Shown: positions 1-64,000 of the stretch, one piece after another
Numbering within the stretch: the stretch's first letter is position 1
Layout of the letters: the number at the start of each line of letters is the position of its first letter
The notes under the pieces: model-generated
What the model was told of the DNA's origin: nothing
Databases searched by the model: none
Seen by the model: only the letters and a program-made list of their open reading frames with translations
Source of the DNA: Marivirga arenosa
GTDB taxonomy: Bacteria > Bacteroidota > Bacteroidia > Cytophagales > Cyclobacteriaceae
Reading direction: 5' to 3'
Length of the DNA: 64,000 nucleotides
Assembly (NCBI RefSeq): GCF_030503875.2
Contig: NZ_CP129968.2
Span: 992,001 to 1,056,000 of the forward strand
Translations under genes and position numbers: made by a program

Positions 1-745
1 CAGCAGTAGCGTTCATGGCGTTTATTTTACCAAAAAAGCTTGCTACATATAGGTTTTTAGGGGTTTCATATAATTCACGAGGAGTTCCTACTTGCTGAAT
101 TTTACCGTCCTTTAAAATGGCAATCCTATCAGCAGAAGAAAGTGCATCCCGCATGTCATGAGTTACAAAAAGTGCAGTAGCTCCTGCTTTTTTAATGATG
201 TTTCTAACTTCTTCCCGAACTTGATCTTTTAATACAGCATCAAGATTACTAAATGGCTCATCTAATAAAATCAAACCTGGATTTGGGGCTAGTGCTCTTG
301 CTAAAGCTACTCTTTGCTGCTGTCCGCCAGATAAGTGATGAGGAAACCTATTAGCGTAACTACTTAATCCCACCATATCAGTTACTTCTCTTACCCTCTC
401 TTTTAAGTTTGGGAATTGTTTTTTAGAAAGTCCGAATTTAATATTTTCAGCAACTGTAAGATGAGGAAATAAAGCATAGTCTTGAAAAACCATCCCTATT
501 TTTCGCTTTTCAGGTTTCATGCTGAAATTATCATCCACCACCTTGTCACCATTTATCAATATTTGGCCTTTGTCTGCTTCTTCAAATCCAGCGATAAGTC
601 TTAGCAAGGTAGTTTTCCCACTTCCGCTTTCACCAACTAGTGCTAATAACTCCCCTTTATTCACTGTTAAATTTGCATCATTAACAGCGTATTGGAGTTT
701 CTTACCAAATCTCTTATGTAAATTTTTAATTGATAATACTTCCAT
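1..745 (-). CDS. fbpC: Iron(III) ABC transporter, ATP-binding subunit (C-terminus outside window)
   Basis: ATPase that powers ferric-iron import at the inner face of the cytoplasmic membrane. The visible 248 codons hold the whole ABC core: Walker A GESGSGKTT, Q-loop VFQDYALFPH, signature LSGGQQQRVALARAL, Walker B LILLDEPFSNLD and H-loop VTHD. The match is to the FbpC/PotA group. The ATG at 745 lies inside the 3' end of the permease gene, a 20-base overlap, so the two are translationally coupled and form one complex. The C-terminal regulatory part runs off the left edge of the window. The ferric substrate is inferred from the neighbouring binding protein; the ATPase alone does not show it. Confidence 0.9.
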   Translation of the reverse strand, partial: MEVLSIKNLHKRFGKKLQYAVNDANLTVNKGELLALVGESGSGKTTLLRLIAGFEEADKGQILINGDKVVDDNFSMKPEKRKIGMVFQDYALFPHLTVAENIKFGLSKKQFPNLKERVREVTDMVGLSSYANRFPHHLSGGQQQRVALARALAPNPGLILLDEPFSNLDAVLKDQVREEVRNIIKKAGATALFVTHDMRDALSSADRIAILKDGKIQQVGTPRELYETPKNLYVASFFGKINAMNATA

Positions 746-2393
746 CAGCTTTCGTTGATTTCATTAAACGGTTAAGTATGATAATAGGTATGGTACCAAT
801 TATAATAATAATTAATGATGGTGTTGCTGATTCAGCAATTAATTCATCACTAGCCAATTCATAGGCTTTAGTGGCTAAAGTATGGAAATTAAAAGGTCTT
901 AGAATTAAGGTTAAGGGTAATTCTTTTAAAATATCTACAAAAATTAAGATACCTCCTGATATTAAGGCTCCTTTGATCAAGGGAAGGTTTACTTTCATTA
1001 AGGTTTTGAATGATCCTGCACCTAATGAATAAGAAGCCTCATCAATACTACTTCCAGTCTTTTTAAATGCAGCCTCTATTGGATTTAAAGAAACTGTTAA
1101 GAAGCGAACGATATAGGCAAAAGTTAGAGCGAAAATAGTCCCGCTAAATATCAAACCTATTTTCATATCGAAGCTTTCTTCCCAGGTGTTAATTAAGAAT
1201 TTATCTAAACCTAATAAAGGAATCATAATGCCAATGGCAATTACTGCGCCCGGAATTGAATAGCCCATTGCAGCGAACTTCGCTAAAAAGCTGAAAAATC
1301 TATTTTTATTTACTTTAACAGCAAATAAAATAATGACTGAGATACTAACACAAAGTATTGCTGCAATTATAGCTAGCCCAAAGCTATTAGCCATTAAAAT
1401 AAGGAAGTCAAAATCTAATATTTTTTTAATGGTTTGGAATGACCACAGAATTAATTGAAAAACAGGAGCCAGGAATCCCAGGAATAGTGGAATGAAACAA
1501 ACCATCCAGGCAAAAAACTTTTTCCATCCTTTTAGCTGGTATCTTTTTAATTGCCTTCCAATTCTTGCTCCTTCATCAAACTTTACTCTTCCACGCTGAA
1601 ATCTTTCAGCCATTATCATAATGAAAATAAAGCCCATTAAAATGCCGGAAAGATTAATGGCTGAATTAGGATCCCCAAAAGAAAACCAGGCTCTAAAGAT
1701 ACCGGTTGTAAAGGTGTTGATGCCGTAATATTTTACTGCCCCATAATCATTTAAAACTTCCATCATAACCAATGAAAGTCCTCCAATGATAGCCGGTCTA
1801 CTAATGGGTAAGGCTATTCTAAAAAAGGTAGTCCATGAAGAGCTTCCTAAAATTCTGGAAGCTTCTAATAAAGTAGCAGATTGACTGATAAAGCTTGACC
1901 GCGCTACTACGTATACATAAGGGAATAATACTAATGACATTACGATGGCCACTCCCCAGAAATTCATTATATCAATATAGATTACTTCTGAGAGACCAAT
2001 ATCTCTCAAAAACACTTGAATTGGGCCTGTATAATCGAATATGCCAGCATAAGTATAAGCGGCTATGTAAGTAGGAATTGCAAGTGGTAATATTAGCATC
2101 CATTCAAAATGTCTCCTTAAAGGAATTCTGCAAGTGCTCACTATCCACGCTGAAGATACACCTAATAATAAGGTGAGAAAACTAACCACGATAACAAGCC
2201 CAATAGAATTAATGATGTAATTGGTTAATACTGTGTCAACCAAATGAGACCATACACTATCTGTCGTTTCATCAAATAGCTTAAAAAAAAGGGTATAAAT
2301 AGGTAAGCCAATAATCAGAACCAATGCAATTAATGCAAAGGCCCAACCATTGGCATACTTTTTATATTTTGAAATGGATTTTAGCTTACTCAC
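726..2393 (-). CDS. fbpB: Iron(III) ABC transporter permease, fused two-domain (FbpB/SfuB-like)
   Basis: Membrane channel of the ferric-iron importer. At 555 residues it carries two MetI-type permease halves, roughly residues 50-260 and 340-545, with about twelve hydrophobic segments. Each half has an EAA-type coupling loop, seen as EASRILGSSSW followed by LPISRP, and EASYSLGAGSF followed by LPLIKG. These loops dock on the ATPase. The start is GTG at 2393, only 3 bases after the stop of the binding-protein gene, with a GGAAG purine stretch just upstream in the end of that gene; no in-frame ATG fits better. Gene order (binding protein, permease, ATPase) is the usual fbpABC order. Confidence 0.92.
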   Translation of the reverse strand: MSKLKSISKYKKYANGWAFALIALVLIIGLPIYTLFFKLFDETTDSVWSHLVDTVLTNYIINSIGLVIVVSFLTLLLGVSSAWIVSTCRIPLRRHFEWMLILPLAIPTYIAAYTYAGIFDYTGPIQVFLRDIGLSEVIYIDIMNFWGVAIVMSLVLFPYVYVVARSSFISQSATLLEASRILGSSSWTTFFRIALPISRPAIIGGLSLVMMEVLNDYGAVKYYGINTFTTGIFRAWFSFGDPNSAINLSGILMGFIFIMIMAERFQRGRVKFDEGARIGRQLKRYQLKGWKKFFAWMVCFIPLFLGFLAPVFQLILWSFQTIKKILDFDFLILMANSFGLAIIAAILCVSISVIILFAVKVNKNRFFSFLAKFAAMGYSIPGAVIAIGIMIPLLGLDKFLINTWEESFDMKIGLIFSGTIFALTFAYIVRFLTVSLNPIEAAFKKTGSSIDEASYSLGAGSFKTLMKVNLPLIKGALISGGILIFVDILKELPLTLILRPFNFHTLATKAYELASDELIAESATPSLIIIIIGTIPIIILNRLMKSTKADGSIIN

Positions 2394-2396
2394 AAA

Positions 2397-3449
2397 TTAC
2401 TTCCAACCCGCTCTGTCAAATATTTTAACTGCTAAATCATTCTTTTCACCCAAAACTGATAAGTTAAGGCTGTCTTGTTTGAATTCACCCCAAGCCTTTA
2501 AAGTAGGTGCCCATTCAACTTTTTGGTTTACAGGATATTCATAATTCACACCAGCAAAAACTTTTTGAGCTTCTTCAGAAACTAAGAATTCAATAAATTT
2601 GATCGCGTTTTCTTTATTTGGAGCATATTTAGCAACTCCGGCACCACTTACATTAATGTGAGCACCTCTTCCATCCTGATTTGGAAACAAGATTTCAACT
2701 GCTTCAGCTACTTTTACTTCTTCTTCACTTGAAGAGTTTAACATTTTACCTAAGTAATAAGTGTTTGATACAGCAACATCTCCTTCTCCGGCAAAAACAG
2801 CTTTTATTTGATCTCTATCTCCACCTTTAGGGTCTCTTGCCATATTTTCAACTACACCTTCTGCCCATGCAGTTGCAGCTTCTTCTCCATTATGAGCAAT
2901 TATAGAGGCCATTAATGATTGATTATAGATATTAGATGAAGAACGGATTAATAATCTTCCTTTAATTTCAGGATTAGCGAGTGCTTCGTAAGTCGAAATT
3001 TTCTCTGGAGAGATGTTTTCTGGATTGTAAACAATTACTCTTCCTCTCACTGTAAGTCCAAACCAATTATTGTCTACATCTCTAAGATTAGCAGGAATAG
3101 TAGTATTTAAATTTTCAGATTCAACTGATTGTAATAATCCTGCTTCTTTGGCTCTATGTAACCTACCTGCATCCACAGTAATCAAAACATCAGCTGGAGA
3201 ATTTTCTCCTTCTAATTTCATTTTCTGAATTAATTCATCTGCATTGGCATTTACAACATTTACTTTAATGCCTGTTTTTTCTTCAAAATCTTTGAAAAGT
3301 TGCTGATCAGCTTCGTAATGCCTATGTGTATAAACATTTACTTCTTGGTTTTCATTTTCTGATGCTGACTCACCTTCCTTGTTTGAAGTCGATTGGCTAC
3401 ATGACCAAATTGTAGCTAAGGCAAAAATTGTTATTAAAATATGTCTCAT
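2397..3449 (-). CDS. fbpA: Iron(III) ABC transporter substrate-binding lipoprotein (FbpA/FutA family)
   Basis: Captures ferric iron in the periplasm and hands it to the permease. The 350-residue protein starts with a lipoprotein signal, MRHILITIFALATIWSC, with lipidated Cys17, then an acidic linker. The mature part has the family's landmarks, including VNVYTHRHYEADQQLFKDFE near the start, the hinge-region stretch ADVLITVDAGRLHRAKEAGL, and SNTYYLGKM followed by the late NVSGAGVAKYAPN segment. Tyr pairs such as the one in SNTYY bind iron in characterised homologues. First gene of the operon; the promoter must lie in the 135-base gap shared with divergent oxyR. Confidence 0.92.
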   Translation of the reverse strand: MRHILITIFALATIWSCSQSTSNKEGESASENENQEVNVYTHRHYEADQQLFKDFEEKTGIKVNVVNANADELIQKMKLEGENSPADVLITVDAGRLHRAKEAGLLQSVESENLNTTIPANLRDVDNNWFGLTVRGRVIVYNPENISPEKISTYEALANPEIKGRLLIRSSSNIYNQSLMASIIAHNGEEAATAWAEGVVENMARDPKGGDRDQIKAVFAGEGDVAVSNTYYLGKMLNSSSEEEVKVAEAVEILFPNQDGRGAHINVSGAGVAKYAPNKENAIKFIEFLVSEEAQKVFAGVNYEYPVNQKVEWAPTLKAWGEFKQDSLNLSVLGEKNDLAVKIFDRAGWK

Positions 3450-3502
3450 TATTATAGGAGCGTTTAAAATTCGAGTGCAAATTTAATCATAATTGGATTA
3501 AT

Positions 3503-3529
3503 TCTAAATAATAGCGGTATTATTTTAGA
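3503..3529. promoter_or_regulatory. Palindromic operator candidate between fbpA and oxyR
   Basis: The 135-base divergent gap holds AATAATAGCGGTATTATT (3507-3524), an 18-bp palindrome with a mismatch at only one symmetric pair. The arms extend outward as TCTAAA on the left and TTTAGA on the right with a one-base offset, giving a 27-bp element. It sits where one regulator could control both genes. OxyR (autoregulation) or an iron regulator such as Fur are the obvious candidates; the sequence does not say which. Confidence 0.5.
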
Positions 3530-3584
3530 TCAATTAATTAAATTGCAACCGTAAATATTTCATACCCAAAAATAGTTTGAATAC

Positions 3585-4526
3585 ATGAAAGCGACCATTT
3601 CTCAATTAGAGTACATTATTGCTTTAGATACTTATCGTCATTTTGGAAAGGCAGCCGAAAACTGCTTCATCACACAACCTACTTTGAGTATGCAAATCAA
3701 TAAGTTAGAGGATAACTTGGGTGTGAAGATATTTGACAGAAGCCGTCAGCCTGTAGTGCCCACTGAATTAGGTGCAATGATACTAGAGCAAGCAAGGAAA
3801 GTTGTGACGGAGGCTAAAAAGATGGAGGAGATCATTGAAGATCAAAAATTGGAAGTGTCAGGAACCCTGAAAATAGGCGTAATTCCAACCATCGCACCTT
3901 ATTTATTACCATTGTTTGCCAAAAGCTTTATGGATAAATATCCTTCTATTCAAATTCAGGTAGAAGAACTCATTACAGAAGATACTTTAGCTAAAATTAA
4001 ATCTGAAGCATTAGATGTAGGAATAGTAGTTGGGCCATTAAATGATAAAGCGCTTCGTGAAATACCGATCTACTATGAAAAGTTTTTTGGTTATGCGAAT
4101 AAGACTGATCTCGAGCCTCAGGATAAACTTATAACAGGAGAAGATTTACAAAATAATGAATTGTGGTTACTGAATGAGGGCCATTGCTTTAGAGAGCAGG
4201 TTTTAAATATTTGTCAAAATAGAAATTTTGATAATGTATTAAACTATCAAAGTGGTTCTTTGGAAGCTTTGAAAAGAATGGTGGATAAACAAGGCGGGGT
4301 AACGCTATTGCCTGAATTGGCTACTTTAGATTTGACAGATGAAGACAAAAAGAAATTAAGGTACTTTAAAAAGCCTACTCCTTTTAGAGAAGTAAGCTTG
4401 GTGATGAAAAGAGATTATTTGAAAAGAAGAATAATAGAAGCCCTTCAAAAAGAAATAATTGATCACCTTCCAATTGAAATGAAACAAAGGGAAGAAAATG
4501 AATTACAGGTGATTAATTGGAGGTGA
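3585..4526 (+). CDS. oxyR: Hydrogen-peroxide sensor OxyR, LysR family
   Basis: LysR-type transcription factor that senses peroxide by a disulfide switch. Residues 1-60 are the winged helix (FGKAAENCFITQPTLSMQIN). The effector domain carries LLNEGHCFREQVLNIC, with Cys201 and Cys210 spaced as in the redox pair Cys199/Cys208 of E. coli OxyR. This pair distinguishes OxyR from other LysR proteins. Length 313 is normal for the family. It is divergent from the iron importer, which fits the known need to limit iron uptake under peroxide stress; direct control of that operon is an inference. Confidence 0.93.
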   Translation: MKATISQLEYIIALDTYRHFGKAAENCFITQPTLSMQINKLEDNLGVKIFDRSRQPVVPTELGAMILEQARKVVTEAKKMEEIIEDQKLEVSGTLKIGVIPTIAPYLLPLFAKSFMDKYPSIQIQVEELITEDTLAKIKSEALDVGIVVGPLNDKALREIPIYYEKFFGYANKTDLEPQDKLITGEDLQNNELWLLNEGHCFREQVLNICQNRNFDNVLNYQSGSLEALKRMVDKQGGVTLLPELATLDLTDEDKKKLRYFKKPTPFREVSLVMKRDYLKRRIIEALQKEIIDHLPIEMKQREENELQVINWR

Positions 4527-4550
4527 GATAATTTAAGTATATTTATCTCA
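4524..4550. terminator. Weak hairpin between convergent genes
   Basis: TGAGATAA (4524-4531) and TTATCTCA (4543-4550) form an 8-bp stem over the oxyR stop codon, before the convergent lipoprotein gene. There is no clean T run, so termination is only possible, not clear. Confidence 0.25.
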
Positions 4551-4583
4551 TCCCTGATCTTAACTAGTTTTTGTCCTTTTGAA

Positions 4584-5297
4584 TTATGGTAACGGATTTT
4601 TGCTAATAAATACTAAAGCTGGTGAATTTCTGTCTCCTGAGTTAATTTTACCATCATCTTTTATAGTTCCGTAGGATGCTGCAACATATAATCTATTTTC
4701 TTCATCTAGATATAGATTATTTAAAATATATTCAAAAGGAATGTCAAGTATTTCTGTGTAATTATTAACTGTTTTTTCAATTTTTGATGCCGTTAAGTAA
4801 TTTGAAACACTCCCATCGATTGTAAGATAATTCCATTCGGTTTTATAGCTGACACCATTTTCAGTTTCAACATATTTAATCGGCACTTTTAAGTCAGGAA
4901 AATAAGTATTATTAGTCTCTTGCCAAGAAAAGCCTTTATCAGTAGAAAAGCCCGAAACAGAACTTGCAAAATCAAAATCATCACCTTGTCCGTAGACACC
5001 AAAAATAAATAAGCTGTCATTTCTTTTCAATAAACCAGGCATTGGCCCGGAAAAATCAGCAACCTCATCCCAGGTTTCTCCTGAATTATCACTTGCATAA
5101 ACTTTAGTCTCTGTAGTAACTACTAATACATCATCAATACTTCCGTTGATTGCGTATGCTGCTTCTCCATTAGGGATTTGTAGTACTGTCCATTCTTCAT
5201 ATCTTTCTTGAACTATCATAGGTTTGGAATTGAATGGTTCGCAGGATACGCAAGCTAGAGAAACTAACGCGAAAGCTATTTTTGCAATTTGGTTCAT
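4584..5297 (-). CDS. Lipoprotein with BNR/Asp-box repeats
   Basis: A 237-residue lipoprotein of unknown role. The signal peptide ends in the lipobox ACVSC with Cys19. Two Asp-box motifs of the sortilin/sialidase type are visible, SDNSGETWDEV and STDKGFSWQET, which normally sit in beta-propeller blades. The protein is too short for a full propeller, so it may be a partial or small variant. No catalytic residues can be assigned. It is convergent with oxyR and appears to be a single-gene unit. Confidence 0.75.
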   Translation of the reverse strand: MNQIAKIAFALVSLACVSCEPFNSKPMIVQERYEEWTVLQIPNGEAAYAINGSIDDVLVVTTETKVYASDNSGETWDEVADFSGPMPGLLKRNDSLFIFGVYGQGDDFDFASSVSGFSTDKGFSWQETNNTYFPDLKVPIKYVETENGVSYKTEWNYLTIDGSVSNYLTASKIEKTVNNYTEILDIPFEYILNNLYLDEENRLYVAASYGTIKDDGKINSGDRNSPALVFISKNPLP

Positions 5298-5443
5298 TGA
5301 ATTTATTTTTGGTTAAATGTATATGTCAAAAGTATAAGTTTTTATTTATGATAGCAATACGTATCTTTATAAAGAAGAAAAGCAAAAAAATCGATAATAT
5401 CTAAATTTTTCGTAAATTAAGTTCCGAGATAATAGTAGTTTAT

Positions 5444-5734
5444 ATGAAAAAAGATATAGGAAGAAATGATCCTTGTTATTGTGGAAGTGGTAAGAAGTAT
5501 AAAAACTGCCATATGGGTAAAGAATCCTCAGGAATCAATAACAATAAGAACTTAATGTATATTACTATCATGATAGTGATAGTGGCGATCGCTGGCTTTT
5601 CAATTTATTATAATGCGCAGCAAACTCCTGTTCAGAATACAAATTCACAAAGCACTCCAGTTCCACCGCCACCTGGTGAAGCACCTCCTGGTAAAGTATG
5701 GTCATCTGCTCACGGCCATTGGCACGACAAATAA
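5444..5734 (+). CDS. SEC-C zinc-motif membrane protein, 96 aa
   Basis: Small protein with an N-terminal SEC-C metal-binding motif (residues about 5-23, core [15 protein letters not shown]). This CxC...CH zinc site is shared with the SecA C-terminus. A transmembrane helix follows (about 37-57), then a Pro-rich stretch ([13 protein letters not shown]) and a His-rich tail ending [10 protein letters not shown]. The Cys cluster should lie in the cytoplasm and the Pro/His tail outside the membrane. Function unknown; SEC-C motifs can bind ribosomes or SecB, which would suit a membrane-anchored adaptor, but that is inference. Confidence 0.8.
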
Positions 5735-5799
5735 AAGGTCTCATTGCTTTGAACTTCCATAAAAGCATTAGTTTTGTGTCGTAAAATTCTAATAGCCTT

Positions 5800-6609
5800 A
5801 TGTTCAAAGCAATTTGTACTGATATCGATGGTACTTTACTAAATCCAGACAGAAAGCTTTCACAGCGAACAATCGATATCATTAAAAGTATAAAAGATGA
5901 TGTGCATATCATTTTAGCATCTAGTAGGATGCCGGCTGCAATGCGTCATCTTCAACAAACTTTAGAGATTATGGATCAGCCTTTAATTTGTTATAATGGC
6001 GGGTTTATCATTTCTCAGAAAGAAGGAGTTAAAGTTTTGGACTCTGTTAGCATTCCATTTGATCTAACAAATTATATCGCAAATTGGAGCCACGGTAAAA
6101 ATTTGCATGCTAGTTTTTATGTTGAAGACGAATGGTATGCACCTTCTGAAGATCAGTGGACAAAAAGAGAGGTAAACAATACTCAAGTTCAAGCTAGCAT
6201 ATTGCCGGGCCTTGAACTCATGAAAAGTTGGGAAGCCTCTCAAATAGGCGCTCATAAAATAATGTGCATGGGAGAGCCAGCCCTTATAGATGCTTTGATT
6301 GAGGATTTAAAAAGTCAAAAAGCACCCCTTCACTTATACAGATCAAAAGATACCTATCTTGAAATAGCTCCTTTAGCAATATCAAAAGCAAGTGCATTAA
6401 ATCAATTATTGGACAAAGAACTCAATTTCGAGATGAAGGATGTGATTGCTTTTGGTGATAATTATAATGACATAGAAATGTTAACGGCTGTTGGATGTGG
6501 CGTAGCAGTAGGGAATGCCAAAGAGGAAGTGAAAAGTATTGCCAATGAAATTACGCTGCCAGGTAAAGAAGATGGAGTAGCAGTAACTCTTGAGAAGTAT
6601 TTTAGTTAA
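5800..6609 (+). CDS. HAD-superfamily Cof-type phosphatase
   Basis: Magnesium-dependent sugar-phosphate or nucleotide phosphatase of the Cof/YidA subfamily. The 269-residue protein has the nucleophile motif DIDGTLLNP (Asp8/Asp10), motif II around LASSR, a class IIb cap in the middle, and the C-terminal metal motif FGDNYNDIEML. The ATG at 5800 starts the domain without extra residues. Exact substrate cannot be told from sequence. Confidence 0.92.
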   Translation: MFKAICTDIDGTLLNPDRKLSQRTIDIIKSIKDDVHIILASSRMPAAMRHLQQTLEIMDQPLICYNGGFIISQKEGVKVLDSVSIPFDLTNYIANWSHGKNLHASFYVEDEWYAPSEDQWTKREVNNTQVQASILPGLELMKSWEASQIGAHKIMCMGEPALIDALIEDLKSQKAPLHLYRSKDTYLEIAPLAISKASALNQLLDKELNFEMKDVIAFGDNYNDIEMLTAVGCGVAVGNAKEEVKSIANEITLPGKEDGVAVTLEKYFS

Positions 6610-6652
6610 AAGAAGAATAGATTTTTATTCATCATTTTTCTCAAACTTTTTT

Positions 6653-8179
6653 ATGGAAATCATTAGTAATATTATTAAAGCAGCAATTGAGGTAGGAAGT
6701 AAACTTAAGCGCCATGAAACTCCAGTTGAATCGCAAAAGGAAACCTTAAAGGAGCTACTTCAAAAATCAAAAAATACTGCCTTTGGTAAATATTACGGAT
6801 TTGAATCTTTATTAAACACTAAAAACTTTCAGCAAGAATTTGCGAAGGAGATTCCCTATCATGATTATGATGATATGGAATTCTGGTGGAGAAAATCATA
6901 TGAGGGGAAGCCTGATATTTGTTGGCCAGAAAAAGTAGATAATTTTGCAGTAAGCTCAGGCACTACGGGCCATAGTAAACATATACCCGTGACAGATGAA
7001 ATGTTGGAAAGCATTCGTAATGCTGGTTTGCAGCAGGTATTGAGTTTATCTAATTTTAAAGATCTCCCTGAAAGCTTTTATACTAAGCAAATTCTAATGC
7101 TAGGCTCTAGCACTAATCTAGATGAAAAAGCGGGACATCTTGAAGGTGAAATAAGTGGGATAAGCGCTGCAAATATACCAAATTGGTTTCATGCTTTCTA
7201 TAAACCAGGTCAAGAAATAAGCAGTATCGATGATTGGGATAGCAGAGTTGAAGCCATTGCAAAAGAAGCCAAAAATTGGGATATAGGATCTATTTCAGGA
7301 ATTCCTTCCTGGATTGAACTAATGCTCCAGCGTGTGATGGAATATCATAAGGTTGATTCTATCCATGATATTTGGCCGAATCTTGCGGTTTATACTTCTG
7401 GTGGTGTAGCACTTGATCCCTACAAAAAAAGCTTTGAGAAGCTATTCAGTAAACCAGTACAATACATCGATACTTATCTAGCCTCTGAGGGTTATTTGGC
7501 TACTCAGGTAAGGCCTGAAACAGATGCTATGCAATTGATCTATGATAATGGTGTCTATTTTGAATTTGTGCCCTTTGATGAAGATAGCATATTAGAATCA
7601 GGAAAGATAAATCCAGAGAAAAAAGCACTCAACATTTCTCAGGTTGAAGAAGGTAAAGAGTACATTTTATTGATATCAACGGTAAGTGGAACCTGGCGCT
7701 ATATGATTGGGGATACTATAAAATTTACTGATGTAGGTCGATCAGAAATAAAAATCACAGGTAGAACAAAATTCTTTCTTAACGTTGTGGGTTCTCAACT
7801 TTCAGTCAATAAAATGGATGATGCTATTGAAAGTTTAAATGAAGAATTTCCTATTAATATTAAAGAATTTACTGTGGCTGCAGTTAAAGAAAATGATGAA
7901 TACATTCACCATTGGTATTTAGGAGTGGAGGATTTGAATAAAGGTTTTGATCATTCAGAAATAAAAGATCATTTAGACCAAAAACTTAAGAACAATAATA
8001 AAAATTATAAAGTTGCTCGAGATAAGGCATTAAAAGATGTTAAAGTTGATATTGTTTCTGTAGATCAATTTATTGCTTGGAATGATCAGAATAAGAAAAA
8101 GGGCGGACAAGTAAAGATGGCTAAAGTTATGAAAGAGGAGGCCTTTAGAGAATGGCAGGAATTTATAGCCAATCAATAA
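6653..8179 (+). CDS. GH3-family acyl-adenylating enzyme
   Basis: Bacterial relative of plant GH3 acyl-acid-amido synthetases (ANL superfamily), which adenylate a carboxylic acid and join it to an amine. Visible motifs are the ATP-phosphate loop SSGTTGHSKHIP, YTSGGVALDPY, the YxxSE-type motif YLASEG, and YMIGDTIKF, followed by a smaller C-terminal domain. I chose the ATG at 6653 (508 residues), because the longer reading from 6590 adds residues that overlap the upstream phosphatase and lack conservation signs. Substrate is unknown; bacterial members are largely uncharacterised. Confidence 0.85.
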   Translation: MEIISNIIKAAIEVGSKLKRHETPVESQKETLKELLQKSKNTAFGKYYGFESLLNTKNFQQEFAKEIPYHDYDDMEFWWRKSYEGKPDICWPEKVDNFAVSSGTTGHSKHIPVTDEMLESIRNAGLQQVLSLSNFKDLPESFYTKQILMLGSSTNLDEKAGHLEGEISGISAANIPNWFHAFYKPGQEISSIDDWDSRVEAIAKEAKNWDIGSISGIPSWIELMLQRVMEYHKVDSIHDIWPNLAVYTSGGVALDPYKKSFEKLFSKPVQYIDTYLASEGYLATQVRPETDAMQLIYDNGVYFEFVPFDEDSILESGKINPEKKALNISQVEEGKEYILLISTVSGTWRYMIGDTIKFTDVGRSEIKITGRTKFFLNVVGSQLSVNKMDDAIESLNEEFPINIKEFTVAAVKENDEYIHHWYLGVEDLNKGFDHSEIKDHLDQKLKNNNKNYKVARDKALKDVKVDIVSVDQFIAWNDQNKKKGGQVKMAKVMKEEAFREWQEFIANQ

Positions 8180-8200
8180 GTCCGAATAGAATAGAGTTTA

Positions 8201-8208
8201 TATCTTTG
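8201..8208 (+). promoter_or_regulatory. Bacteroidota -7 promoter element (TATCTTTG)
   Basis: TATCTTTG matches the TAnnTTTG -7 element of the Bacteroidota primary sigma factor and lies 25 bases before the epimerase ATG. No convincing -33 TTG is seen at the right distance. Confidence 0.4.
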
Positions 8209-8233
8209 CCTTCAATTCAAATAAGCTTTAAGG

Positions 8234-9196
8234 ATGTCAAAAAAGAATATCATAATTACTGGCGGTGCAGGTTTTATAGGCTCTAATTTAGTTGCTAAAT
8301 ACCTAGAAGATGACAGAGTAGGCAAAGTAAGAGTAATTGACAACCTCTCAAATGGATATTATAGTAATATCAAAGAATTTGAAGGACATCCGAAATTTGA
8401 GTTTTTTGAAGAGGATATCTGTGATTATGATAAGATGTTGGAATTGACCAAAGGCTTTGATTTAATTAGTCATCAAGCTGCATTAGGATCAGTTCCGCGT
8501 TCTATAGAAAACCCAATGTTAAGTACTAAGGTGAATATTGATGGAACCGTCAATATTTTGCACGCTGCTGTACAGAATAAAATTGATAGAGTAGTTCTAG
8601 CTTGTTCTTCCAGTACTTATGGAGATAGCCCTAACTTACCTAAGCAAGAAGATATTATCGGAAAGCCCTTAAGTCCGTATGCAGTTACTAAATATGCAGT
8701 AGAATTATATGCTGAAGTATTTCAGAAAACCTATGGATTAGATTTTATTGGCTTACGGTATTTCAACATTTTTGGCCCCAGGCAAAATCCGGACAACCCT
8801 TATGCTGCGGTAATACCGATCTTTTGTAAAGCTTTTATTCACGATAATACACCAACCATAAATGGTGATGGTCATACCAGTAGAGACTTTACTTTTGTTG
8901 AAAATGCATTGCATGCAAATGATTTGGCCTTATTTACTGAAAACAAGGAAGCTTTAAATCAAATTTACAATGTAGCTTGTGGTGACCAGATGAGCCTAAA
9001 TGATATGATTTCTTTATTGAATGAAATTAGTGGCAAATCAATTGAGCCAAATTATGGACCAGAACGACCAGGAGATGTAAAACACTCAAAAGCGGACATT
9101 TCTAAAATTGCAAATCTTTTAGGTTATACGCCACAAGTTCGTTTTAAAGAAGGTTTGGCGAGAGTATATGATTGGTATAAAGAAATGGGCTTTTAA
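8234..9196 (+). CDS. NAD-dependent nucleotide-sugar epimerase (WbpP/TviC-like)
   Basis: Extended short-chain dehydrogenase that probably interconverts UDP-GlcNAc and UDP-GalNAc (or UDP-glucose/galactose) at C4. Evidence is the Rossmann motif GGAGFIGSN, the SSSTYG serine, the catalytic pair in YAVTK, HQAALGSVPRSI and LRYFNIFGPRQNPDNPYAAV. The ALGSVPRSI segment and the short 320-residue form resemble WbpP-type UDP-HexNAc 4-epimerases more than GalE. No other glycan genes lie beside it, so the pathway (capsule or O-antigen) is inferred only from the family. Confidence 0.85.
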   Translation: MSKKNIIITGGAGFIGSNLVAKYLEDDRVGKVRVIDNLSNGYYSNIKEFEGHPKFEFFEEDICDYDKMLELTKGFDLISHQAALGSVPRSIENPMLSTKVNIDGTVNILHAAVQNKIDRVVLACSSSTYGDSPNLPKQEDIIGKPLSPYAVTKYAVELYAEVFQKTYGLDFIGLRYFNIFGPRQNPDNPYAAVIPIFCKAFIHDNTPTINGDGHTSRDFTFVENALHANDLALFTENKEALNQIYNVACGDQMSLNDMISLLNEISGKSIEPNYGPERPGDVKHSKADISKIANLLGYTPQVRFKEGLARVYDWYKEMGF

Positions 9197-9350
9197 AGGG
9201 AATGCTATCTTAATCCTTCAGGACTTGTAAAACATCATCAATAATTAATCTTTTTTAATCTTCGGAAATTTATAGTCGAATCATTTAACAATTTGATTAT
9301 AAATTGATTATATTTTGAATGCTTTCGTTCTATACTTTGTATTAATAGAA

Positions 9351-9590
9351 ATGCTAGAGACATTCATCAATTATATCGTTGAGCATCCTGATTACCTTGT
9401 GCTAACCGCTAGCTGTGCATTTCTTGTGTCTTATTTTATAAGATGGATGTTTAAAAATGGTAACAATTCTGATGATGATGAAGGAGGAGGAGGTGGAGGT
9501 TCTAATGAAAATGATGATGATCCTGTTTTAGATTTACCGCCTGGTGTTTGCTTACCTAAGGACAAACCAGAACCTGAATTGATGTCTTGA
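9351..9590 (+). CDS. Small membrane protein with Asp/Gly-rich tail
   Basis: A 79-residue protein I do not recognise. It has one transmembrane helix (about residues 14-32, LVLTASCAFLVSYFIRWMF), then a low-complexity segment of Asp, Glu and six consecutive Gly, then a Pro-rich end (LDLPPGVCLPKDKPEPE). I prefer the ATG at 9351; an earlier ATG at 9315 is possible and adds 12 hydrophobic residues. The low-complexity DNA is built from GAT and GGA triplets. Confidence 0.55.
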   Translation: MLETFINYIVEHPDYLVLTASCAFLVSYFIRWMFKNGNNSDDDEGGGGGGSNENDDDPVLDLPPGVCLPKDKPEPELMS

Positions 9591-9761
9591 TATTTAATAC
9601 TTCATCTTAAAACTTACAAGCACTTTGATTCCAAAGCCTTGTACACTATTTTTGCAATAATTTTAATGGGGAATCAACTATATAAAGAAAATTTAGTTTA
9701 TATAACCCTAAGAGTACCCATCGTTGTGAAATAATATTTTATAGAACATAAAAATCCAGTC

Positions 9762-11273
9762 ATGAAAGATTCTGTTAATGCAGATTATTTAAAGAAAAGC
9801 ACCAAGCCGCTGCCGATAGTGGTCGCAAAAGGTGATGGAATTGGTCCTGAAATCATGGATGCAACCCTTAGAATTTTAGATGCCGCTAATGTTACTTTAG
9901 ATGCAGATCATATCGAAATAGGAGAGCAAGCCTATTTATCAGGTAATACATCAGGAATTCCAGAAAGTGCTTGGGAAGCTATTCATAAAAAGAAAGTGAT
10001 TTTAAAAGCCCCAATCACCACACCTCAAGGTTCAGGTTACAAAAGTTTAAACGTAACCATCAGAAAATCTTTAGGTTTATTTTCTAATGTGCGTCCAGCA
10101 GTATCTTATCATCCGATTGTAGAAAGTAAGCATCCGGTGATGGATTTAGTAGTAGTAAGAGAAAATGAGGAGGATTTATATGCAGGGATTGAGCACCAGC
10201 AAACTGATGAAGTAGCGCAATGCTTGAAGTTAATTAGCAGACCTGGTTCTGAGAAAATTTGTCGTTATGCCTTCGAGTATGCAAAAAAGTATAATCGTAA
10301 AAAAGTAACTTGTTTGGTGAAAGATAACATCATGAAGGTTACGGATGGCTTATTCCATAGCGTATTTAAAGAAGTAGCAAAAGAATATCCAGATATTCAG
10401 GCAGAAAGTCAAATAATTGATATTGCTACAGCCAGAATTGCAAACCGACCTGAAGAATATGATGTAATTGTTACCTTAAACCTCTATGGTGATATCGTTT
10501 CAGATGTAACAGCTGAAATTTCTGGTTCTGTTGGTTTAGCAGGATCTTCTAACATAGGAAAAGATTATGCCATGTTTGAAGCCATACATGGTTCTGCTCC
10601 TGATATTGCAGGTAAAGGAATTGCAAACCCGTCAGGCTTATTACACGGGGCTATCCAAATGTTGCAGTACTTTGGTGAAGTAGAAAAGGCTGCTTTAATC
10701 CACAATGCATGGTTAACCACTATGGAAGATGGTATTCACACTGGCGAGATTTACAAAGAAGGACACAGTAAACAAAAAGTAGGTACTAAAGAGTTTGCTG
10801 ATGCTGTAATAGAAAGATTAGGTCAGGTTCCCGAACAGTTCAAGAAAATTGAAGTAAAAGAAGGCGAAGACTTTAGAATTAATATCGATATAAAATCACC
10901 AGCTCCAAAAGAGAAAAAATTAGTTGGGGTTGATATTTTTATTGACTCAAGAGATAGAGATGCTAATAAGTTTGGGGATTTATTAACAAAAAACTCTAAA
11001 GATATCTTAAAACTTAAAATGGTAACGAATAGGGGAGTTAAAGTATATCCAAATGGTATGGATTCAACTTTCTGTACGGATCATTGGAGATGCAGATTTA
11101 TTTCTAAAAATGCTGAGATAGTGGAAGGTAAACCAGATTATAAAACTATAGATTATAAAGAGGTATTAGAATTGATGAACAAGCTAAACCAAGATGGTTA
11201 TGACATCATCAAAACTGAAAACCTATATACTTTCGATGGTAAATTAGGCTTCTCTTTAGGACAAGGAGAATAA
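9762..11273 (+). CDS. icd: Isocitrate dehydrogenase (Thermus/Rickettsia-type, long form)
   Basis: TCA-cycle enzyme converting isocitrate to 2-oxoglutarate. The core (about residues 16-335) is an isopropylmalate/isocitrate dehydrogenase fold: KGDGIGPEI, the substrate-binding residues Ser95, Asn97, Arg101 and Arg111 in GYKSLNVTIRKSLGLFSNVR, the metal-binding NLYGDIVSDV, and the coenzyme loop AIHGSAPDIAGKGIANP. A C-terminal extension of about 140 residues follows, as in Thermus thermophilus IDH, which makes the 503-residue length normal for this subtype. NADP preference is assumed from the subtype. A strong terminator follows, so it is probably a single-gene unit. Confidence 0.93.
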   Translation: MKDSVNADYLKKSTKPLPIVVAKGDGIGPEIMDATLRILDAANVTLDADHIEIGEQAYLSGNTSGIPESAWEAIHKKKVILKAPITTPQGSGYKSLNVTIRKSLGLFSNVRPAVSYHPIVESKHPVMDLVVVRENEEDLYAGIEHQQTDEVAQCLKLISRPGSEKICRYAFEYAKKYNRKKVTCLVKDNIMKVTDGLFHSVFKEVAKEYPDIQAESQIIDIATARIANRPEEYDVIVTLNLYGDIVSDVTAEISGSVGLAGSSNIGKDYAMFEAIHGSAPDIAGKGIANPSGLLHGAIQMLQYFGEVEKAALIHNAWLTTMEDGIHTGEIYKEGHSKQKVGTKEFADAVIERLGQVPEQFKKIEVKEGEDFRINIDIKSPAPKEKKLVGVDIFIDSRDRDANKFGDLLTKNSKDILKLKMVTNRGVKVYPNGMDSTFCTDHWRCRFISKNAEIVEGKPDYKTIDYKEVLELMNKLNQDGYDIIKTENLYTFDGKLGFSLGQGE

Positions 11274-11285
11274 AAATTATAATTC

Positions 11286-11317
11286 AAGCGAAGGCGTTTT
11301 AAGCCTTCGCTTTTTTT
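11286..11317 (+). terminator. Rho-independent terminator after icd
   Basis: A perfect 10-bp stem, AAGCGAAGGC with GCCTTCGCTT, a seven-base loop, and a run of seven T. Confidence 0.9.
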
Positions 11318-11432
11318 ATTTTAACCAAAACCCATTCCTATCTTCAAATTCTACACTCAAGAATTGAATCTTTCAATTTTTCAATTTGTTGCTTTAAACC
11401 TGATAATGTATTTATATCTGTATTGAAAATGA

Positions 11433-11440
11433 TATATTTG
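11433..11440 (+). promoter_or_regulatory. Bacteroidota -7 promoter element (TATATTTG)
   Basis: TATATTTG fits TAnnTTTG and lies 30 bases upstream of the next ATG, after the icd terminator. The -33 region is not clear. Confidence 0.4.
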
Positions 11441-11470
11441 CAACTTACTTGCTTATAACCCATTAAAACC

Positions 11471-12307
11471 ATGAGACTTGCCCAGGCTGCGAGAAAGCTT
11501 TCGATGACCACTGAAGAAATAGTGGATTTTTTACAATTGCGAGGGATTGAAATTGAAAAAGATTCTAATACAAAATTGAGTGCGGAATCTATTCAAGTAC
11601 TTTATAAATATTTTGAGATAGAGGAAGAAGAACTTGTAGAAAAAGTTGAAGTACAACCGGATGAAATTCAAGATGAGCAAGCAGATGAGAATATTCCTAC
11701 TGAAGAGGAGGCTGAAGTAAATGAGGAAATAGTTTCTGAAAAGTTAGGGCAAGAGGAATCAAATGAAATTGCTGAGCCTCAACAAGAAGAAAAGGTAGAG
11801 GAAGTTCAAGCATCTGAAAAGAAATCATTCAAAACAGTAGGAGAGTTATTGGAGTCTGAAGACGAAACTACAGATGAAGATTTAGTGATTAAAGCTCCTA
11901 AGGTGGAATTGAAAGGCTTAAATGTAGTGGGGAAAATAGATCTTCCCGAGCCAAAGCCTAAGGAAGAAAAGCAAGAAGATAAACCTGATAAACTTAAACC
12001 AAGGGTAAAGAAAAACTACCAGAAAGGGAATAATAAAAAGTCTAGAAGAAATCGTAAAGAATTAACACCTACCCAAATTAGGCAAAAAGAAGAAGAAAGA
12101 GAGGAACGTAAAAGGAAAAGGATAGAAAAGGAAAAGAAGAAGAAACGAGAAGAATTCTATAAAGAAAACATCCTTAAGCCAAAGCAGGAGGAACAAAAGA
12201 AAAAGACTAAGAAAAAGAAGATAAAGGTAGTTGAGCAAAAAATTCAGCCAAACCAACCAAAACCAAAAACCGTATTAGGCAAATTCTGGAGATGGCTTAA
12301 TACTTGA
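11471..12307 (+). CDS. Charged protein with IF-2 N-terminal-like domain
   Basis: A 278-residue protein with no named family. Residues 1-50 (start MRLAQAARKLSMTTEEIVDF) resemble the small helical IF2_N domain of translation initiation factor 2: an AxxLxxTxxEIxxFLxxRGI pattern followed by LSAESIQVLYKYF. Next comes a Glu-rich region (about 50-130) and a strongly basic Lys/Arg-rich tail with long helical KEEEREERKRKR-type stretches. No GTPase domain is present, so this is not IF-2 itself. Separate acidic and basic blocks would suit an RNA- or ribosome-associated protein, which is inference. Confidence 0.7.
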   Translation: MRLAQAARKLSMTTEEIVDFLQLRGIEIEKDSNTKLSAESIQVLYKYFEIEEEELVEKVEVQPDEIQDEQADENIPTEEEAEVNEEIVSEKLGQEESNEIAEPQQEEKVEEVQASEKKSFKTVGELLESEDETTDEDLVIKAPKVELKGLNVVGKIDLPEPKPKEEKQEDKPDKLKPRVKKNYQKGNNKKSRRNRKELTPTQIRQKEEEREERKRKRIEKEKKKKREEFYKENILKPKQEEQKKKTKKKKIKVVEQKIQPNQPKPKTVLGKFWRWLNT

Positions 12308-12371
12308 TAATATATTTAATATAACCGTAGAAATATTTAATACTTACCACAAAAAATAAGAATTACACGTA

Positions 12372-12755
12372 ATGAAAAAAGGCAATAAATTATATAGTAT
12401 TTTTAAATATAAATGCCCCAGATGTCATGAGGGAGATTTATTTGAATCAGGAACTTATGATTTAAAGAACTTCCAGAAAATGCCCAAAAATTGTTCTCAT
12501 TGCGGTTTACGATATATGTCTGAGCCTTCATTTTTTGATGGTGCCATGTATATCAGTTATGCAATGCAGGTAGCTTTAATAATCACCGTGTTTGTCGCAC
12601 TCAATGTATTAGGATTCGCAGAACTTTGGTTAATTATTACCTTATCCGTATCTCTTTCCCTTATCATGGTTCCTGTAACTTTCAGGTTGTCCAGATCAGC
12701 TTACATTAATCTTTTTGTAAAATATGACCCAGATAAAAGGTCAGAATTCGAATAA
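12372..12755 (+). CDS. DUF983 membrane zinc-ribbon protein
   Basis: Family of unknown function with a short zinc ribbon and two membrane helices. Visible: KYKCPRCHEGDLFE near the N-terminus, the second pair CSHCGLRY, the conserved PSFFDGAMYISY, then two hydrophobic segments (about 60-82 and 85-103). Length 127 is typical of the family. It follows the charged protein by 64 bases and may share its transcript. Confidence 0.9.
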   Translation: MKKGNKLYSIFKYKCPRCHEGDLFESGTYDLKNFQKMPKNCSHCGLRYMSEPSFFDGAMYISYAMQVALIITVFVALNVLGFAELWLIITLSVSLSLIMVPVTFRLSRSAYINLFVKYDPDKRSEFE

Positions 12756-12859
12756 ATTCACTTTTGTTTAATTAATATTAAAAATAGTTAAACAAAGTAT
12801 CATATTCTGTGTTAATACATCAGTTAAATTTTTTAATCAGAATATAAATACTTAGTGAG

Positions 12860-13384
12860 ATGAAAAGAAGAGACGTAATATTGTTTATAGGAATTATAGT
12901 AGCTTCAATTATAGGAACCAAAACCTTTGCTAATCATGCAACTTTAGCTACCAATGAAATTGGTGATGAAGAAGCCAGAAGAATAATTAAAAAGATAAAG
13001 AATAATCCTGAGTTTTCACTGTTTTATGAAGCCCTGGAACAAGCTGATTTAAAATCAGAAATTGCGGCACTGGAAGAGTTAACTTTAATGATTCCTACTA
13101 ACAAAGCATTCAGATTATTACCAAAAGATGTTTTGGAAAACTTTATGGATGAGGAGAATAAAGATGCTTTAATAGAATTACTTAACTATCATATTTTGCC
13201 TCAGAAAATAAATTATGAAGAATTAGGGGAGAGTAGTACTTTAAATGCTTTGGATAAACAGCAAATAAGCGTAAAATCTGGAGCCATAATACAAGTAGAA
13301 AATGCAGAAGTACAAGCCAAATATGAAGAAACCAATGATCTTATTATTTACAAAATAGATCGATTGATAATGCCTTTAAATTAG
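12860..13384 (+). CDS. Secreted fasciclin (FAS1) domain protein
   Basis: A 174-residue exported protein with an N-terminal signal sequence (to about residue 25) and a single FAS1 domain. Conserved FAS1 landmarks are present: TLMIPTNKAFRLLP (H1 box), LLNYHILPQKI (the YH motif) and the final IYKIDRLIMP (H2-like box). FAS1 domains mediate adhesion and cell-surface contacts. Followed directly by a terminator. Confidence 0.88.
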   Translation: MKRRDVILFIGIIVASIIGTKTFANHATLATNEIGDEEARRIIKKIKNNPEFSLFYEALEQADLKSEIAALEELTLMIPTNKAFRLLPKDVLENFMDEENKDALIELLNYHILPQKINYEELGESSTLNALDKQQISVKSGAIIQVENAEVQAKYEETNDLIIYKIDRLIMPLN

Positions 13385-13408
13385 GTGATTAATTTAGTTT
13401 TCTAATCA

Positions 13409-13439
13409 AAGCTGATAGCGAAAGTTATCAGCTTTTTTT
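13409..13439 (+). terminator. Rho-independent terminator after fasciclin gene
   Basis: AAGCTGATA (13409-13417) pairs perfectly with TATCAGCTT (13426-13434) and a T run follows. Confidence 0.88.
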
Positions 13440-13615
13440 ATGTCAATATTATAAAGTAATTTTTAGGCGATATCCCCTTCCTGATTTTCATTATCAGGCG
13501 TGGTGTTTATCTTAAAGTATTAGTATACTCCAACCATTCAAAGCATGTCGGGAACGGGCTAGTAAAAAAAAGAAAATATGTCAATACCTATAAAATCTCA
13601 ATATTTTTAGCTGAT
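13440..13615. other. Intergenic stretch without recognisable gene
   Basis: Between the fasciclin terminator and the cassette-like inverted repeat at 13616. I see no ORF, tRNA or clear promoter. Part of it (about 13466-13560) is visibly more GC-rich than its surroundings, which may be debris of an earlier element. Confidence 0.5.
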
Positions 13616-13630
13616 GTTAGGCATAAATTT
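13616..13630. repeat. Left inverted repeat of cassette-like unit
   Basis: GTTAGGCATAAATTT. Its reverse complement recurs at 14553-14567 as GAAATTATGCCTAAC, differing by one base and a small offset. The core GTTAGGC fits the GTTRRRY simple-site consensus of integron attC sites. Confidence 0.5.
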
Positions 13631-13671
13631 TTGATTAAAGTTCTTTTCTCCTGTATAAGTGCTCAAAACTT

Positions 13672-14502
13672 TCAGTTGAAAATATTTTCGTTAAGTTGGT
13701 AAATTTCAATGCTTGTGGCAGAATTATAGGTCTCAATTACCGAGTATGGAGAAGAATATGAGAAATAAGGCAATAAGCCATTTTTTGTCCAAGTTCTTCC
13801 ATAGAGATTGAAGCATGCGTGTATAGGGTTTCCAGACTCATTTCTAAAAAGTATAATGATCTGATTCTTCCACAAATTTTTCGATTTTTTCAATGTCTGT
13901 ACCTGCAAATTTTGAAGAGTTTCGATATGTATAAACATTTGCTTCAAAATAGTATTTGTATCCGTAAAGTCTGGAATAACGGAACGTCTAAAAAAATAGG
14001 GTTCAGGGTCAATCCCATGAGAACGAAAGATACTCTCCAAAGAATATGATATACAGGTTTGATAAGCATTACGCAGTACGATTGTGTCATACCTTTTCTC
14101 GTTTAATGCCTGGGCAACTGATCTTAATTCAGTACTATTCAAATTAGTGATATCATAATTCCACAGTTGATAGGGGGAAAACTTGCTTTCTTGGTAGAGG
14201 TTGCGTTTGTTTCCGAATTCCGAAATAGTTGAATCTCGATGTATCTTAATAGCAAACGAAAACAATAACCCTTCAATCTTCAACACATCGATCTTATTGT
14301 TAATTAAATCAATAGTATCTGTGATCTGTAAGTAATCTTTAAGGGATTTATTCAAAGGGGTAGTGATATCAATTTTACCGACCGCAAAGTTTTCCTTTTG
14401 AATTTCTTTTTTAGGAACCACTAAAATTTCGGAATTTAATTGGCTTTGCGCTGAGTTAACCAAAAATATGTAAAGGCAAATTACAAATATCTCTTTCCTC
14501 AT
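13672..14502 (-). CDS. Secreted protein of unknown function, possible Cys/His dyad
   Basis: A 276-residue protein with a Sec signal peptide ending near AQS (about residue 20). I do not recognise the family. AYQTCISYSLESIF (Cys150) followed 78 residues later by GNPIHACFNLYG then TWTKNG (His228) is spaced and framed somewhat like the Cys and His of papain-fold or transglutaminase-like enzymes; this is a weak resemblance, not an assignment. The gene is enclosed by inverted repeats at 13616 and 14553, which suggests it moved as a unit. Runs into no obvious terminator. Confidence 0.65.
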   Translation of the reverse strand: MRKEIFVICLYIFLVNSAQSQLNSEILVVPKKEIQKENFAVGKIDITTPLNKSLKDYLQITDTIDLINNKIDVLKIEGLLFSFAIKIHRDSTISEFGNKRNLYQESKFSPYQLWNYDITNLNSTELRSVAQALNEKRYDTIVLRNAYQTCISYSLESIFRSHGIDPEPYFFRRSVIPDFTDTNTILKQMFIHIETLQNLQVQTLKKSKNLWKNQIIILFRNESGNPIHACFNLYGRTWTKNGLLPYFSYSSPYSVIETYNSATSIEIYQLNENIFN

Positions 14503-14552
14503 TTTTTGGCACGAATTAAAAATTTCACCAAAGATTTTAACTTTTTTAGCTT

Positions 14553-14567
14553 GAAATTATGCCTAAC
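14553..14567. repeat. Right inverted repeat of cassette-like unit
   Basis: GAAATTATGCCTAAC, inverted copy of 13616-13630. GCCTAAC matches RYYYAAC, the opposite simple-site half of an attC site. Confidence 0.5.
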
Positions 14568-14695
14568 GCTAGGAATATGGCTTGGTGGCGGTTTCGAAGT
14601 GCTTCCTTGTATGCCCGCAACAAAGCTGATTAAATGTACAAAAATTTTCGTTTACTGCTTCTCCCGCCATAAGCTATATTTGATGCTGGCAACAG
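14561..14695. repeat. Imperfect attC-like palindrome, about 135 bp
   Basis: Starts with GCCTAAC. Inner arms AATATGGCTTGGTGGCGG (14574-14591) and CCGCCATAAGCTATATT (14664-14680) pair with a few mismatches and bulges around a loop of about 72 bases. Size, RYYYAAC start and bulged palindrome resemble integron attC sites or a related palindromic element. The matching GTTRRRY end is degenerate here, so the call is tentative. Confidence 0.45.
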
Positions 14696-14698
14696 TAT

Positions 14699-15901
14699 TT
14701 ATTGTTTTTTATAAATTTCCATTATTTCGACTGGTAATTTTTCTTCTGCTCTGGCTAATTCTAGTCCATATTTCTTCAATTCAGTATGTATTGTTTTTGG
14801 GTCTTCAGCCCGCCATTCCAAAACAATGTCATATTCACCATTTAAGTTTGTTTTGTCTAAAACAGGTATTGGTGTGAAATTTTCTAAATACTCTGCCAAT
14901 CTTGCTATTTTAATTTTCTTGGTTTTTAGAATTGTACCCATAAACATAAATTCGGTCGAATCGGATTGGGACTTTTTAATTTTCTTGTCCACATCTCTTA
15001 GAACATAACACTCTAAAGAATCAATTCCCATTTTGGCATTTGTATCAAAGTTTTCATTTAGAAATTCAATCCCTATTTCCCTCCATTTTTCTTGATACTT
15101 GTCTGAAACCTGAATCATAAAATTATACTGATGTTCTTTTTCGTAAGGAAAATCATCTACACTTAAACTGTCTTTAAAAATCATTCTACTTGGTGAAGCT
15201 ACATTATATAAAGTCTGATAAATTCTTGGAATTGTACTATTCCACATTTCAATGCCATTTATATTACCCTCGACATTTTTTAAAGGTCTAAATCCACCTC
15301 TTTTTTCTTGGTCATAACTTTTTAGTTCGATTGTATAATTAGAATTAGCAACAGTTTTTATTGTTTCAACTTCTGAGATTGGGTCTCTGTAGAAATCATC
15401 CTTTAATTCTAAATCGATTTTATTATTGGTTATGAGATTTTCAATGACTTCTTTGTTTATTTTTTCTGGACTTGTAATTGCTCTAACGACTCCGTCCTTA
15501 TCTATAATAATAGAATGAGGAATGACTTTGTATTCAAAGATTTTAGTATGAGTTGTATCTGAAACAACTCTTAATGATGTTTTTGAGCTTTTTATAAACT
15601 TTTCTAAACGCTCTTGATTTTCAGACGAAATAGTAATAATCTCAATTTTATCGCCAAATACATTTTGTAAGCTGTCCAATTTTTTCATTGCCGGTATGCA
15701 AGGTCCACACCAAGTTGCCCAAAATTCCAAAATGACAGGTTTTCCTTTTAAATCGTTTATTGATATTTGGCTTTGTTTGCTATTTAAAATATTACTGAAT
15801 TCGTAGTTTGGTGCTGGTTTTCCTAATACAGCTATTTTATTTTCTTCTTTGCAAGATGTTATGCAAATGATTAAAATCAGTATTAGAAAGTTTCTTTTCA
15901 T
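14699..15901 (-). CDS. TlpA-like thioredoxin lipoprotein fused to DUF3738
   Basis: A 400-residue lipoprotein (lipobox ITSC, Cys17). Residues about 25-160 form a TlpA/AhpC-TSA thioredoxin domain with active site FWATWCGPC (Cys65/Cys68), a cis-Pro region at VIPHSIII, and a disulfide-reductase role in the cell envelope. The C-terminal third matches DUF3738, the soil-associated TIGR03435 type, by ARLAEYLE, then TNLNGEYDIVLEW, then LKKYGLELARAEEKLPVEIM. Its function is unknown. The gene begins next to one palindromic region (15916-15953) and ends directly against the attC-like palindrome, so it may be a second cargo gene of the same mobile region. Confidence 0.85.
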   Translation of the reverse strand: MKRNFLILILIICITSCKEENKIAVLGKPAPNYEFSNILNSKQSQISINDLKGKPVILEFWATWCGPCIPAMKKLDSLQNVFGDKIEIITISSENQERLEKFIKSSKTSLRVVSDTTHTKIFEYKVIPHSIIIDKDGVVRAITSPEKINKEVIENLITNNKIDLELKDDFYRDPISEVETIKTVANSNYTIELKSYDQEKRGGFRPLKNVEGNINGIEMWNSTIPRIYQTLYNVASPSRMIFKDSLSVDDFPYEKEHQYNFMIQVSDKYQEKWREIGIEFLNENFDTNAKMGIDSLECYVLRDVDKKIKKSQSDSTEFMFMGTILKTKKIKIARLAEYLENFTPIPVLDKTNLNGEYDIVLEWRAEDPKTIHTELKKYGLELARAEEKLPVEIMEIYKKQ

Positions 15902-16190
15902 TTTTCAGTTTTATATTGTTGACAACAATTGGCTAGTGGCATAAAAGTTGTCACTATACCTTTTATATTTTTAGCAATCTACTAAGAATTTAATTGGAAA
16001 CAAAAGTGCTTTAAAGCCTTATAAAGGCTAATTTTTTGCTGTATCTGTAGAGCTAAACGTTTATTATACGTTTAAATCTACCTTTATAAAGTACAAACCC
16101 TCAGTAAGCAGAATACTCTGGAGTTTAGATTACAGTAGTTAAAGGACTTGAAGTTAATGCTAAGACTAAAACAGTTGAGAAAATGAGCAT
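15902..16190. other. Intergenic region with small palindromes
   Basis: No gene seen. It holds TTGTTGACAACAA (15916-15928), TGACAAC paired with GTTGTCA (15920-15926 and 15947-15953), AGCCTT-ATA-AAGGCT near 16015-16029, and TAAACGT/ACGTTTA near 16054-16074. The first pair is next to ATTGGCTAGTGGC, which resembles the arm sequence of the palindrome at 14574. Confidence 0.5.
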
Positions 16191-16224
16191 AAAAAAAGCT
16201 GATAGTTTTAAACTATCAGCTTTT
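16191..16224 (-). terminator. Rho-independent terminator after yebC-family gene
   Basis: AAAAGCTGATAGTTT (16194-16208) and AAACTATCAGCTTTT (16210-16224) are perfect 15-base arms. On the minus strand a run of seven T follows. Confidence 0.92.
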
Positions 16225-16246
16225 GTAGGAAGTGATGGAAATTGAT

Positions 16247-16963
16247 TTAAGCAATATTGGTATATACGGCTTGTACATCATCATCCTCTTCAATTTTATC
16301 AATTAGCTTCTCAATATCCGCCATTTGTTCTTCTGAAAATTCAACAGAATCATTGGCAAATCTCTTTAGAGAAGCATTTTTAACGTCTATATTCAGCTCT
16401 TCTAGCTTTTTAGATAAGTTACCAAATTCAGTGTAGTCACCATAAACGTATAACTTCCCGTCATTTTCTTCAATCTCTTCCATTCCGGCATCAATCAGTT
16501 CCAGCTCTAATTCTTCAATATCCATATCCTCTGTTTTTTCAAATTCAAAAACAGCTGTTCTGGAAAACATGAATTCTAATGAACCATTAGGAACTAAATT
16601 GGCCCCCACTTTATCCTTATTGAAATAAGACTTAATATTCGCTACCGTACGGTTGTTATTGTCAGTGGCACATTCAATGAAAATCAATACCCCATGAGGT
16701 CCTTTTCCTTCGAAAGTAACTTCCACGTAGTTCTCTGCTTCAGAACCCGATGCCCTTTTAATAGCAGCCTCAATATTATCTTTAGGCATGTTTTGTGCCT
16801 TCGCATTTTGAATGGCAGTACGCAATGACGCATTCATTTCAGGGTCAGGTCCACCCTCTTTAGCTGCCATTGTAATCGTTTTGGCTAGTCTTGGAAATAA
16901 ACGGGACATCTTATCCCATCTTTTTTCTTTCGCTGCTCTTCGGTATTCAAATGCTCTTCCCAT
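16247..16963 (-). CDS. YebC/PmpR-family translation or transcription factor
   Basis: Conserved cytoplasmic 238-residue protein. Family marks are all visible: [60 protein letters not shown] in shorter pieces, [15 protein letters not shown], and an acidic C-terminus. YebC proteins were long annotated as transcription regulators; recent work on relatives links them to resolving ribosome stalls. Single-gene unit with its own terminator. Confidence 0.93.
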
Positions 16964-17112
16964 TTCTAATTATTTTCATTTAGTGCAAAAATAAAAATAA
17001 GCCGCAAACTAACAGCAAATTGCTTTGATTTTGTTATAGCTAAAAAAAATAAGTGAGATGAAACTCATACTATGAGCTGATTTTAATCATGTTTTTCAAA
17101 TGCTGGAGCTTT

Positions 17113-17120
17113 TAATTTTG
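17113..17120 (+). promoter_or_regulatory. Bacteroidota -7 promoter element (TAATTTTG)
   Basis: TAATTTTG fits TAnnTTTG, 22 bases before the hemN ATG; -33 region only a T-rich stretch (GTTTTTC). Confidence 0.4.
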
Positions 17121-17142
17121 GCACAGATTAAATTGAGAGTTT

Positions 17143-18495
17143 ATGGAGAAACTTAGCGAAAAGTATAATAAAGCAATTCCAAGATATACCAGTTATCCAA
17201 CAGTTCCGCATTGGGAATTAAAAGAACCTGAATCTAATAAATGGTTAGAAGAGGTGAAAGAAGTTTATTTCAGTCAATCGGATAAAAGTTTAAGTCTTTA
17301 CATTCACTTGCCCTTCTGCGAGAGCCTTTGTACTTATTGTGGTTGCAATAAACGCATTACCAAAAATCATAGTGTCGAGGATGTATATATCGAATCTGTC
17401 TTAAAGGAATGGAATATTTATGTAAAGAATTTTGGAGAGAAGCCCGTGATAAGAAACATCCACTTGGGTGGTGGTACGCCCACTTTTTTCTCAGCTGTGA
17501 ACCTTCAGAAATTAATTTTTACCATTAAAGATTCTGCCATTATTCACCCTGCCTTTGCTTTTAGCTTTGAAGGCCACCCGAATAATACGACTTACGAGCA
17601 ATTAAAAGTATTATCAGAACTCGGTTTCGATAGAGTTTCTTATGGAGTGCAGGATTTCAATTTGAAAGTTCAGCAAGCGATTCATAGAATTCAACCTATT
17701 GAAAATGTGGAGAAAGTTACGAGCTGGTCAAGAGAACTAGGATATGGCTCTGTCAACTTTGATTTAATATATGGGCTTCCTTTTCAGACCCTTGAAAACA
17801 TAAAAACCAATATTGAAAAGATTGAACAGTTTAAACCTGAAAGAATTGCTTTATACAGCTATGCACATGTGCCATGGAAAAGTAAAGGGCAAAGAGGTTA
17901 TAAAGATGAAGATCTCCCAACACCTTCAGAGAAATTAAAAATGTACCAATTAGCCAAGGAAGAATTAAATGCTCTGGGCTATAAAAGTATTGGCATGGAT
18001 CATTTTGCCTTAGCAGATGATGAACTCTATTTGGCAAAAGAAGAAGGATATCTTAATCGTAATTTTATGGGCTACACTACCGGTCAGAATCAACTCATGA
18101 TTGGTTTGGGATGCAGTGCTATAAGTTCCACCGGTACTGCTTTTGTACAAAATGAGAAAACAGTAGAGAAATATCAAGACTCTATTTTAAATCAAGAATT
18201 ACCACTGATAATAGGTCATTATTTATCACATGAAGAAATGGTGGTTAGCAAGGTGATTAATCAAATCATTTGTAATGGGGTTGCTGAATTTATGACTTCT
18301 GAATTTACCATAAAACTATGGGAAGATGCGTATGAGGAATTGCTAGAAATGCATGCTGATGAATTGATTGAAATGGGTATTTATAGCTTTAAGGTTACAA
18401 AAAAAGGAATGCTCTTTGTTCGAAATATATGCTCTTTATTTGACCCTAAATTGAAAAACAGCATTAATCAGCGGCAATTTAGTCAGAGTATTTGA
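17143..18495 (+). CDS. hemN: Oxygen-independent coproporphyrinogen III oxidase
   Basis: Radical-SAM enzyme that oxidatively decarboxylates coproporphyrinogen III to protoporphyrinogen IX in haem synthesis under low oxygen. The [4Fe-4S] motif is CESLCTYCGC (Cys59, Cys63, Cys66, with the extra Cys68 typical of true HemN). Further landmarks are NIHLGGGTPTFF, the SFEGHPNNTT stretch, RVSYGVQDF, and GMDHFAL. Length 450 and the extra Cys separate it from HemW. A truncated haemoglobin gene follows 281 bases later. Confidence 0.93.
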   Translation: MEKLSEKYNKAIPRYTSYPTVPHWELKEPESNKWLEEVKEVYFSQSDKSLSLYIHLPFCESLCTYCGCNKRITKNHSVEDVYIESVLKEWNIYVKNFGEKPVIRNIHLGGGTPTFFSAVNLQKLIFTIKDSAIIHPAFAFSFEGHPNNTTYEQLKVLSELGFDRVSYGVQDFNLKVQQAIHRIQPIENVEKVTSWSRELGYGSVNFDLIYGLPFQTLENIKTNIEKIEQFKPERIALYSYAHVPWKSKGQRGYKDEDLPTPSEKLKMYQLAKEELNALGYKSIGMDHFALADDELYLAKEEGYLNRNFMGYTTGQNQLMIGLGCSAISSTGTAFVQNEKTVEKYQDSILNQELPLIIGHYLSHEEMVVSKVINQIICNGVAEFMTSEFTIKLWEDAYEELLEMHADELIEMGIYSFKVTKKGMLFVRNICSLFDPKLKNSINQRQFSQSI

Positions 18496-18519
18496 AAAAT
18501 CTGATGAATTCAGGCTTAA

Positions 18520-18541
18520 CATTCCTGCGCAGGCAGGAATG
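18520..18541. repeat. REP-like palindrome
   Basis: CATTCCTGC and GCAGGAATG flank a four-base loop, 24 bases after hemN. GC-rich against an AT-rich background, as dispersed REP-type elements are. It may double as a transcription stop since T-rich sequence follows. Confidence 0.6.
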
Positions 18542-18645
18542 ACGGTTTTTAAAAGTATTGTTTGCTACAGAAACTATCAAGTTTAATAATTTTCAGTTGT
18601 TAGAATGGTGATGTAATTTTTTAATACGCTATAACATCTAGGCCT

Positions 18646-18668
18646 CATGCCTCCGATGGCAGGGATCT
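18646..18668. repeat. Degenerate palindromic GC-rich element
   Basis: CATGCCTCCGATGGCAGGGA region with short arms TGCC/GGCA. Composition resembles the palindrome 105 bases upstream, but pairing is poor, so it may be a decayed relative. The rest of the 281-base gap shows nothing else. Confidence 0.3.
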
Positions 18669-18776
18669 AAGATTAAAGTCCTGAAAGAATTAGCTGCTAG
18701 AAACATATAATTCTATATTTGAAATAGCTCTAAGTGCAAAATTGTATTTGATCTTACAAAGTATTTAAAGAAAAAT

Positions 18777-19160
18777 ATGTCAAAAAAAGATATTAGCAAT
18801 AAAGAAGATGTGCAACTACTGGTAGATAGCTTTTATGCTAAAGTATTAAAGGATGATATCATTGCTTATATTTTCACTGATGTTGCAAAATTGAATGTAC
18901 CGGAACATATGCCTATAATGTATAATTTTTGGGCCACTATTTTGTTAAGTAAAGGAACATATGTGGGGAATCCCATGGATAAGCATTTTGCATTAAATGA
19001 AAAGGAAGCACTCAAAAAAGAACATTTCGATAGGTGGTTGAAGTTATGGTTTGATACAGTAGATGAGCTTTTTACAGGTTCGAAAGCAGAGGAAGCCAAA
19101 ACCAGAGCGTCTACTATTGGTCGATTGATGTTGTTTAAAATGGAAGAAGCAAATCATTAA
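18777..19160 (+). CDS. Group III truncated haemoglobin
   Basis: Small haem protein (127 residues) of the 2/2 globin group III. Seen: FYAKVLKDDIIAYIF at the N-terminal helices, the Phe-Trp pair in YNFWATILL, GNPMDKHFAL, and the HFDRWLKLWFDTVDELF segment with the proximal-histidine region. Group III members are thought to handle oxygen, nitric oxide or peroxide; none is assigned here. Proximity to hemN fits a shared low-oxygen theme. The following small membrane-protein gene starts 31 bases downstream. Confidence 0.9.
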   Translation: MSKKDISNKEDVQLLVDSFYAKVLKDDIIAYIFTDVAKLNVPEHMPIMYNFWATILLSKGTYVGNPMDKHFALNEKEALKKEHFDRWLKLWFDTVDELFTGSKAEEAKTRASTIGRLMLFKMEEANH

Positions 19161-19191
19161 ACATTATAGATGATTTATCAGTTTTATAAAC

Positions 19192-19398
19192 ATGGAAAAG
19201 CTGATATTCCCTTTAAGTTTAGTGAGTTTTATAGGTTTTTTTTATGTCATTGCTATAAGCTTAAATTTTCCTTATCCGTTAATTTCGCTATTGTTCGGAT
19301 TACTCCCATTTTTTATAATTTGGATGGTGATAAGGGTTTTGAAAGATGGAGAGCACAGTGGGAAAACATTCGAAGATGATTTCTACGAATTTAAATAA
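19192..19398 (+). CDS. Small two-helix membrane protein, 68 aa
   Basis: Two hydrophobic segments (about residues 4-22 and 28-48) and a charged tail, DGEHSGKTFEDDFYEFK. Reading from 19192 is preferred over an overlapping frame from 19170 because it gives a coherent membrane protein with a hydrophilic C-terminus. Probably co-transcribed with the truncated haemoglobin gene. Such small proteins recur beside haemoglobin genes in related bacteria, but I cannot name a family. Confidence 0.65.
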   Translation: MEKLIFPLSLVSFIGFFYVIAISLNFPYPLISLLFGLLPFFIIWMVIRVLKDGEHSGKTFEDDFYEFK

Positions 19399-19425
19399 GC
19401 ATGAAAAAATGTTATTACCTACATT

Positions 19426-20178
19426 CTACTTACTGGTCTTAATATACTCCTTATACTTTTCTTTAATTTTCTCAGCGACTTCATAAGCTGAGGATGTATT
19501 GAGGAATTCTATACTCAATTTCATGTAGTTGATAAAATCGGTTAAATCATCTCCCTTTAAGTCAGTTAAGGAAGCCACTAATTCACGGTTAAATTTTTTA
19601 TTTCTGATATAGGAATCATCTAAATCTGCCTGTATATCCCAGTACTTCACTTTTTCTCGAAATTTGGGATTTATTTTGGAGGCAGCAAATCGGAGAGGGT
19701 TTCGAATGGCATAGCCTGCAGTGTTAATTTCTTTAGAGTTATATATGACTGGGATTTTAGGAATAGGCTTACCAGGAGTTACCCCATAGGGAACGAATTT
19801 CCCATTATCTTGCATAGGCATATTTATTAGTTTTTTACGAAAGTCAGCTTCTGTTTTAGGGAGATTACTAACCACCACTTCATCAAGTTGAATTACATTG
19901 GGATCTAATAATATTGATACACGCTTTTTAGTGTAAATGATGAATTGTTTCTTTTTGTAATTAATAGAGCTAATAATGAGGGTGTCTCCCACATTAGCCT
20001 CTAAATAGAAATTTCCTAATTCTGAAGAAATTGCAAGTTTTCGAGAGCTGATATTCAAGATGTGTGCTCCTTCTATACTTAATCCGTCTTTTGAGGATTG
20101 AATAATGCCTTCAATTTTTTGACCAAAAGAAGAATAGGTGCTAAGTGAGATCAAAAAAATAAATAAAAAGAGCTTCAT
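19426..20178 (-). CDS. Secreted carboxypeptidase-regulatory-like domain protein
   Basis: A 250-residue exported protein (signal peptide to about SFG at residue 19). Residues 20-100 form a CarbopepD_reg_2-type beta-sandwich: IEGIIQSSKDGLSIEGAHILN, SSELGNFYLEANVGDTLIIS, then a QLDEVVVSNL end like the junction before a TonB plug. No barrel follows; instead comes a mostly helical 130-residue tail. This architecture is common in Bacteroidota and its role is unknown. Confidence 0.8.
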   Translation of the reverse strand: MKLFLFIFLISLSTYSSFGQKIEGIIQSSKDGLSIEGAHILNISSRKLAISSELGNFYLEANVGDTLIISSINYKKKQFIIYTKKRVSILLDPNVIQLDEVVVSNLPKTEADFRKKLINMPMQDNGKFVPYGVTPGKPIPKIPVIYNSKEINTAGYAIRNPLRFAASKINPKFREKVKYWDIQADLDDSYIRNKKFNRELVASLTDLKGDDLTDFINYMKLSIEFLNTSSAYEVAEKIKEKYKEYIKTSK

Positions 20179-20452
20179 TAATGTCTGAGTATTTTCAATA
20201 CCCCTGACTAACTAATAGATCAAAAATATATTATGTAATTTATTTACTATTTGATTATAATTTCATGTTTAAATAAAGAGGTGTAACCATTATAAATGCA
20301 TTTTAGCTTTTTCTCCGATTATCATTTAGATGATCCGTTTAAATTTTACACGGATGGTTAATGTAAGTTTCATAATAAATATTAATTTTCGTGTTACAAT
20401 TGAGTGCATTTGTGCATCTAAAAAATGAAAACTAAAATTTAATCTTTAAATC

Positions 20453-21337
20453 ATGAGTAAACTTACTATCAGCCAGCTTTCAAAAACCTATCCCAATGGT
20501 GTGAAAGCATTAGATAACATCAATATTGAAATTCACAATGGCATGTTTGGTTTATTAGGGCCAAATGGTGCTGGCAAATCATCCTTAATGAGAACGCTAG
20601 CTACGCTACAGGAAGCGGATACTGGTTCTGCTTTATTAGACGATATAGATATCTTAAACCAACCCGATGAATTGCGAAAAGTATTAGGCTATTTGCCTCA
20701 AGAGTTTGGCGTTTATCCTAGAATTACCGCTGAGCAGCTATTAGACCATATGGCTATTTTGAAGGGAATCACCAATAAGTCCGAACGTAAAGAGATGGTA
20801 AAATATCTGCTAGACAAGGTGAACCTTTACGATAAAAGAAAAAAAGCAATAAAAGGCTTCTCTGGCGGTATGAAACAAAGAGTAGGAATTGCGCAGGCAT
20901 TAATTGGAAGTCCTAAATTAATTATAGTGGATGAGCCAACTGCCGGTTTAGATCCTAGTGAAAGAAACCGTTTTTACAATTTGCTAGCTGACGTTGGTGA
21001 AAAAGTGGTAGTGATTTTATCTACTCATATTGTGGATGATGTAAGAGAATTATGTACCAATATGGCCATTATGAATCTAGGTGAAATTGTTTATAAGGGA
21101 GCTCCTCAGACTGCTATTGAAGAATTATCAGGTAAGGTGTATCAAAAAATTGTTAGTCGTGAAGACTTAGATCAATACGCTAAAGAATATTCTATCATTT
21201 CCAATAAGATGGTAGGAGGGAAGCCATTAATTCATGTGTTCAGCGATGCAAATCCTGGTGATGGCTTCGAGCAAGTACAACCAAATCTGGAAGATGTATT
21301 CTTCTCGAAAATTAATACCTCTAATGTTTTAGTATAA
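20453..21337 (+). CDS. ABC transporter ATP-binding protein
   Basis: ATPase partner of the next gene. The 294-residue protein has Walker A GLLGPNGAGKSS, Q-loop GYLPQEFGVYP, signature FSGGMKQRVGIAQAL, Walker B LIIVDEPTAGLDP, and H-loop LSTHIVDD. It belongs to the NatA/BcrA exporter-like group. The stop is 11 bases before the permease/peptidase start, so they form an operon. Confidence 0.93.
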   Translation: MSKLTISQLSKTYPNGVKALDNINIEIHNGMFGLLGPNGAGKSSLMRTLATLQEADTGSALLDDIDILNQPDELRKVLGYLPQEFGVYPRITAEQLLDHMAILKGITNKSERKEMVKYLLDKVNLYDKRKKAIKGFSGGMKQRVGIAQALIGSPKLIIVDEPTAGLDPSERNRFYNLLADVGEKVVVILSTHIVDDVRELCTNMAIMNLGEIVYKGAPQTAIEELSGKVYQKIVSREDLDQYAKEYSIISNKMVGGKPLIHVFSDANPGDGFEQVQPNLEDVFFSKINTSNVLV

Positions 21338-21348
21338 ATTGATCGGAT

Positions 21349-24300
21349 ATGTTTAAACACTTCTTTACAACAGAATTAAAATATACATTTAAGCAACCGA
21401 TGATTTATATTTTCACCGGGCTTATTGGCTTATTAGTCTTTTTTGCAGTAGTGAGCGACAATGTAATAATTGGCGGTGCGGTAGGAAATGTATATAGAAA
21501 TGCGCCTCATATTATAGCCGTCTATACCGGAGTGATGACCATTTTTGGGCTTATCATAGCAACTGCTTTTTTTAATAATGCAGCACTAAGAGATCATCAG
21601 AATCAATTCAATGAAATCTTGTTCAGTACGCCAATCAAAAAATCTGGCTACTTCTTTGGGAGGTTCTTTGGGGCACTAATTTTGGCTACGATCCCAATGT
21701 TGGGTGTATTTATAGGGATGTTAATTGGTTCAGCATTAGCTCCAGTCTTTGGCTGGATAGAAGCAGATCGTTTTGGTGCTTTTTACCTTTCTTCCTTTAT
21801 CAATAATTACTTTTTTATAATCCTGCCTAATATGTTTTTTGCAGGGGCTATCATTTACGCTTTTGCTAATATTTGGAAGAATACTGTGATCTCTTTCGTA
21901 GGTGCACTTGCAGTAATTGTGGCCTTCTTTATTTCAGGGACTTTAATGTCTGATATTGAGAATGAGTCTATAGCTGCCATTCTGGATATTTTTGGTATTA
22001 GGACCTATTCTTTCATGTCGAAGTATTATACGCCTGTTGAGAAAAATACCTTAGGGCTACAAATCACTCCTATTTTAATTTATAATCGATTATTATGGGG
22101 CGGATTGGGACTTATCATTCTTTTAACTTCTTATTTTACATTTAGCTTTAAAGCAAAAAGTAAAAAAGTTAAAGCTGAGAAAAAGCAGGAAGATTCTAAA
22201 AGGACACCTTTTGTATTGCCTAAGGTTAGCATCAATTTTTCTTCCGCTACATCATGGAAACAGTTTAAAAGCTTTTTCTACATTAATTTCCTTAGTATCA
22301 TAAAAAGTACAACTTTCAAAATCCTAATCATATTCAGCTTATTAATGCTGATATCTAATTTATCAGGAGGGTTTGAATATTTCGGGCTTCAGTCGTATCC
22401 GGTTACTTATAAAATGCTTGATATAATTTCGAGCGTTTCAGGTCTCTTTACGATTATTATTGTGGTCTTTTTTAGCGGTGAATTAATCTGGAGAGATAAA
22501 GACAACCATATTAATGAGGTGATTGATGCTACACCTCATCAGTCCTTTGTTTCTTTAATTGCAAAAGTGAGCAGTTTAGTGATGATCACGATTGTGCTGT
22601 ATGTATTTTTCGTAATAAGCGCAGTGATTTATCAGTTGGGTACAGGTTATACCAGAATAGAGCTTGGCCTATACTTCAGTGACTTTTTCGTGAGCTATCT
22701 GGGCTATTATATTATCTATAGCATGGTCATGGTACTCATTCATGCCCTAGTAAGTAATAAGTACATTGGATATTTTATTTCCATCATTCTAATATTCGCT
22801 TTGGATATTATTTTACTGATAGCGGATATTCAATCCAATATGGTTGCCTTGGGTGAAACCCCTCGAATTATCTATTCTGATATGAATTCCTTTGGACCAG
22901 CCTTAATCAGTAGCTTGTGGTTTAATTTCTACTGGATCAGTTTTGCATTGATCTGTTTATTCTTAGCCACCCTCATGTGGAAAAGAGGAACTCAAGCTAA
23001 TATTAAAGAGAAGTTAAGCTTAATCCGTAAAGGAATGCCGAATTCTTTCAAAATCAGCTTTTTTATAATATTAGCAGCTTGGTTTACCTTATCTGGATTT
23101 GTGTTTTACAACACACAGGTTTTAAATGAATATACTACCTCCGATGAGAGAGAATTGCAGGCGGTGGAATATGAAAAGACCTACAAGAAATATGAAGATA
23201 TAGCATTACCTAAAATTGCTGCTATTGATTACTTCATTGATATTTTTCCATATCAAAGGGATGTAAAAGTGAAAGCGGAAGTAACTATGATTAATGCTAA
23301 TAAAGTTGCCATTGATTCCCTTCATTTTGATTGTAATTCAAGTTGGGAAACAGAAATTAAAATCCCAGGAGCTGAATTAGTTTTTGAAGATGAGGATTTT
23401 GATTATCGTATTTATAAGCTGGCAAAACCTTTTCAACCAGGTGATACGCTTGAAGCAGTGATCAACACATCTTATATCACCAAAGGATTTGAAAATGAAG
23501 TCTCTAATTCCTCAATAGTTGAGAATGGCACATTCTTAAATAATTTTCAGGTATTACCATCCTTAGGCTATAATGAAGGGGCTGAAATAAGTGATAATAA
23601 TACTCGGAAAAAATACGATTTGCCTAAAAAGGAGCGTATGCCTGAGTTGGAAGAGGATTGTGGGCCTGCTTGTGATAAGAATTATTTGACCGGTGGCTTA
23701 TCTGATTTTATAAATGTTGAAACGGTGATCTCTACCGCTTCTGACCAAATCGCAATTGCACCTGGTTCATTAATTAAAGAGTGGGAAGAGGAAGGAAGAA
23801 AATACTTTCATTATAAAGTAGACCATCCTTCTATGAACTTTTATTCTTTTATATCAGCTCGATTTGAAGTAGCAAGAGAGAAATGGAATGGGATTGATGT
23901 TGAAATCTATTATGATGCTAAGCATGATGTAAATATTCCTAAAATGACTGCTGCAGTTAAGAAGTCATTGAAATACTATACTGAGAATTTTGGCCCTTAT
24001 TACCATAAACAGTGTAGGATTATTGAGTTTCCGAGATACTCTACTTTTGCTCAAGCATTTCCAGGAACTATGCCATATTCTGAATCTTTCGGTTTTATTG
24101 TAAATCTGGAAGATGAAGATGAGAATAATGTGATTGATGCGGTGGTGGCGCATGAAATTGCGCATCAATATTGGGCACATCAGGTGATAGGTGCTGAAAT
24201 GCAAGGAAGTACCATGTTTAGTGAAGGCTTTTCAGAATATTCCTCTTTGATGACGATGAAGAATGAATCGAATGATCCGATGAAAATGCGCGAATTTCTT

Positions 24301-24936
24301 AAATATGATCATAATCGATACTTAAGAGGTAGAAGTGGAGAATTGGAAAAAGAAATGCCTTTATATAAAGTAGAAAATCAAGGCTATATTCATTATGGTA
24401 AAGGGAGTGTGATTTTATATGCTTTGCAGGATTATATAGGCGAGGAAAATGTCAACAAAGCAATGCGAGGATTTTTGGAAGAATACCGCTATAAAGGTCC
24501 TCCATATCCTACTTCTTTAGATTTCTTAGAATATTTAGAACCTGAGGTTCCTGATTCATTGAAATATTTAATCGATGACTGGTTTAAAGAGATCACTTTA
24601 TATGACAACCGAATGACTGAAGCCTCTTATAAAAAGTTAGAGGAGGGGATTTATGAGGTAAACCTCACGGTAGAAAGCAAGAAGATCAAAGCAGATAGTT
24701 TGGGTAATGAAACTGAAGTTCCAATCAATGATTGGATTGATATCGGAATGTTTGCCGATGATGATGAGTCTGATTTATTATTCCAAAGACGAGTGAAAAT
24801 CGATCAAGAGAAGATGGATTTCACTTTTGTGGTGGATACTATTCCTGCAAAAGCTGGGATTGATCCTAGACACTTACTAATTGATAGAGTATTCAAGGAT
24901 AATATCAAAAGTGTAAGTGAGGAATTGACGGATTAA
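21349..24936 (+). CDS. ABC permease fused to M1-family metallopeptidase
   Basis: A 1195-residue membrane protein. The first ~580 residues hold two sets of hydrophobic segments of ABC-2 type permease. The C-terminal half is an M1 aminopeptidase-like domain, outside the membrane by topology, with the zinc motif HEIAHQYW (His935, Glu936, His939) and a third ligand Glu959 in FSEGF. The spacing to Glu959 is one residue longer than in classic M1 enzymes, as in other fused members. Working pair with the upstream ATPase; the cargo is unknown. Possibly a peptide exporter whose substrates are trimmed as they emerge, which is inference. Confidence 0.92.
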   Translation: MFKHFFTTELKYTFKQPMIYIFTGLIGLLVFFAVVSDNVIIGGAVGNVYRNAPHIIAVYTGVMTIFGLIIATAFFNNAALRDHQNQFNEILFSTPIKKSGYFFGRFFGALILATIPMLGVFIGMLIGSALAPVFGWIEADRFGAFYLSSFINNYFFIILPNMFFAGAIIYAFANIWKNTVISFVGALAVIVAFFISGTLMSDIENESIAAILDIFGIRTYSFMSKYYTPVEKNTLGLQITPILIYNRLLWGGLGLIILLTSYFTFSFKAKSKKVKAEKKQEDSKRTPFVLPKVSINFSSATSWKQFKSFFYINFLSIIKSTTFKILIIFSLLMLISNLSGGFEYFGLQSYPVTYKMLDIISSVSGLFTIIIVVFFSGELIWRDKDNHINEVIDATPHQSFVSLIAKVSSLVMITIVLYVFFVISAVIYQLGTGYTRIELGLYFSDFFVSYLGYYIIYSMVMVLIHALVSNKYIGYFISIILIFALDIILLIADIQSNMVALGETPRIIYSDMNSFGPALISSLWFNFYWISFALICLFLATLMWKRGTQANIKEKLSLIRKGMPNSFKISFFIILAAWFTLSGFVFYNTQVLNEYTTSDERELQAVEYEKTYKKYEDIALPKIAAIDYFIDIFPYQRDVKVKAEVTMINANKVAIDSLHFDCNSSWETEIKIPGAELVFEDEDFDYRIYKLAKPFQPGDTLEAVINTSYITKGFENEVSNSSIVENGTFLNNFQVLPSLGYNEGAEISDNNTRKKYDLPKKERMPELEEDCGPACDKNYLTGGLSDFINVETVISTASDQIAIAPGSLIKEWEEEGRKYFHYKVDHPSMNFYSFISARFEVAREKWNGIDVEIYYDAKHDVNIPKMTAAVKKSLKYYTENFGPYYHKQCRIIEFPRYSTFAQAFPGTMPYSESFGFIVNLEDEDENNVIDAVVAHEIAHQYWAHQVIGAEMQGSTMFSEGFSEYSSLMTMKNESNDPMKMREFLKYDHNRYLRGRSGELEKEMPLYKVENQGYIHYGKGSVILYALQDYIGEENVNKAMRGFLEEYRYKGPPYPTSLDFLEYLEPEVPDSLKYLIDDWFKEITLYDNRMTEASYKKLEEGIYEVNLTVESKKIKADSLGNETEVPINDWIDIGMFADDDESDLLFQRRVKIDQEKMDFTFVVDTIPAKAGIDPRHLLIDRVFKDNIKSVSEELTD

Positions 24937-24955
24937 GTTTAATTGTTGAATCCAT

Positions 24956-24993
24956 AAAAAAGCCAGTTTGAGTATCTCAAACTGGCCTTTTTC
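24956..24993. terminator. Bidirectional terminator between convergent genes
   Basis: GCCAGTTTGAG (24962-24972), three-base loop, CTCAAACTGGC (24976-24986), with an A run on the left and a T run on the right, so it serves both strands. Confidence 0.92.
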
Positions 24994-25012
24994 TATTTTT
25001 GGGACTTATGCT

Positions 25013-28000
25013 TTAATCAAGTTTCACTGCTTTTACTTGATTTGCCTCTACTAAATCGTTGAAAGCGGCAACATCTTCATTCAATATTTTATTGAGGGCA
25101 TCAAGTTGCTCATCAATTCTAGCTGTGATTTCTTTTTTAAATTCAATAGCAGAATCAGTGGGTCTATTATCGCCCATACCCATTAAACTGTTTAAATGCC
25201 CTAATTTATTATTTAATCTTATAGGGTAGTTTAAAGGATCTTGTCTACTTCTGTTTTTAGTCTGGTAAAGTGTTTCTTCAATGTCTTTCATGTTTTTAAG
25301 AATACTTTTACCCATGCTTTTTACAGTATCTGCATCTGCTTTTTTGATTACATCTTCAATTTGAACTCTCGCTCTTCGGATATCTTTAATTGCTAAATTC
25401 GTTTCAGATAATTTCGCGATTACATCCTGTTGAAAATCAAATTGTGCTTTTAAATCATCATATGAAGCAGAAGATCTTGGGTCTTTTTTAATAGTGGCGA
25501 CCTGAGTACCTTGACCTTTACCGTTTACAACTAAGCTTACTTCATAGTCACCCGGTAAGGCTGTTGGTCCGCTTAAAGATGACCACCAAAGAATCATACC
25601 GTCAAAGCTCTCTGCACCCGGATACTGCATGTTCCAAATATGTTGGTTACTACCCGGTTTTACTTCTAACTTTTTCTCATTCTTCTTTTTATCGGGATGA
25701 GTACTGAATACTTGGATGGTATCACCGCCCATTTCATTGTAAATCAATTTTACAGTATCAGCAGCAGCTGTATCTTTTGCATAAAAGTAAGTGATTACAC
25801 CAGATGGCATATTAGTACCTGCTGTTTTACTTTCCCTTGATCTACCTCCAATTCTATAAGTGATTTTTGGATTGAAAATATGGTAATCCATATTCATTTT
25901 ATCCATGATTGCTTTTGCTGCACCCAACTGATGTAATACTGTTAAATCATCAATCAACCAAAATCCTCTACCCTGAGTAGCGGCAATTAAATGATTGTCC
26001 TTAATGGTTAAATCGGTAATAGGAACGATTGGGAGGTTCAACTGAAAATCCTGCCAGCTAGCACCATCATCAAAAGAAATGTACATTTTGGTTTCAGTTC
26101 CTGCATATAAAATACCTGGACTTTTCGGGTCGGCTCTTAAAACTCTTGTGAAGTGATCATTAGCTATTCCATTTACAATTTTAGTCCATGTTTTACCGTA
26201 ATCCTTTGTCTTATATAAATAAGGACGGTAATCACCGTTTTTATAAGAGGTAGCGGCTATATAAGCGCCCCCCTTAGTAAATGGACTTGCCTCAATGCTA
26301 TTGATCATAATCCATTTCGGCATATCAGGTGGGGTTACATTTTCCCAGTTTTCGCCTCCATCTTTACTCACATGAACTAAACCATCATCAGAACCTGTCC
26401 ATAACAAACCTTCTTCATAAGGAGATTCAATGGCTGCGAAAATAGTACAGTAATACTCCACGCTTGTGTTATCTTTTGTAATCGGACCACCGGAAGGACC
26501 TAATTTACTAGGATCATTTCTTGTTAAATCAGGGCTTATGGTTTCCCATGTTTGACCCTCATTGGTAGTTACATGTAAATGATTTGAAGCCGTATAAAGT
26601 TTATTTGGATCATGAGGAGAAGTGAAAATAGGGAAATTCCACTGGAACCTGTATTTCATTTCTTCTGCTCCGTGTCCCATAGGGTTGTCTGGCCATACGT
26701 TTATCGCTCTTATTTCTTCAGAGCTATGATTGTAACGAGTTAAAAAGCCATCATAGCTACCACCATAAACTACTTCATTATTTTCCTCATCAATCGCTAA
26801 GTGCGCACTTTCACCCCCTGCGGTTGATTCCCAATCTTGTTCGCCAACAACAGATCCTGTGGTTCTATGTGCAATTCTTACCGTAGAGTTATCTTGCTGT
26901 GCACCATATATCCTGAATGGAAAATGATCATCTGTTGTAACGCGGTAAAATTGTGCAGTATTCTGGTTCATATAAGTACTCCAGTTTTCTCCGCCATCAA
27001 AACTTACTTGAGCACCACCATCATCAGCCATGATCATGCGCTGATTATCGTTAGGGTCAATCCACATATCATGGTGGTCTCCGTGTGGAGCTCTAAAAGC
27101 TTCAAAAGATTTTCCTCCATCTTTTGATTTGTGATAATCCACATTTACAACATATACCATATCCTCATCCTGAGTATCAGCGTAAATTCTGGTATAATAC
27201 CAAGCTCTTTGTCTTAATGCTCTATCGTCATTTGTTTTCTTCCATGTTTTTCCTGCATCATCAGATCTGAAAACACCACCATTATCATTCTCAATGATAG
27301 CCCAAACCCGATTTGAATTTTGCGGGGAAACGGTTATTCCTGAAATACCCCAAGTGCCTTTCGGTAAACCTTCATTTTCTGAAAGTTTTGTCCAGTTTTC
27401 TCCGCTATCCGTTGATTTCCAAATGTCAGAGCCAGGCCCGCCACTTGAAAAACTATAAGGCGTTCTTCTCACATTCCAGGTAGAAGCATACATAATTCTT
27501 GGGTTATTAGGATCTAAGATCAGGTCCACTGCGCCAGCTCTGCTATTCGCAAATAATTTTCTGTCCCAAGTTTTACCTCCATCAGTAGATTTATAAACAC
27601 CTCTTTCAGGAGAATCTTTAAAAATATCACCCATTACGGCTGCATAGACTATATCTGGGTTTTGAGGATGAATTCTGATTCTACTGATGTGGCGACTATT
27701 GTCAAGTCCCATGTGTTCCCAGTTTTTACCAGCATCTACTGATTTGTAAACTCCATAGCCGTATGACATATTTCCTCGTAGAGTCTTTTCACCACCGCCA
27801 ACATAAATAACATTAGGATCACTTTCCGCAACCGCTACGGCTCCAATAGAGCCTCCAAAATGGCCATCAGAAATACTTTCCCAAGTATTTCCACCATCTT
27901 TGGTGCGCCATACACCTCCACCAGTGGATCCCATGTAATATAGGTTAGGTTGACCAGTAACTCCGGTTACCGCAGCAGACCTACCGCCTCTGTAGGGTCC

Positions 28001-28138
28001 AATACCTCTCCATTGGAGAGCGTCATAAAGTTTCTCGTCATATTGAGTGGTAGAAGCACTTTTGCGATTTCGCTGAGCTTCTACTGTTTGTATTTGGAAT
28101 AGGAAGATTATTCCAACTAAAAAGTATAGTTTCTTCAT
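25013..28138 (-). CDS. Large secreted BNR/VPS10 (sortilin-like) beta-propeller protein
   Basis: A 1041-residue exported protein (signal peptide ending VEA, about residue 21). Residues about 40-740 contain many Asp-box motifs (SVDAGKNWEHM, STDGGKTWDRK, STDSGENWTKL, SKDGGENWENV, SFDDGASWQDF), as in ten-bladed sortilin/VPS10 propellers. A C-terminal ~300-residue region adds a beta domain and helices. It is often annotated as glycosyl hydrolase, but no sialidase-type catalytic set is evident, so binding or an unknown activity is equally possible. No T9SS sorting domain. Single-gene unit. Confidence 0.88.
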   Translation of the reverse strand: MKKLYFLVGIIFLFQIQTVEAQRNRKSASTTQYDEKLYDALQWRGIGPYRGGRSAAVTGVTGQPNLYYMGSTGGGVWRTKDGGNTWESISDGHFGGSIGAVAVAESDPNVIYVGGGEKTLRGNMSYGYGVYKSVDAGKNWEHMGLDNSRHISRIRIHPQNPDIVYAAVMGDIFKDSPERGVYKSTDGGKTWDRKLFANSRAGAVDLILDPNNPRIMYASTWNVRRTPYSFSSGGPGSDIWKSTDSGENWTKLSENEGLPKGTWGISGITVSPQNSNRVWAIIENDNGGVFRSDDAGKTWKKTNDDRALRQRAWYYTRIYADTQDEDMVYVVNVDYHKSKDGGKSFEAFRAPHGDHHDMWIDPNDNQRMIMADDGGAQVSFDGGENWSTYMNQNTAQFYRVTTDDHFPFRIYGAQQDNSTVRIAHRTTGSVVGEQDWESTAGGESAHLAIDEENNEVVYGGSYDGFLTRYNHSSEEIRAINVWPDNPMGHGAEEMKYRFQWNFPIFTSPHDPNKLYTASNHLHVTTNEGQTWETISPDLTRNDPSKLGPSGGPITKDNTSVEYYCTIFAAIESPYEEGLLWTGSDDGLVHVSKDGGENWENVTPPDMPKWIMINSIEASPFTKGGAYIAATSYKNGDYRPYLYKTKDYGKTWTKIVNGIANDHFTRVLRADPKSPGILYAGTETKMYISFDDGASWQDFQLNLPIVPITDLTIKDNHLIAATQGRGFWLIDDLTVLHQLGAAKAIMDKMNMDYHIFNPKITYRIGGRSRESKTAGTNMPSGVITYFYAKDTAAADTVKLIYNEMGGDTIQVFSTHPDKKKNEKKLEVKPGSNQHIWNMQYPGAESFDGMILWWSSLSGPTALPGDYEVSLVVNGKGQGTQVATIKKDPRSSASYDDLKAQFDFQQDVIAKLSETNLAIKDIRRARVQIEDVIKKADADTVKSMGKSILKNMKDIEETLYQTKNRSRQDPLNYPIRLNNKLGHLNSLMGMGDNRPTDSAIEFKKEITARIDEQLDALNKILNEDVAAFNDLVEANQVKAVKLD

Positions 28139-28253
28139 ATTTAAAATGGATTTTTCTTCAATCTATTTTAAATACTTTAGAGTTGCCACTAAATTTTTAT
28201 AAGTGGTGTGTGGAATTAATGATAAATTTTAATCATCATATTGGGTAGAAATT

Positions 28254-28291
28254 AAAAAAGGGTTACAAACTTAAGTCTGTAACCCCTTTTT
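28254..28291 (-). terminator. Terminator at the end of the tRNA-Val island operon
   Basis: A long hairpin near 28254-28291 with about 18 of 19 bases paired (core GGGTTACA...TGTAACCC), A run and T run on opposite sides. Layout (terminator next to a tRNA 3' piece) mirrors 31091-31210, so it may be the original terminator of tRNA-Val. Confidence 0.8.
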
Positions 28292-28298
28292 ATAATTG

Positions 28299-28341
28299 TG
28301 GGATTAGTAGGATTCGAAACTATGACCCTCTGCTTATAAGG
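28299..28341 (-). pseudogene. tRNA-Val 3'-half remnant
   Basis: Matches the 3' half of tRNA-Val at 31136-31210 (acceptor 3' strand, T arm, variable loop, part of the anticodon arm). The first 22 bases from 28297 are identical to 31134-31155; then mismatches accumulate, and the homology stops at the anticodon loop. No D arm or 5' acceptor strand follows. It reads as the displaced end left when an element inserted in the tRNA gene. Confidence 0.75.
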
Positions 28342-28438
28342 ATTTAGTAAGGATCTGTATATGAGAGTGTTATAAAATTACGCAATTAATTAGTTTCTCT
28401 TTATTTCATAATTAACGCTTTTACGCTAGTTATGTGAT

Positions 28439-29023
28439 TCAATCAGATGCCGTTGCAATTTCATATTCACCAGTTGCTTCATCTGAATCAACCGTTTCTT
28501 TAAACCTATTAATTATTTCAACTCTTATAGTTCCATAACCATTATCTATTTGTGCGGATATATAATAAAAGTCATCTTCAAATGGTTCATCATATTCAAT
28601 TGTGTAAGGCAAGTCAACAGTACTTTGACCTGTACCGCCAGAGCTTGTTTCCCAGGTTAAACTAGCACGTTCAGCTCCATTAGATCCTATTATATTATAT
28701 TGGAGGTAAAAGTCATAGATTGCAAAAATGAATTCACCATCATTACTATATTCAAAATAAACAAACTTCTCTTCATCAGATGGTAATTCAAATTTATAAT
28801 TATCGGTGATGCTGCCATATTCTTTTAATGGCATACTTTCGCCTGGTTCAACTAATATTTCCTCACGATTGCTTTTCTCAATGACCAATATAGTTTCTGA
28901 AGTCCTATTGTAAATACTGATAGGTTCTGGCCCAGAGTTGTCTGTGTTATTAAGATCACTACAAGAATAAAACCACATAGTCACTGAACATAGAAATAAT
29001 ATTTTTTTAGGCAGCTTCTTCAT
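28439..29023 (-). CDS. Island lipoprotein of unknown function
   Basis: A 194-residue lipoprotein, last gene of the island operon. Signal peptide ends in WFYSC with lipidated Cys21. The mature part is beta-rich and acidic (start DLNNTDNSGPEPISIYN), with no recognisable domain. The ATG is 2 bases after the stop of the preceding 91-residue gene, so the two are translationally coupled. Confidence 0.75.
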   Translation of the reverse strand: MKKLPKKILFLCSVTMWFYSCSDLNNTDNSGPEPISIYNRTSETILVIEKSNREEILVEPGESMPLKEYGSITDNYKFELPSDEEKFVYFEYSNDGEFIFAIYDFYLQYNIIGSNGAERASLTWETSSGGTGQSTVDLPYTIEYDEPFEDDFYYISAQIDNGYGTIRVEIINRFKETVDSDEATGEYEIATASD

Positions 29024-29025
29024 CT

Positions 29026-29301
29026 TTAACTTTTATCATTAAAATAAGTAATGCATTTATTAAGAATAGCTTCAAATCTATTTAATGTAGACATGAAACT
29101 GGTATTTTCTTTAGGTACTGGAAGTAATTTTTCCAAATCTTTGCTTAGAGTAAGTAGATATTCCTCTGAATTAATTGTATAGTGCGTAGCTTTGATTAGA
29201 AGTGTCAATTCATTTGCAGAATAATTGGATTGAAATGGCACTCCAATATTATCCAGCTTGGCATTGATACTGTTTAACGTACTTATTTTCTGATCATCCA
29301 T
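29026..29301 (-). CDS. Small helical protein, 91 aa, island operon
   Basis: No signal peptide or membrane segment. Predicted helical from pattern (ISTLNSINAKLDNI, SANELTLLIKATHYTI, LTLSKDLEKLLPV, LNRFEAILNKCITYF). Cytoplasmic by default. Coupled to the lipoprotein gene downstream (2-base gap) and 16 bases after the 40-residue ORF. No family recognised; could be an antitoxin-size partner or regulator, which the sequence does not show. Confidence 0.65.
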   Translation of the reverse strand: MDDQKISTLNSINAKLDNIGVPFQSNYSANELTLLIKATHYTINSEEYLLTLSKDLEKLLPVPKENTSFMSTLNRFEAILNKCITYFNDKS

Positions 29302-29317
29302 TGTCTTCTCTTCTTAG

Positions 29318-29440
29318 TTATGATTTTCTTATTTGTACTTTATACTTGTTAGTATTTTCTGAAATCTTCCCCATCTCATACCCAGAATAAAAGCAAGCTG
29401 CTCCAAAAATCAAGGTAAATCTACTGGTTCTTTTAGTCAT
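29318..29440 (-). CDS. 40-residue membrane microprotein, island operon
   Basis: A short ORF starting MTKRTSRFTLIFGAACFYSG. Its ATG overlaps the stop of the upstream gene in the ATGA arrangement, strong evidence of real translation. It has a basic N-terminus, one short hydrophobic segment (residues about 8-21), and a polar basic end (KYKVQIRKS). The gap to the next gene is 16 bases. Function unknown; its position between the membrane winged-helix protein and the 91-residue protein suggests it belongs to the same complex or control circuit. Confidence 0.6.
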   Translation of the reverse strand: MTKRTSRFTLIFGAACFYSGYEMGKISENTNKYKVQIRKS

Positions 29441-29988
29441 TGGTTTTGGTTTAAATTATTTATTGAATCTTCTTTTACAGTTTTATTAAAAATGAGAAAT
29501 AAAGAATCAATGATATCTTGAGAGTCATCAGAATTCTTATTAGTTACATATTTATGCTCTATCTTCTGGATTTGATTTTCTAGGTCAATAATTTTAGATG
29601 TAGTCTTTGCATTATTACTGATAACATTGATTACTGAAATTGCACTTATTATAATAGCTAAAATTGATACCCATAAATTATTTTGAGTTGACTTCAATTC
29701 CATTATAAACTTATATCCATCATGAGATATACGATATAATGCAACGTCATAAGTGTTAAAGGGAGGCTCACTGTTTATTATCTGAGACTGCTCTCGTACC
29801 ACAAGTCCATCATCGACCAACCATTCAAGACAATTTAAAAAGTATGCGTAATTTTTTAATTTTAATTTCTTAAGAAGTAGGTCAGCTTGGAATCTATCAC
29901 CAGAGTTATAGTACAAGTATTTCAGAACTCTGATAAAGTAGTTTTTCTTCCTTAAGAATGGGAACCGAATAAACTGTGGTACTTTCAT
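29437..29988 (-). CDS. Winged-helix/TM/coiled-coil protein, island paralogue B
   Basis: A 183-residue protein. Residues about 15-98 look like a winged helix (FIRVLKYLYYNSGDRFQADLLL, LEWLVDDGLVV, then the wing end YRISHDGYKFI). A transmembrane helix covers about 105-124, then a short coiled coil (DLENQIQKIEHK, 135-146) and a conserved IIDSL (159-163). The same layout at the same residue numbers is found in the neighbouring 185-residue protein, so they are paralogues. Topology resembles ToxR-type membrane regulators. DNA binding is inferred, not shown. Confidence 0.7.
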   Translation of the reverse strand: MKVPQFIRFPFLRKKNYFIRVLKYLYYNSGDRFQADLLLKKLKLKNYAYFLNCLEWLVDDGLVVREQSQIINSEPPFNTYDVALYRISHDGYKFIMELKSTQNNLWVSILAIIISAISVINVISNNAKTTSKIIDLENQIQKIEHKYVTNKNSDDSQDIIDSLFLIFNKTVKEDSINNLNQNQ

Positions 29989-30076
29989 AACTCCAACTTT
30001 TTTTCTACGCGCTGAAAGCTTTTATCTCAATAATGTCTTCTAGTATGTAATTGATTCTTTTAATATTATAATTCAC

Positions 30077-30634
30077 CTACTTACCAATTGATTCTTTATG
30101 AAAGCCTTTATTAGACGAATTATTTACTACAGAGTCATGGAGTCTCAACAAAAGAGAATCAATGATGGCTTTTGGATCACTCAGATCTGCATTAAGCTTT
30201 TGCTCCATCTGATTTATTCTACCTTCTAGATCAGAATAGGAATCATCGGTTAAATCTGAAGTGATCACATAAATTACTGATAAAGCACTAATTACAATGG
30301 CTATTATTGGTAAACGATTTGAAAGAATAATATTCTTGTTTTTTTCCTTTCCTATTTTATCCCGTTCATTAAGCCAATTTTGATAACCTTGACTTATGAC
30401 TTGATACCCAAAGTCAGTAAGTTCAAAATAGTAAGCAGGTTCTCCATGTGATCGAATAATATTTTGGTCTTTTAATATAGTTAGAATATGCAAACTATCT
30501 TGATAAGCCTCGTCATAGAAATCATATCCATTATTTTCAATAGCGGATGATATTTGGTCAGAGTTACACTTTCCGCTATTCTTATGAAGGATTTCTAAAA
30601 TTATTTCAATAATTTTCTTTTGCTTATCATTCAT
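30077..30634 (-). CDS. Winged-helix/TM/coiled-coil protein, island paralogue A
   Basis: A 185-residue protein, first gene of the five-gene operon. N-terminal helix-turn-helix-like part (KKIIEIILEILHKNSGKCNS, ILTILKDQNIIRS, then YFELTDFGYQVI), a basic juxtamembrane stretch (DKIGKEKNKNIILSNR), a transmembrane helix (about 108-126), an acidic turn, a coiled coil DLEGRINQMEQK (135-146) and IIDSL (157-161). Positive-inside logic puts the winged helix in the cytoplasm and the coiled coil outside. Paralogue of the next gene, 88 bases downstream. Confidence 0.72.
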   Translation of the reverse strand: MNDKQKKIIEIILEILHKNSGKCNSDQISSAIENNGYDFYDEAYQDSLHILTILKDQNIIRSHGEPAYYFELTDFGYQVISQGYQNWLNERDKIGKEKNKNIILSNRLPIIAIVISALSVIYVITSDLTDDSYSDLEGRINQMEQKLNADLSDPKAIIDSLLLRLHDSVVNNSSNKGFHKESIGK

Positions 30635-30702
30635 GATTTTCAGGTTTTGGTTTTAACTCTATGAATAAATATAAAGGATTAAGATGTATTAAACCAACAG
30701 GG

Positions 30703-30972
<270 letters not shown>

Positions 30973-30995
30973 CTAACCAAAATAAGTAAAAATTT

Positions 30996-31076
30996 AGTTA
31001 TTAGGCATTCGAACTTCCGACCCTCCCGACTAACTAGTCGGGATGCTCAAAACTAAACTAATAGAGCTATAATGCT
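30996..31076 (-). pseudogene. tRNA-Val pseudogene, anticodon arm replaced by a hairpin
   Basis: Aligns with tRNA-Val over acceptor, D arm and T arm, with many substitutions. In place of the anticodon arm (17 bases in the true tRNA) there is a 20-base palindrome, TCCCGACTAACTAGTCGGGA (31024-31043 on the plus strand). The exchange is exact at both borders, between GAGCA and GGGTC on the tRNA strand. Confidence 0.65.
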
Positions 31077-31090
31077 AGATTTTTTAATCA

Positions 31091-31126
31091 TAAAAAAAGG
31101 CTTACAAATATTATTTGTAAGCCTTT
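31091..31126 (-). terminator. Terminator of tRNA-Val
   Basis: Perfect 14-bp stem AAAGGCTTACAAAT / ATTTGTAAGCCTTT, three-base loop, seven T on the minus strand, ten bases past the tRNA 3' end. Confidence 0.9.
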
Positions 31127-31135
31127 CGTAGAATG

Positions 31136-31210
31136 TGGGATTAGTAGGATTCGAACCTACGACCCCCTGCTTGTAAGGCAGGTGCTCTAAACCAACTGAG
31201 CTATAATCCC
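31136..31210 (-). tRNA. tRNA-Val (anticodon TAC)
   Basis: A complete 75-base cloverleaf: acceptor GGGATTA/TAATCCC, D arm GCTC/GAGC, anticodon arm CCTGC-CTTACAA-GCAGG giving anticodon TAC (valine), five-base variable loop, T arm GTAGG-TTCGAAT-CCTAC, discriminator A. CCA is not encoded. Serves as the integration target of the neighbouring island. Confidence 0.95.
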
Positions 31211-31231
31211 ATTAATTATTTTGTATCAATT

Positions 31232-31305
31232 GATTAGTAGGTTTGAACCTACGACCCTCCCGACTGTTTGGTCGGGATGCTCTAAACCAACTGAACTATA
31301 ACCCC
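31232..31305 (-). pseudogene. tRNA-Val-like pseudogene with foreign anticodon hairpin
   Basis: Directly 5' of the true tRNA-Val. D arm and T arm are close to tRNA-Val, but the last acceptor pairs are lost, and the anticodon arm is replaced by TCCCGACTGTTTGGTCGGGA (plus strand). The resulting loop lacks U33 and a normal seven-base anticodon loop, so it cannot decode. The 5' and 3' borders of the exchange match those in the pseudogene at 30996. Confidence 0.65.
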
Positions 31306-31520
31306 ATTATTTTTTCCTTTTTTACAACCGTTTGTTGTTGTTTGGGAATGCAAATGTAGTACTGCTTTTTATATTTACAAATTGATTTTATAAAATAATT
31401 CAAAAAAAAAATCAAGCTATATTTTATTGATTTGAAAATCAGGTCATTACGGTTATAAAAATTTTATTTGGATTTATATCTCTTATTCGCAAATTTCGTT
31501 CTTAAATTAAAAATACCATA
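31306..31520. other. AT-rich intergenic region upstream of AsmA gene
   Basis: Nothing genic seen. It must carry promoters for the tRNA locus (minus strand) and the AsmA gene (plus strand); no clear -7 element is found. Confidence 0.4.
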
Positions 31521-34013
31521 TTGAAGTACCTGAGGAAGTTTATTTTATATTTTACTCTATTTTTTATTCTGCTTTTTGCGAGTGGTTCGGCTTATCTGTA
31601 CTACCATCAGGATGATTTAATTGATCAAATTCTAACAGAAATTAATAAATCGGTTCAAACGCCTGTGCAGGTTAGTAAGATTGATATTAACTGGTGGACT
31701 GATTTCCCCAATATATCGTTAAGATTTCAGGATGTTTTTATTCAAGAATCTTTACCCAATAGTAAGAAACCGCTTGCCCAGTTAGAGGAATTAGCGCTTT
31801 CATTTAATGCTTTAAATTTTATAAAGGAAGATTACTCCTTTGAAAAAATTATTCTTAAAAAAGGAAAGCTGAATATTCGACTGACAAAATCAGGTAAACG
31901 GAATTATGATATTTTAAAAAATGACACCAATTCATCAAAGAATAATGGGGTTAATTTCAATTTAAAGAATATTGATATTCAATCTGTTGATGTGGTTTAT
32001 GCTGATGATGGCCTGGATCAAAATTACCATATTTATGCTGAGGCTTTAATGGCGAGTTTGAATAAGGTTGAAAATAACTTTAAAATTAAAGCTAATGGAA
32101 AGTTAAAAACTAGAGCCATCCAACTGGGCGATCTTCGCTATTTTGAAAACAAAAATTTGAAAATAAATGCAGACCTAAATTATATACAAGGAAATGAAAT
32201 TGTAGAAATAGGGCCTTCTCAATTGTTTTTGTCTAATAATGAATTTCAGCTTGCTGGCGATTACAAAATTAATACAAGCGAAATGAACTTGCTGGTAAAA
32301 GGAATAGAGTCTGATTTTTCAACCATCATATCTTTACTGCCCGAGAAATACAGGAATTATATTTCAGAATATGAAAGTAAAGGGAATGCAGAGTTTGAAG
32401 GTAGTATTAAAGGAAAACTCACTGCCAATCAATCTCCCAAAGTAAACTTTAATTTTAACGTTAATCAGGCTTCTTTATACCATGCTGATTATGATACTCG
32501 ATTTGAAGATTTAAGTTTCCATGGAAATTTTAATAACGGAAAATATCATAATTTGAGAAGTTCTCAATTAGTGTTAAAAGATATTTCAGGAACGCTTAAA
32601 GGCAAATCCTTTACTGCCGATTTAGGAGTTAAAGATTTTGAGAACTATTTGATTAATCTATCCACAGAAGGACAAATATCTACCCCTGACTTGATCAGCT
32701 TTTTCCCAAACCGTGAAAAGTATTCAGAACTAGAAGGAGCTATAGATTTTAATATAAGCTTAGCCGGTTATTTGGATGATTTTAAACAAGCATCTACCGC
32801 TTCAAGAATAAATAATTCAGGAGAAATTATATTACATAATCTATCAGGTGTTTATCAAGATTATCCTTTGCCTATAAAAAATGTGAATGGAAGATTGATG
32901 TTTAATAAGAATGATATTGCCATTAATCATTTACAAGGTGATATAGGAGAATCGGATATTGAATTGAGTGGTTTTTTCTTAAATATATTTCCATATTTCC
33001 TGAAAGAAAATCAAGCCTTATTAATTGAGGCTGAAACGATCAGTCAAAATATTAACCTGAATGAGCTTTTATCAGGCTTGTCGAACGAAGAGAATACAAT
33101 AGAAAAGCAGGAGGAATCATTCAAATTTGCTTTGAGTCCTAAGTTGCAATTGGACTTCACTTCTCATATTGAACATTTAGAATTTAAGCGCTTTAAAGCC
33201 AGAAATATTTCTGGAGAAATAGAGCTTTCCGATCAAATATTGAAGGCATCTGATCTAGAATTAGGAAGCTGTGGAGGTGAAATGACATTAATCGCAACAG
33301 TGAATGCCAAAAAAGAGAATGAAATTTTAGTCAATACATCTGCTGATTTTAATGGCTTAAATGTGGATAGCATTTTCTACACCTTTGAGAACTTTCGCCA
33401 GGATTTCCTTACCGACCAGCACCTTAAAGGTAAAATCGATGCCAAAGTTAAAGCATTCATCATGTTGGATCAGAAGCTTAATTTTCAATCAGATGTATTC
33501 AAAGCTACTATTGATGCTAAAATTGAGAATGGTGAGCTTAATAATTTCGAGCCTATGCTGAGCTTGTCTGATTATGTAAGAGAAGATGAATTGACCAATT
33601 TGAGTTTTGGGGAGATGAGGAATACAATTGAGATCAAGAATGAAGTAATTTACTTGCCCGAGATGTCTATTCAGTCAAATGTTTCTAACATATTGATTCA
33701 GGGAACGCACACATTCGATCAGGAAATTAATTATAGATTATTAGTACCTTTAAAAAACTATAAAAGAAAAGATAAAGACGAAGCTTTTGGTGCTATTGAA
33801 GAAGAAAAGGATTATTCAAGCCTATATTTAAAAATTGAAGGTACAACGGATGACTTTGAAGTAAGCTGGGATAAAAAGCGATCTTTGAAATCTATAGCAG
33901 ATAGGATAAAAGAAGAAGGTAAAACCCTCAAGAAAATAATTAAAGGAGAAAAGCTTCCTGAAGATGAAAATGAAGAACTTGAACTTAATGAAGATGAATA
34001 TTTCGATTGGTGA
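31521..34013 (+). CDS. AsmA-family envelope protein
   Basis: An 830-residue protein anchored by one N-terminal transmembrane helix (about residues 7-28), followed by a long beta-rich periplasmic part. The AsmA N-terminal pattern is visible: VQVSKIDINWWTDFPNISLRFQDV and LSFNALNFI, with later AsmA_2-like repeats. AsmA relatives bridge the periplasm and are implicated in phospholipid transport to the outer membrane. The start is TTG at 31521; no in-frame ATG lies near. The 3' end overlaps the next gene. Confidence 0.85.
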   Translation: MKYLRKFILYFTLFFILLFASGSAYLYYHQDDLIDQILTEINKSVQTPVQVSKIDINWWTDFPNISLRFQDVFIQESLPNSKKPLAQLEELALSFNALNFIKEDYSFEKIILKKGKLNIRLTKSGKRNYDILKNDTNSSKNNGVNFNLKNIDIQSVDVVYADDGLDQNYHIYAEALMASLNKVENNFKIKANGKLKTRAIQLGDLRYFENKNLKINADLNYIQGNEIVEIGPSQLFLSNNEFQLAGDYKINTSEMNLLVKGIESDFSTIISLLPEKYRNYISEYESKGNAEFEGSIKGKLTANQSPKVNFNFNVNQASLYHADYDTRFEDLSFHGNFNNGKYHNLRSSQLVLKDISGTLKGKSFTADLGVKDFENYLINLSTEGQISTPDLISFFPNREKYSELEGAIDFNISLAGYLDDFKQASTASRINNSGEIILHNLSGVYQDYPLPIKNVNGRLMFNKNDIAINHLQGDIGESDIELSGFFLNIFPYFLKENQALLIEAETISQNINLNELLSGLSNEENTIEKQEESFKFALSPKLQLDFTSHIEHLEFKRFKARNISGEIELSDQILKASDLELGSCGGEMTLIATVNAKKENEILVNTSADFNGLNVDSIFYTFENFRQDFLTDQHLKGKIDAKVKAFIMLDQKLNFQSDVFKATIDAKIENGELNNFEPMLSLSDYVREDELTNLSFGEMRNTIEIKNEVIYLPEMSIQSNVSNILIQGTHTFDQEINYRLLVPLKNYKRKDKDEAFGAIEEEKDYSSLYLKIEGTTDDFEVSWDKKRSLKSIADRIKEEGKTLKKIIKGEKLPEDENEELELNEDEYFDW

Positions 34014-35049
34014 TTTTTTTAAAAGTATAGTTAGTCTATTTTTCTTATCAGTCATTATTGTAGGCTGCAGCCCAAAGTCGATTCAACCTAAACTAGAAGT
34101 GCTTAATACCAATATGAATTCTTTAATCATAGGATTAGAGAAGTTTAATGATTCTACTGCTTGGGCCAGTGGAACTGCTGCCACTATATTAAAAACGACT
34201 GACGCTGGTGAAAACTGGACGTCATTTAATTATGCTAAAATTGATAGTTTACAGTTTCGAGATATTCAACCGATAAGTGATAAGGAAGCGATAGTATTAA
34301 GTGCTGGAGAAGGAGAGTTAAGTAAAATATTTTATTTTCATGAGCAATCAGGCTGGAATCAGGTTTTTCAAATGCAAAATGAAGAGGGCTTTATTGATGC
34401 CGTTCAGTTCTGGGGAAATGGTCAAGGATTAGTCTATGGAGATGCAATCGATTCATTAGCCTATATTTTAAAAACCACCAATTTTGGAAGAAGCTGGGAA
34501 AGAATTCCTACTGCTCCAATGGCAAATGAAGGAGAAGGTGGCTTTGCCTCAAGTGGAAGCAATATTTTAATAGAAGAAGGAGGAGAAGCATGGATTGCTA
34601 CCGGAGCAAACGGCAGTGCCAGAGTTTTTTATACGCAAGATTATGGAAGAAGCTGGGAAGTAAAAAGTACTCCCATGATTATAGGTGAATTTGCAGGATT
34701 GACAGCCATAAAGAAAACTTCAGGAAAATTATGGATCACAGGTGGTGATTTAGCAATTGCTGATCAAGTGTTAGATAATGTATTCTTTTCGGAAGATAAT
34801 GGCGAAAACTGGACAGCACTACCTGAACATAATATAAAAGGATCTTTTTATGGATTAGCAGTCACCAATTATCTGGAAAATGATTTTGTGATTGCTTGTG
34901 GTCCAAATGGTGCTGAAATATGGCTAGGAGAACAACAAAAATGGCAGGTCCTTTCAGAGGAAGATATTTGGACCGCTAAATTTATTGATGCTCGTACAGC
35001 TCTTATGGCTGGTAGAGATGGAAAGATGTTTAAAGTCGTTTTAGAGTAA
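33988..35049 (+). CDS. YCF48/BNR-like propeller lipoprotein
   Basis: A lipoprotein (lipobox IIVGC) with Asp-box repeats of the YCF48/Hcf136 kind: TTDAGENWTSF, TTNFGRSWERI, TQDYGRSWEVK and SEDNGENWTAL, evenly spaced through the chain, giving a small propeller. The ATG at 33988 is one of three close candidates (33964, 33988, 33994), all overlapping the end of the AsmA gene; I chose the one that gives a compact signal peptide. Its stop directly abuts the stop of convergent murF, with no spacer. Confidence 0.8.
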   Translation: MKMNISIGDFFKSIVSLFFLSVIIVGCSPKSIQPKLEVLNTNMNSLIIGLEKFNDSTAWASGTAATILKTTDAGENWTSFNYAKIDSLQFRDIQPISDKEAIVLSAGEGELSKIFYFHEQSGWNQVFQMQNEEGFIDAVQFWGNGQGLVYGDAIDSLAYILKTTNFGRSWERIPTAPMANEGEGGFASSGSNILIEEGGEAWIATGANGSARVFYTQDYGRSWEVKSTPMIIGEFAGLTAIKKTSGKLWITGGDLAIADQVLDNVFFSEDNGENWTALPEHNIKGSFYGLAVTNYLENDFVIACGPNGAEIWLGEQQKWQVLSEEDIWTAKFIDARTALMAGRDGKMFKVVLE

Positions 35050-36360
35050 TTATTTGAGTTCAAATTTTGTTAAGAAAGGCACTATATCTTCTAACGCATT
35101 TTTTCTAGAGCCTTTTATTAAAATTGTACTTCCTTTTTTCAAGGGTTTTTCTTTAAGGTATTCAATTAAATCATCTTTTGATTTAAAGTATTTTCCAAAA
35201 TTGTCCATTTTTGAAGCGGACTGAATATGAGTGCCACAATAATAACGTTTACTGATTCCTAAATCCACTGTCAATTCACCCAATTTTTCATGTTCTAATT
35301 CTGTAGTGTCACCTAATTCAAGCATATCTCCTAAAATCACTACTGTTTCAGTATTTTCAATAGCTCCTAAGCTTTTGATAGCCAATTCCATTGAATCAGG
35401 ATTCGCATTATAGGCATCTAAAATAATGGTGTAATAATCAGTCTTGATCATTTGAGAGCGCATATTCTCAGGTAAATATTCCTGAGTAGCCTTAACTCCA
35501 TCTTCAAGGGGTACTTCGAAATATTGTCCAATGCATAATGCAGCAGCTACATTTAAGTAGTTAAACTGACCAACCAGATTCGTTTCAATATTTTTGAATT
35601 CGTTTACAGAATACTTGAGGAAAGTCCCACCCTTTTCAACTTTCACCTCTAAATCATCTCCTTCATTTGGGAAGCTTAACGCGTTGGAAAAGCGTTTTTG
35701 CATATTTTTCAGAACTTTATCCTGAGTATTAATAAAAGGGACTCCATCATGCTTTTTCAAATAATCAAACAATTCACTTTTACCAATAATGATATTTTCA
35801 AATCCTCCAAACTCTCCAATATGAGCTCTTCCGATGTTTGTAATTAAACCATGTGTAGGTTGTGCCATTTTACAATAGGAAGCAATTTCACCAATGTGAT
35901 TAGCCCCCATCTCAATAATAGCAATCTCATATTCATCATTAATGGATAATAAGCTGAGTGGAACTCCAATGTGATTATTAAGATTACCCTCTGTGGCAAA
36001 AACCTTATATTTTTTAGCTAATACATGATGTATAATTTCTTTGCTAGTTGTTTTTCCATTAGAACCGGTAATTCCTAAAACTGGAATATCTAAGCTTTCT
36101 CGATGGACTGTGGCAACTAGCTGAAGCGTTTTCAAAACATCATCAACCAGTATATACTTTCCATTATCTTTATAAAAATCTTTTTCATCTACAATGGCAA
36201 TAGAAGCGCCATCATTCAAAGCTTGTTCTGCAAATTTATTACCGTTGAAATTCGGACCTTTAAGAGCAAAGAACATATTACCTTCCTGAATTTTACGGGT
36301 ATCGGTACAAACTCCTGTACTCTTTAAAAATAATTCGTAAAGCCTTTCTATTTGTGTCAT
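35050..36360 (-). CDS. murF: UDP-N-acetylmuramoyl-tripeptide--D-Ala-D-Ala ligase
   Basis: Cytoplasmic ligase that adds D-Ala-D-Ala to the peptidoglycan precursor. Mur-ligase marks: N-terminal substrate domain with DTRKIQEGNMFFALKGPNFNGN, P-loop GITGSNGKTTSKE, EMGANHIGEI, TNIGRAHIGEFGG, and DAYNANPDSM typical of MurF. Length 436 is normal. Not in a mur cluster here; monocistronic, with its stop against the convergent lipoprotein gene. Confidence 0.93.
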   Translation of the reverse strand: MTQIERLYELFLKSTGVCTDTRKIQEGNMFFALKGPNFNGNKFAEQALNDGASIAIVDEKDFYKDNGKYILVDDVLKTLQLVATVHRESLDIPVLGITGSNGKTTSKEIIHHVLAKKYKVFATEGNLNNHIGVPLSLLSINDEYEIAIIEMGANHIGEIASYCKMAQPTHGLITNIGRAHIGEFGGFENIIIGKSELFDYLKKHDGVPFINTQDKVLKNMQKRFSNALSFPNEGDDLEVKVEKGGTFLKYSVNEFKNIETNLVGQFNYLNVAAALCIGQYFEVPLEDGVKATQEYLPENMRSQMIKTDYYTIILDAYNANPDSMELAIKSLGAIENTETVVILGDMLELGDTTELEHEKLGELTVDLGISKRYYCGTHIQSASKMDNFGKYFKSKDDLIEYLKEKPLKKGSTILIKGSRKNALEDIVPFLTKFELK

Positions 36361-36449
36361 CCTTAAAATGATTTATACAAATCTAAAAAATTAAAAAAGC
36401 TTCTTAACGTTTATAGCAAGAAAAATATATTCCTCTTTATTTTTGTGAA

Positions 36450-38627
36450 ATGCGAGTCTTACTCTTTATAACGTTTATTTTTTATTCATTTTTGACCGAA
36501 GCCCAGTATCGGTTTATTCCCTATCAGGATGTTCCACTTTCTAACTCTAGTGAAATGGAATTCCCTTGGGCAGGTGGTTTAAATGGAGTACAATGGGGGA
36601 AGATTGATTTAAATAATGATGGGTTCCTCGACTTAGCAGGATTTGACCGAAGTTCAGGAAGGATTTTGTGCTTTCTAAATATTGATGGTGAATATGAATA
36701 TGCTCCAGAGTATGAAATGTTTTTTCCTTCCGAAATTCAAAATTTCTTTATATTGAAAGACTATAATCAAGATGGAAAAATGGATGTTTTTACGGCTGGA
36801 AATTTAGGAATTACAGCCTATGAAAATATTTCAACTGGAGGATTACCACAATGGAGTAAAACGCTTGATTTTATTCGATATACTAGTTTATCGGGCAATG
36901 ATGTTAATTTACAGGTTAATTTCAATGATTATCCATTCATTGGTGATTTAGATGATGACGGAGATCTTGATATACTAAATTTTAATTTTTCAGGTATAGA
37001 AAGTAGAATTCTATTCTATCAAAATAATTCTATTGAAACTAACGGGACTGCTAGCTTAAATTCATTTGAGTTAGTCGATAATTATTGGGGAACGGTTGAA
37101 GATTGTGATTGTGGTGTATTTGCATTTAATGGTCAAGATTGCCAGGATATTTTAGGTCGAGTACTAAATAATAAAGCAAGACATGCAGGAGGTAAGAGTA
37201 TATCGGTTTTTGATTTTGATAAAGATGGTGTTTTAGAATTAGTAACCAGCCACGAGGAATGCAATGAGCTTTATTATTTTAATAATTCAGCTTTATCCAA
37301 TCTGGATCCAAATTTTGAAGGCTTTACCAGCTCATATCCATCATCAAATAATCCCGCTCAATTTAATTTTTATCCCAATACTATGGTGATGGATTTAACT
37401 GGAGATGCCTCAGAGGATCTTATTATATCTCCAAATATTGAGGGGAACATTGGTAGTCCAGTAAATTTTTCGAGTTCTAACTGGTTATATCAAAATGTAG
37501 GCAATGGCTATGAATTAGTAAGTAAAAAGTTTTTGCAAGAGGACATGATTGATTGGGGAGCTCAAGCAAGTCCTGCTTTTTTGGATTATGATGAAGACAG
37601 GGATTTGGATTTATTCATTGCCTATACAGATATTAATTCTAATGAAGTTTTAGAGAGTGCAATTGCTTTTTACGAAAATGTTGGAGATACTCAAAACCCG
37701 AGCTTTGAATTACAAGATTCCGACTTTTTAAATATTTCTCAAGAAGGTTTTGCCAATATGTTTATTCAGTGGCAGGATGTTGATGTAGATGGACAAAAAG
37801 ACTTAATCATCCAAGCGACCTCTGGGAACAGCAATCAATTACGTATTCTATTTCAAGAGAATAATGAATTTGATATTAATTCATCTGTTATAATTGATAA
37901 TGTATTCATAGGTTTTGGATACTCCATCCATCTGGCAGATGTAATAGGTGACAGTCATCCTGATTTATTAGTAGGGAAATCTTCTGGTGGGTTAATTTTA
38001 TACGAAAATATTGGTCAGGGGAGAAACCCTTCTTTTCAGCAGCGTTCACAAAATTATTTAAATATTGGAGATGATTTCTTTAGATCTTCCCTTCGTGTTA
38101 ATGTAATGGATATTGATAATGATAATCAACAAGATTTAATTACTTCAGATTTCAGTGGTAATATTAGGGTGTTTCCGAATTTGCAAAATAATACGGGGCA
38201 ATTTGATACGCTTTATTCCTATAATGAATTAATTCAAAATTTTGACCAGATATTTTTCGGCAAAAGGAATAATCCCGTTTTTGCTCCCATCTTTAACGAT
38301 GATTACCCAACTCTGATATTAGGCACTGTTTCAGGAGGTCTACGAGTTTTTAGGAATAATGCAGAATATGAGGTAGAAAGTGGTGAGGAATTAGTATTTC
38401 AGATCTATCCCAATCCAAATGAAAATAACCTTCTATTTATTAAAGCTAATCAAGATATTTCGATTTCTATCGCTACGCTAAATGGACAAACAATCTTGTC
38501 GAATCTGGAATATTCTGCTTTTGGAAGAGAGGCTATTGATGTTTCACAGCTACAATCTGGACTCTACATTGTAAGTGCTTTATTTGCAAATGGTAAAAAT
38601 ATCACCAGAAAATTGGTGATTCCTTAA
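36450..38627 (+). CDS. T9SS cargo protein with FG-GAP/VCBS repeats
   Basis: A 725-residue secreted protein. Signal peptide to about TEA (residue 18). The body has FG-GAP/VCBS calcium-binding repeats: DLNNDGFLDLAGFD, DYNQDGKMDVF, DLDDDGDLDILNF, DFDKDGVLELV, DYDEDRDLDLFI, DVDVDGQKDLII and DIDNDNQQDLIT. These form a propeller of integrin type. The last ~80 residues are a type A T9SS sorting domain (FQIYPNPNENNLLFI ... GLYIVSALFANGKN ... RKLVIP), so it crosses the outer membrane through the type IX system and is probably surface-bound or released. Confidence 0.9.
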   Translation: MRVLLFITFIFYSFLTEAQYRFIPYQDVPLSNSSEMEFPWAGGLNGVQWGKIDLNNDGFLDLAGFDRSSGRILCFLNIDGEYEYAPEYEMFFPSEIQNFFILKDYNQDGKMDVFTAGNLGITAYENISTGGLPQWSKTLDFIRYTSLSGNDVNLQVNFNDYPFIGDLDDDGDLDILNFNFSGIESRILFYQNNSIETNGTASLNSFELVDNYWGTVEDCDCGVFAFNGQDCQDILGRVLNNKARHAGGKSISVFDFDKDGVLELVTSHEECNELYYFNNSALSNLDPNFEGFTSSYPSSNNPAQFNFYPNTMVMDLTGDASEDLIISPNIEGNIGSPVNFSSSNWLYQNVGNGYELVSKKFLQEDMIDWGAQASPAFLDYDEDRDLDLFIAYTDINSNEVLESAIAFYENVGDTQNPSFELQDSDFLNISQEGFANMFIQWQDVDVDGQKDLIIQATSGNSNQLRILFQENNEFDINSSVIIDNVFIGFGYSIHLADVIGDSHPDLLVGKSSGGLILYENIGQGRNPSFQQRSQNYLNIGDDFFRSSLRVNVMDIDNDNQQDLITSDFSGNIRVFPNLQNNTGQFDTLYSYNELIQNFDQIFFGKRNNPVFAPIFNDDYPTLILGTVSGGLRVFRNNAEYEVESGEELVFQIYPNPNENNLLFIKANQDISISIATLNGQTILSNLEYSAFGREAIDVSQLQSGLYIVSALFANGKNITRKLVIP

Positions 38628-38682
38628 TTCAGTTTTTTAATTTCAACTATTAAGGGGATGTGGTGATTCAGTTTAATTGTAT

Positions 38683-38714
38683 AAAAAAAAGCAAGCACTA
38701 ATCTGCTTGCCTTT
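38683..38714 (-). terminator. Terminator of the outer-membrane barrel gene
   Basis: GCAAGCA/TGCTTGC stem (38691-38710), eight T on the minus strand. Confidence 0.85.
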
Positions 38715-38737
38715 GAAATATAATTTTTATCAGGTGC

Positions 38738-39301
38738 TTATTTTTTACCACCAAATATAAATGCTCCTAATCTTATACCTAAGTAACTGTTGGCAACATC
38801 AAATGTAGCTGCATTTCCATTAACATCAACTCCTTCAACAGAAGAGCTTGGAATGAAGTTGTAATCAATATTGATATTGAAGTGTCCCCAGTCAAAACCA
38901 ATTCTAGGATAGAATCCAATTTTAGTTTCTGCGCCAGCACCAGCACCTGTAGAGCTAACGGATACTGAAGCAAGGCTAAAGGCACCAACACCAGCACCTA
39001 CATATGGTCTAAAACCTTCAGAAGTTAAATAGTACTTACCGTTTAAAGTATAAGAGGCAGTTCCAGAAATACTAGCTTCCTCATTACCTACAACTCTTGC
39101 CATAGCAGCAGATTCCCATCTTAAACCTACAGCAATATCATCATTAATTCTATAAGCTGGTTCAACATCAAAAAGGATACCACCACCACCTTCAGGTACA
39201 GTATAGCCTAATCCTAAATATAATTGAAAAGACTTGTAATCCTGAGCATTTACTATGCTAACTGAAACAGCCATGATGGCTACTAATAATAGTTTTTTCA
39301 T
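38738..39301 (-). CDS. Outer-membrane beta-barrel protein
   Basis: A 187-residue protein with a signal peptide ending VNA (residue 19) and a small barrel: alternating strands such as FQLYLGLGYTV, RPYVGAGVGAFSL, FYPRIGFDWG, FNINIDYNFI and the C-terminal SYLGIRLGAFIFGGKK. OmpW/OmpX-size, likely eight strands. Function unknown. Own terminator. Confidence 0.85.
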   Translation of the reverse strand: MKKLLLVAIMAVSVSIVNAQDYKSFQLYLGLGYTVPEGGGGILFDVEPAYRINDDIAVGLRWESAAMARVVGNEEASISGTASYTLNGKYYLTSEGFRPYVGAGVGAFSLASVSVSSTGAGAGAETKIGFYPRIGFDWGHFNINIDYNFIPSSSVEGVDVNGNAATFDVANSYLGIRLGAFIFGGKK

Positions 39302-39473
39302 AAAAATTAAAAATTTAGTTTATATAGGCTGCAAATCTATAAGTGATTTTTACTTTTACAAAACGAATTGAAAATTGTTTTTTACTAATTTTATTTTGAA
39401 TTAAATCTATAGTATAAAATATTTATTTATCAAAGTATTTTTGTAATATTTTTAAACCGTTAAATAATTATAT

Positions 39474-40265
39474 TTAGTTAATAAGAAAATTATCTGCATC
39501 TAACTGAGCAGGAAATTTTTGTCTAAATTTCATTAATTCCTCAGCAGATAAACTAATTGTTTTTATTACTTCCCTGTCATCTGCAAAGTAAACAGCATTT
39601 CCTTTTGGATCGTATATGGCTGAATGCCCATTATGCGGGATTTCATTACCATCATTTCCTATTCTGTTTACGCCAATACTATAACTCACATTTTCAATTG
39701 CTCTTGCAGTTAGTAAGCTATCCCAGGCATTAACCCTTACGGCAGGCCAATTGGCTACAAATAAAATAATATCATAGGCCAATTCATTTTCATTATTTGA
39801 TTTATTTCTACACCAAACTGGAAAGCGAAGATCATAACATACCAAAGGTTTAATTTTCCATCCTTTTAATTCAACGATCAATTCTTTTTCTCCAGGAGTA
39901 TAATGTTCATCCTCATTCGCCATTCTAAATAGATGCCTTTTATCATAAACAGAATAGTCTCCATCAGGCTTCATCCAAATTAGCCTATTAAAGTAATCTC
40001 CATTATCATTTACAATAAATGATCCCGTTATTACAGCTTTCTTTTGACTGGCCATTTGCTTCATCCATTTGAAAGTATGCAAATTCATAGGTTCAGCCAT
40101 TTTCTCAGCCTCCATGCTAAAGCCAGTATTGAACATTTCTGGCAATATTATCAGGTCAGTTTCTTCTTCGATTTCCCATAGCTTTTCTTCAAACATGGAT
40201 AGATTAGCTTGCTTTTCTTGCCAGTATAATGGTGTCTGAATTAAAGTTACTTTTAAATCTTGCAT
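39474..40265 (-). CDS. Omega-amidase, carbon-nitrogen hydrolase (YafV-like)
   Basis: Nitrilase-superfamily enzyme, 263 residues, with the catalytic triad Glu43 (LPEMFNTGFS), Lys109 (YDKRHLF) and Cys143 (VCYDLRFP). It most resembles YafV/Nit2 omega-amidases, which hydrolyse 2-oxoglutaramate. Its start overlaps the end of the aminotransferase gene by 13 bases. That pairing fits a glutamine-transaminase/omega-amidase route that regenerates methionine from its keto acid. Confidence 0.9.
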   Translation of the reverse strand: MQDLKVTLIQTPLYWQEKQANLSMFEEKLWEIEEETDLIILPEMFNTGFSMEAEKMAEPMNLHTFKWMKQMASQKKAVITGSFIVNDNGDYFNRLIWMKPDGDYSVYDKRHLFRMANEDEHYTPGEKELIVELKGWKIKPLVCYDLRFPVWCRNKSNNENELAYDIILFVANWPAVRVNAWDSLLTARAIENVSYSIGVNRIGNDGNEIPHNGHSAIYDPKGNAVYFADDREVIKTISLSAEELMKFRQKFPAQLDADNFLIN

Positions 40266-41401
40266 AATATATCAGCTGCTTTTTGTAGGGTTTCTTCTCC
40301 TTTTGCGAAACAGAATCTTAATAAATGATGATCTTGATTTTCTGAATAAAATGCTGAAACTGGAATTGAAGCTAATCCTTTTTCTTTGATAAGATATTGA
40401 GCAAATTCCATATCAGGCATATCGGTAACTTCTGAAAAATCTAACAATTGGAAGTAGGTACCATAAGATGAAATCACTTTAAATTTTGAATCCTTTATAG
40501 CTTGTTGAAAGAAATTCCTTTTCTTTTCATACATACCACTAACTCCTAAGTAATTTTTTTCATCCTGAAGGTATTCTGCCATGGCATACTGGCTAGGCGT
40601 ATGTACAGAAAAGCAATTATACTGATGAACTTTTCTAATTTCTTTCATGATTGCTTCAGGAGCTACCATATAACCAATTTTCCAACCCGTTGCGTGGAAT
40701 GTTTTTCCAAATGATGATACAGCTATGCTTCTACTTGCTAAAAACTCATCTTTCAATACGCTTAAATGCGTTTCTTTATCGAATATGATATGTTCGTACA
40801 CTTCATCACTTAATACTATAAGCTTTGGATTTCCTTCTAATATTTCCTTGAGTGTTGCAATATCATCATCTCGCAATATTGCCCCAGATGGATTATGAGG
40901 GAAGTTTATAATCAGCATTCTAGTTTTATCTGTTATGCTATTTTTTACTTTTTCCCAATCTGGTGTAAAGTTTTCAGGGTTTAGTGAAACAGGAATTGGT
41001 TTACCGCCTGCTAATTCAATTGCAGGAATATAGCAGTCATAAGCAGGTTCTAATACTATAACCTCATCACCTGAATGAACAGTTGCTAATATGCTTGAAA
41101 AAATAGCTTCTGTTGCACCAGCAGTAACTGTTATTTCGGTTTCTATATTTAAATCTACCCCACCCGTATTAGAAACTTTTTTTGCTATTGCTTCTCTTAA
41201 TTTGGGTAATCCTGGCATAGGAGCATACTGATTATGGCCTATCTGCATATTCTGATACACAAGGTCAATTAATTTTTCAGATACTGGAAAGTCAGGGAAT
41301 CCTTGTGATAAATTAATAGCATCAAAATCAATTGCCATTTTAGACATAACCGTGAAAATAGTAGTGCCTACTTTAGGGAGTTTAGATTGGATGTCGTTCA
41401 T
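40253..41401 (-). CDS. Methionine/glutamine aminotransferase (YbdL-like, PLP)
   Basis: Class I aminotransferase of 382 residues. Landmarks: NLSQGFPDFP, YAPMPGLPKLREAIA, TAGATEAIFS, NFPHNPSGAIL, SDEVYEH, the PLP lysine Lys233 in SSFGKTFHATGWKIGY, and the C-terminal LRFCFAKGEETL. Closest in character to YbdL/kynurenine-glutamine transaminase K, preferring methionine and aromatic keto acids. Overlaps the omega-amidase gene, which would remove the glutamine-derived by-product. Confidence 0.9.
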   Translation of the reverse strand: MNDIQSKLPKVGTTIFTVMSKMAIDFDAINLSQGFPDFPVSEKLIDLVYQNMQIGHNQYAPMPGLPKLREAIAKKVSNTGGVDLNIETEITVTAGATEAIFSSILATVHSGDEVIVLEPAYDCYIPAIELAGGKPIPVSLNPENFTPDWEKVKNSITDKTRMLIINFPHNPSGAILRDDDIATLKEILEGNPKLIVLSDEVYEHIIFDKETHLSVLKDEFLASRSIAVSSFGKTFHATGWKIGYMVAPEAIMKEIRKVHQYNCFSVHTPSQYAMAEYLQDEKNYLGVSGMYEKKRNFFQQAIKDSKFKVISSYGTYFQLLDFSEVTDMPDMEFAQYLIKEKGLASIPVSAFYSENQDHHLLRFCFAKGEETLQKAADILCKI

Positions 41402-41480
41402 ATATGTAATTTGTCTTTATAATTAACAATATAAAGTTTTACCGATTGTAAAGTCATTTTGTTGACTTTAAAAACAATTC

Positions 41481-41510
41481 AAAAAAAAAGGCTGACAAAA
41501 ATGTCAGCCT
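41481..41510 (-). terminator. Terminator of the Hc1-like gene
   Basis: GGCTGACA/TGTCAGCC stem (41490-41509), four-base loop, followed on the minus strand by nine T. Confidence 0.9.
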
Positions 41511-41534
41511 CATTCGAAATCTTGTAAATTCTAA

Positions 41535-41711
41535 TTAACCTTTGTTCTTGATATCTTGAACTTCAATTCTGATTTCTTGAGCTAGATTTTTTAACTCCTG
41601 CATTCCTTTTCTAACACGAGTACCAGCTGCCTGATTTTCTTTGTCATAGAATTTTTCAAAATCACTTTCTAGACTCATTACTAAGTCTCTTACTTGTTCG
41701 AATCTTTTCAT
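41535..41711 (-). CDS. Histone H1/Hc1-like small protein, 58 aa
   Basis: A 58-residue protein starting MKRFEQVRDLVMSLESDFEK and continuing through the basic segment AAGTRVRKGMQELKNLAQEI. This pattern matches the short Hc1-type (PF07432-like) proteins common in Bacteroidota, thought to be nucleoid-associated. It lacks the Lys/Ala-rich tail of long Hc1. It has its own terminator and is a single-gene unit. Confidence 0.8.
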   Translation of the reverse strand: MKRFEQVRDLVMSLESDFEKFYDKENQAAGTRVRKGMQELKNLAQEIRIEVQDIKNKG

Positions 41712-41813
41712 TCTTATTTTAGTTTACGGTTGACTAAATAAATTAATTAATTGTAAGCAATATAGGTAAAAACATATAAAAACAACAATTAGAGCAACAT
41801 TTTTGCAAAAAAA

Positions 41814-43064
41814 TTACTCTTTAAACGCTTTTGCGAGCTCATTTTCTCTGTAATGACCCTCACTTAGCTTGCCTTTTATTGCTTCAAATGCTTTAATCGT
41901 ACGATCTACATCTTCTAAACTATGAGATGCAGTAGGAATTAATCTTAATAAAATCGTGTCCTTAGGCACTACAGGGTATATTACAACTGAACAGAAAATT
42001 CCGAAGTTTTCTCTTAAATCATAGGCTAAAGCAGCAGCTTCACCCACTGTACCGTTCAACATTACGGGAGTTACTGGAGATTGTGTTGTACCTATGCTAA
42101 AGCCTTTGTCTTTCAATCCACTTTGAAGTGCATTAACAATTTTCCATAAGTTTTCTTTATGCTCTGGTTGGTCTCTTAATAATTCTAACCTTTTAAGAGC
42201 ACCTTCCACCATTGGCATAGGTAATGACTTAGCGAAAATTTGAGAACGCATATTATAGCGTAAGAATTTGATGATATCAGGATCACCACCAACAAATGCA
42301 CCGATAAGAGCCATTGACTTGGCGAAAGTACTGAAATATAAATCTATTTCATCCATCACGCCTTGTTGCTCACCAGTACCTGCACCAGTTTCACCCATAG
42401 TTCCGAATCCGTGTGCATCATCACACAATAAACGGAAGTTATATTTTTCTTTAAGAGCGATTACATCTTTTAAGTTACCCATCGCACCTGTCATACCGAA
42501 AACACCTTCGGTAATCACTAAAATACCACCTCCAGTTTCTTCTGTAAGTTTTGTTGCTCTTTGTAACTGTTTTTCTAAGCTTTCAATGTCGTTATGAGGA
42601 TAAACAAATCTTTTCCCCATGTGTAAGCGAACACCATCCACAATACATGCATGACATTCCGCATCATATACAATGGCATCTTTTCTACCAACTACTGCGT
42701 CAATAATTGATAATACACCCTGATAACCATAGTTTAATAGCATTACTTCATCTTTTTTGATGAATTCTGCCAATTGTCTTTCTAATTCTTCGTGCTGAGA
42801 TGTATTACCAGACATCATTCTAGCACCCATAGGATATGCCAATCCCCATTTCTCAGCAGACTCAGCATCAGCCTTTCTGATTTCGGGATGGTTACCTAAA
42901 CCTAAATAGTTGTTTAAACTCCAGGTTAATACTTCTTTTCCTCTAAATTTCATATGAGGAGATAGTTCTCCTTCTAATTTAGGAAACATAAAATAACCTT
43001 CTTCTACGTTTGAATGCTTACCTAATGGTCCGCGATCCACCTTCAGTTTCTCAAATAAATCCAC
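41814..43064 (-). CDS. Alpha-oxoamine synthase (SPT/KBL-like, PLP)
   Basis: PLP enzyme of 416 residues that condenses an acyl-CoA with an amino acid. Seen: WSLNNYLGLGNHPE, GARMMSGNTSQHEELE, the ring-stacking His138 in AECHACIVDG, DDAHGFG (His218), and the PLP lysine Lys249 in STFAKSMALIGAF. Candidates are serine palmitoyltransferase (sphingolipids), cysteate acyltransferase (sulfonolipid capnine) and 2-amino-3-ketobutyrate CoA ligase. Sequence alone does not decide; the first two would fit Bacteroidota envelope lipids. Confidence 0.85.
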   Translation of the reverse strand: MDLFEKLKVDRGPLGKHSNVEEGYFMFPKLEGELSPHMKFRGKEVLTWSLNNYLGLGNHPEIRKADAESAEKWGLAYPMGARMMSGNTSQHEELERQLAEFIKKDEVMLLNYGYQGVLSIIDAVVGRKDAIVYDAECHACIVDGVRLHMGKRFVYPHNDIESLEKQLQRATKLTEETGGGILVITEGVFGMTGAMGNLKDVIALKEKYNFRLLCDDAHGFGTMGETGAGTGEQQGVMDEIDLYFSTFAKSMALIGAFVGGDPDIIKFLRYNMRSQIFAKSLPMPMVEGALKRLELLRDQPEHKENLWKIVNALQSGLKDKGFSIGTTQSPVTPVMLNGTVGEAAALAYDLRENFGIFCSVVIYPVVPKDTILLRLIPTASHSLEDVDRTIKAFEAIKGKLSEGHYRENELAKAFKE

Positions 43065-43237
43065 GTTTATCTATTTTATTATATCAATAACTATTCTAAT
43101 CAAGCCCCAAAGGTAACAAAAAAGCTGCTACCTAAAAAATCCTATTTGTGCTTTAAAGGCTTATTTTTTAGTAAAAAAGACATAATTTACGTAGCATTGT
43201 ACTTCAATTTTTATTTGATATAGAACTACAAATTGAT

Positions 43238-44731
43238 ATGCCAGATATTAAAAAAATCTTAGTTGCAAACAGAGGTGAAATTGCTTTGAGAGTAATGCGT
43301 TCAGCAAGAGAGCTAGGAATAAAAACAGTTGCTATATTTAGTGAGGCTGATAGAAATGCCTTGCATGTTCGTTATGCTGATGAAGCCGTTTGTGTTGGGC
43401 CTCCCGCCTCAGCAGATAGCTATTTAAGAATAGATAAAATAATTAAAACTTGTAAAGATTTACAGGTTGATGCAATTCACCCTGGATATGGGTTTTTGTC
43501 AGAAAATGCTGATTTCGCCAGAGAAGTAGAAAAAGAAGGTATAATATTCATTGGTCCATCTGCTGAGTCCATTGAAGTAATGGGGGATAAGCTTTCAGCA
43601 AAATCAGCGGTATTAAAAAGAGATGTTCCATTAGTACCTGGTTTAGATAAAGCCATTACGGATGTTGCGTTTGCTAAAAAGAAAGCAGATGAAATAGGTT
43701 ATCCTATCTTGATTAAAGCAAGTGCTGGAGGTGGTGGTAAAGGAATGAGAATAGTGGAAGAACCAGCTGATTTCGAATCACAAATGGATAGAGCGGTAAG
43801 TGAGGCGAAAAATGCTTTCGGAAATGGAGCTGTTTTTATTGAGAAATTTGTGACTTCTCCACGGCATATAGAAATTCAAGTTTTAGGTGATCAGCATGGA
43901 AATGTGATTCATTTATTTGAAAGAGAATGTTCTATTCAAAGAAGACACCAAAAAGTGATTGAAGAGGCGCCTTCAAGCTGTTTAACTCCTGAAATTAGAG
44001 AGAAAATGGGACAAGCAGCTATTGATGTAGCTAAATCCTGTAATTATTATGGAGCTGGTACAGTAGAGTTTATAGTAGATGAGAAATTAAATTTTTACTT
44101 TCTTGAAATGAATACCAGACTACAGGTTGAACACCCTGTTTCTGAGCAAATTACAGGCGTAGATTTGGTAAAAGAACAAATTAGAATTGCAGAGGGGAAA
44201 GCGCTTTCTTACAAGCAAGAAGATTTATCAATAAAGGGGCATTCTGTTGAAGTAAGAGTTTACGCAGAAGATCCGCAAAATAACTTTTTACCTGATATAG
44301 GTAGGCTGAAAGTGTATAAAAGACCTCAAGGAACTGGTATAAGAGTAGATGACGGCTTTGAACAAGGAATGGAGATACCGATTCATTATGATCCTATGAT
44401 TGCAAAATTGATAACCTATGCTGATAATCGTGAGGAAGCAATTAGTAGAATGATAAGAGCTATTGATGAATATGAAATAGTAGGGATCCAAACTACCTTG
44501 AGTTTTTGTAAATACGTATTACAACATGATGCTTTTACCAGCGGTGATTTTGATACTAAATTTATTGAGAAGCATTTTCAAGCAAGTGACCTGGATGAAA
44601 AGGTTACAGATATAGAAACTGAAATTGCTTCTGCTTTGGCTGTAAAATTATGGTCTGAAAGACAGAAAAAGCAAACAGCTCAAGAGGCGAATGGAGAAAA
44701 AGTATCATTGTGGAAAAAGAATAGATTATAA
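43238..44731 (+). CDS. accC: Biotin carboxylase
   Basis: ATP-dependent carboxylation of the biotin carrier, either in acetyl-CoA carboxylase or in a propionyl-CoA carboxylase. The 497-residue ATP-grasp enzyme shows KKILVANRGEIALRVMR, HPGYGFLSENADFA, the Gly-rich loop KASAGGGGKGMRI, FERECSIQRRHQKVIEEAPS, and FLEMNTRLQVEHPVSEQITG. It is longer than E. coli AccC by about 45 residues at the C-terminus. No BCCP gene lies next to it; the next gene follows after 2 bases. Confidence 0.92.
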   Translation: MPDIKKILVANRGEIALRVMRSARELGIKTVAIFSEADRNALHVRYADEAVCVGPPASADSYLRIDKIIKTCKDLQVDAIHPGYGFLSENADFAREVEKEGIIFIGPSAESIEVMGDKLSAKSAVLKRDVPLVPGLDKAITDVAFAKKKADEIGYPILIKASAGGGGKGMRIVEEPADFESQMDRAVSEAKNAFGNGAVFIEKFVTSPRHIEIQVLGDQHGNVIHLFERECSIQRRHQKVIEEAPSSCLTPEIREKMGQAAIDVAKSCNYYGAGTVEFIVDEKLNFYFLEMNTRLQVEHPVSEQITGVDLVKEQIRIAEGKALSYKQEDLSIKGHSVEVRVYAEDPQNNFLPDIGRLKVYKRPQGTGIRVDDGFEQGMEIPIHYDPMIAKLITYADNREEAISRMIRAIDEYEIVGIQTTLSFCKYVLQHDAFTSGDFDTKFIEKHFQASDLDEKVTDIETEIASALAVKLWSERQKKQTAQEANGEKVSLWKKNRL

Positions 44732-44733
44732 AA

Positions 44734-46038
44734 ATGGCAGAAATCAAGCCTATTAAAGCTTGGCGCTATAATGATAAGCTGCAAAAGCAAATAGAAAATT
44801 TAACCAGCCCTTTGTTTGATGTAGTTTCACCCAAACAAAGGGAGGCTCTTTATAAAAACCCCTTAAATAGTATTCACCTTTCAGTTCCTTTAGGTGGTAC
44901 TGAATCCGCTGATATGGCTGCCGAGCGACTATTGAAATGGAAAAAAGAAGGGGTTTTAGTTCAAGATCCTTTGCCAGGAATTTATGTCTATTATCAATAT
45001 TTCACTTTACCGGGCTCATCTCGAGAAATGGTGAGGAAAGGATTCATAACTTTTATTAAAGCATACGATTGGGATGAAAAGATTATTCTTCGACATGAAA
45101 ACACTATTCCTCAGTCAGTAAATGGTAGAATTGAAGTTTTAGATAAAACACAATTAAATGTAAGTGCAACTCATGGCTTGTATTCTGATCCTGATTTTGA
45201 ATTGGAGGAATATATGGATGAGAGTATGAAATCACCCTTGGGAGAATTAGAAGATTATCAAGGGGTAAGAGAAGTAGTAAGCGTTATACATGACGCTAAA
45301 GTCATCAAAAAGTTTATTGATAAAATTGCGCCTCAGCAAATTATCTTAGCTGATGGTCATCATCGTTATGAGGGCTCTTTGCTTTATCGGAAAAAGATGA
45401 TGGAGCAAAATCCTAATCATACAGGGCAAGAAGGTTATAATTATCATATGATGTATTTAACCAATGCCAATTCAGATGATCTTAGGATTTTACCTACTCA
45501 TAGATTGATTAAGAATATTCCTGATTTTTCAGAGTCTGAAATATTAGAGAAGATTAAAGATGATTTTTTTATAAAAGAAGTTGAAAATCCAGAGGATATT
45601 CATGAAATCATATTAGGAAAACAATGGGCTTTTGGTTTGTTGTTTAAGGATAATAATTACAAAATTAGACTTAAGCCTGAGAAAATTAATGAACTGAAAT
45701 GGAATTTTCCAGATGAAGTAAAAAGCTTAGATTTAACTGTTTTACATTATTTCTTTGTTGAAAAGGTTTTAGGAATTAAGGGGGAAGAACAGAGGAGTTC
45801 GGAGAATATTGAGTTTGAAAGAAACTTTACAGCTTGCACTCGAAAGTTATTCAGTAATGAGGTGCAATGCGCCTTGATTACCAAGGAAATAAGCATGGAA
45901 CAAGTTTATAATGTTTGTAATACTGGATTTACCATGCCTCAAAAATCAACTTATTTTTACCCTAAAACAATTTGTGGATTTTTATTTGGATCAATACAGG
46001 AAGATGAATTTGAATTACCCACTTATTTTAGGCTCTAA
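44734..46038 (+). CDS. DUF1015 family protein
   Basis: A 434-residue cytoplasmic protein of unknown function. DUF1015 marks are clear: IKPIKAWRYN at the start, SPLFDVVSPKQRE, NSIHLSVP, HENTIPQSVNGRIEV, and ADGHHRYEGS, whose His pair resembles a metal or phosphate site. Starts 2 bases after accC and overlaps maf by 35 bases. Relatives are tied to serine metabolism by context in some bacteria; nothing here shows a role. Confidence 0.9.
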   Translation: MAEIKPIKAWRYNDKLQKQIENLTSPLFDVVSPKQREALYKNPLNSIHLSVPLGGTESADMAAERLLKWKKEGVLVQDPLPGIYVYYQYFTLPGSSREMVRKGFITFIKAYDWDEKIILRHENTIPQSVNGRIEVLDKTQLNVSATHGLYSDPDFELEEYMDESMKSPLGELEDYQGVREVVSVIHDAKVIKKFIDKIAPQQIILADGHHRYEGSLLYRKKMMEQNPNHTGQEGYNYHMMYLTNANSDDLRILPTHRLIKNIPDFSESEILEKIKDDFFIKEVENPEDIHEIILGKQWAFGLLFKDNNYKIRLKPEKINELKWNFPDEVKSLDLTVLHYFFVEKVLGIKGEEQRSSENIEFERNFTACTRKLFSNEVQCALITKEISMEQVYNVCNTGFTMPQKSTYFYPKTICGFLFGSIQEDEFELPTYFRL

Positions 46039-46594
46039 ATCGCCCAGAAGAAAAGAAATTTTAGAAAGAGCTGGATTTCATTTTATTACTGAAGCTAAAG
46101 ATACAGAAGAGAGCTTCCCTACTGATATGCCACATAATGAGGTAGCTGCATTTTTAGCGGAAAAAAAGGCTAAAGCCTTTTCAAATAATGATGCCTATTA
46201 CGACAAAATCATTTTAACAGCAGATACTACTGTTTTAATTAATAATGAGCTTCTTGAAAAACCTGCGAATCAGGAAGAAGCATTTGAAATGCTATCGAAG
46301 CTAAGTGGAAATGTACACCAGGTTGTTTCAGGTTTTTCTATTTTATTTAATGATGAAATTCAAAAGTATTCTGATGAGACTTTAGTCTATTTTAGGGCGG
46401 TTGAGGAAGATGTAATCTGGGATTATATTAAAACCCATAAGCCATTTGATAAAGCAGGAGCTTATGGAATACAAGAAGGACTTGGCTTAACCCATATTGA
46501 AAAATTGGAAGGTTCATACTTTACTGTAATGGGATTGCCCATCCACAAAGTTTATCAGGCGCTATATAAATTCAGTGCCTTTCATAAAAAATAA
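46004..46594 (+). CDS. maf: Maf-family nucleoside triphosphate pyrophosphatase
   Basis: Hydrolyses dTTP/UTP or modified nucleotides to monophosphates. Maf marks: ILGSKSPRRKEILERAGF, the catalytic ADTTV region, KLSGNVHQVVSGF, DKAGAYGIQEG and GSYFTVMGLP. The ATG at 46004 is used because the family domain begins at once there; an earlier in-frame start at 45911 would add 31 residues that are only the shifted end of the upstream gene. 196 residues, normal length. Confidence 0.92.
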   Translation: MNLNYPLILGSKSPRRKEILERAGFHFITEAKDTEESFPTDMPHNEVAAFLAEKKAKAFSNNDAYYDKIILTADTTVLINNELLEKPANQEEAFEMLSKLSGNVHQVVSGFSILFNDEIQKYSDETLVYFRAVEEDVIWDYIKTHKPFDKAGAYGIQEGLGLTHIEKLEGSYFTVMGLPIHKVYQALYKFSAFHKK

Positions 46595-46636
46595 ATGGCC
46601 TTTTTAGCATTAGGTTCTTTTCTCTCAGGAAATAAT

Positions 46637-47575
46637 ATGAAAGCAGTTTGGCAGTATTTTAAAGATTTCCATAAAGAGGTAATACATCCTCCAATGATGT
46701 ATTTATTAATATCTTTATTCATTGCCATCCTCACAGCAATGAATTATCTTCTACTTGATATTCGTTTTGAGAAATGGATGTATCAATTAAAACCCATTGA
46801 ATGGACTTATTTGGCCCATTTTGTACTCTTTGGGTTCATTTATTTTGGAATTATTTACATTTGCTACCGATATAAGACTATCCCAAATTTATTTAAGAAT
46901 AAGGCCTTTATGGTAAAGAGCCTAATTATGCTTTTAATCTTAACCTTAGATGTTTGCTTTCATTATCATACATTCTTAATAAGAAACCTATTTGAGTTTC
47001 AGGATCGATTCTTTATGTATAAAGTGAGCAATCAAATAACTAGCCTTTTCATAATACTTTTGCCCTTATTCTTTTATTATAGAAAATATGAAAAGGATAA
47101 TACTAATTTTTATGGTTTAAATACTTCTGTTAAAAAGATAGGACAGTATATGCCCTTAATTTTAATCATGATACCTTTAATAGGTATTGCATCCTTTGAA
47201 GAAAATATTAGAGATTTTTATCCGCAGTTTTCATCTAAATTAGAATTCATGAACTGGTCTGTAGAGTTAAGGGCAATTGTTTTTGAATTTTTTTATGCTT
47301 TTGATTTTCTGACCACTGAATTTCTTTTTCGAGGGTTCATGGTTTTAGGTTTTGTGGCTTTCTTAGGCCCTAGAGCTGTTTTACCAATGGTAGGTTTATA
47401 TGTTGCTTTACATTTTGGAAAACCAGCTGGTGAAACAATCGGATCATTTTTTGGAGGGTATATACTTGGAGTTTTAACCTATCAAAGTAAAAATATTTGG
47501 GGAGGAATTGTAGTTCATATTGGTATTGCCTTACTTATGGAATTAGCTGCTTGGATGCAAAATACATTCAATTAA
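46637..47575 (+). CDS. CPBP-family intramembrane protease-like protein
   Basis: Multi-spanning membrane protein with about eight hydrophobic segments. The CPBP (Abi/Rce1) motifs appear near the C-terminus: TEFLFRGFM (one Glu in place of the usual EE pair), ALHFGKPAGETIGSFFGG and GGIVVHIGIALLMEL. I chose the ATG at 46637 (MKAVWQYFKDFHKEV), preceded by AGGAAAT; an in-frame ATG at 46595, directly after the maf stop, is also possible. Last gene of the accC operon. Role could be membrane proteolysis; unassigned. Confidence 0.8.
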   Translation: MKAVWQYFKDFHKEVIHPPMMYLLISLFIAILTAMNYLLLDIRFEKWMYQLKPIEWTYLAHFVLFGFIYFGIIYICYRYKTIPNLFKNKAFMVKSLIMLLILTLDVCFHYHTFLIRNLFEFQDRFFMYKVSNQITSLFIILLPLFFYYRKYEKDNTNFYGLNTSVKKIGQYMPLILIMIPLIGIASFEENIRDFYPQFSSKLEFMNWSVELRAIVFEFFYAFDFLTTEFLFRGFMVLGFVAFLGPRAVLPMVGLYVALHFGKPAGETIGSFFGGYILGVLTYQSKNIWGGIVVHIGIALLMELAAWMQNTFN

Positions 47576-47579
47576 AAAT

Positions 47580-47614
47580 AAATGGCACGAAACTGTTCTT
47601 CGTACCATTTTTTT
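47580..47614 (+). terminator. Terminator after the accC-DUF1015-maf-CPBP operon
   Basis: AATGGCACGAA (47581-47591) pairs with TTCGTACCATT (47599-47609) with one mismatch, followed by a T run. Confidence 0.8.
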
Positions 47615-47666
47615 AATATCAATTTAATTTATAGATTAATTACTCTTTTTAGTGCATACTCGGGAT

Positions 47667-48707
47667 CTATTTATGGTTAAAATGATCCCATCCTTGAGCT
47701 TTAAGCGGGATTGGGTTTCCTTTTGCAGTTATAAGATTCAATCCATTTGATTTTTCATTTACATAACCAATGAAATGAATATCAGGATGGTTTTTTACTT
47801 TCTCGAATTCATCTTGAGATATTGTAAAAAGTAATTCATAATCCTCACCACCATTTAATATAGCTGTATTAGGGTCAAGTTTAAATTCTATAGCTGTTTC
47901 TTGCGTATTAGTTGCATACGGTAATTTATCCTCGTGAATGTTGATTCCAATATTCGATTGTTTTGCAATGTGATGTAATTCAGAAGCAAGTCCATCTGAT
48001 ACATCAATCATAGAAGTAGGAACTAGTTTTAAGTCTAATAATTCATGAACTAAATCCAAGCGAGCCTCAGGTTTTAATTGTCTCCCTACTATATATTGAT
48101 ATTTGTCTAATTGAGGCTGCATATCAGGGTTTTCAAGGTAGACTTGTTTCTCTCTTTCTAGTACTTGTAAACCCATGTAAGCTCCACCTAAATCACCTGT
48201 TACACAAACTATGTCATTTACTTTTGCTCCAGAGCGATAAGCTATTTTATCTTTGTCTACTTTTCCAATTGCAGTTACAGAAATGACTAATCCTGCAGGT
48301 GAAGTCGTAGTGTCACCACCTACTAAATCAACTTTATATGCATCACAGGCAGCTTTTACTCCTTCATAAAAGGCATCTACTGCTTCTACTGAAAACCGAT
48401 TACTTAAGGCCAAGCTCACTGTAATTTGTTCAGCTATTCCATTCATAGCTGCTATATCAGATACATTCACAGCTACAGATTTAAAACCAAGATGATGAAG
48501 TGGAAAATAGGAGAGGTCAAAATGAACCCCTTCAACAAGCATATCAGTTGAAACCAACTGAAAATATTCCCCAGCATCAATTACAGCAGCATCATCTCCA
48601 ATGGCATATTGCGTGGAACTATTTTGCTTGCTAAATTTGTTTGCAATTTGATCAATCAGGCCGAATTCACCCAACTTGTTGATTTCTGTTCTTTTTTGAT
48701 CACTCAT
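47667..48707 (-). CDS. thiL: Thiamine-monophosphate kinase
   Basis: Makes thiamine diphosphate, the active cofactor. The 346-residue PurM-like enzyme has EINKLGEFGLIDQIA, AIGDDAAVID, STDMLVEGVHFDL, the Asn/Asp ligands of NVSDIAAMNG, LVGGDTTTSPAG, and DVSDGLASELHHIA. Typical length. Convergent with the accC operon. Confidence 0.93.
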   Translation of the reverse strand: MSDQKRTEINKLGEFGLIDQIANKFSKQNSSTQYAIGDDAAVIDAGEYFQLVSTDMLVEGVHFDLSYFPLHHLGFKSVAVNVSDIAAMNGIAEQITVSLALSNRFSVEAVDAFYEGVKAACDAYKVDLVGGDTTTSPAGLVISVTAIGKVDKDKIAYRSGAKVNDIVCVTGDLGGAYMGLQVLEREKQVYLENPDMQPQLDKYQYIVGRQLKPEARLDLVHELLDLKLVPTSMIDVSDGLASELHHIAKQSNIGINIHEDKLPYATNTQETAIEFKLDPNTAILNGGEDYELLFTISQDEFEKVKNHPDIHFIGYVNEKSNGLNLITAKGNPIPLKAQGWDHFNHK

Positions 48708-48750
48708 ATTTTTCTGTTTGAGGTTCTCTTGAAATTATATATTTTTGATT

Positions 48751-48888
48751 ATGAAATTTATACTATTTAGAATGTTCGTATTTTTATTGATAGGCACTTT
48801 TATTTTATCGGCCTGTCAGAGAAGCTCCTTTCAAACAAGAGAAGGTAAAAAGAAGCTCAAATACTATAATTCTATTCAGCATCAGTAA
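48751..48888 (+). CDS. 45-residue lipoprotein
   Basis: A short ORF starting MKFILFRMFVFLLIGTFILS followed at once by ACQ. The lipobox LSAC (Cys22) is clear and leaves a mature peptide of 24 residues that ends in a basic, tyrosine-containing tail (REGKKKLKYYNSIQHQ). The stop codon abuts the stop of convergent mce, and the start lies in the short gap after the thiL start. Function unknown; the basic mature peptide could sit at the membrane surface. No family name is known to me. Confidence 0.65.
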   Translation: MKFILFRMFVFLLIGTFILSACQRSSFQTREGKKKLKYYNSIQHQ

Positions 48889-49293
48889 TTAACTTTTTAT
48901 TTCTTGGCAAAGTTCTACCAAAACACCATTCGTAGTTTTAGGGTGTAGAAAGCATACCATTTTATTGTCAGCACCTTTTTTTGGAGCTTTATTAATTAGC
49001 TGAAAACCTTCTGATTCTAATCTTTTCATTTCAGCTTCTATGTCTTCTACTTCGTAGGCAATGTGATGAATGCCTTCACCTTTTTTTGCAATAAATTTAG
49101 CTATCGCACTATCTTCATTTTCAGCTTCTAAAAGCTCAATTTTGGTTTCTCCCATTTTAAAAAAAGAAGTTGATACTCCTTCACTTTCTACTTTTTCAAG
49201 CTTATAGGGCTCTCTATTAAATAGTTTACCGAAAAGGGAATTAGCACTTTCCATATTCTTAACTGCAATACCTATATGTTCAACTTTTAACAT
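48889..49293 (-). CDS. mce: Methylmalonyl-CoA epimerase
   Basis: Converts (S)- to (R)-methylmalonyl-CoA in propionate metabolism. A 134-residue vicinal-oxygen-chelate protein with metal ligands in VEHIGIAVKN (His), GIHHIAYEV (His) and the C-terminal VELCQ (Glu). Length and motifs are standard. Its stop touches the stop of the 45-residue lipoprotein gene on the other strand. Confidence 0.92.
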   Translation of the reverse strand: MLKVEHIGIAVKNMESANSLFGKLFNREPYKLEKVESEGVSTSFFKMGETKIELLEAENEDSAIAKFIAKKGEGIHHIAYEVEDIEAEMKRLESEGFQLINKAPKKGADNKMVCFLHPKTTNGVLVELCQEIKS

Positions 49294-49422
49294 GCTGTTT
49301 ATTTTTATGGGACTAAATCGTTAACTTTGTATTTGTTAATGCAAAAATGCAGAAACTTTTCCATGGATAAAAAAGTTGGGATACTCAAGATCATTTTTTA
49401 ACTTCATTTAAGAAACAAAAAG

Positions 49423-49830
49423 ATGGAAACATCAGCAGACATACACGTAGAAAGTGCACGAGTTCAAAAAGAGATAAAAAGTTATCTTGGATTGAATAGT
49501 AGTGAGTTAGTTTTTGAGTTTAGTAATCTTGAAGGAAAAGTAAAGCTGGATTTAATCACTATTAATCCAAGGCATAATCAATCATTTTTATTTCATTCTG
49601 AAATGGGATATGATAAGCTTGATGCTTTAAAGAAAATGATGGATTATGTCAAAAACTATAGAGATCATGAGAGCTCTTATACTATACAGTGGATGACTAA
49701 AGATGACAAACAATTGCATACCTCTTATTTTAGAGCGAGCAATATTTTAGATAGTTTAGATAAACTTTACTACGGAAGAGATCGTAATACCATTACTGTT
49801 TTTAGTGTTGTGCTAAACCCAGTATCATAA
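49423..49830 (+). CDS. Conserved hypothetical protein, 135 aa
   Basis: No signal peptide or membrane segment; mixed alpha/beta pattern (ESARVQKEIKSYLG, FEFSNLEGKVKLDLITINP, LDALKKMMDYVKNYRDHE, YTIQWMTKDDKQLHTSYFRA). I do not recognise a family. It precedes the IscA-type gene by 18 bases and is probably in its operon, so a link to Fe-S work is possible but not shown. Confidence 0.7.
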   Translation: METSADIHVESARVQKEIKSYLGLNSSELVFEFSNLEGKVKLDLITINPRHNQSFLFHSEMGYDKLDALKKMMDYVKNYRDHESSYTIQWMTKDDKQLHTSYFRASNILDSLDKLYYGRDRNTITVFSVVLNPVS

Positions 49831-49848
49831 TAAAATATATTTTTAATC

Positions 49849-50175
49849 ATGATTATTGTTACAGATAAAGCGAAAGATAGATTAGGCGAGTTAAAGAACG
49901 AAGAAGGTCATAGTGAAAAAAGCAATGTAAGAGTTTCTGTAAAAGGAGGGGGTTGCTCTGGCTTAATGTATGATTTAAGCTTCGATGAGGAAATCAAAGA
50001 AGGCGATGAAGTGTTCGAAGATAAAGGAGTGAAGCTTTTAGTAGATAAGAAAAGCATGCTTTATTTATTAGGAACGACCTTAGATTTTTCAGATGGCTTG
50101 AATGGAAAAGGATTCCAATTTATAAATCCTAATGCAACCAGAACTTGTGGTTGTGGTGAAAGTTTTTCAATTTAA
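49849..50175 (+). CDS. HesB/IscA-type Fe-S cluster assembly protein
   Basis: A-type Fe-S carrier of 108 residues with the three conserved cysteines: Cys36 in GGGCSGLMY and Cys100/Cys102 in TCGCGESF. Other family residues: VTDKAKDRL and FSDGLNGKGFQFINPNA. The protein could be IscA, SufA or ErpA by function; sequence does not separate them. Ends the operon at a strong terminator. Confidence 0.92.
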   Translation: MIIVTDKAKDRLGELKNEEGHSEKSNVRVSVKGGGCSGLMYDLSFDEEIKEGDEVFEDKGVKLLVDKKSMLYLLGTTLDFSDGLNGKGFQFINPNATRTCGCGESFSI

Positions 50176-50217
50176 AAGGTCTATATAACGTTTGAAATAA
50201 CGTTTAAGAACATAGTT

Positions 50218-50251
50218 AAGCCCTTGACAGTCATCTGTCAAGGGCTTTTTG
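50218..50251 (+). terminator. Terminator after the IscA-type gene
   Basis: AAGCCCTTGACAG and CTGTCAAGGGCTT, a perfect 13-bp stem with a four-base loop and a T run. Confidence 0.93.
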
Positions 50252-50421
50252 TTTTAGATTAAATTAGGAATTTTATTTATAAACTTCTGTAGATAGTTTG
50301 AATGGGTTAATGATTTACGATACAATATATTGCTTAAATGTTTTTAAGTAAAATAAAATATAGGTATATTAGGTATGGTGTATTTGAAAATATTTTAATA
50401 TTAAATAAAAGTAATATTTTA

Positions 50422-50452
50422 TTGTAATTGTATTTTTTCTCATTTAAATTTG
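50422..50452 (+). promoter_or_regulatory. SusC/SusD operon promoter (TTG-N20-TAAATTTG)
   Basis: TTG at 50422-50424, 20 bases, then TAAATTTG at 50445-50452. This matches the -33/-7 consensus of Bacteroidota promoters in both sequence and spacing. The transcript would begin at about 50457, two bases before the ATG of the short leader ORF. Confidence 0.6.
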
Positions 50453-50458
50453 AAACAA

Positions 50459-50560
50459 ATGAAATCAATCAATAGACATAGGCGCTGTAATAGACCAATC
50501 CCAGTCCAAGCTCGTAAATCATTGACCCTAATGAATTTACAGCCTATTTTTGACTGCTAG
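50459..50560 (+). CDS. Possible 33-codon leader peptide upstream of susC
   Basis: ORF beginning MKSINRHRRCNRPIPVQARK and ending in Cys-TAG, 53 bases before the susC-type start. It starts right at the predicted transcription start, so it would be a leaderless reading frame. Rich in Arg with two Cys. Within it, AGGCGCTGTAA (50480-50490) and TTACAGCCT (50538-50546) can pair with one bulge around a loop of about 47 bases. Either a leader peptide with attenuator-like RNA or a chance ORF over a structured 5' UTR. Confidence 0.35.
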   Translation: MKSINRHRRCNRPIPVQARKSLTLMNLQPIFDC

Positions 50561-50613
50561 TCAATTCATTTTCACACTTATTTTATTTTTATTTTTCACT
50601 TAAATTAATTTCT

Positions 50614-53600
50614 ATGAGACAATTTTTACTCATGGTAATGGCTATTTTATTTATTAGTCATTATTCCTTAGCACAGGATGTTACCATTAATGGTACTGTT
50701 ACTGATGCTGAAACTGGCGAACCACTTCCGGGTGTAAATGTGGTGATTAAAGGTACTACTGATGGTGTAAGTACCGATTTGCAGGGCTCCTATAAAATAT
50801 CAGCTGGCCCTGATGCTGTTCTAGTTTTTTCCTTTATTGGTATGGAATCGAAAGAGGTTTCTGTTAATGGCCGATCAAGGATTGATGTAAAATTAGGATA
50901 TGATGTTTCTCAACTATCAGAAGTAGTGGTAGTAGGATATGGTTCTCAAATAAAAGAGGATTTGACCGGTAACATTGCTAATGTATCTGGAGAAGATATT
51001 GAAAATATTGCAGTTCCAAGTTTCGAGCAAGCAATTCAAGGTAGAACGGCAGGAGTTCAAATAACTTCACAAAATGGTAAAGTTGGAGGAGGAATTAATA
51101 TCCGAGTAAGAGGGTCGTCCTCAATAACGGCTAGTAATGAACCTTTATATGTGATTGATGGTGTACCTATGACTTCAGCAAGTCAATCAGCTACTAATGC
51201 AACTACTAATCCATTATCTGATTTAAATTTTAATGATATTGAGTCTATAGATATATTAAAAGATGCATCTGCATCAGCCATTTATGGTTCCAGAGGCTCT
51301 AATGGTGTAGTTTTGATAACAACTAAATCAGGTAAATCAGGAAAAACAAGAATATCGTTTGATTCGCAATATGGTTTTAGCGAACCTACAAGAAAAAGAG
51401 AGTTTCTTAATGCCGGTCAATATGTAGAGCTATTTAGAGAAGCAGCTTACAATAATGATTTAGCAGATGGATTCGATCCCATCAATAATCCTGCTGATTA
51501 TCCAGGTTCTTGGTTAGAATATATGGAAGGTAGTATGGACTACTTATCAGGCTATAGGGACTGGAGACAGGAAACTGCAAATGATCCTAATTGGACGGGT
51601 ACCGATTGGCAAGAAGAGGCATTCCAAGATGCTCAATTTCAAAATCATAACTTATCAGCTTCAGGTGGCGATGAAAAAACTCAGTTTTATGCAAGTGGTT
51701 CCATTACGGATCAGGATGGTATCTTAATTGGGAATTCATTCCAAAGAATTTCAGGAAGATTGAATTTAGATCATACTATAAATGATAAGCTTAAAGTAGG
51801 TTTAAATGTAGGGATCACAAAAAGTGTAAATAATAGAGTTACGGATGATAATCTATTCTCAACACCAATTCAATTAGTTGCACAAACACCATTGACTCCG
51901 GTTAGAGATTTAGACGGGGAATTGTATGATGATGCGTTGAATCCATCAATGTTTTATTATCCGGCCACTGTTGAGTTAGAGAATTCTACTTTTGAAACCT
52001 CAGTTTATAGAAATATAGGGAATACTAATTTAGAGTATAAAATTACTGATAATCTCACTTTAGTAGGAGAATATGGCTTTGACTTAATGACCCAGTTTGA
52101 GGATAGATATCAAAATTCAAAAACACAAACGGGTCGACCTGCAGATGTAAATGGTGTGGGTCAAGATAGATGGGTGAGAATTTTCAATAATACTTCTAAA
52201 GCCTATTTTAGATGGGATAAAGTGTTTAATGATACTCACACATTCAATGTAGTTGGAGGTACTGAATATCAAAAATCAACTAGAGACCAAACTAGCGTAA
52301 CAGCTCAAGGCTTTCCTTTAGATGAACTAACAAAAGTTGAATCCGCTGCGGAGGCAACAGCTTGGTCAGGTACATTAAATGAGTTCTCTTTCTTATCTTA
52401 TTTTGCTAGAGTTAACTATAAGTTCTCAAATAAATACTTACTTACTGTAAGTGGAAGAGCTGATGCTTCTTCTAGATTTGGAGAAAATAACCGTTTTGGT
52501 TTCTTCCCTGCTTCATCATTAGGATGGGTGATTTCAGAAGAAGATTTTATTTCTGATGCAGGAGCAATAAGCTTTTTGAAATTAAGAGCAAGTTATGGTT
52601 TAACAGGTAATGCTGGAATCGGAAATTATGAGCACTTTGGCTTATATACAGGTGTGAATTACGGAGGAAATGCAGCCTTAGCCCCATTTCAAATTCCTAA
52701 TCCAGATTTAGAGTGGGAAAAAACAGCTCAGGTTGATGTAGGGATTGATTTTGGATTTTTCAATGATCGACTAACTGGTGAAATTGATTATTACAAGAAA
52801 AATACTACTGACTTGCTTTTGAATGTTCCTGTTCCGAGTACCTCAGGTTTTAGATCACAAACTCAAAATATTGGTTCATTAGAAAATGAAGGGTTAGAAT
52901 TTGTCTTGAATTATAATCTAATCACTCAAAGTGATTTTACTTGGTCAAGTTCAATTAACATTTCTAGAAACCAAAACAGAATTACAAAATTAGCTGATGA
53001 TCAAGAGTTTATTGAGAGCGGAAGTTCTAGATATTTGAATTCTATAAGATTGGGTGAAGCTATAGGTGTTCATTTTGGAGCTGAATTTGCAGGTGCTGAT
53101 CCAGCAAATGGTGATGCAATCTGGTATTTGAATCGAGAACCCACTGAGTCAGAACTAAATGGAGGTAGTGTATTTCAGGTGAACCATTTGGGTGATGCTT
53201 ATGTAACTAATGATTTCAGTCTAGCCGAAAGAAAAGTTTTAGGTAATCCTAATCCTGATTTTATCTTCGGATGGAATAACAGCTTTACATTTAAGAATTT
53301 TGACCTGAACATCTTGATGCAAGGGCAGTATGGGAATAAAATATTTTTAGGTGGTGGAACATTCACATCTGCAAATGCAAGATTTGAAGATAACCAAACT
53401 GCAGATCAACTTGACAGATGGCAGGAAGTAGGGGATATCACTGATGTTCCTCAAGCTAGATTGTATGCGAACAATGGGGCTCAACCTTCAAGTAGATACT
53501 TATCTGATGGTTCTTTTGTAAGGCTTAAGACTTTAACGTTTGGATATAACTTTCCAAAAGGCTTCTTAGGAAATGATTTTATAGAAAATTTAAGAATTTA

Positions 53601-53757
53601 CTTTTCTGGACAGAATTTATTGACATTCACAAATTATGATGGATGGGATCCTGAAGTAAATACTGATTATCTAGCAAGTAACATTTTCTTAGGAAATGAT
53701 TTCTATTCAGCACCACAAGCTAGAACTTATACATTTGGTGTGAAACTAGGATTTTAA
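50614..53757 (+). CDS. SusC/RagA-type TonB-dependent outer-membrane transporter
   Basis: A 1047-residue nutrient transporter. Signal peptide to Ala20, then a carboxypeptidase-D-like domain (VTINGTVTDAETGEPLPGVNV), the TonB-box-like EVVVVGYGSQIKEDLTG, a plug (FEQAIQGRTAGVQI, VRGSSSITASNEPLYVIDGVPM, ILKDASASAIYGSRGSNGVVLITTKSG in parts) and a 22-strand barrel ending in KLGF. Forms a bucket-and-lid complex with the SusD-type lipoprotein encoded 11 bases downstream. Substrate unknown: no glycosidase or peptidase genes flank it. Confidence 0.94.
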   Translation: MRQFLLMVMAILFISHYSLAQDVTINGTVTDAETGEPLPGVNVVIKGTTDGVSTDLQGSYKISAGPDAVLVFSFIGMESKEVSVNGRSRIDVKLGYDVSQLSEVVVVGYGSQIKEDLTGNIANVSGEDIENIAVPSFEQAIQGRTAGVQITSQNGKVGGGINIRVRGSSSITASNEPLYVIDGVPMTSASQSATNATTNPLSDLNFNDIESIDILKDASASAIYGSRGSNGVVLITTKSGKSGKTRISFDSQYGFSEPTRKREFLNAGQYVELFREAAYNNDLADGFDPINNPADYPGSWLEYMEGSMDYLSGYRDWRQETANDPNWTGTDWQEEAFQDAQFQNHNLSASGGDEKTQFYASGSITDQDGILIGNSFQRISGRLNLDHTINDKLKVGLNVGITKSVNNRVTDDNLFSTPIQLVAQTPLTPVRDLDGELYDDALNPSMFYYPATVELENSTFETSVYRNIGNTNLEYKITDNLTLVGEYGFDLMTQFEDRYQNSKTQTGRPADVNGVGQDRWVRIFNNTSKAYFRWDKVFNDTHTFNVVGGTEYQKSTRDQTSVTAQGFPLDELTKVESAAEATAWSGTLNEFSFLSYFARVNYKFSNKYLLTVSGRADASSRFGENNRFGFFPASSLGWVISEEDFISDAGAISFLKLRASYGLTGNAGIGNYEHFGLYTGVNYGGNAALAPFQIPNPDLEWEKTAQVDVGIDFGFFNDRLTGEIDYYKKNTTDLLLNVPVPSTSGFRSQTQNIGSLENEGLEFVLNYNLITQSDFTWSSSINISRNQNRITKLADDQEFIESGSSRYLNSIRLGEAIGVHFGAEFAGADPANGDAIWYLNREPTESELNGGSVFQVNHLGDAYVTNDFSLAERKVLGNPNPDFIFGWNNSFTFKNFDLNILMQGQYGNKIFLGGGTFTSANARFEDNQTADQLDRWQEVGDITDVPQARLYANNGAQPSSRYLSDGSFVRLKTLTFGYNFPKGFLGNDFIENLRIYFSGQNLLTFTNYDGWDPEVNTDYLASNIFLGNDFYSAPQARTYTFGVKLGF

Positions 53758-53768
53758 AAATAACTGAC

Positions 53769-55085
53769 ATGAAAAAATTTAATATATATATATTTATTGC
53801 TCTGTTTTTGGTAGGTGTATCATGTGAAGACAGACTTGATTTACTACCTCCGCAGGATGTTGATAATAGCGTAGCATTAAGTACTGACGCTAACGTAAAG
53901 GCAGTACTCTTAGGCGCATACGATGCGTTAAGTAATGGTGATTTGTTTGGTGGTAATACACTAAGAAATTCTGAATTGTTAGGCGCTGACGGAGAAATTG
54001 TTTTCTCTGGTACTTTTGGTGATCCAGCCGATATTTGGAGAAAGCAAATTACAAATATTAATAGTGATGTAACGGAGACTTGGATTGAAGGATATGAGGT
54101 AATTAATATCTGTAATAATGTTTTGAGCGCGCTTGACGTTGTAGATGAGGCAGATAGAGCTTTAGTAGAAGGAGAAGCTAAATTCATTAGAGGATTAATG
54201 TATTTCGAATTAGTGAAATTCTTCGGGACGCCTTACTCTGCCGGAGGAGCTAACTCTTCATTAGCTATTCCGATTGCTGATACTCCAAATTCAACGGAAG
54301 AATATGAAAAGTCTACCGTTGAGGAGGTTTATCAGTTAGTAATATCCGACTTAACATTTGCCGAAAATAACTTACCTTCTGATAACGGTACATTTGCCAA
54401 TAGAGTAGCAGCAGCGGCTGTATTGTCACGAGTATTTCTTCAGCAGGAAAATTTTGCTGGGGCAAGAGATGCAGCAAATAGAGGATTAAATTATGCTACT
54501 GGTGTTTACAGTTTAGTAGGAAACTTAGCTGGGGTATATAATAATACCAATAATACATCAGAAGATGTATTTGCGATTCAAGTAAATACTCAGGATGGTG
54601 TAAATAATATGCAATTGTTTTTTGCTTCACCTACTTTAGGAGGAAGAGGTGATATTGAAATCCAGCCATCACATTTTGATATTTATGAAGCTAATGATGA
54701 AAGAGCAAATTTATTTTACAATGATGAAGCTACCGGTGATATTAGAACTGCAAAATGGACTAACCAATTCGGAAACGTAGTATTAGTTAGATTAGCAGAA
54801 TTATATTTAACCCGAGCAGAAGGTAATGTAAGATTAGGTCAATCTGTTGGTGATAGTCCAGCTAATGATTTAAACCTTTTACGACAAAGAGCTGGTTTGG
54901 CGGATCTTGTAAATCCAACATTAGCTGATGTTTTAGCTGAACGAAATGCTGAATTAGCTTTTGAGGGTCATAAGATTCATGATATAAAAAGGTTACAATT
55001 ATCAACTGATGGGTTATCTTATGATTCTGATCAATTGATTTTTCCAGTTCCACAAAGGGAAGAAGGAGTGAATCCTAATCTTTAA
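53769..55085 (+). CDS. SusD/RagB-type nutrient-binding lipoprotein
   Basis: Surface lipoprotein (lipobox GVSC, Cys19) that caps the SusC-type transporter. 438 residues, mostly helical TPR-like SusD fold: EDRLDLLPPQDVDNS, the EAKFIRGLMYFELVKFFG helix, AAAAVLSRVFLQQENFAGARDAA, LAELYLTRAEGNVRLG, RNAELAFEGHKIHDIKRL and FPVPQREEGVNPNL. Somewhat short for the family. A terminator follows. Confidence 0.93.
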   Translation: MKKFNIYIFIALFLVGVSCEDRLDLLPPQDVDNSVALSTDANVKAVLLGAYDALSNGDLFGGNTLRNSELLGADGEIVFSGTFGDPADIWRKQITNINSDVTETWIEGYEVINICNNVLSALDVVDEADRALVEGEAKFIRGLMYFELVKFFGTPYSAGGANSSLAIPIADTPNSTEEYEKSTVEEVYQLVISDLTFAENNLPSDNGTFANRVAAAAVLSRVFLQQENFAGARDAANRGLNYATGVYSLVGNLAGVYNNTNNTSEDVFAIQVNTQDGVNNMQLFFASPTLGGRGDIEIQPSHFDIYEANDERANLFYNDEATGDIRTAKWTNQFGNVVLVRLAELYLTRAEGNVRLGQSVGDSPANDLNLLRQRAGLADLVNPTLADVLAERNAELAFEGHKIHDIKRLQLSTDGLSYDSDQLIFPVPQREEGVNPNL

Positions 55086-55105
55086 ATAATTATTTTTAAT
55101 TCTAG

Positions 55106-55139
55106 AAAAGAGATGGCTTTTAGTCCTCTCTTTTTTTTT
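55106..55139 (+). terminator. Terminator after susC/susD pair
   Basis: AAAAGAGA (55106-55113) pairs with TCTCTTTT (55127-55134), then further T to nine in all. Confidence 0.8.
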
Positions 55140-55174
55140 GCTTTACTTTTCCATATTTTCGAAAGAAAAATAAT

Positions 55175-55627
55175 ATGGATACTATCAACCCCAACTTTAC
55201 AGGAATACGAACTAAAAGGCTTGAAAAGGTGATTGCGAATTATGAAAAACTTCTATCTGAATTGGATAACAGAGAACTGCCTGATGATATTTTAAATACA
55301 ATTGATAAAGAAATTATTAGAATAAATTCTGAGCATAATAATGAAGCAAAACTTTATCATCTTGTTAATGGCTCTTATTATCGGATTTTAAAATTAGTAA
55401 GAAAGAGTATGGGTCTGGTGACTAAAAATCATTATTTGGCGATTTGGATGGGGATAGGAATGGCTGCTTTTGGAATTCCATTCGGTGTTATGATGGGGTT
55501 AATTTTGGATAATATGGCTTTTATGGGTTCTGGTATTGGGATTGGACTAGCAATTGGCTTACCTATTGGCGCTGGAATGGATAAAAAAGCTAAAGAAGAA
55601 GGAAGGCAATTGGATATCTCAATGTAG
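55175..55627 (+). CDS. Membrane protein with glycine-rich hairpin, 150 aa
   Basis: Helical N-terminal half (residues 1-85, RLEKVIANYEKLLSELDN), then two glycine-rich hydrophobic segments (about 88-109 and 113-134: MGIGMAAFGIPFGVMMGLIL and MGSGIGIGLAIGLPIGAGM), then a polar end. The GxxxG spacing suggests tightly packed helices. Similar proteins occur in Bacteroidota without a known function. Confidence 0.75.
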   Translation: MDTINPNFTGIRTKRLEKVIANYEKLLSELDNRELPDDILNTIDKEIIRINSEHNNEAKLYHLVNGSYYRILKLVRKSMGLVTKNHYLAIWMGIGMAAFGIPFGVMMGLILDNMAFMGSGIGIGLAIGLPIGAGMDKKAKEEGRQLDISM

Positions 55628-55678
55628 AAATTCTTTGATTGTAGTTTTTTATTTTCACCAAGTTCTCATATTTGCAAT

Positions 55679-56491
55679 ATGATTAAAGATAATGCTGCTC
55701 CTATAGGTATTTTTGATTCTGGTATCGGTGGATTAACCGTAGCACACAAGGTGAAAGAGTTGATGCCAAATGAGAATATCGTTTATTTCGGAGATATTGC
55801 TCACCTTCCTTATGGTGATAAGTCAGCAGCTGCAATTCAAGCCTACAGTATAAAAGTAACGGATGTTCTGCTACAGCAAGGCTGTAAGCTGATATTAATT
55901 GCATGTAATTCTGCGTCATCCGCAGCCTTTGAATTAGTTAGAGAATATGTGGGTTCAAAAGCAAAGGTATTTAATGTCATTGATCCTGTTGTAGAATATG
56001 TGGCCCAGCACTATAATCATAAAAAAGTAGGACTTATTGGAACCAAGCAGACCATAAATTCCAATGCATACGAATCAAAGCTTAAACAACTTAATCCTGA
56101 AATTGAATTACATAGTTTAGCAACTCCATTGCTAGTTCCTATGATTGAAGAAGGTTTTTTTGAAAACAGAATTAGCCATGATATAATAGAAGAATATCTT
56201 CATAATGATCATTTAATGGGTATTGAAGCCTTGATTCTAGGTTGTACGCATTATCCATTAATTAAAAATGAGATTAACGACTTTTATGAGGGTAAGGTAG
56301 ATATCCTTGATTCTGCTTCTATAGTGGCTAAAAGACTTCAGCAATTTTTAAAAAATCATGACCTTTTGTCGGATATAAAATTGAATAAAGATAGATTTTT
56401 GGTTTCTGATATAACCGCTTCTTTTGAAGCATCAGCAAAAATATTTTTTCACGATGATGTTAAGTTAGAGAAGTTCCCTATCTGGGATTAA
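55679..56491 (+). CDS. murI: Glutamate racemase
   Basis: Supplies D-glutamate for peptidoglycan. 270 residues with GIFDSGIGGLTVAH, the first catalytic Cys in IACNSASSAA, and the second in LGCTHYPLI. Conserved DIAHLPYGDKS. Start at the ATG that gives the family N-terminus. The 3' end overlaps the convergent histidine kinase gene by 14 bases. Confidence 0.93.
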   Translation: MIKDNAAPIGIFDSGIGGLTVAHKVKELMPNENIVYFGDIAHLPYGDKSAAAIQAYSIKVTDVLLQQGCKLILIACNSASSAAFELVREYVGSKAKVFNVIDPVVEYVAQHYNHKKVGLIGTKQTINSNAYESKLKQLNPEIELHSLATPLLVPMIEEGFFENRISHDIIEEYLHNDHLMGIEALILGCTHYPLIKNEINDFYEGKVDILDSASIVAKRLQQFLKNHDLLSDIKLNKDRFLVSDITASFEASAKIFFHDDVKLEKFPIWD

Positions 56492-58460
56492 GAGGGATTT
56501 TTATAGTAAATTGTGATCCTTCGTTAACTTTTGAGCTAACTGAAATTTCGCCTTCTAAAAATGAAATAGCTTTATGTGCTAAAAATAAGCCTAAGCCAGA
56601 ACCCGGGCTTTTATTACTGATTTTAAAATAAGCTTTAAATATATCATTAAAATATTTTTCATCTATTCCAAAACCATTGTCTTTTACGTGAATATAGAAG
56701 AAGTGATTTCCCCTATCTGTTGAAATCTCTATTTTATTAGTCCCTTCATTTTTGTATGTCATGGAGTTTTCAATGATATTGTCTAAAGCGATTCGCAAAA
56801 GCGAATTATTAGCTAAAACTGAATTTGCTTTAGGATTAATATCGATAGAAATTTGGGAATTATGTTCTTTAATTTCCAATGCCATATCATCAATACACTC
56901 TCGAATTAGTTCTTCAATATCTACTTTAGAAATATCATGAGTAGTATTTAACTCATAAGCCATTTGCAATTTGAATAACATTTTGTCCATGCCCATGGCC
57001 GTAACATTTACACTATGAAACAATTTCTTGAGCTGAAAATTGTCTTCAGTTAGCTGAGCAATATTGTTTAAGCCTAATAAAGTTCTGATGGGTCTTCTTA
57101 TATCGTGTGAGGCTCTGTAAAGATAGGTGTCTAATTCTTTATTAATTTCTAAAAGTCTTGCAGTTCTTTCCGAAACTTTAGCTTCTAATAATTCATTTAG
57201 CCTGTCTATTTTTCTATTCTTGAACCGAAGCCTAAACACATACCATAAAACTACCAAAAGAGCAATTGCTATAATGATTAAGAAAGCAGTTCTTAATTTT
57301 AAATGAGAGGCTTGCAATTCATTAGTTTGTTGGAGTAATTCCAATTTGCTGATCTCTTTGTCCAGAAGATATTTTTCTTGCATTCCACTAATGTCATTTT
57401 GAATTGCAATAGAATCTCTTTTCAAGTCAACTTTTTCAAACTCCTTATAAAAATCTAATGCTTTTTTGTAGTCTCCTTTATTTTCAGCTAATGCAGCCGC
57501 TATTAAAAAGTAATCAGTCATTGCTACTGGGTTTGAGAAGTTGTATTCACTGTGAATTTGTTCAATTTCTCTAAAAATGGAATCCATTTTTTCAATCTTA
57601 GCTTGCGCTTGATAAACTCTTGCTAAATAAATTCCAGCATTAAAAGCACTTCCGTAAACTTCATTTTTCATGCTGTTGGTATAGTCCTCAATTAATAGAG
57701 GAAGAGCTTCATCTAACATTCCTAAATCAAAGTAGCTTACTGCTTTATTTCCTTTTGCTATGGAAACAAAAACTGTGTCTTTAAGCATGCGCGACATTTT
57801 AATTGATTCATTAAAATTATCAATGGCTTTTTTATGATTTGATAATCTTCTGTTATTCAACCCTTTATAGTCAATTATTGATCTTAGTAAAATACTGTCT
57901 CTTCTGTTTCTTGGAGGGTTTTCTTGAAATATCTGATGAGCCAGTTCGGCATAATTTAATCCTTGATTATAATTTTGTCCCTCGGTATTGATTCTTGATA
58001 TGGATCTATAGATAGTCACTAAAGGATAAAATTCATTATTTGATTCATATCTATGAGAGGCTTTTAAATAGTTCTCTAAAGCAGATACTAGTTCATCCTG
58101 ATGGTGGTATATTTTGCCTAAAGTCTGGAAAAGAAAAGCTTGAAATATTTCGCTTTTTTTTACTTTAGGAATAAGTGTTTTTAGTAAATTAATTGCTTTC
58201 TGATTTAAATCAGAATTTTCTAAATAAACCAGAAGTCTGATTACATCTTTAATTTCTTGTTCTGAAATTTCTGAATCACTTGGTATTCCATTCAAAAATT
58301 CATCAACTTTTAGATCTTCCGATATGTATTCATTGTCAATCTCCGATCTGTAATTATGGTAAATTTGCTCTATTTGCTCGTAATTGTTTTGAGCAAAACT
58401 TGGTGTAATAGCTAAAAAATTGGAGCTTAAAAAAAATATGATAAGGTTTAGCTTTTTCAA
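56478..58460 (-). CDS. TPR-containing sensor histidine kinase
   Basis: A 660-residue membrane sensor kinase. Signal peptide to about FAQ (24), a periplasmic helical region with TPR-like repeats (about 70-345), a transmembrane helix (391-409), a short coiled coil, the HisKA-type helix with His452 in RASHDIRRPIRTLLGL, and an HATPase domain (DNIIENSMTYKNEG N-box, DNGFGIDEKYF, GSGLGLFLAHKAI). Family known in Bacteroidota as TPR histidine kinases. No response-regulator gene lies beside it, so it is an orphan. Overlaps murI by 14 bases on the opposite strand. Confidence 0.9.
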   Translation of the reverse strand: MKKLNLIIFFLSSNFLAITPSFAQNNYEQIEQIYHNYRSEIDNEYISEDLKVDEFLNGIPSDSEISEQEIKDVIRLLVYLENSDLNQKAINLLKTLIPKVKKSEIFQAFLFQTLGKIYHHQDELVSALENYLKASHRYESNNEFYPLVTIYRSISRINTEGQNYNQGLNYAELAHQIFQENPPRNRRDSILLRSIIDYKGLNNRRLSNHKKAIDNFNESIKMSRMLKDTVFVSIAKGNKAVSYFDLGMLDEALPLLIEDYTNSMKNEVYGSAFNAGIYLARVYQAQAKIEKMDSIFREIEQIHSEYNFSNPVAMTDYFLIAAALAENKGDYKKALDFYKEFEKVDLKRDSIAIQNDISGMQEKYLLDKEISKLELLQQTNELQASHLKLRTAFLIIIAIALLVVLWYVFRLRFKNRKIDRLNELLEAKVSERTARLLEINKELDTYLYRASHDIRRPIRTLLGLNNIAQLTEDNFQLKKLFHSVNVTAMGMDKMLFKLQMAYELNTTHDISKVDIEELIRECIDDMALEIKEHNSQISIDINPKANSVLANNSLLRIALDNIIENSMTYKNEGTNKIEISTDRGNHFFYIHVKDNGFGIDEKYFNDIFKAYFKISNKSPGSGLGLFLAHKAISFLEGEISVSSKVNEGSQFTIKIPLNPR

Positions 58461-58637
58461 ATCAGGTAAAATTGTAATTGTTTATTGATAGCTTTTTATT
58501 CCCTATTAAACATCAAAACTAAATATTTCTTTTTTGAAAATGGCATTTATTACAATTTTCTGTCGGTAAAAAAGTACCGATACATCGAATATATTACTTG
58601 TATTATTTTTAGATAATAGCTAATTGAAGAAAAAAAA

Positions 58638-58668
58638 TTGAACATCAATTATAATAAAGTTAACTTTG
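58638..58668 (+). promoter_or_regulatory. Promoter of the amidophosphoribosyltransferase gene
   Basis: TTG at 58638-58640, a 20-base spacer, and TAACTTTG at 58661-58668 match the Bacteroidota -33/-7 consensus. The predicted start of transcription (about 58673) is 14 bases before the chosen ATG. Confidence 0.6.
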
Positions 58669-58686
58669 TGTTTTAACGCAACAATC

Positions 58687-60561
58687 ATGAGCGATATCAT
58701 CAAACACGAATGCGGAATTGCATTAATCCGTTTAAGAAAACCTCTACAATATTACATTGATAAATATGGGCCACTTTATGCTATGAACAAGCTTTACCTA
58801 TTAATGGAAAAGCAGCATAATAGAGGACAAGATGGTGCCGGTGTCGGAAACGTAAAATTAAATGTAGAGCCAGGGCATCGATATATCAGTAGATATCGTT
58901 CAGTGGAAAATCAGCCAATTACACAGATTTTCAAGAAAATTTCTAAAAAATATAAGAAAGCCAAAAAGGAAGGGGGTGAATTATTTAGCCAAGAAAAATG
59001 GTTAAAAGAAAATTGTGCTTTTACCGGTGAAGTTTGGTTAGGACATTTAAGGTATGGTACCCATGGTAAAAATTCTATTGAAAATTGCCATCCCATGTTG
59101 CGCCAAAATAACTGGAAAAATAGAAGTTTGATGGTAGCGGGTAACTTCAATATGACGAATGTTGAAGAACTATTCGATATATTAACAGAACTAGGGCAGC
59201 ATCCAAAAGAAAAGGTGGATACTGTAACGGTTATGGAGAAGATCGGGCATTTTCTTGATGAGGAAAACCAAAGAATTTTTGAACTTCATAAAGATGAATA
59301 TACAAACGCTGAGATTACTCAAATAATTGAAGAGAAGCTTGATTTATTACAAGTGTTGCAGCGAGCTTGTCGTGACTTTGATGGGGGATATGCCATGGCA
59401 GGAATTACAGGAGCGGGCCATGCTTTTGTTGCAAGAGATCCATCAGGTATTAGACCCGCACACTTCTATGCTGATGATGAAGTAGTAGTTGTGGCTTCAG
59501 AAAAAGCGGCCATTAAAACAGCTTTTAATGTTAATTATGAAGACATTCAGGAAATAAAGCCAGCTCATGCTTTAATCATCAATACAAATGGTGATTATAA
59601 AATGGATCAATATATTGAGCCATTAGAACGTAAGTCATGTAGCTTTGAAAGAATTTATTTTTCAAGAGGGTCTGATCCTGACATCTATTCTGAAAGAAAA
59701 ATGCTAGGGAAGCTATTAGTACCTAAAATTTTAGATGCTATTGATTACGATTTAGAAAACACTGTTTTCTCATACATCCCTAATACGGCCGAAACATCAT
59801 TTTTAGGAATGATGGAGGGAATGGAGCAACACCTTGCACAAAGGCAATTAGATGCACTGAAAAATAATAAAGATGATGATAAGCTGCTTAAGAAATTACT
59901 TTCTTTTAGGCCACGTGTTGAGAAGTTAGTAATTAAGGATGCTAAGCTCAGAACTTTTATTACGGATGATGAGCATAGAGATGACTTGGTAGCTCATGTT
60001 TATGATACTACTTATGAAGTGATTAAGAAAAAGGTTGATACTATCGTAGTAATAGACGATTCTATTGTTCGTGGAACTACTTTAGAGAAAAGTATCTTAA
60101 GAATGCTAGATCGCCTTGAGCCTAAAAAGATAATTATTGTTTCATCAGCTCCGCAGATCCGTTTCCCTGATTGCTATGGTATTGACATGAGTAAAATGAA
60201 AGATTTCATTGCATTCAGAGCAGTATTGGCATTATTGAAAGAGACAAAACAAGAAAATATACTAGAGGAGGCTTATCAGAAATGCTTGCATGGTGATAAT
60301 TCTGAAAACTACGTAAAAGCAGTTTTTGAGCCATTCTCATATGAGCAAATTTCGAATAAGATTGCTGAATTAGTCAAAGTTGAGACCATTGAAGCAGAGG
60401 TTGAAGTGATTTATCAAACGGTGGAAAATTTACACAAAGCGAGTCCAGATCATTTGGGAGACTGGTATTTCACGGGAGATTTCCCAACTAAAGGGGGTAA
60501 TCGTGTTGTGAATAAAGCTTTTGTAAACTTCATGGAAGGTAAAGAAGTACGAGCTTATTAA
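58687..60561 (+). CDS. purF: Amidophosphoribosyltransferase (long Bacteroidota form)
   Basis: First committed step of purine synthesis: moves glutamine ammonia onto PRPP. The start at 58687 gives MSDIIKHECGIALIRL; an upstream TTG at 58666 lies inside the promoter. N-terminal class II amidotransferase with Cys9 as candidate nucleophile, RGQDGAGVG, and GHLRYGTHG; C-terminal PRPP site VVIDDSIVRGTT. 624 residues, longer than E. coli PurF (505). The catalytic Cys must be exposed by removal of eight residues or act internally. Some genomes also hold a shorter PurF, so this may be a paralogue. Confidence 0.85.
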   Translation: MSDIIKHECGIALIRLRKPLQYYIDKYGPLYAMNKLYLLMEKQHNRGQDGAGVGNVKLNVEPGHRYISRYRSVENQPITQIFKKISKKYKKAKKEGGELFSQEKWLKENCAFTGEVWLGHLRYGTHGKNSIENCHPMLRQNNWKNRSLMVAGNFNMTNVEELFDILTELGQHPKEKVDTVTVMEKIGHFLDEENQRIFELHKDEYTNAEITQIIEEKLDLLQVLQRACRDFDGGYAMAGITGAGHAFVARDPSGIRPAHFYADDEVVVVASEKAAIKTAFNVNYEDIQEIKPAHALIINTNGDYKMDQYIEPLERKSCSFERIYFSRGSDPDIYSERKMLGKLLVPKILDAIDYDLENTVFSYIPNTAETSFLGMMEGMEQHLAQRQLDALKNNKDDDKLLKKLLSFRPRVEKLVIKDAKLRTFITDDEHRDDLVAHVYDTTYEVIKKKVDTIVVIDDSIVRGTTLEKSILRMLDRLEPKKIIIVSSAPQIRFPDCYGIDMSKMKDFIAFRAVLALLKETKQENILEEAYQKCLHGDNSENYVKAVFEPFSYEQISNKIAELVKVETIEAEVEVIYQTVENLHKASPDHLGDWYFTGDFPTKGGNRVVNKAFVNFMEGKEVRAY

Positions 60562-60593
60562 TGAATAAATAAAAAGTTAAAGTTATTTAAAGG

Positions 60594-60624
60594 TGCATCA
60601 CTCAATAAGGTGATGCATTTTTTT
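60594..60624 (+). terminator. Terminator after purF
   Basis: TGCATCAC (60594-60601) and GTGATGCA (60610-60617), followed by seven T. Confidence 0.92.
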
Positions 60625-60627
60625 ATT

Positions 60628-61536
60628 TCATTCAAGCCCCAATTTTTCTCTGTATATACTATCTTTTACTGAATTTCTATTCCAATAATCAAGCATTATT
60701 CTTTCATTTAAAGTAGCTTCAGTTGTCATCATTTCTCCATTTTCAGGGTATGTTTCCTTCCAGCTTTGAATTTTGTAGGGGTGATTTGCCTCAAATTGAA
60801 TTTTAAGGTTTTTTTCTAAATCAGGAATATTTAATTCTAGTATTTTTAAGCTATTATGATTAATGATATCAATGCTTGCCGAATAAGGGATTGCTTCTTT
60901 GTGTTTTAGTCTTAGATATTGCGTAGAAGGTAAAATCTTAATTTCTCCCGATGGAAGTTTTTCGGGGTTTAATCTTATTAAAGTCCATAGCTCATCTTCC
61001 AACCATACTTTTTCTAGTTCTGTTTCGATATCTCCTTCACTCTCAAAATAAGACCTGCTGAGTAAATTATAATATTTATCTTCATTATTGAGTTGCGTAA
61101 AAACATGACCACACCATTCCTGAATAGAGGTGGTGATTTTACGTGCATGTAAGTCGTATTGAGGATAAACGGGACTGAAAACTGAGGTCATAATGGAATA
61201 GGGATAGATACCCGTTTTGAATTTTTTTGTAAAGTTTAACTTCATCACTTTTTCTGTATCATCTCCAGCCGCTTTTGGATTATCCAATTTCACTTGTTTA
61301 GATTTTGAAAAATCTTCAGTAACATAAACCAAAACTGCATGCCCCTTTCTTTGCTGGCCATATCTCACTTGTGTCAGCTCATAGGAGGTTAATTCCGCCT
61401 CACCCTGATACCAATAGTCTCCAAAATTTTGATTAAGGGTAAAGTTTATTTTCTCTTTTGATGTGGTGGATTCAGTATTTTGATTGCAGGCTTGAAATAA
61501 AATAAAGAGAGGAAGTATTATAATTAACTTTTTCAT
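60628..61536 (-). CDS. Lipoprotein of unknown function, 302 aa
   Basis: Lipoprotein signal with lipobox FQAC (Cys17). Mature part mostly beta, with QNFGDYWYQGEAELTSYEL, RYGQQRKGHAVLVYVTEDFS, TGIYPYSIMTSVFSPV and TSIQEWCGHVF. A family like this is widespread in Bacteroidota and sometimes mislabelled as a septum-formation inhibitor; it has no Maf motif. Role unknown, envelope location. Confidence 0.75.
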   Translation of the reverse strand: MKKLIIILPLFILFQACNQNTESTTSKEKINFTLNQNFGDYWYQGEAELTSYELTQVRYGQQRKGHAVLVYVTEDFSKSKQVKLDNPKAAGDDTEKVMKLNFTKKFKTGIYPYSIMTSVFSPVYPQYDLHARKITTSIQEWCGHVFTQLNNEDKYYNLLSRSYFESEGDIETELEKVWLEDELWTLIRLNPEKLPSGEIKILPSTQYLRLKHKEAIPYSASIDIINHNSLKILELNIPDLEKNLKIQFEANHPYKIQSWKETYPENGEMMTTEATLNERIMLDYWNRNSVKDSIYREKLGLE

Positions 61537-61583
61537 AATGTTTTATTTCTATGGTATGGTTCAACGGTCTAATGGCTTAGATG

Positions 61584-62234
61584 TTAATGCTGTAAAGTTT
61601 TTAGCACATTAAAACGGCTGAATAATTCTTCTTTATACCAATTTTCATTTTTTACTTTTTTAATAATTTCTTTGTGGATGTCAGCATAAGCATAAGCCTT
61701 CATAGCGTCTTCATTTTCCCAAATACTAAAAGTAGCTTGTTCAATAAGTGGCCATTCTCCTATTCCTTTTGTGTAAATTAAGCCTTTAGCTTGCTCTATA
61801 GCCTGACTTGCTTTTGGAACAAATTTCCAAAATCTTGGAAGCTTATTTAAGTTAATTCTTGCTCTAGTAATAACGGCAATTTTGTCATTTCTGTAATTGT
61901 TTTTTGAGGGAAATGGATTTTCTCCATACCAGCTACCATGAGCTCCTATCGATTCTAAATAGTGAGTCTGAATACCGTTAGACTTAGATTTAAGTTCTTT
62001 ATATAAAGAAGACTCCTCAAAAAAATAATTCAATGATTTCTCATCTTTCCAATTCATTAATAGCGCATAAGTGGAAAAATCTGGCCATAGACTAAAGCCA
62101 AATCCGCTACCGGTGCCTAAAAGTTTCGAAAACTCACATCCTGGAATTCCTTTTAATAGGGGTGGGAGCAATTGCATTTGTTTGAAAGCCCAATATTTAT
62201 TTTGGGAATATTGAATTAAAGATAAGGTTACCAT
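61584..62234 (-). CDS. CrtA-like (spheroidene monooxygenase family) protein
   Basis: 216 residues with the family's repeated landmarks: LLGTGSGFGFSLWPDFSTYALLM, then ITRARINLNK, and KGIGEWPLIEQATFSIWEN. Characterised CrtA enzymes are haem-dependent and oxidise carotenoids. Bacteroidota members often lie outside carotenoid clusters, as here, so the substrate is uncertain. Single-gene unit near the tRNA array. Confidence 0.75.
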   Translation of the reverse strand: MVTLSLIQYSQNKYWAFKQMQLLPPLLKGIPGCEFSKLLGTGSGFGFSLWPDFSTYALLMNWKDEKSLNYFFEESSLYKELKSKSNGIQTHYLESIGAHGSWYGENPFPSKNNYRNDKIAVITRARINLNKLPRFWKFVPKASQAIEQAKGLIYTKGIGEWPLIEQATFSIWENEDAMKAYAYADIHKEIIKKVKNENWYKEELFSRFNVLKTLQH

Positions 62235-62447
62235 ATGCTAAATTATACAAAGAATAACTTTAACATAAGGATAGGGTTTTAAATCTTAGATTAAAAATTT
62301 TAATGTCAAAATAGATTTGATCGATAATTGATGTGAACTAGTGAACATAGTAAATACTTAACAATAACGCCCCATTATAAGGTATTAATAATATTAGAAT
62401 AGTTTTAAAGAAAAACCAGCCTTAAATAAGATTGGTTTGTGATTTAG

Positions 62448-62507
62448 TAGTAGGAGCAGGACTCGAACCTGCGTCCGCTAGCCAGCGGATAAGAGCCTAA
62501 CGAGCTA
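62448..62507 (-). pseudogene. Partial tRNA-fMet pseudogene, copy 1
   Basis: T arm and 3' acceptor strand match the true tRNA; the anticodon region holds TCCGCTAGCCAGCGGA (62474-62489), and the 5' acceptor strand and D loop are missing. Confidence 0.7.
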
Positions 62508-62567
62508 TTTTATATTAAAAAGGACATAAAAAAACCAGCCTTAAAATAAGACTGGTTTGATTTCTAG

Positions 62568-62627
62568 TAGCGGGAGCAGGACTCGAACCTGCGTCCGCTA
62601 GCCAGCGGATAAGAGCCCAATGAGCTA
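62568..62627 (-). pseudogene. Partial tRNA-fMet pseudogene, copy 2
   Basis: Same structure as copy 1, 120 bases on, with the acceptor 3' strand identical to the true tRNA. Carries the same 16-base hairpin. Confidence 0.7.
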
Positions 62628-62688
62628 TTTTATATTAAAAAGGACATAAAAAAACCAGCCTTAAAATAAGACTGGTTTGTGATTTTAG

Positions 62689-62748
62689 TAGCGGGAGCAG
62701 GACTCGAACCTGCGTCCGCTAGCCAGCGGATAAGAGCCCAATGAGCTA
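62689..62748 (-). pseudogene. Partial tRNA-fMet pseudogene, copy 3
   Basis: Same structure, 121 bases after copy 2 and 121 before the true gene. Nearly identical to copy 2, so the latest duplication appears recent. Confidence 0.7.
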
Positions 62749-62765
62749 TTTTATATTAAAAAGGA

Positions 62766-62799
62766 CATAAAAAAACCAGCCTTAAAATAAGACTGGTTT
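62766..62799 (-). terminator. Terminator of tRNA-fMet
   Basis: AAACCAGCCTTA and TAAGACTGGTTT pair with one mismatch; an A run on the plus strand gives the T run on the minus strand. Copies occur in each tandem unit. Confidence 0.85.
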
Positions 62800-62809
62800 G
62801 TGATTTTAG

Positions 62810-62882
<73 letters not shown>

Positions 62883-62993
62883 ATATAAACTCTTGATTTT
62901 TTCATCATTTTCTGATGTTTCTCTCAAAAGGATTACAAAGGTATGCTAAGGTTTTCAGAAAATCAAGTACCTTTGCAAAATAAATTTAAATTA

Positions 62994-63881
62994 ATGTCAG
63001 AAAATCAGCATAAAGCCGGATTTGTAAGTATAGTAGGGAAACCAAATGTAGGGAAATCTACCTTAATGAATGCATTAGTAGGTGAAAGGTTGTCTATCAT
63101 TACTTCAAAGGCTCAAACAACTCGCCATAGAATTATGGGGATTTTGAGTGGTGAAGATTTTCAAGTGGTATATTCAGATACTCCTGGAATTTTAAGTCCT
63201 CAGTATGAATTACATAATTCAATGATGCGATTTGTAAAATCAGCTTTAGAGGATGCTGACATTTTATTATTTGTTACGGATTTATATGAGAAGTATGAGG
63301 AGGGAGATGTTCTGATTGATAGAATTAAGAAAAGTGGAGTGCCTATTATTTTGATCATGAATAAAATTGATCAAGCAAAAGGTTCTCAGGCGGAAGATAA
63401 AATGAAATATTGGGCTGAAATTATTGAGCCTGATCATCAGATTATGGTTTCTGCTTTAGAGAAAATCAATATTGAGGCACTTTTTGCACAACTCCTTGAT
63501 TTATTACCTGTTCATCCGCCTTATTTCCCTAAAGACGAAATGACAGATAAGCCTGAGAAGTTTTTTGTTGAAGAAATCATTCGAGAAAAAATCTTTCAGA
63601 ATTACAAAAAGGAAGTTCCTTACAGTTGCGAAGTGGTGGTTACTGAATTTAAAGAGGATGATACCATTATTCGAATTCGGGCTGAAATATATGTGGAAAG
63701 AAAATCTCAAAAAGGAATTATAATAGGAAAAGGTGGTGAGGCTATTAAAAAGGTAGGGATTGAATCGAGAAAGGATTTGGAAACTTTTTTTAATAAGCAA
63801 ATACATCTTGAAACCTTCGTGAAAGTAGAACAAGATTGGAGAAAAAAAGACTTAAAGCTGAAGAGATTCGGTTATCAATGA
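62994..63881 (+). CDS. era: GTPase Era
   Basis: Ribosome-assembly GTPase that binds the 3' end of 16S rRNA. G1 GKPNVGKST, G3 DTPG, G4 NKID, and a C-terminal KH domain with IIIGKGGEAIKKVG. I use the ATG at 62994 (295 residues, normal); the longer frame from 62943 adds 17 residues without family similarity. Divergent from tRNA-fMet. Confidence 0.94.
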   Translation: MSENQHKAGFVSIVGKPNVGKSTLMNALVGERLSIITSKAQTTRHRIMGILSGEDFQVVYSDTPGILSPQYELHNSMMRFVKSALEDADILLFVTDLYEKYEEGDVLIDRIKKSGVPIILIMNKIDQAKGSQAEDKMKYWAEIIEPDHQIMVSALEKINIEALFAQLLDLLPVHPPYFPKDEMTDKPEKFFVEEIIREKIFQNYKKEVPYSCEVVVTEFKEDDTIIRIRAEIYVERKSQKGIIIGKGGEAIKKVGIESRKDLETFFNKQIHLETFVKVEQDWRKKDLKLKRFGYQ

Positions 63882-63882
63882 T

Positions 63883-63914
63883 AATTAATAATTTGTAAAT
63901 AATAATTATTAATT
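63883..63914 (+). terminator. AT-only hairpin after era
   Basis: AATTAATAAT (63883-63892) and ATTATTAATT (63905-63914), no T run. Weak candidate. Confidence 0.25.
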
Positions 63915-63939
63915 TGAGATACCAAAGCCTTCAAAAAGT

Positions 63940-64000
63940 ATGAGATCTGATAATTTAATTCAACAGAAAAGCTATAATTTTGCACTGAATATCATAAAAT
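63940..64000 (+). CDS. Four-helix-bundle protein, 5' end only
   Basis: The first 20 codons, starting MRSDNLIQQKSYNFALNIIK, match the beginning of the 23S rRNA intervening-sequence (four helix bundle) protein family, whose members open with NxxxxKSYxFA. The rest lies beyond the window. The function of the family is unknown. Confidence 0.6.
   Translation, partial: MRSDNLIQQKSYNFALNIIK

Follow-up and report, generated by a model that had tools for sequence, protein, structure and literature searches.

A strain-specific, five-gene insertion at a tRNA-Val gene of Marivirga arenosa encodes two proteins that look like different predicted winged-helix heads on a common membrane anchor

The window analyzed here (64,000 nucleotides of the Marivirga arenosa genome) contains a cassette of approximately 2.4 kb (~28342–30690) that was probably acquired horizontally as a strain-specific insertion in a degenerate copy of a tRNA-Val gene; loss from a genome of the same species (G191) is less likely. 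Two of its five genes, P1 and P2, encode products that look like a common anchor module (a TM helix, a coiled coil and an IIDSL tail) carrying different, predicted winged-helix heads, and the five-gene block is nearly unique. A first-pass annotation of this DNA had described a five-gene island operon encoding two paralogous membrane-anchored winged-helix proteins, which it compared with regulators of the ToxR type. Its observations were largely right, but the ToxR label and the paralogy over the full length of the proteins are unsupported. The modularity of anchor and heads and the tRNA/GIY-YIG setting are new points.

All five ORFs are present and intact on the minus strand between 30634 and 28439, where the first-pass annotation had placed them (ORF list and sequence). 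P1 (P0001; 185 aa, 30077–30634) comprises a predicted winged helix (residues ~1–80), a TM segment (108–126), a coiled coil with the motif DLExxIxxxExK (135–146) and IIDSL (157–161). P2 (P0003; 183 aa, 29437–29988) has the predicted winged helix at residues ~15–100, the TM segment at 105–123, the same coiled-coil motif at 135–146 and IIDSL at 159–163. Next come a 40-aa ORF (29318–29440), the gene for a 91-aa protein (29026–29301) without a family match or a relative found, and a lipoprotein gene (194 aa, 28439–29023), the signal of which ends in YS-CSDL (lipobox by reading). P1 and P2 are separated by 88 nt. Downstream of P2 the ORF coordinates confirm the tight packing described earlier, with a 4-nt ATGA overlap between P2 and the 40-aa ORF, 16 nt between this ORF and the 91-aa gene, and 2 nt between the latter and the lipoprotein gene.

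Codon scores of the five ORFs range from 0.012 to 0.175 per codon (training mean 0.207, 32 ORFs), and each is matched by 1.2–4.7% of 1500 wrong-frame stretches (stop-free, at most 60 codons). As such stretches rarely reach these scores, all five ORFs look coding; the weakest are the 40-aa ORF (4.7%) and P2 (4.1%; 0.012 per codon). The description of the 40-aa product as a membrane microprotein is doubtful: it is weakly hydrophobic, and its best 19-residue hydropathy of 0.87, compared to 2.36 and 2.55 for the TM segments of P1 and P2, does not suffice to classify it as a membrane protein. A candidate Bacteroidota-type promoter (30666–30697, minus strand) consists of TTG from 30697, a 21-nt gap and TATATTTA from 30673, and is located 39 nt upstream of the P1 start, within a tRNA-like 5' half and its edge; promoter-like sites (4 in the 3.4 kb scanned, 3.4 in shuffles) are not above chance.

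The insertion site is defined by tRNA sequences on both sides. Downstream of the tRNA-Val gene (tac; 31135–31210, minus strand) follow, in order, a hairpin with a T-run, a tRNA-like piece (a reading of repeats D1 and D4, with no Rfam match), a GIY-YIG endonuclease ORF of 82 aa (30703–30951, minus strand; PF01541, E = 1.3e-15), a degenerate tRNA 5' half (30683–30706, minus strand; 24 nt, 75%), which forms the opening edge of the cassette, and the five genes. The GIY-YIG ORF thus lies between tRNA-Val and the cassette, at 184 bp from the former. The closing edge repeats tRNA-Val from its anticodon loop through to the 3' end (28297–28341, minus strand; 45 nt, 91%), in direct orientation relative to 31134–31178 at the tRNA target; a hairpin and T-run behind this copy were read from the sequence at ~28250–28290. 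No integrase was detected by family search among the ORFs of at least 60 aa in 28138–31521, namely the GIY-YIG ORF and every cassette ORF except the 40-aa one.

In G191, the flanks are 95–97% identical to those in the window, with matches ending at 28314 and 30690, and the five-gene block is absent. Two GIY-YIG ORFs follow tRNA-Val there, and the tRNA-like copy after the second is broken by ~44 nt only. As the block is absent while the flanks match, it was inserted in the window strain or, less likely, lost in G191. The island-type location suggested by the first-pass annotation is supported by both the tRNA repeat and this absence.

Further tRNA-like sequences occur nearby. One of these (31232–31303, minus strand; Rfam tRNA 30.6 bits, gathering threshold 29) has an extended hairpin replacing the anticodon arm. 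By eye, such copies (window 31008–31056 and 31232–31303; L020 5710–6330; L032–L048) carry longer palindromes, for example TCCCGAC..GTCGGGA or CCGATAGCTATCGG, instead of the anticodon arm and sometimes of the D or T loop as well. A plus-strand Rfam match to Plastid-ycf2 at 31135–31210 is the antisense of tRNA-Val and was dismissed.

Comparison of P1 with P2 divides the proteins into two parts. Their second halves align with a local score of 103 (maximum of 2000 shuffles, 52), whereas the N-terminal halves score 37, reached by 96 of 2000 shuffles, with an hhalign probability of 0.2%. As the second halves are alike and the first halves lack significant similarity, the pair looks like one anchor with two different heads, and the proposed paralogy is supported for the anchor half only. 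In agreement with the earlier description, hydropathy and the DLExxIxxxExK motif support one TM helix and one coiled coil behind each head. The features had been placed at the same residue numbers, which is true of DLExxIxxxExK, but the TM segment and IIDSL are shifted by 2–3 residues. The sole relative of P1 and P2 that was found, P0002, joins a P2-like head to a P1-like anchor.

Structure prediction of each protein alone and a fold search of the models support the winged helix that had been read from the sequence. The heads are modeled with a pLDDT (10-residue blocks) of 70–81 for residues 1–80 of P1 and 73–88 for residues 21–100 of P2, within models that are mediocre as a whole (mean pLDDT 55 and 65, three sequences; anchors mostly <60). 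Behind the TM helix both proteins have ~60 residues of coiled coil and tail, modeled with low confidence. Foldseek matched the P2 model to the PadR regulator Rv3488 (E = 1.9e-4, TMt 0.69) and the P1 model to LmrR (E = 9.3e-3, TMt 0.70), such that both models have a PadR-like winged-helix fold. Since the fold search of the heads gave comparable scores to MarR, Zalpha and other winged helices, this fold is not diagnostic, and no PadR sequence model matched P1 or P2 in Pfam (E ≤ 10) or NCBIfam (E ≤ 1). Searches of Pfam, NCBIfam, PHROGs and PADLOC returned nothing beyond weak matches for the five proteins. These include a T4SS AnkJ model on the P2 coiled coil (19.5 bits against a cut-off of 300) and holin models that cover the TM segment, and were attributed to composition.

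The charges flanking the TM segment (five positive and one negative before, one positive and five negative after) predict an N-in orientation for P1; those of P2 are neutral (2/2 on either side). The part of P1 before the TM segment is net acidic (13 K/R, 16 D/E), which does not suggest DNA binding and argues against a regulator; for this reason, P1 might be a partner of P2 that does not itself bind.

A search of a set of 5.8 billion proteins with a piece of the lipoprotein found P0006 and P0007 (the latter from Marivirga tractuosa) in addition to the entry from the window itself; they are identical to the mature part at 155 and 147 of 174 positions, respectively. Across the three proteins the mature part is 84–89% conserved and the signal peptides differ, with a sharp switch at the lipobox. 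A word-sharing search of limited sensitivity listed no relatives of P1, P2 or the 91-aa protein from the contigs of P0006 and P0007; the presence of the lipoprotein in a Marivirga tractuosa assembly without these genes being detected weakens the case for a fixed partnership of the lipoprotein with P1 and P2. Among whole genomes the lipoprotein was found in 1 of 341 of the order and 1 of 10 of the genus, its own genome both times, and its profile had no match at E ≤ 1 among solved structures. Extra N-terminal residues of P0006 resemble the end of the 91-aa protein out of frame, a hint that the 91-aa gene might precede the lipoprotein there as well; the resemblance is given no weight here, as the back-translation is too ambiguous.

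With the P1/P2 profile, only the own genome was found among 345 genomes of the phylum (E ≤ 1e-5). At E ≤ 0.001, 4 of 395 genomes of the class matched, the other three through TM, coiled-coil or chance similarity, and at E ≤ 0.01 2 of 10 of the genus, the second weakly and with a stop inside the match. P2 alone matched 4 of 196 family genomes (E ≤ 0.01), three of them weakly, and the 91-aa protein 1 of 192, its own. The weak P1/P2 matches inspected were those in long frames, and L005, L006 and L127, with stops inside the match, were set aside. Judging by their listed ORFs, L004 and L055 encode proteins of tetratricopeptide type that have a TM segment and coiled coil, the match in L057 covers an ORF of ORF6N/KilA-N type, and that in L056 covers the end of an ORF of carboxylase type; all four were dismissed as TM, coiled-coil or chance similarity. 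The P1/P2 alignment gave no confirmed relative in genome_contigs (50 pattern stretches) or viral contigs (410), nor did P0002 in viral contigs (6). A second scan of genome_contigs, which like the first might have led to the DNA contigs of P0002, P0006 and P0007, also found no relative. The first-pass annotation had staked its reading on homologues of the five genes occurring together. Within the sensitivity of the genome and protein-set searches the five were not found together elsewhere, and the lipoprotein occurs elsewhere without detected partners, which in part goes against that reading.

The best explanation of these data, which we hold tentatively and at somewhat less than an even chance, is that P1 and P2 are membrane-tethered one-component regulators that pair via their common anchor and act with the lipoprotein. 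The heads would be cytoplasmic and bind DNA, the anchors would pair P1 and P2 as homo- or heterodimers, and the proteins would regulate the cassette itself or envelope genes. The co-encoded lipoprotein could be their signal partner or output and the 91-aa and 40-aa products accessory factors, and the cassette may then be a small envelope-sensing module. If the reading of an anchor with exchangeable heads is true, membrane-tethered regulators could be re-targeted by head swapping. Against a regulatory role, no operator was identified in the analysis, promoter-like sites are no commoner than in shuffles, and the fold matches of P1 include winged helices that are not readers of DNA sequence, namely cullin WHB domains and a ZBP1 domain in a nucleic-acid complex.

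The five genes might instead be an orphan assortment at an insertion hotspot that lacks a joint function, in which only pieces (the lipoprotein and the anchor module) are conserved. Different contigs carry P0002, the relatives of the lipoprotein and the block in the window, the gap between P1 and P2 is 88 nt, and the 91-aa protein stands without a relative. Yet the ORFs are all intact, on one strand and coding-like in codon use, the downstream genes overlap by 4 nt or are spaced by 16 and 2 nt, and two of the genes have a homologous anchor in common, and we regard this explanation as rather unlikely. A role in phage defense or superinfection exclusion, with the surface lipoprotein blocking entry and the winged-helix pair serving as membrane sensors or effectors that need not control transcription, would suit a strain-specific cassette at a tRNA site and a lipoprotein with a conserved mature part and a variable signal peptide. 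It appears unlikely in view of the PADLOC results, which contain no match of weight (the best, at E = 0.017, is to a CARF model and covers residues 98–149 of P1), and of the phage and plasmid searches: P1 had no relatives in phages and P2 none in plasmids, the lipoprotein had one partial 37% match in plasmids, and viral contigs held no relatives of the P1/P2 alignment, the lipoprotein, P0002 or the 91-aa protein. These searches also led us to discard a plasmid or phage origin of the cassette.

That P1 and P2 are ToxR-family regulators in the strict sense, as the earlier label implied, is highly improbable. Both share with that family the succession of a winged helix, a TM helix and a further segment, but Pfam gave no Trans_reg_C match at E up to 10 and only ~60 aa follow the TM segment. 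OmpR-type winged helices begin with an N-terminal β-sheet; the predicted models of P1 and P2 start with a helix and are PadR/MarR-like.

The GIY-YIG ORF next to the cassette belongs to a wider setting. Small GIY-YIG ORFs were detected in 37 of 60 family genomes (E ≤ 1e-5) and 47 of 99 phylum genomes (E ≤ 1e-6). Among the 29 best-scoring loci of the phylum search, 24 have a tRNA gene 0–300 bp upstream on the same strand, and in 16 at least 15 of the 17 nt of the tRNA 3' end are repeated within 500 bp past the ORF; random points gave a tRNA in 43 of 2000 cases, drawn from 40 long loci that had themselves been taken around such elements. An earlier count placed a tRNA no more than 400 bp away, on either strand, in 33 of 54 loci, with distances misjudged for truncated loci. 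In the family sample (45 selected loci, 62 GIY-YIG matches), a GIY-YIG ORF lies within 300 bp of 46 tRNAs, of which 32 have a downstream copy of the 3' end and 14 have none. The nearest copy is 78–547 bp away in 31 of the 32, a few being neighboring complete tRNA genes, and the window, where the distance is 2800 bp, gives the only one of cargo size. Among the other tRNAs in these loci, 7 of 19 also have a copy, mostly neighbors in the same array (by reading). The closing repeat of the window includes part of the anticodon arm and is only 91% identical, whereas most element copies are 97–100% identical over shorter stretches.

Small GIY-YIG ORFs (window; L025–L050, L059–L086, L087–L126, L128–L156) are for the most part found a few tens of bp downstream of tRNA genes of many kinds, and the elements form tandem arrays with a period of ~350–390 bp, such as the eight GIY-YIG matches spaced by ~365 bp at ~6994–9757 of contig C34 of G655. 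No description of tRNA-associated GIY-YIG elements in Bacteroidota was found among the open-licence PMC papers listed.

A tRNA-targeted GIY-YIG element could conceivably carry a modular regulator, with heads exchanged on a constant anchor in a tandem heterodimer, the nuclease replacing an integrase and the tRNA 3' copy marking the insertion. We consider this improbable; if true, the small GIY-YIG/tRNA elements of Bacteroidota would be a gene-delivery system. The insertion context ties orphan cargo genes to common tRNA-associated GIY-YIG elements and offers a testable, integrase-free route for the spread of small islands.

ToxR/CadC-type proteins combine a Trans_reg_C (OmpR/PhoB-type) winged helix, a single TM helix and an extracytoplasmic sensor, bind DNA and control transcription. 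P1 and P2 resemble them in joining a winged helix to one TM helix and an additional segment in a single polypeptide, but their heads resemble PadR/MarR rather than OmpR folds, a short, predicted coiled-coil tail seems to take the place of a folded sensor, and they form a tandem pair with one common anchor. PadR/MarR regulators such as LmrR and Rv3488 are soluble; the heads share their predicted fold but are followed by a TM helix and coiled coil and match no PadR sequence model, and a literature search for a membrane-bound PadR, or for Marivirga islands, found nothing. Like islands at tRNA sites, the cassette adjoins a tRNA gene, carries the tRNA 3' half again, as a direct repeat, at its far end and is absent from a genome of the same species; it differs in lacking an integrase, in the GIY-YIG ORF on its tRNA side and in a repeat that is 91% identical. 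SegB of T-even phages, a GIY-YIG homing endonuclease encoded next to tRNA genes, offers an analogy; its cleavage is proposed to initiate the tandem amplification of a segment that contains tRNA and a truncated segB (PMC13096335). The Bacteroidota elements likewise have a GIY-YIG gene adjoining tRNA genes and tandemly repeated units that contain both tRNA and nuclease gene; they differ from SegB in that the ORF is chromosomal, encodes ~82 aa and is accompanied by copies of the tRNA 3' end.
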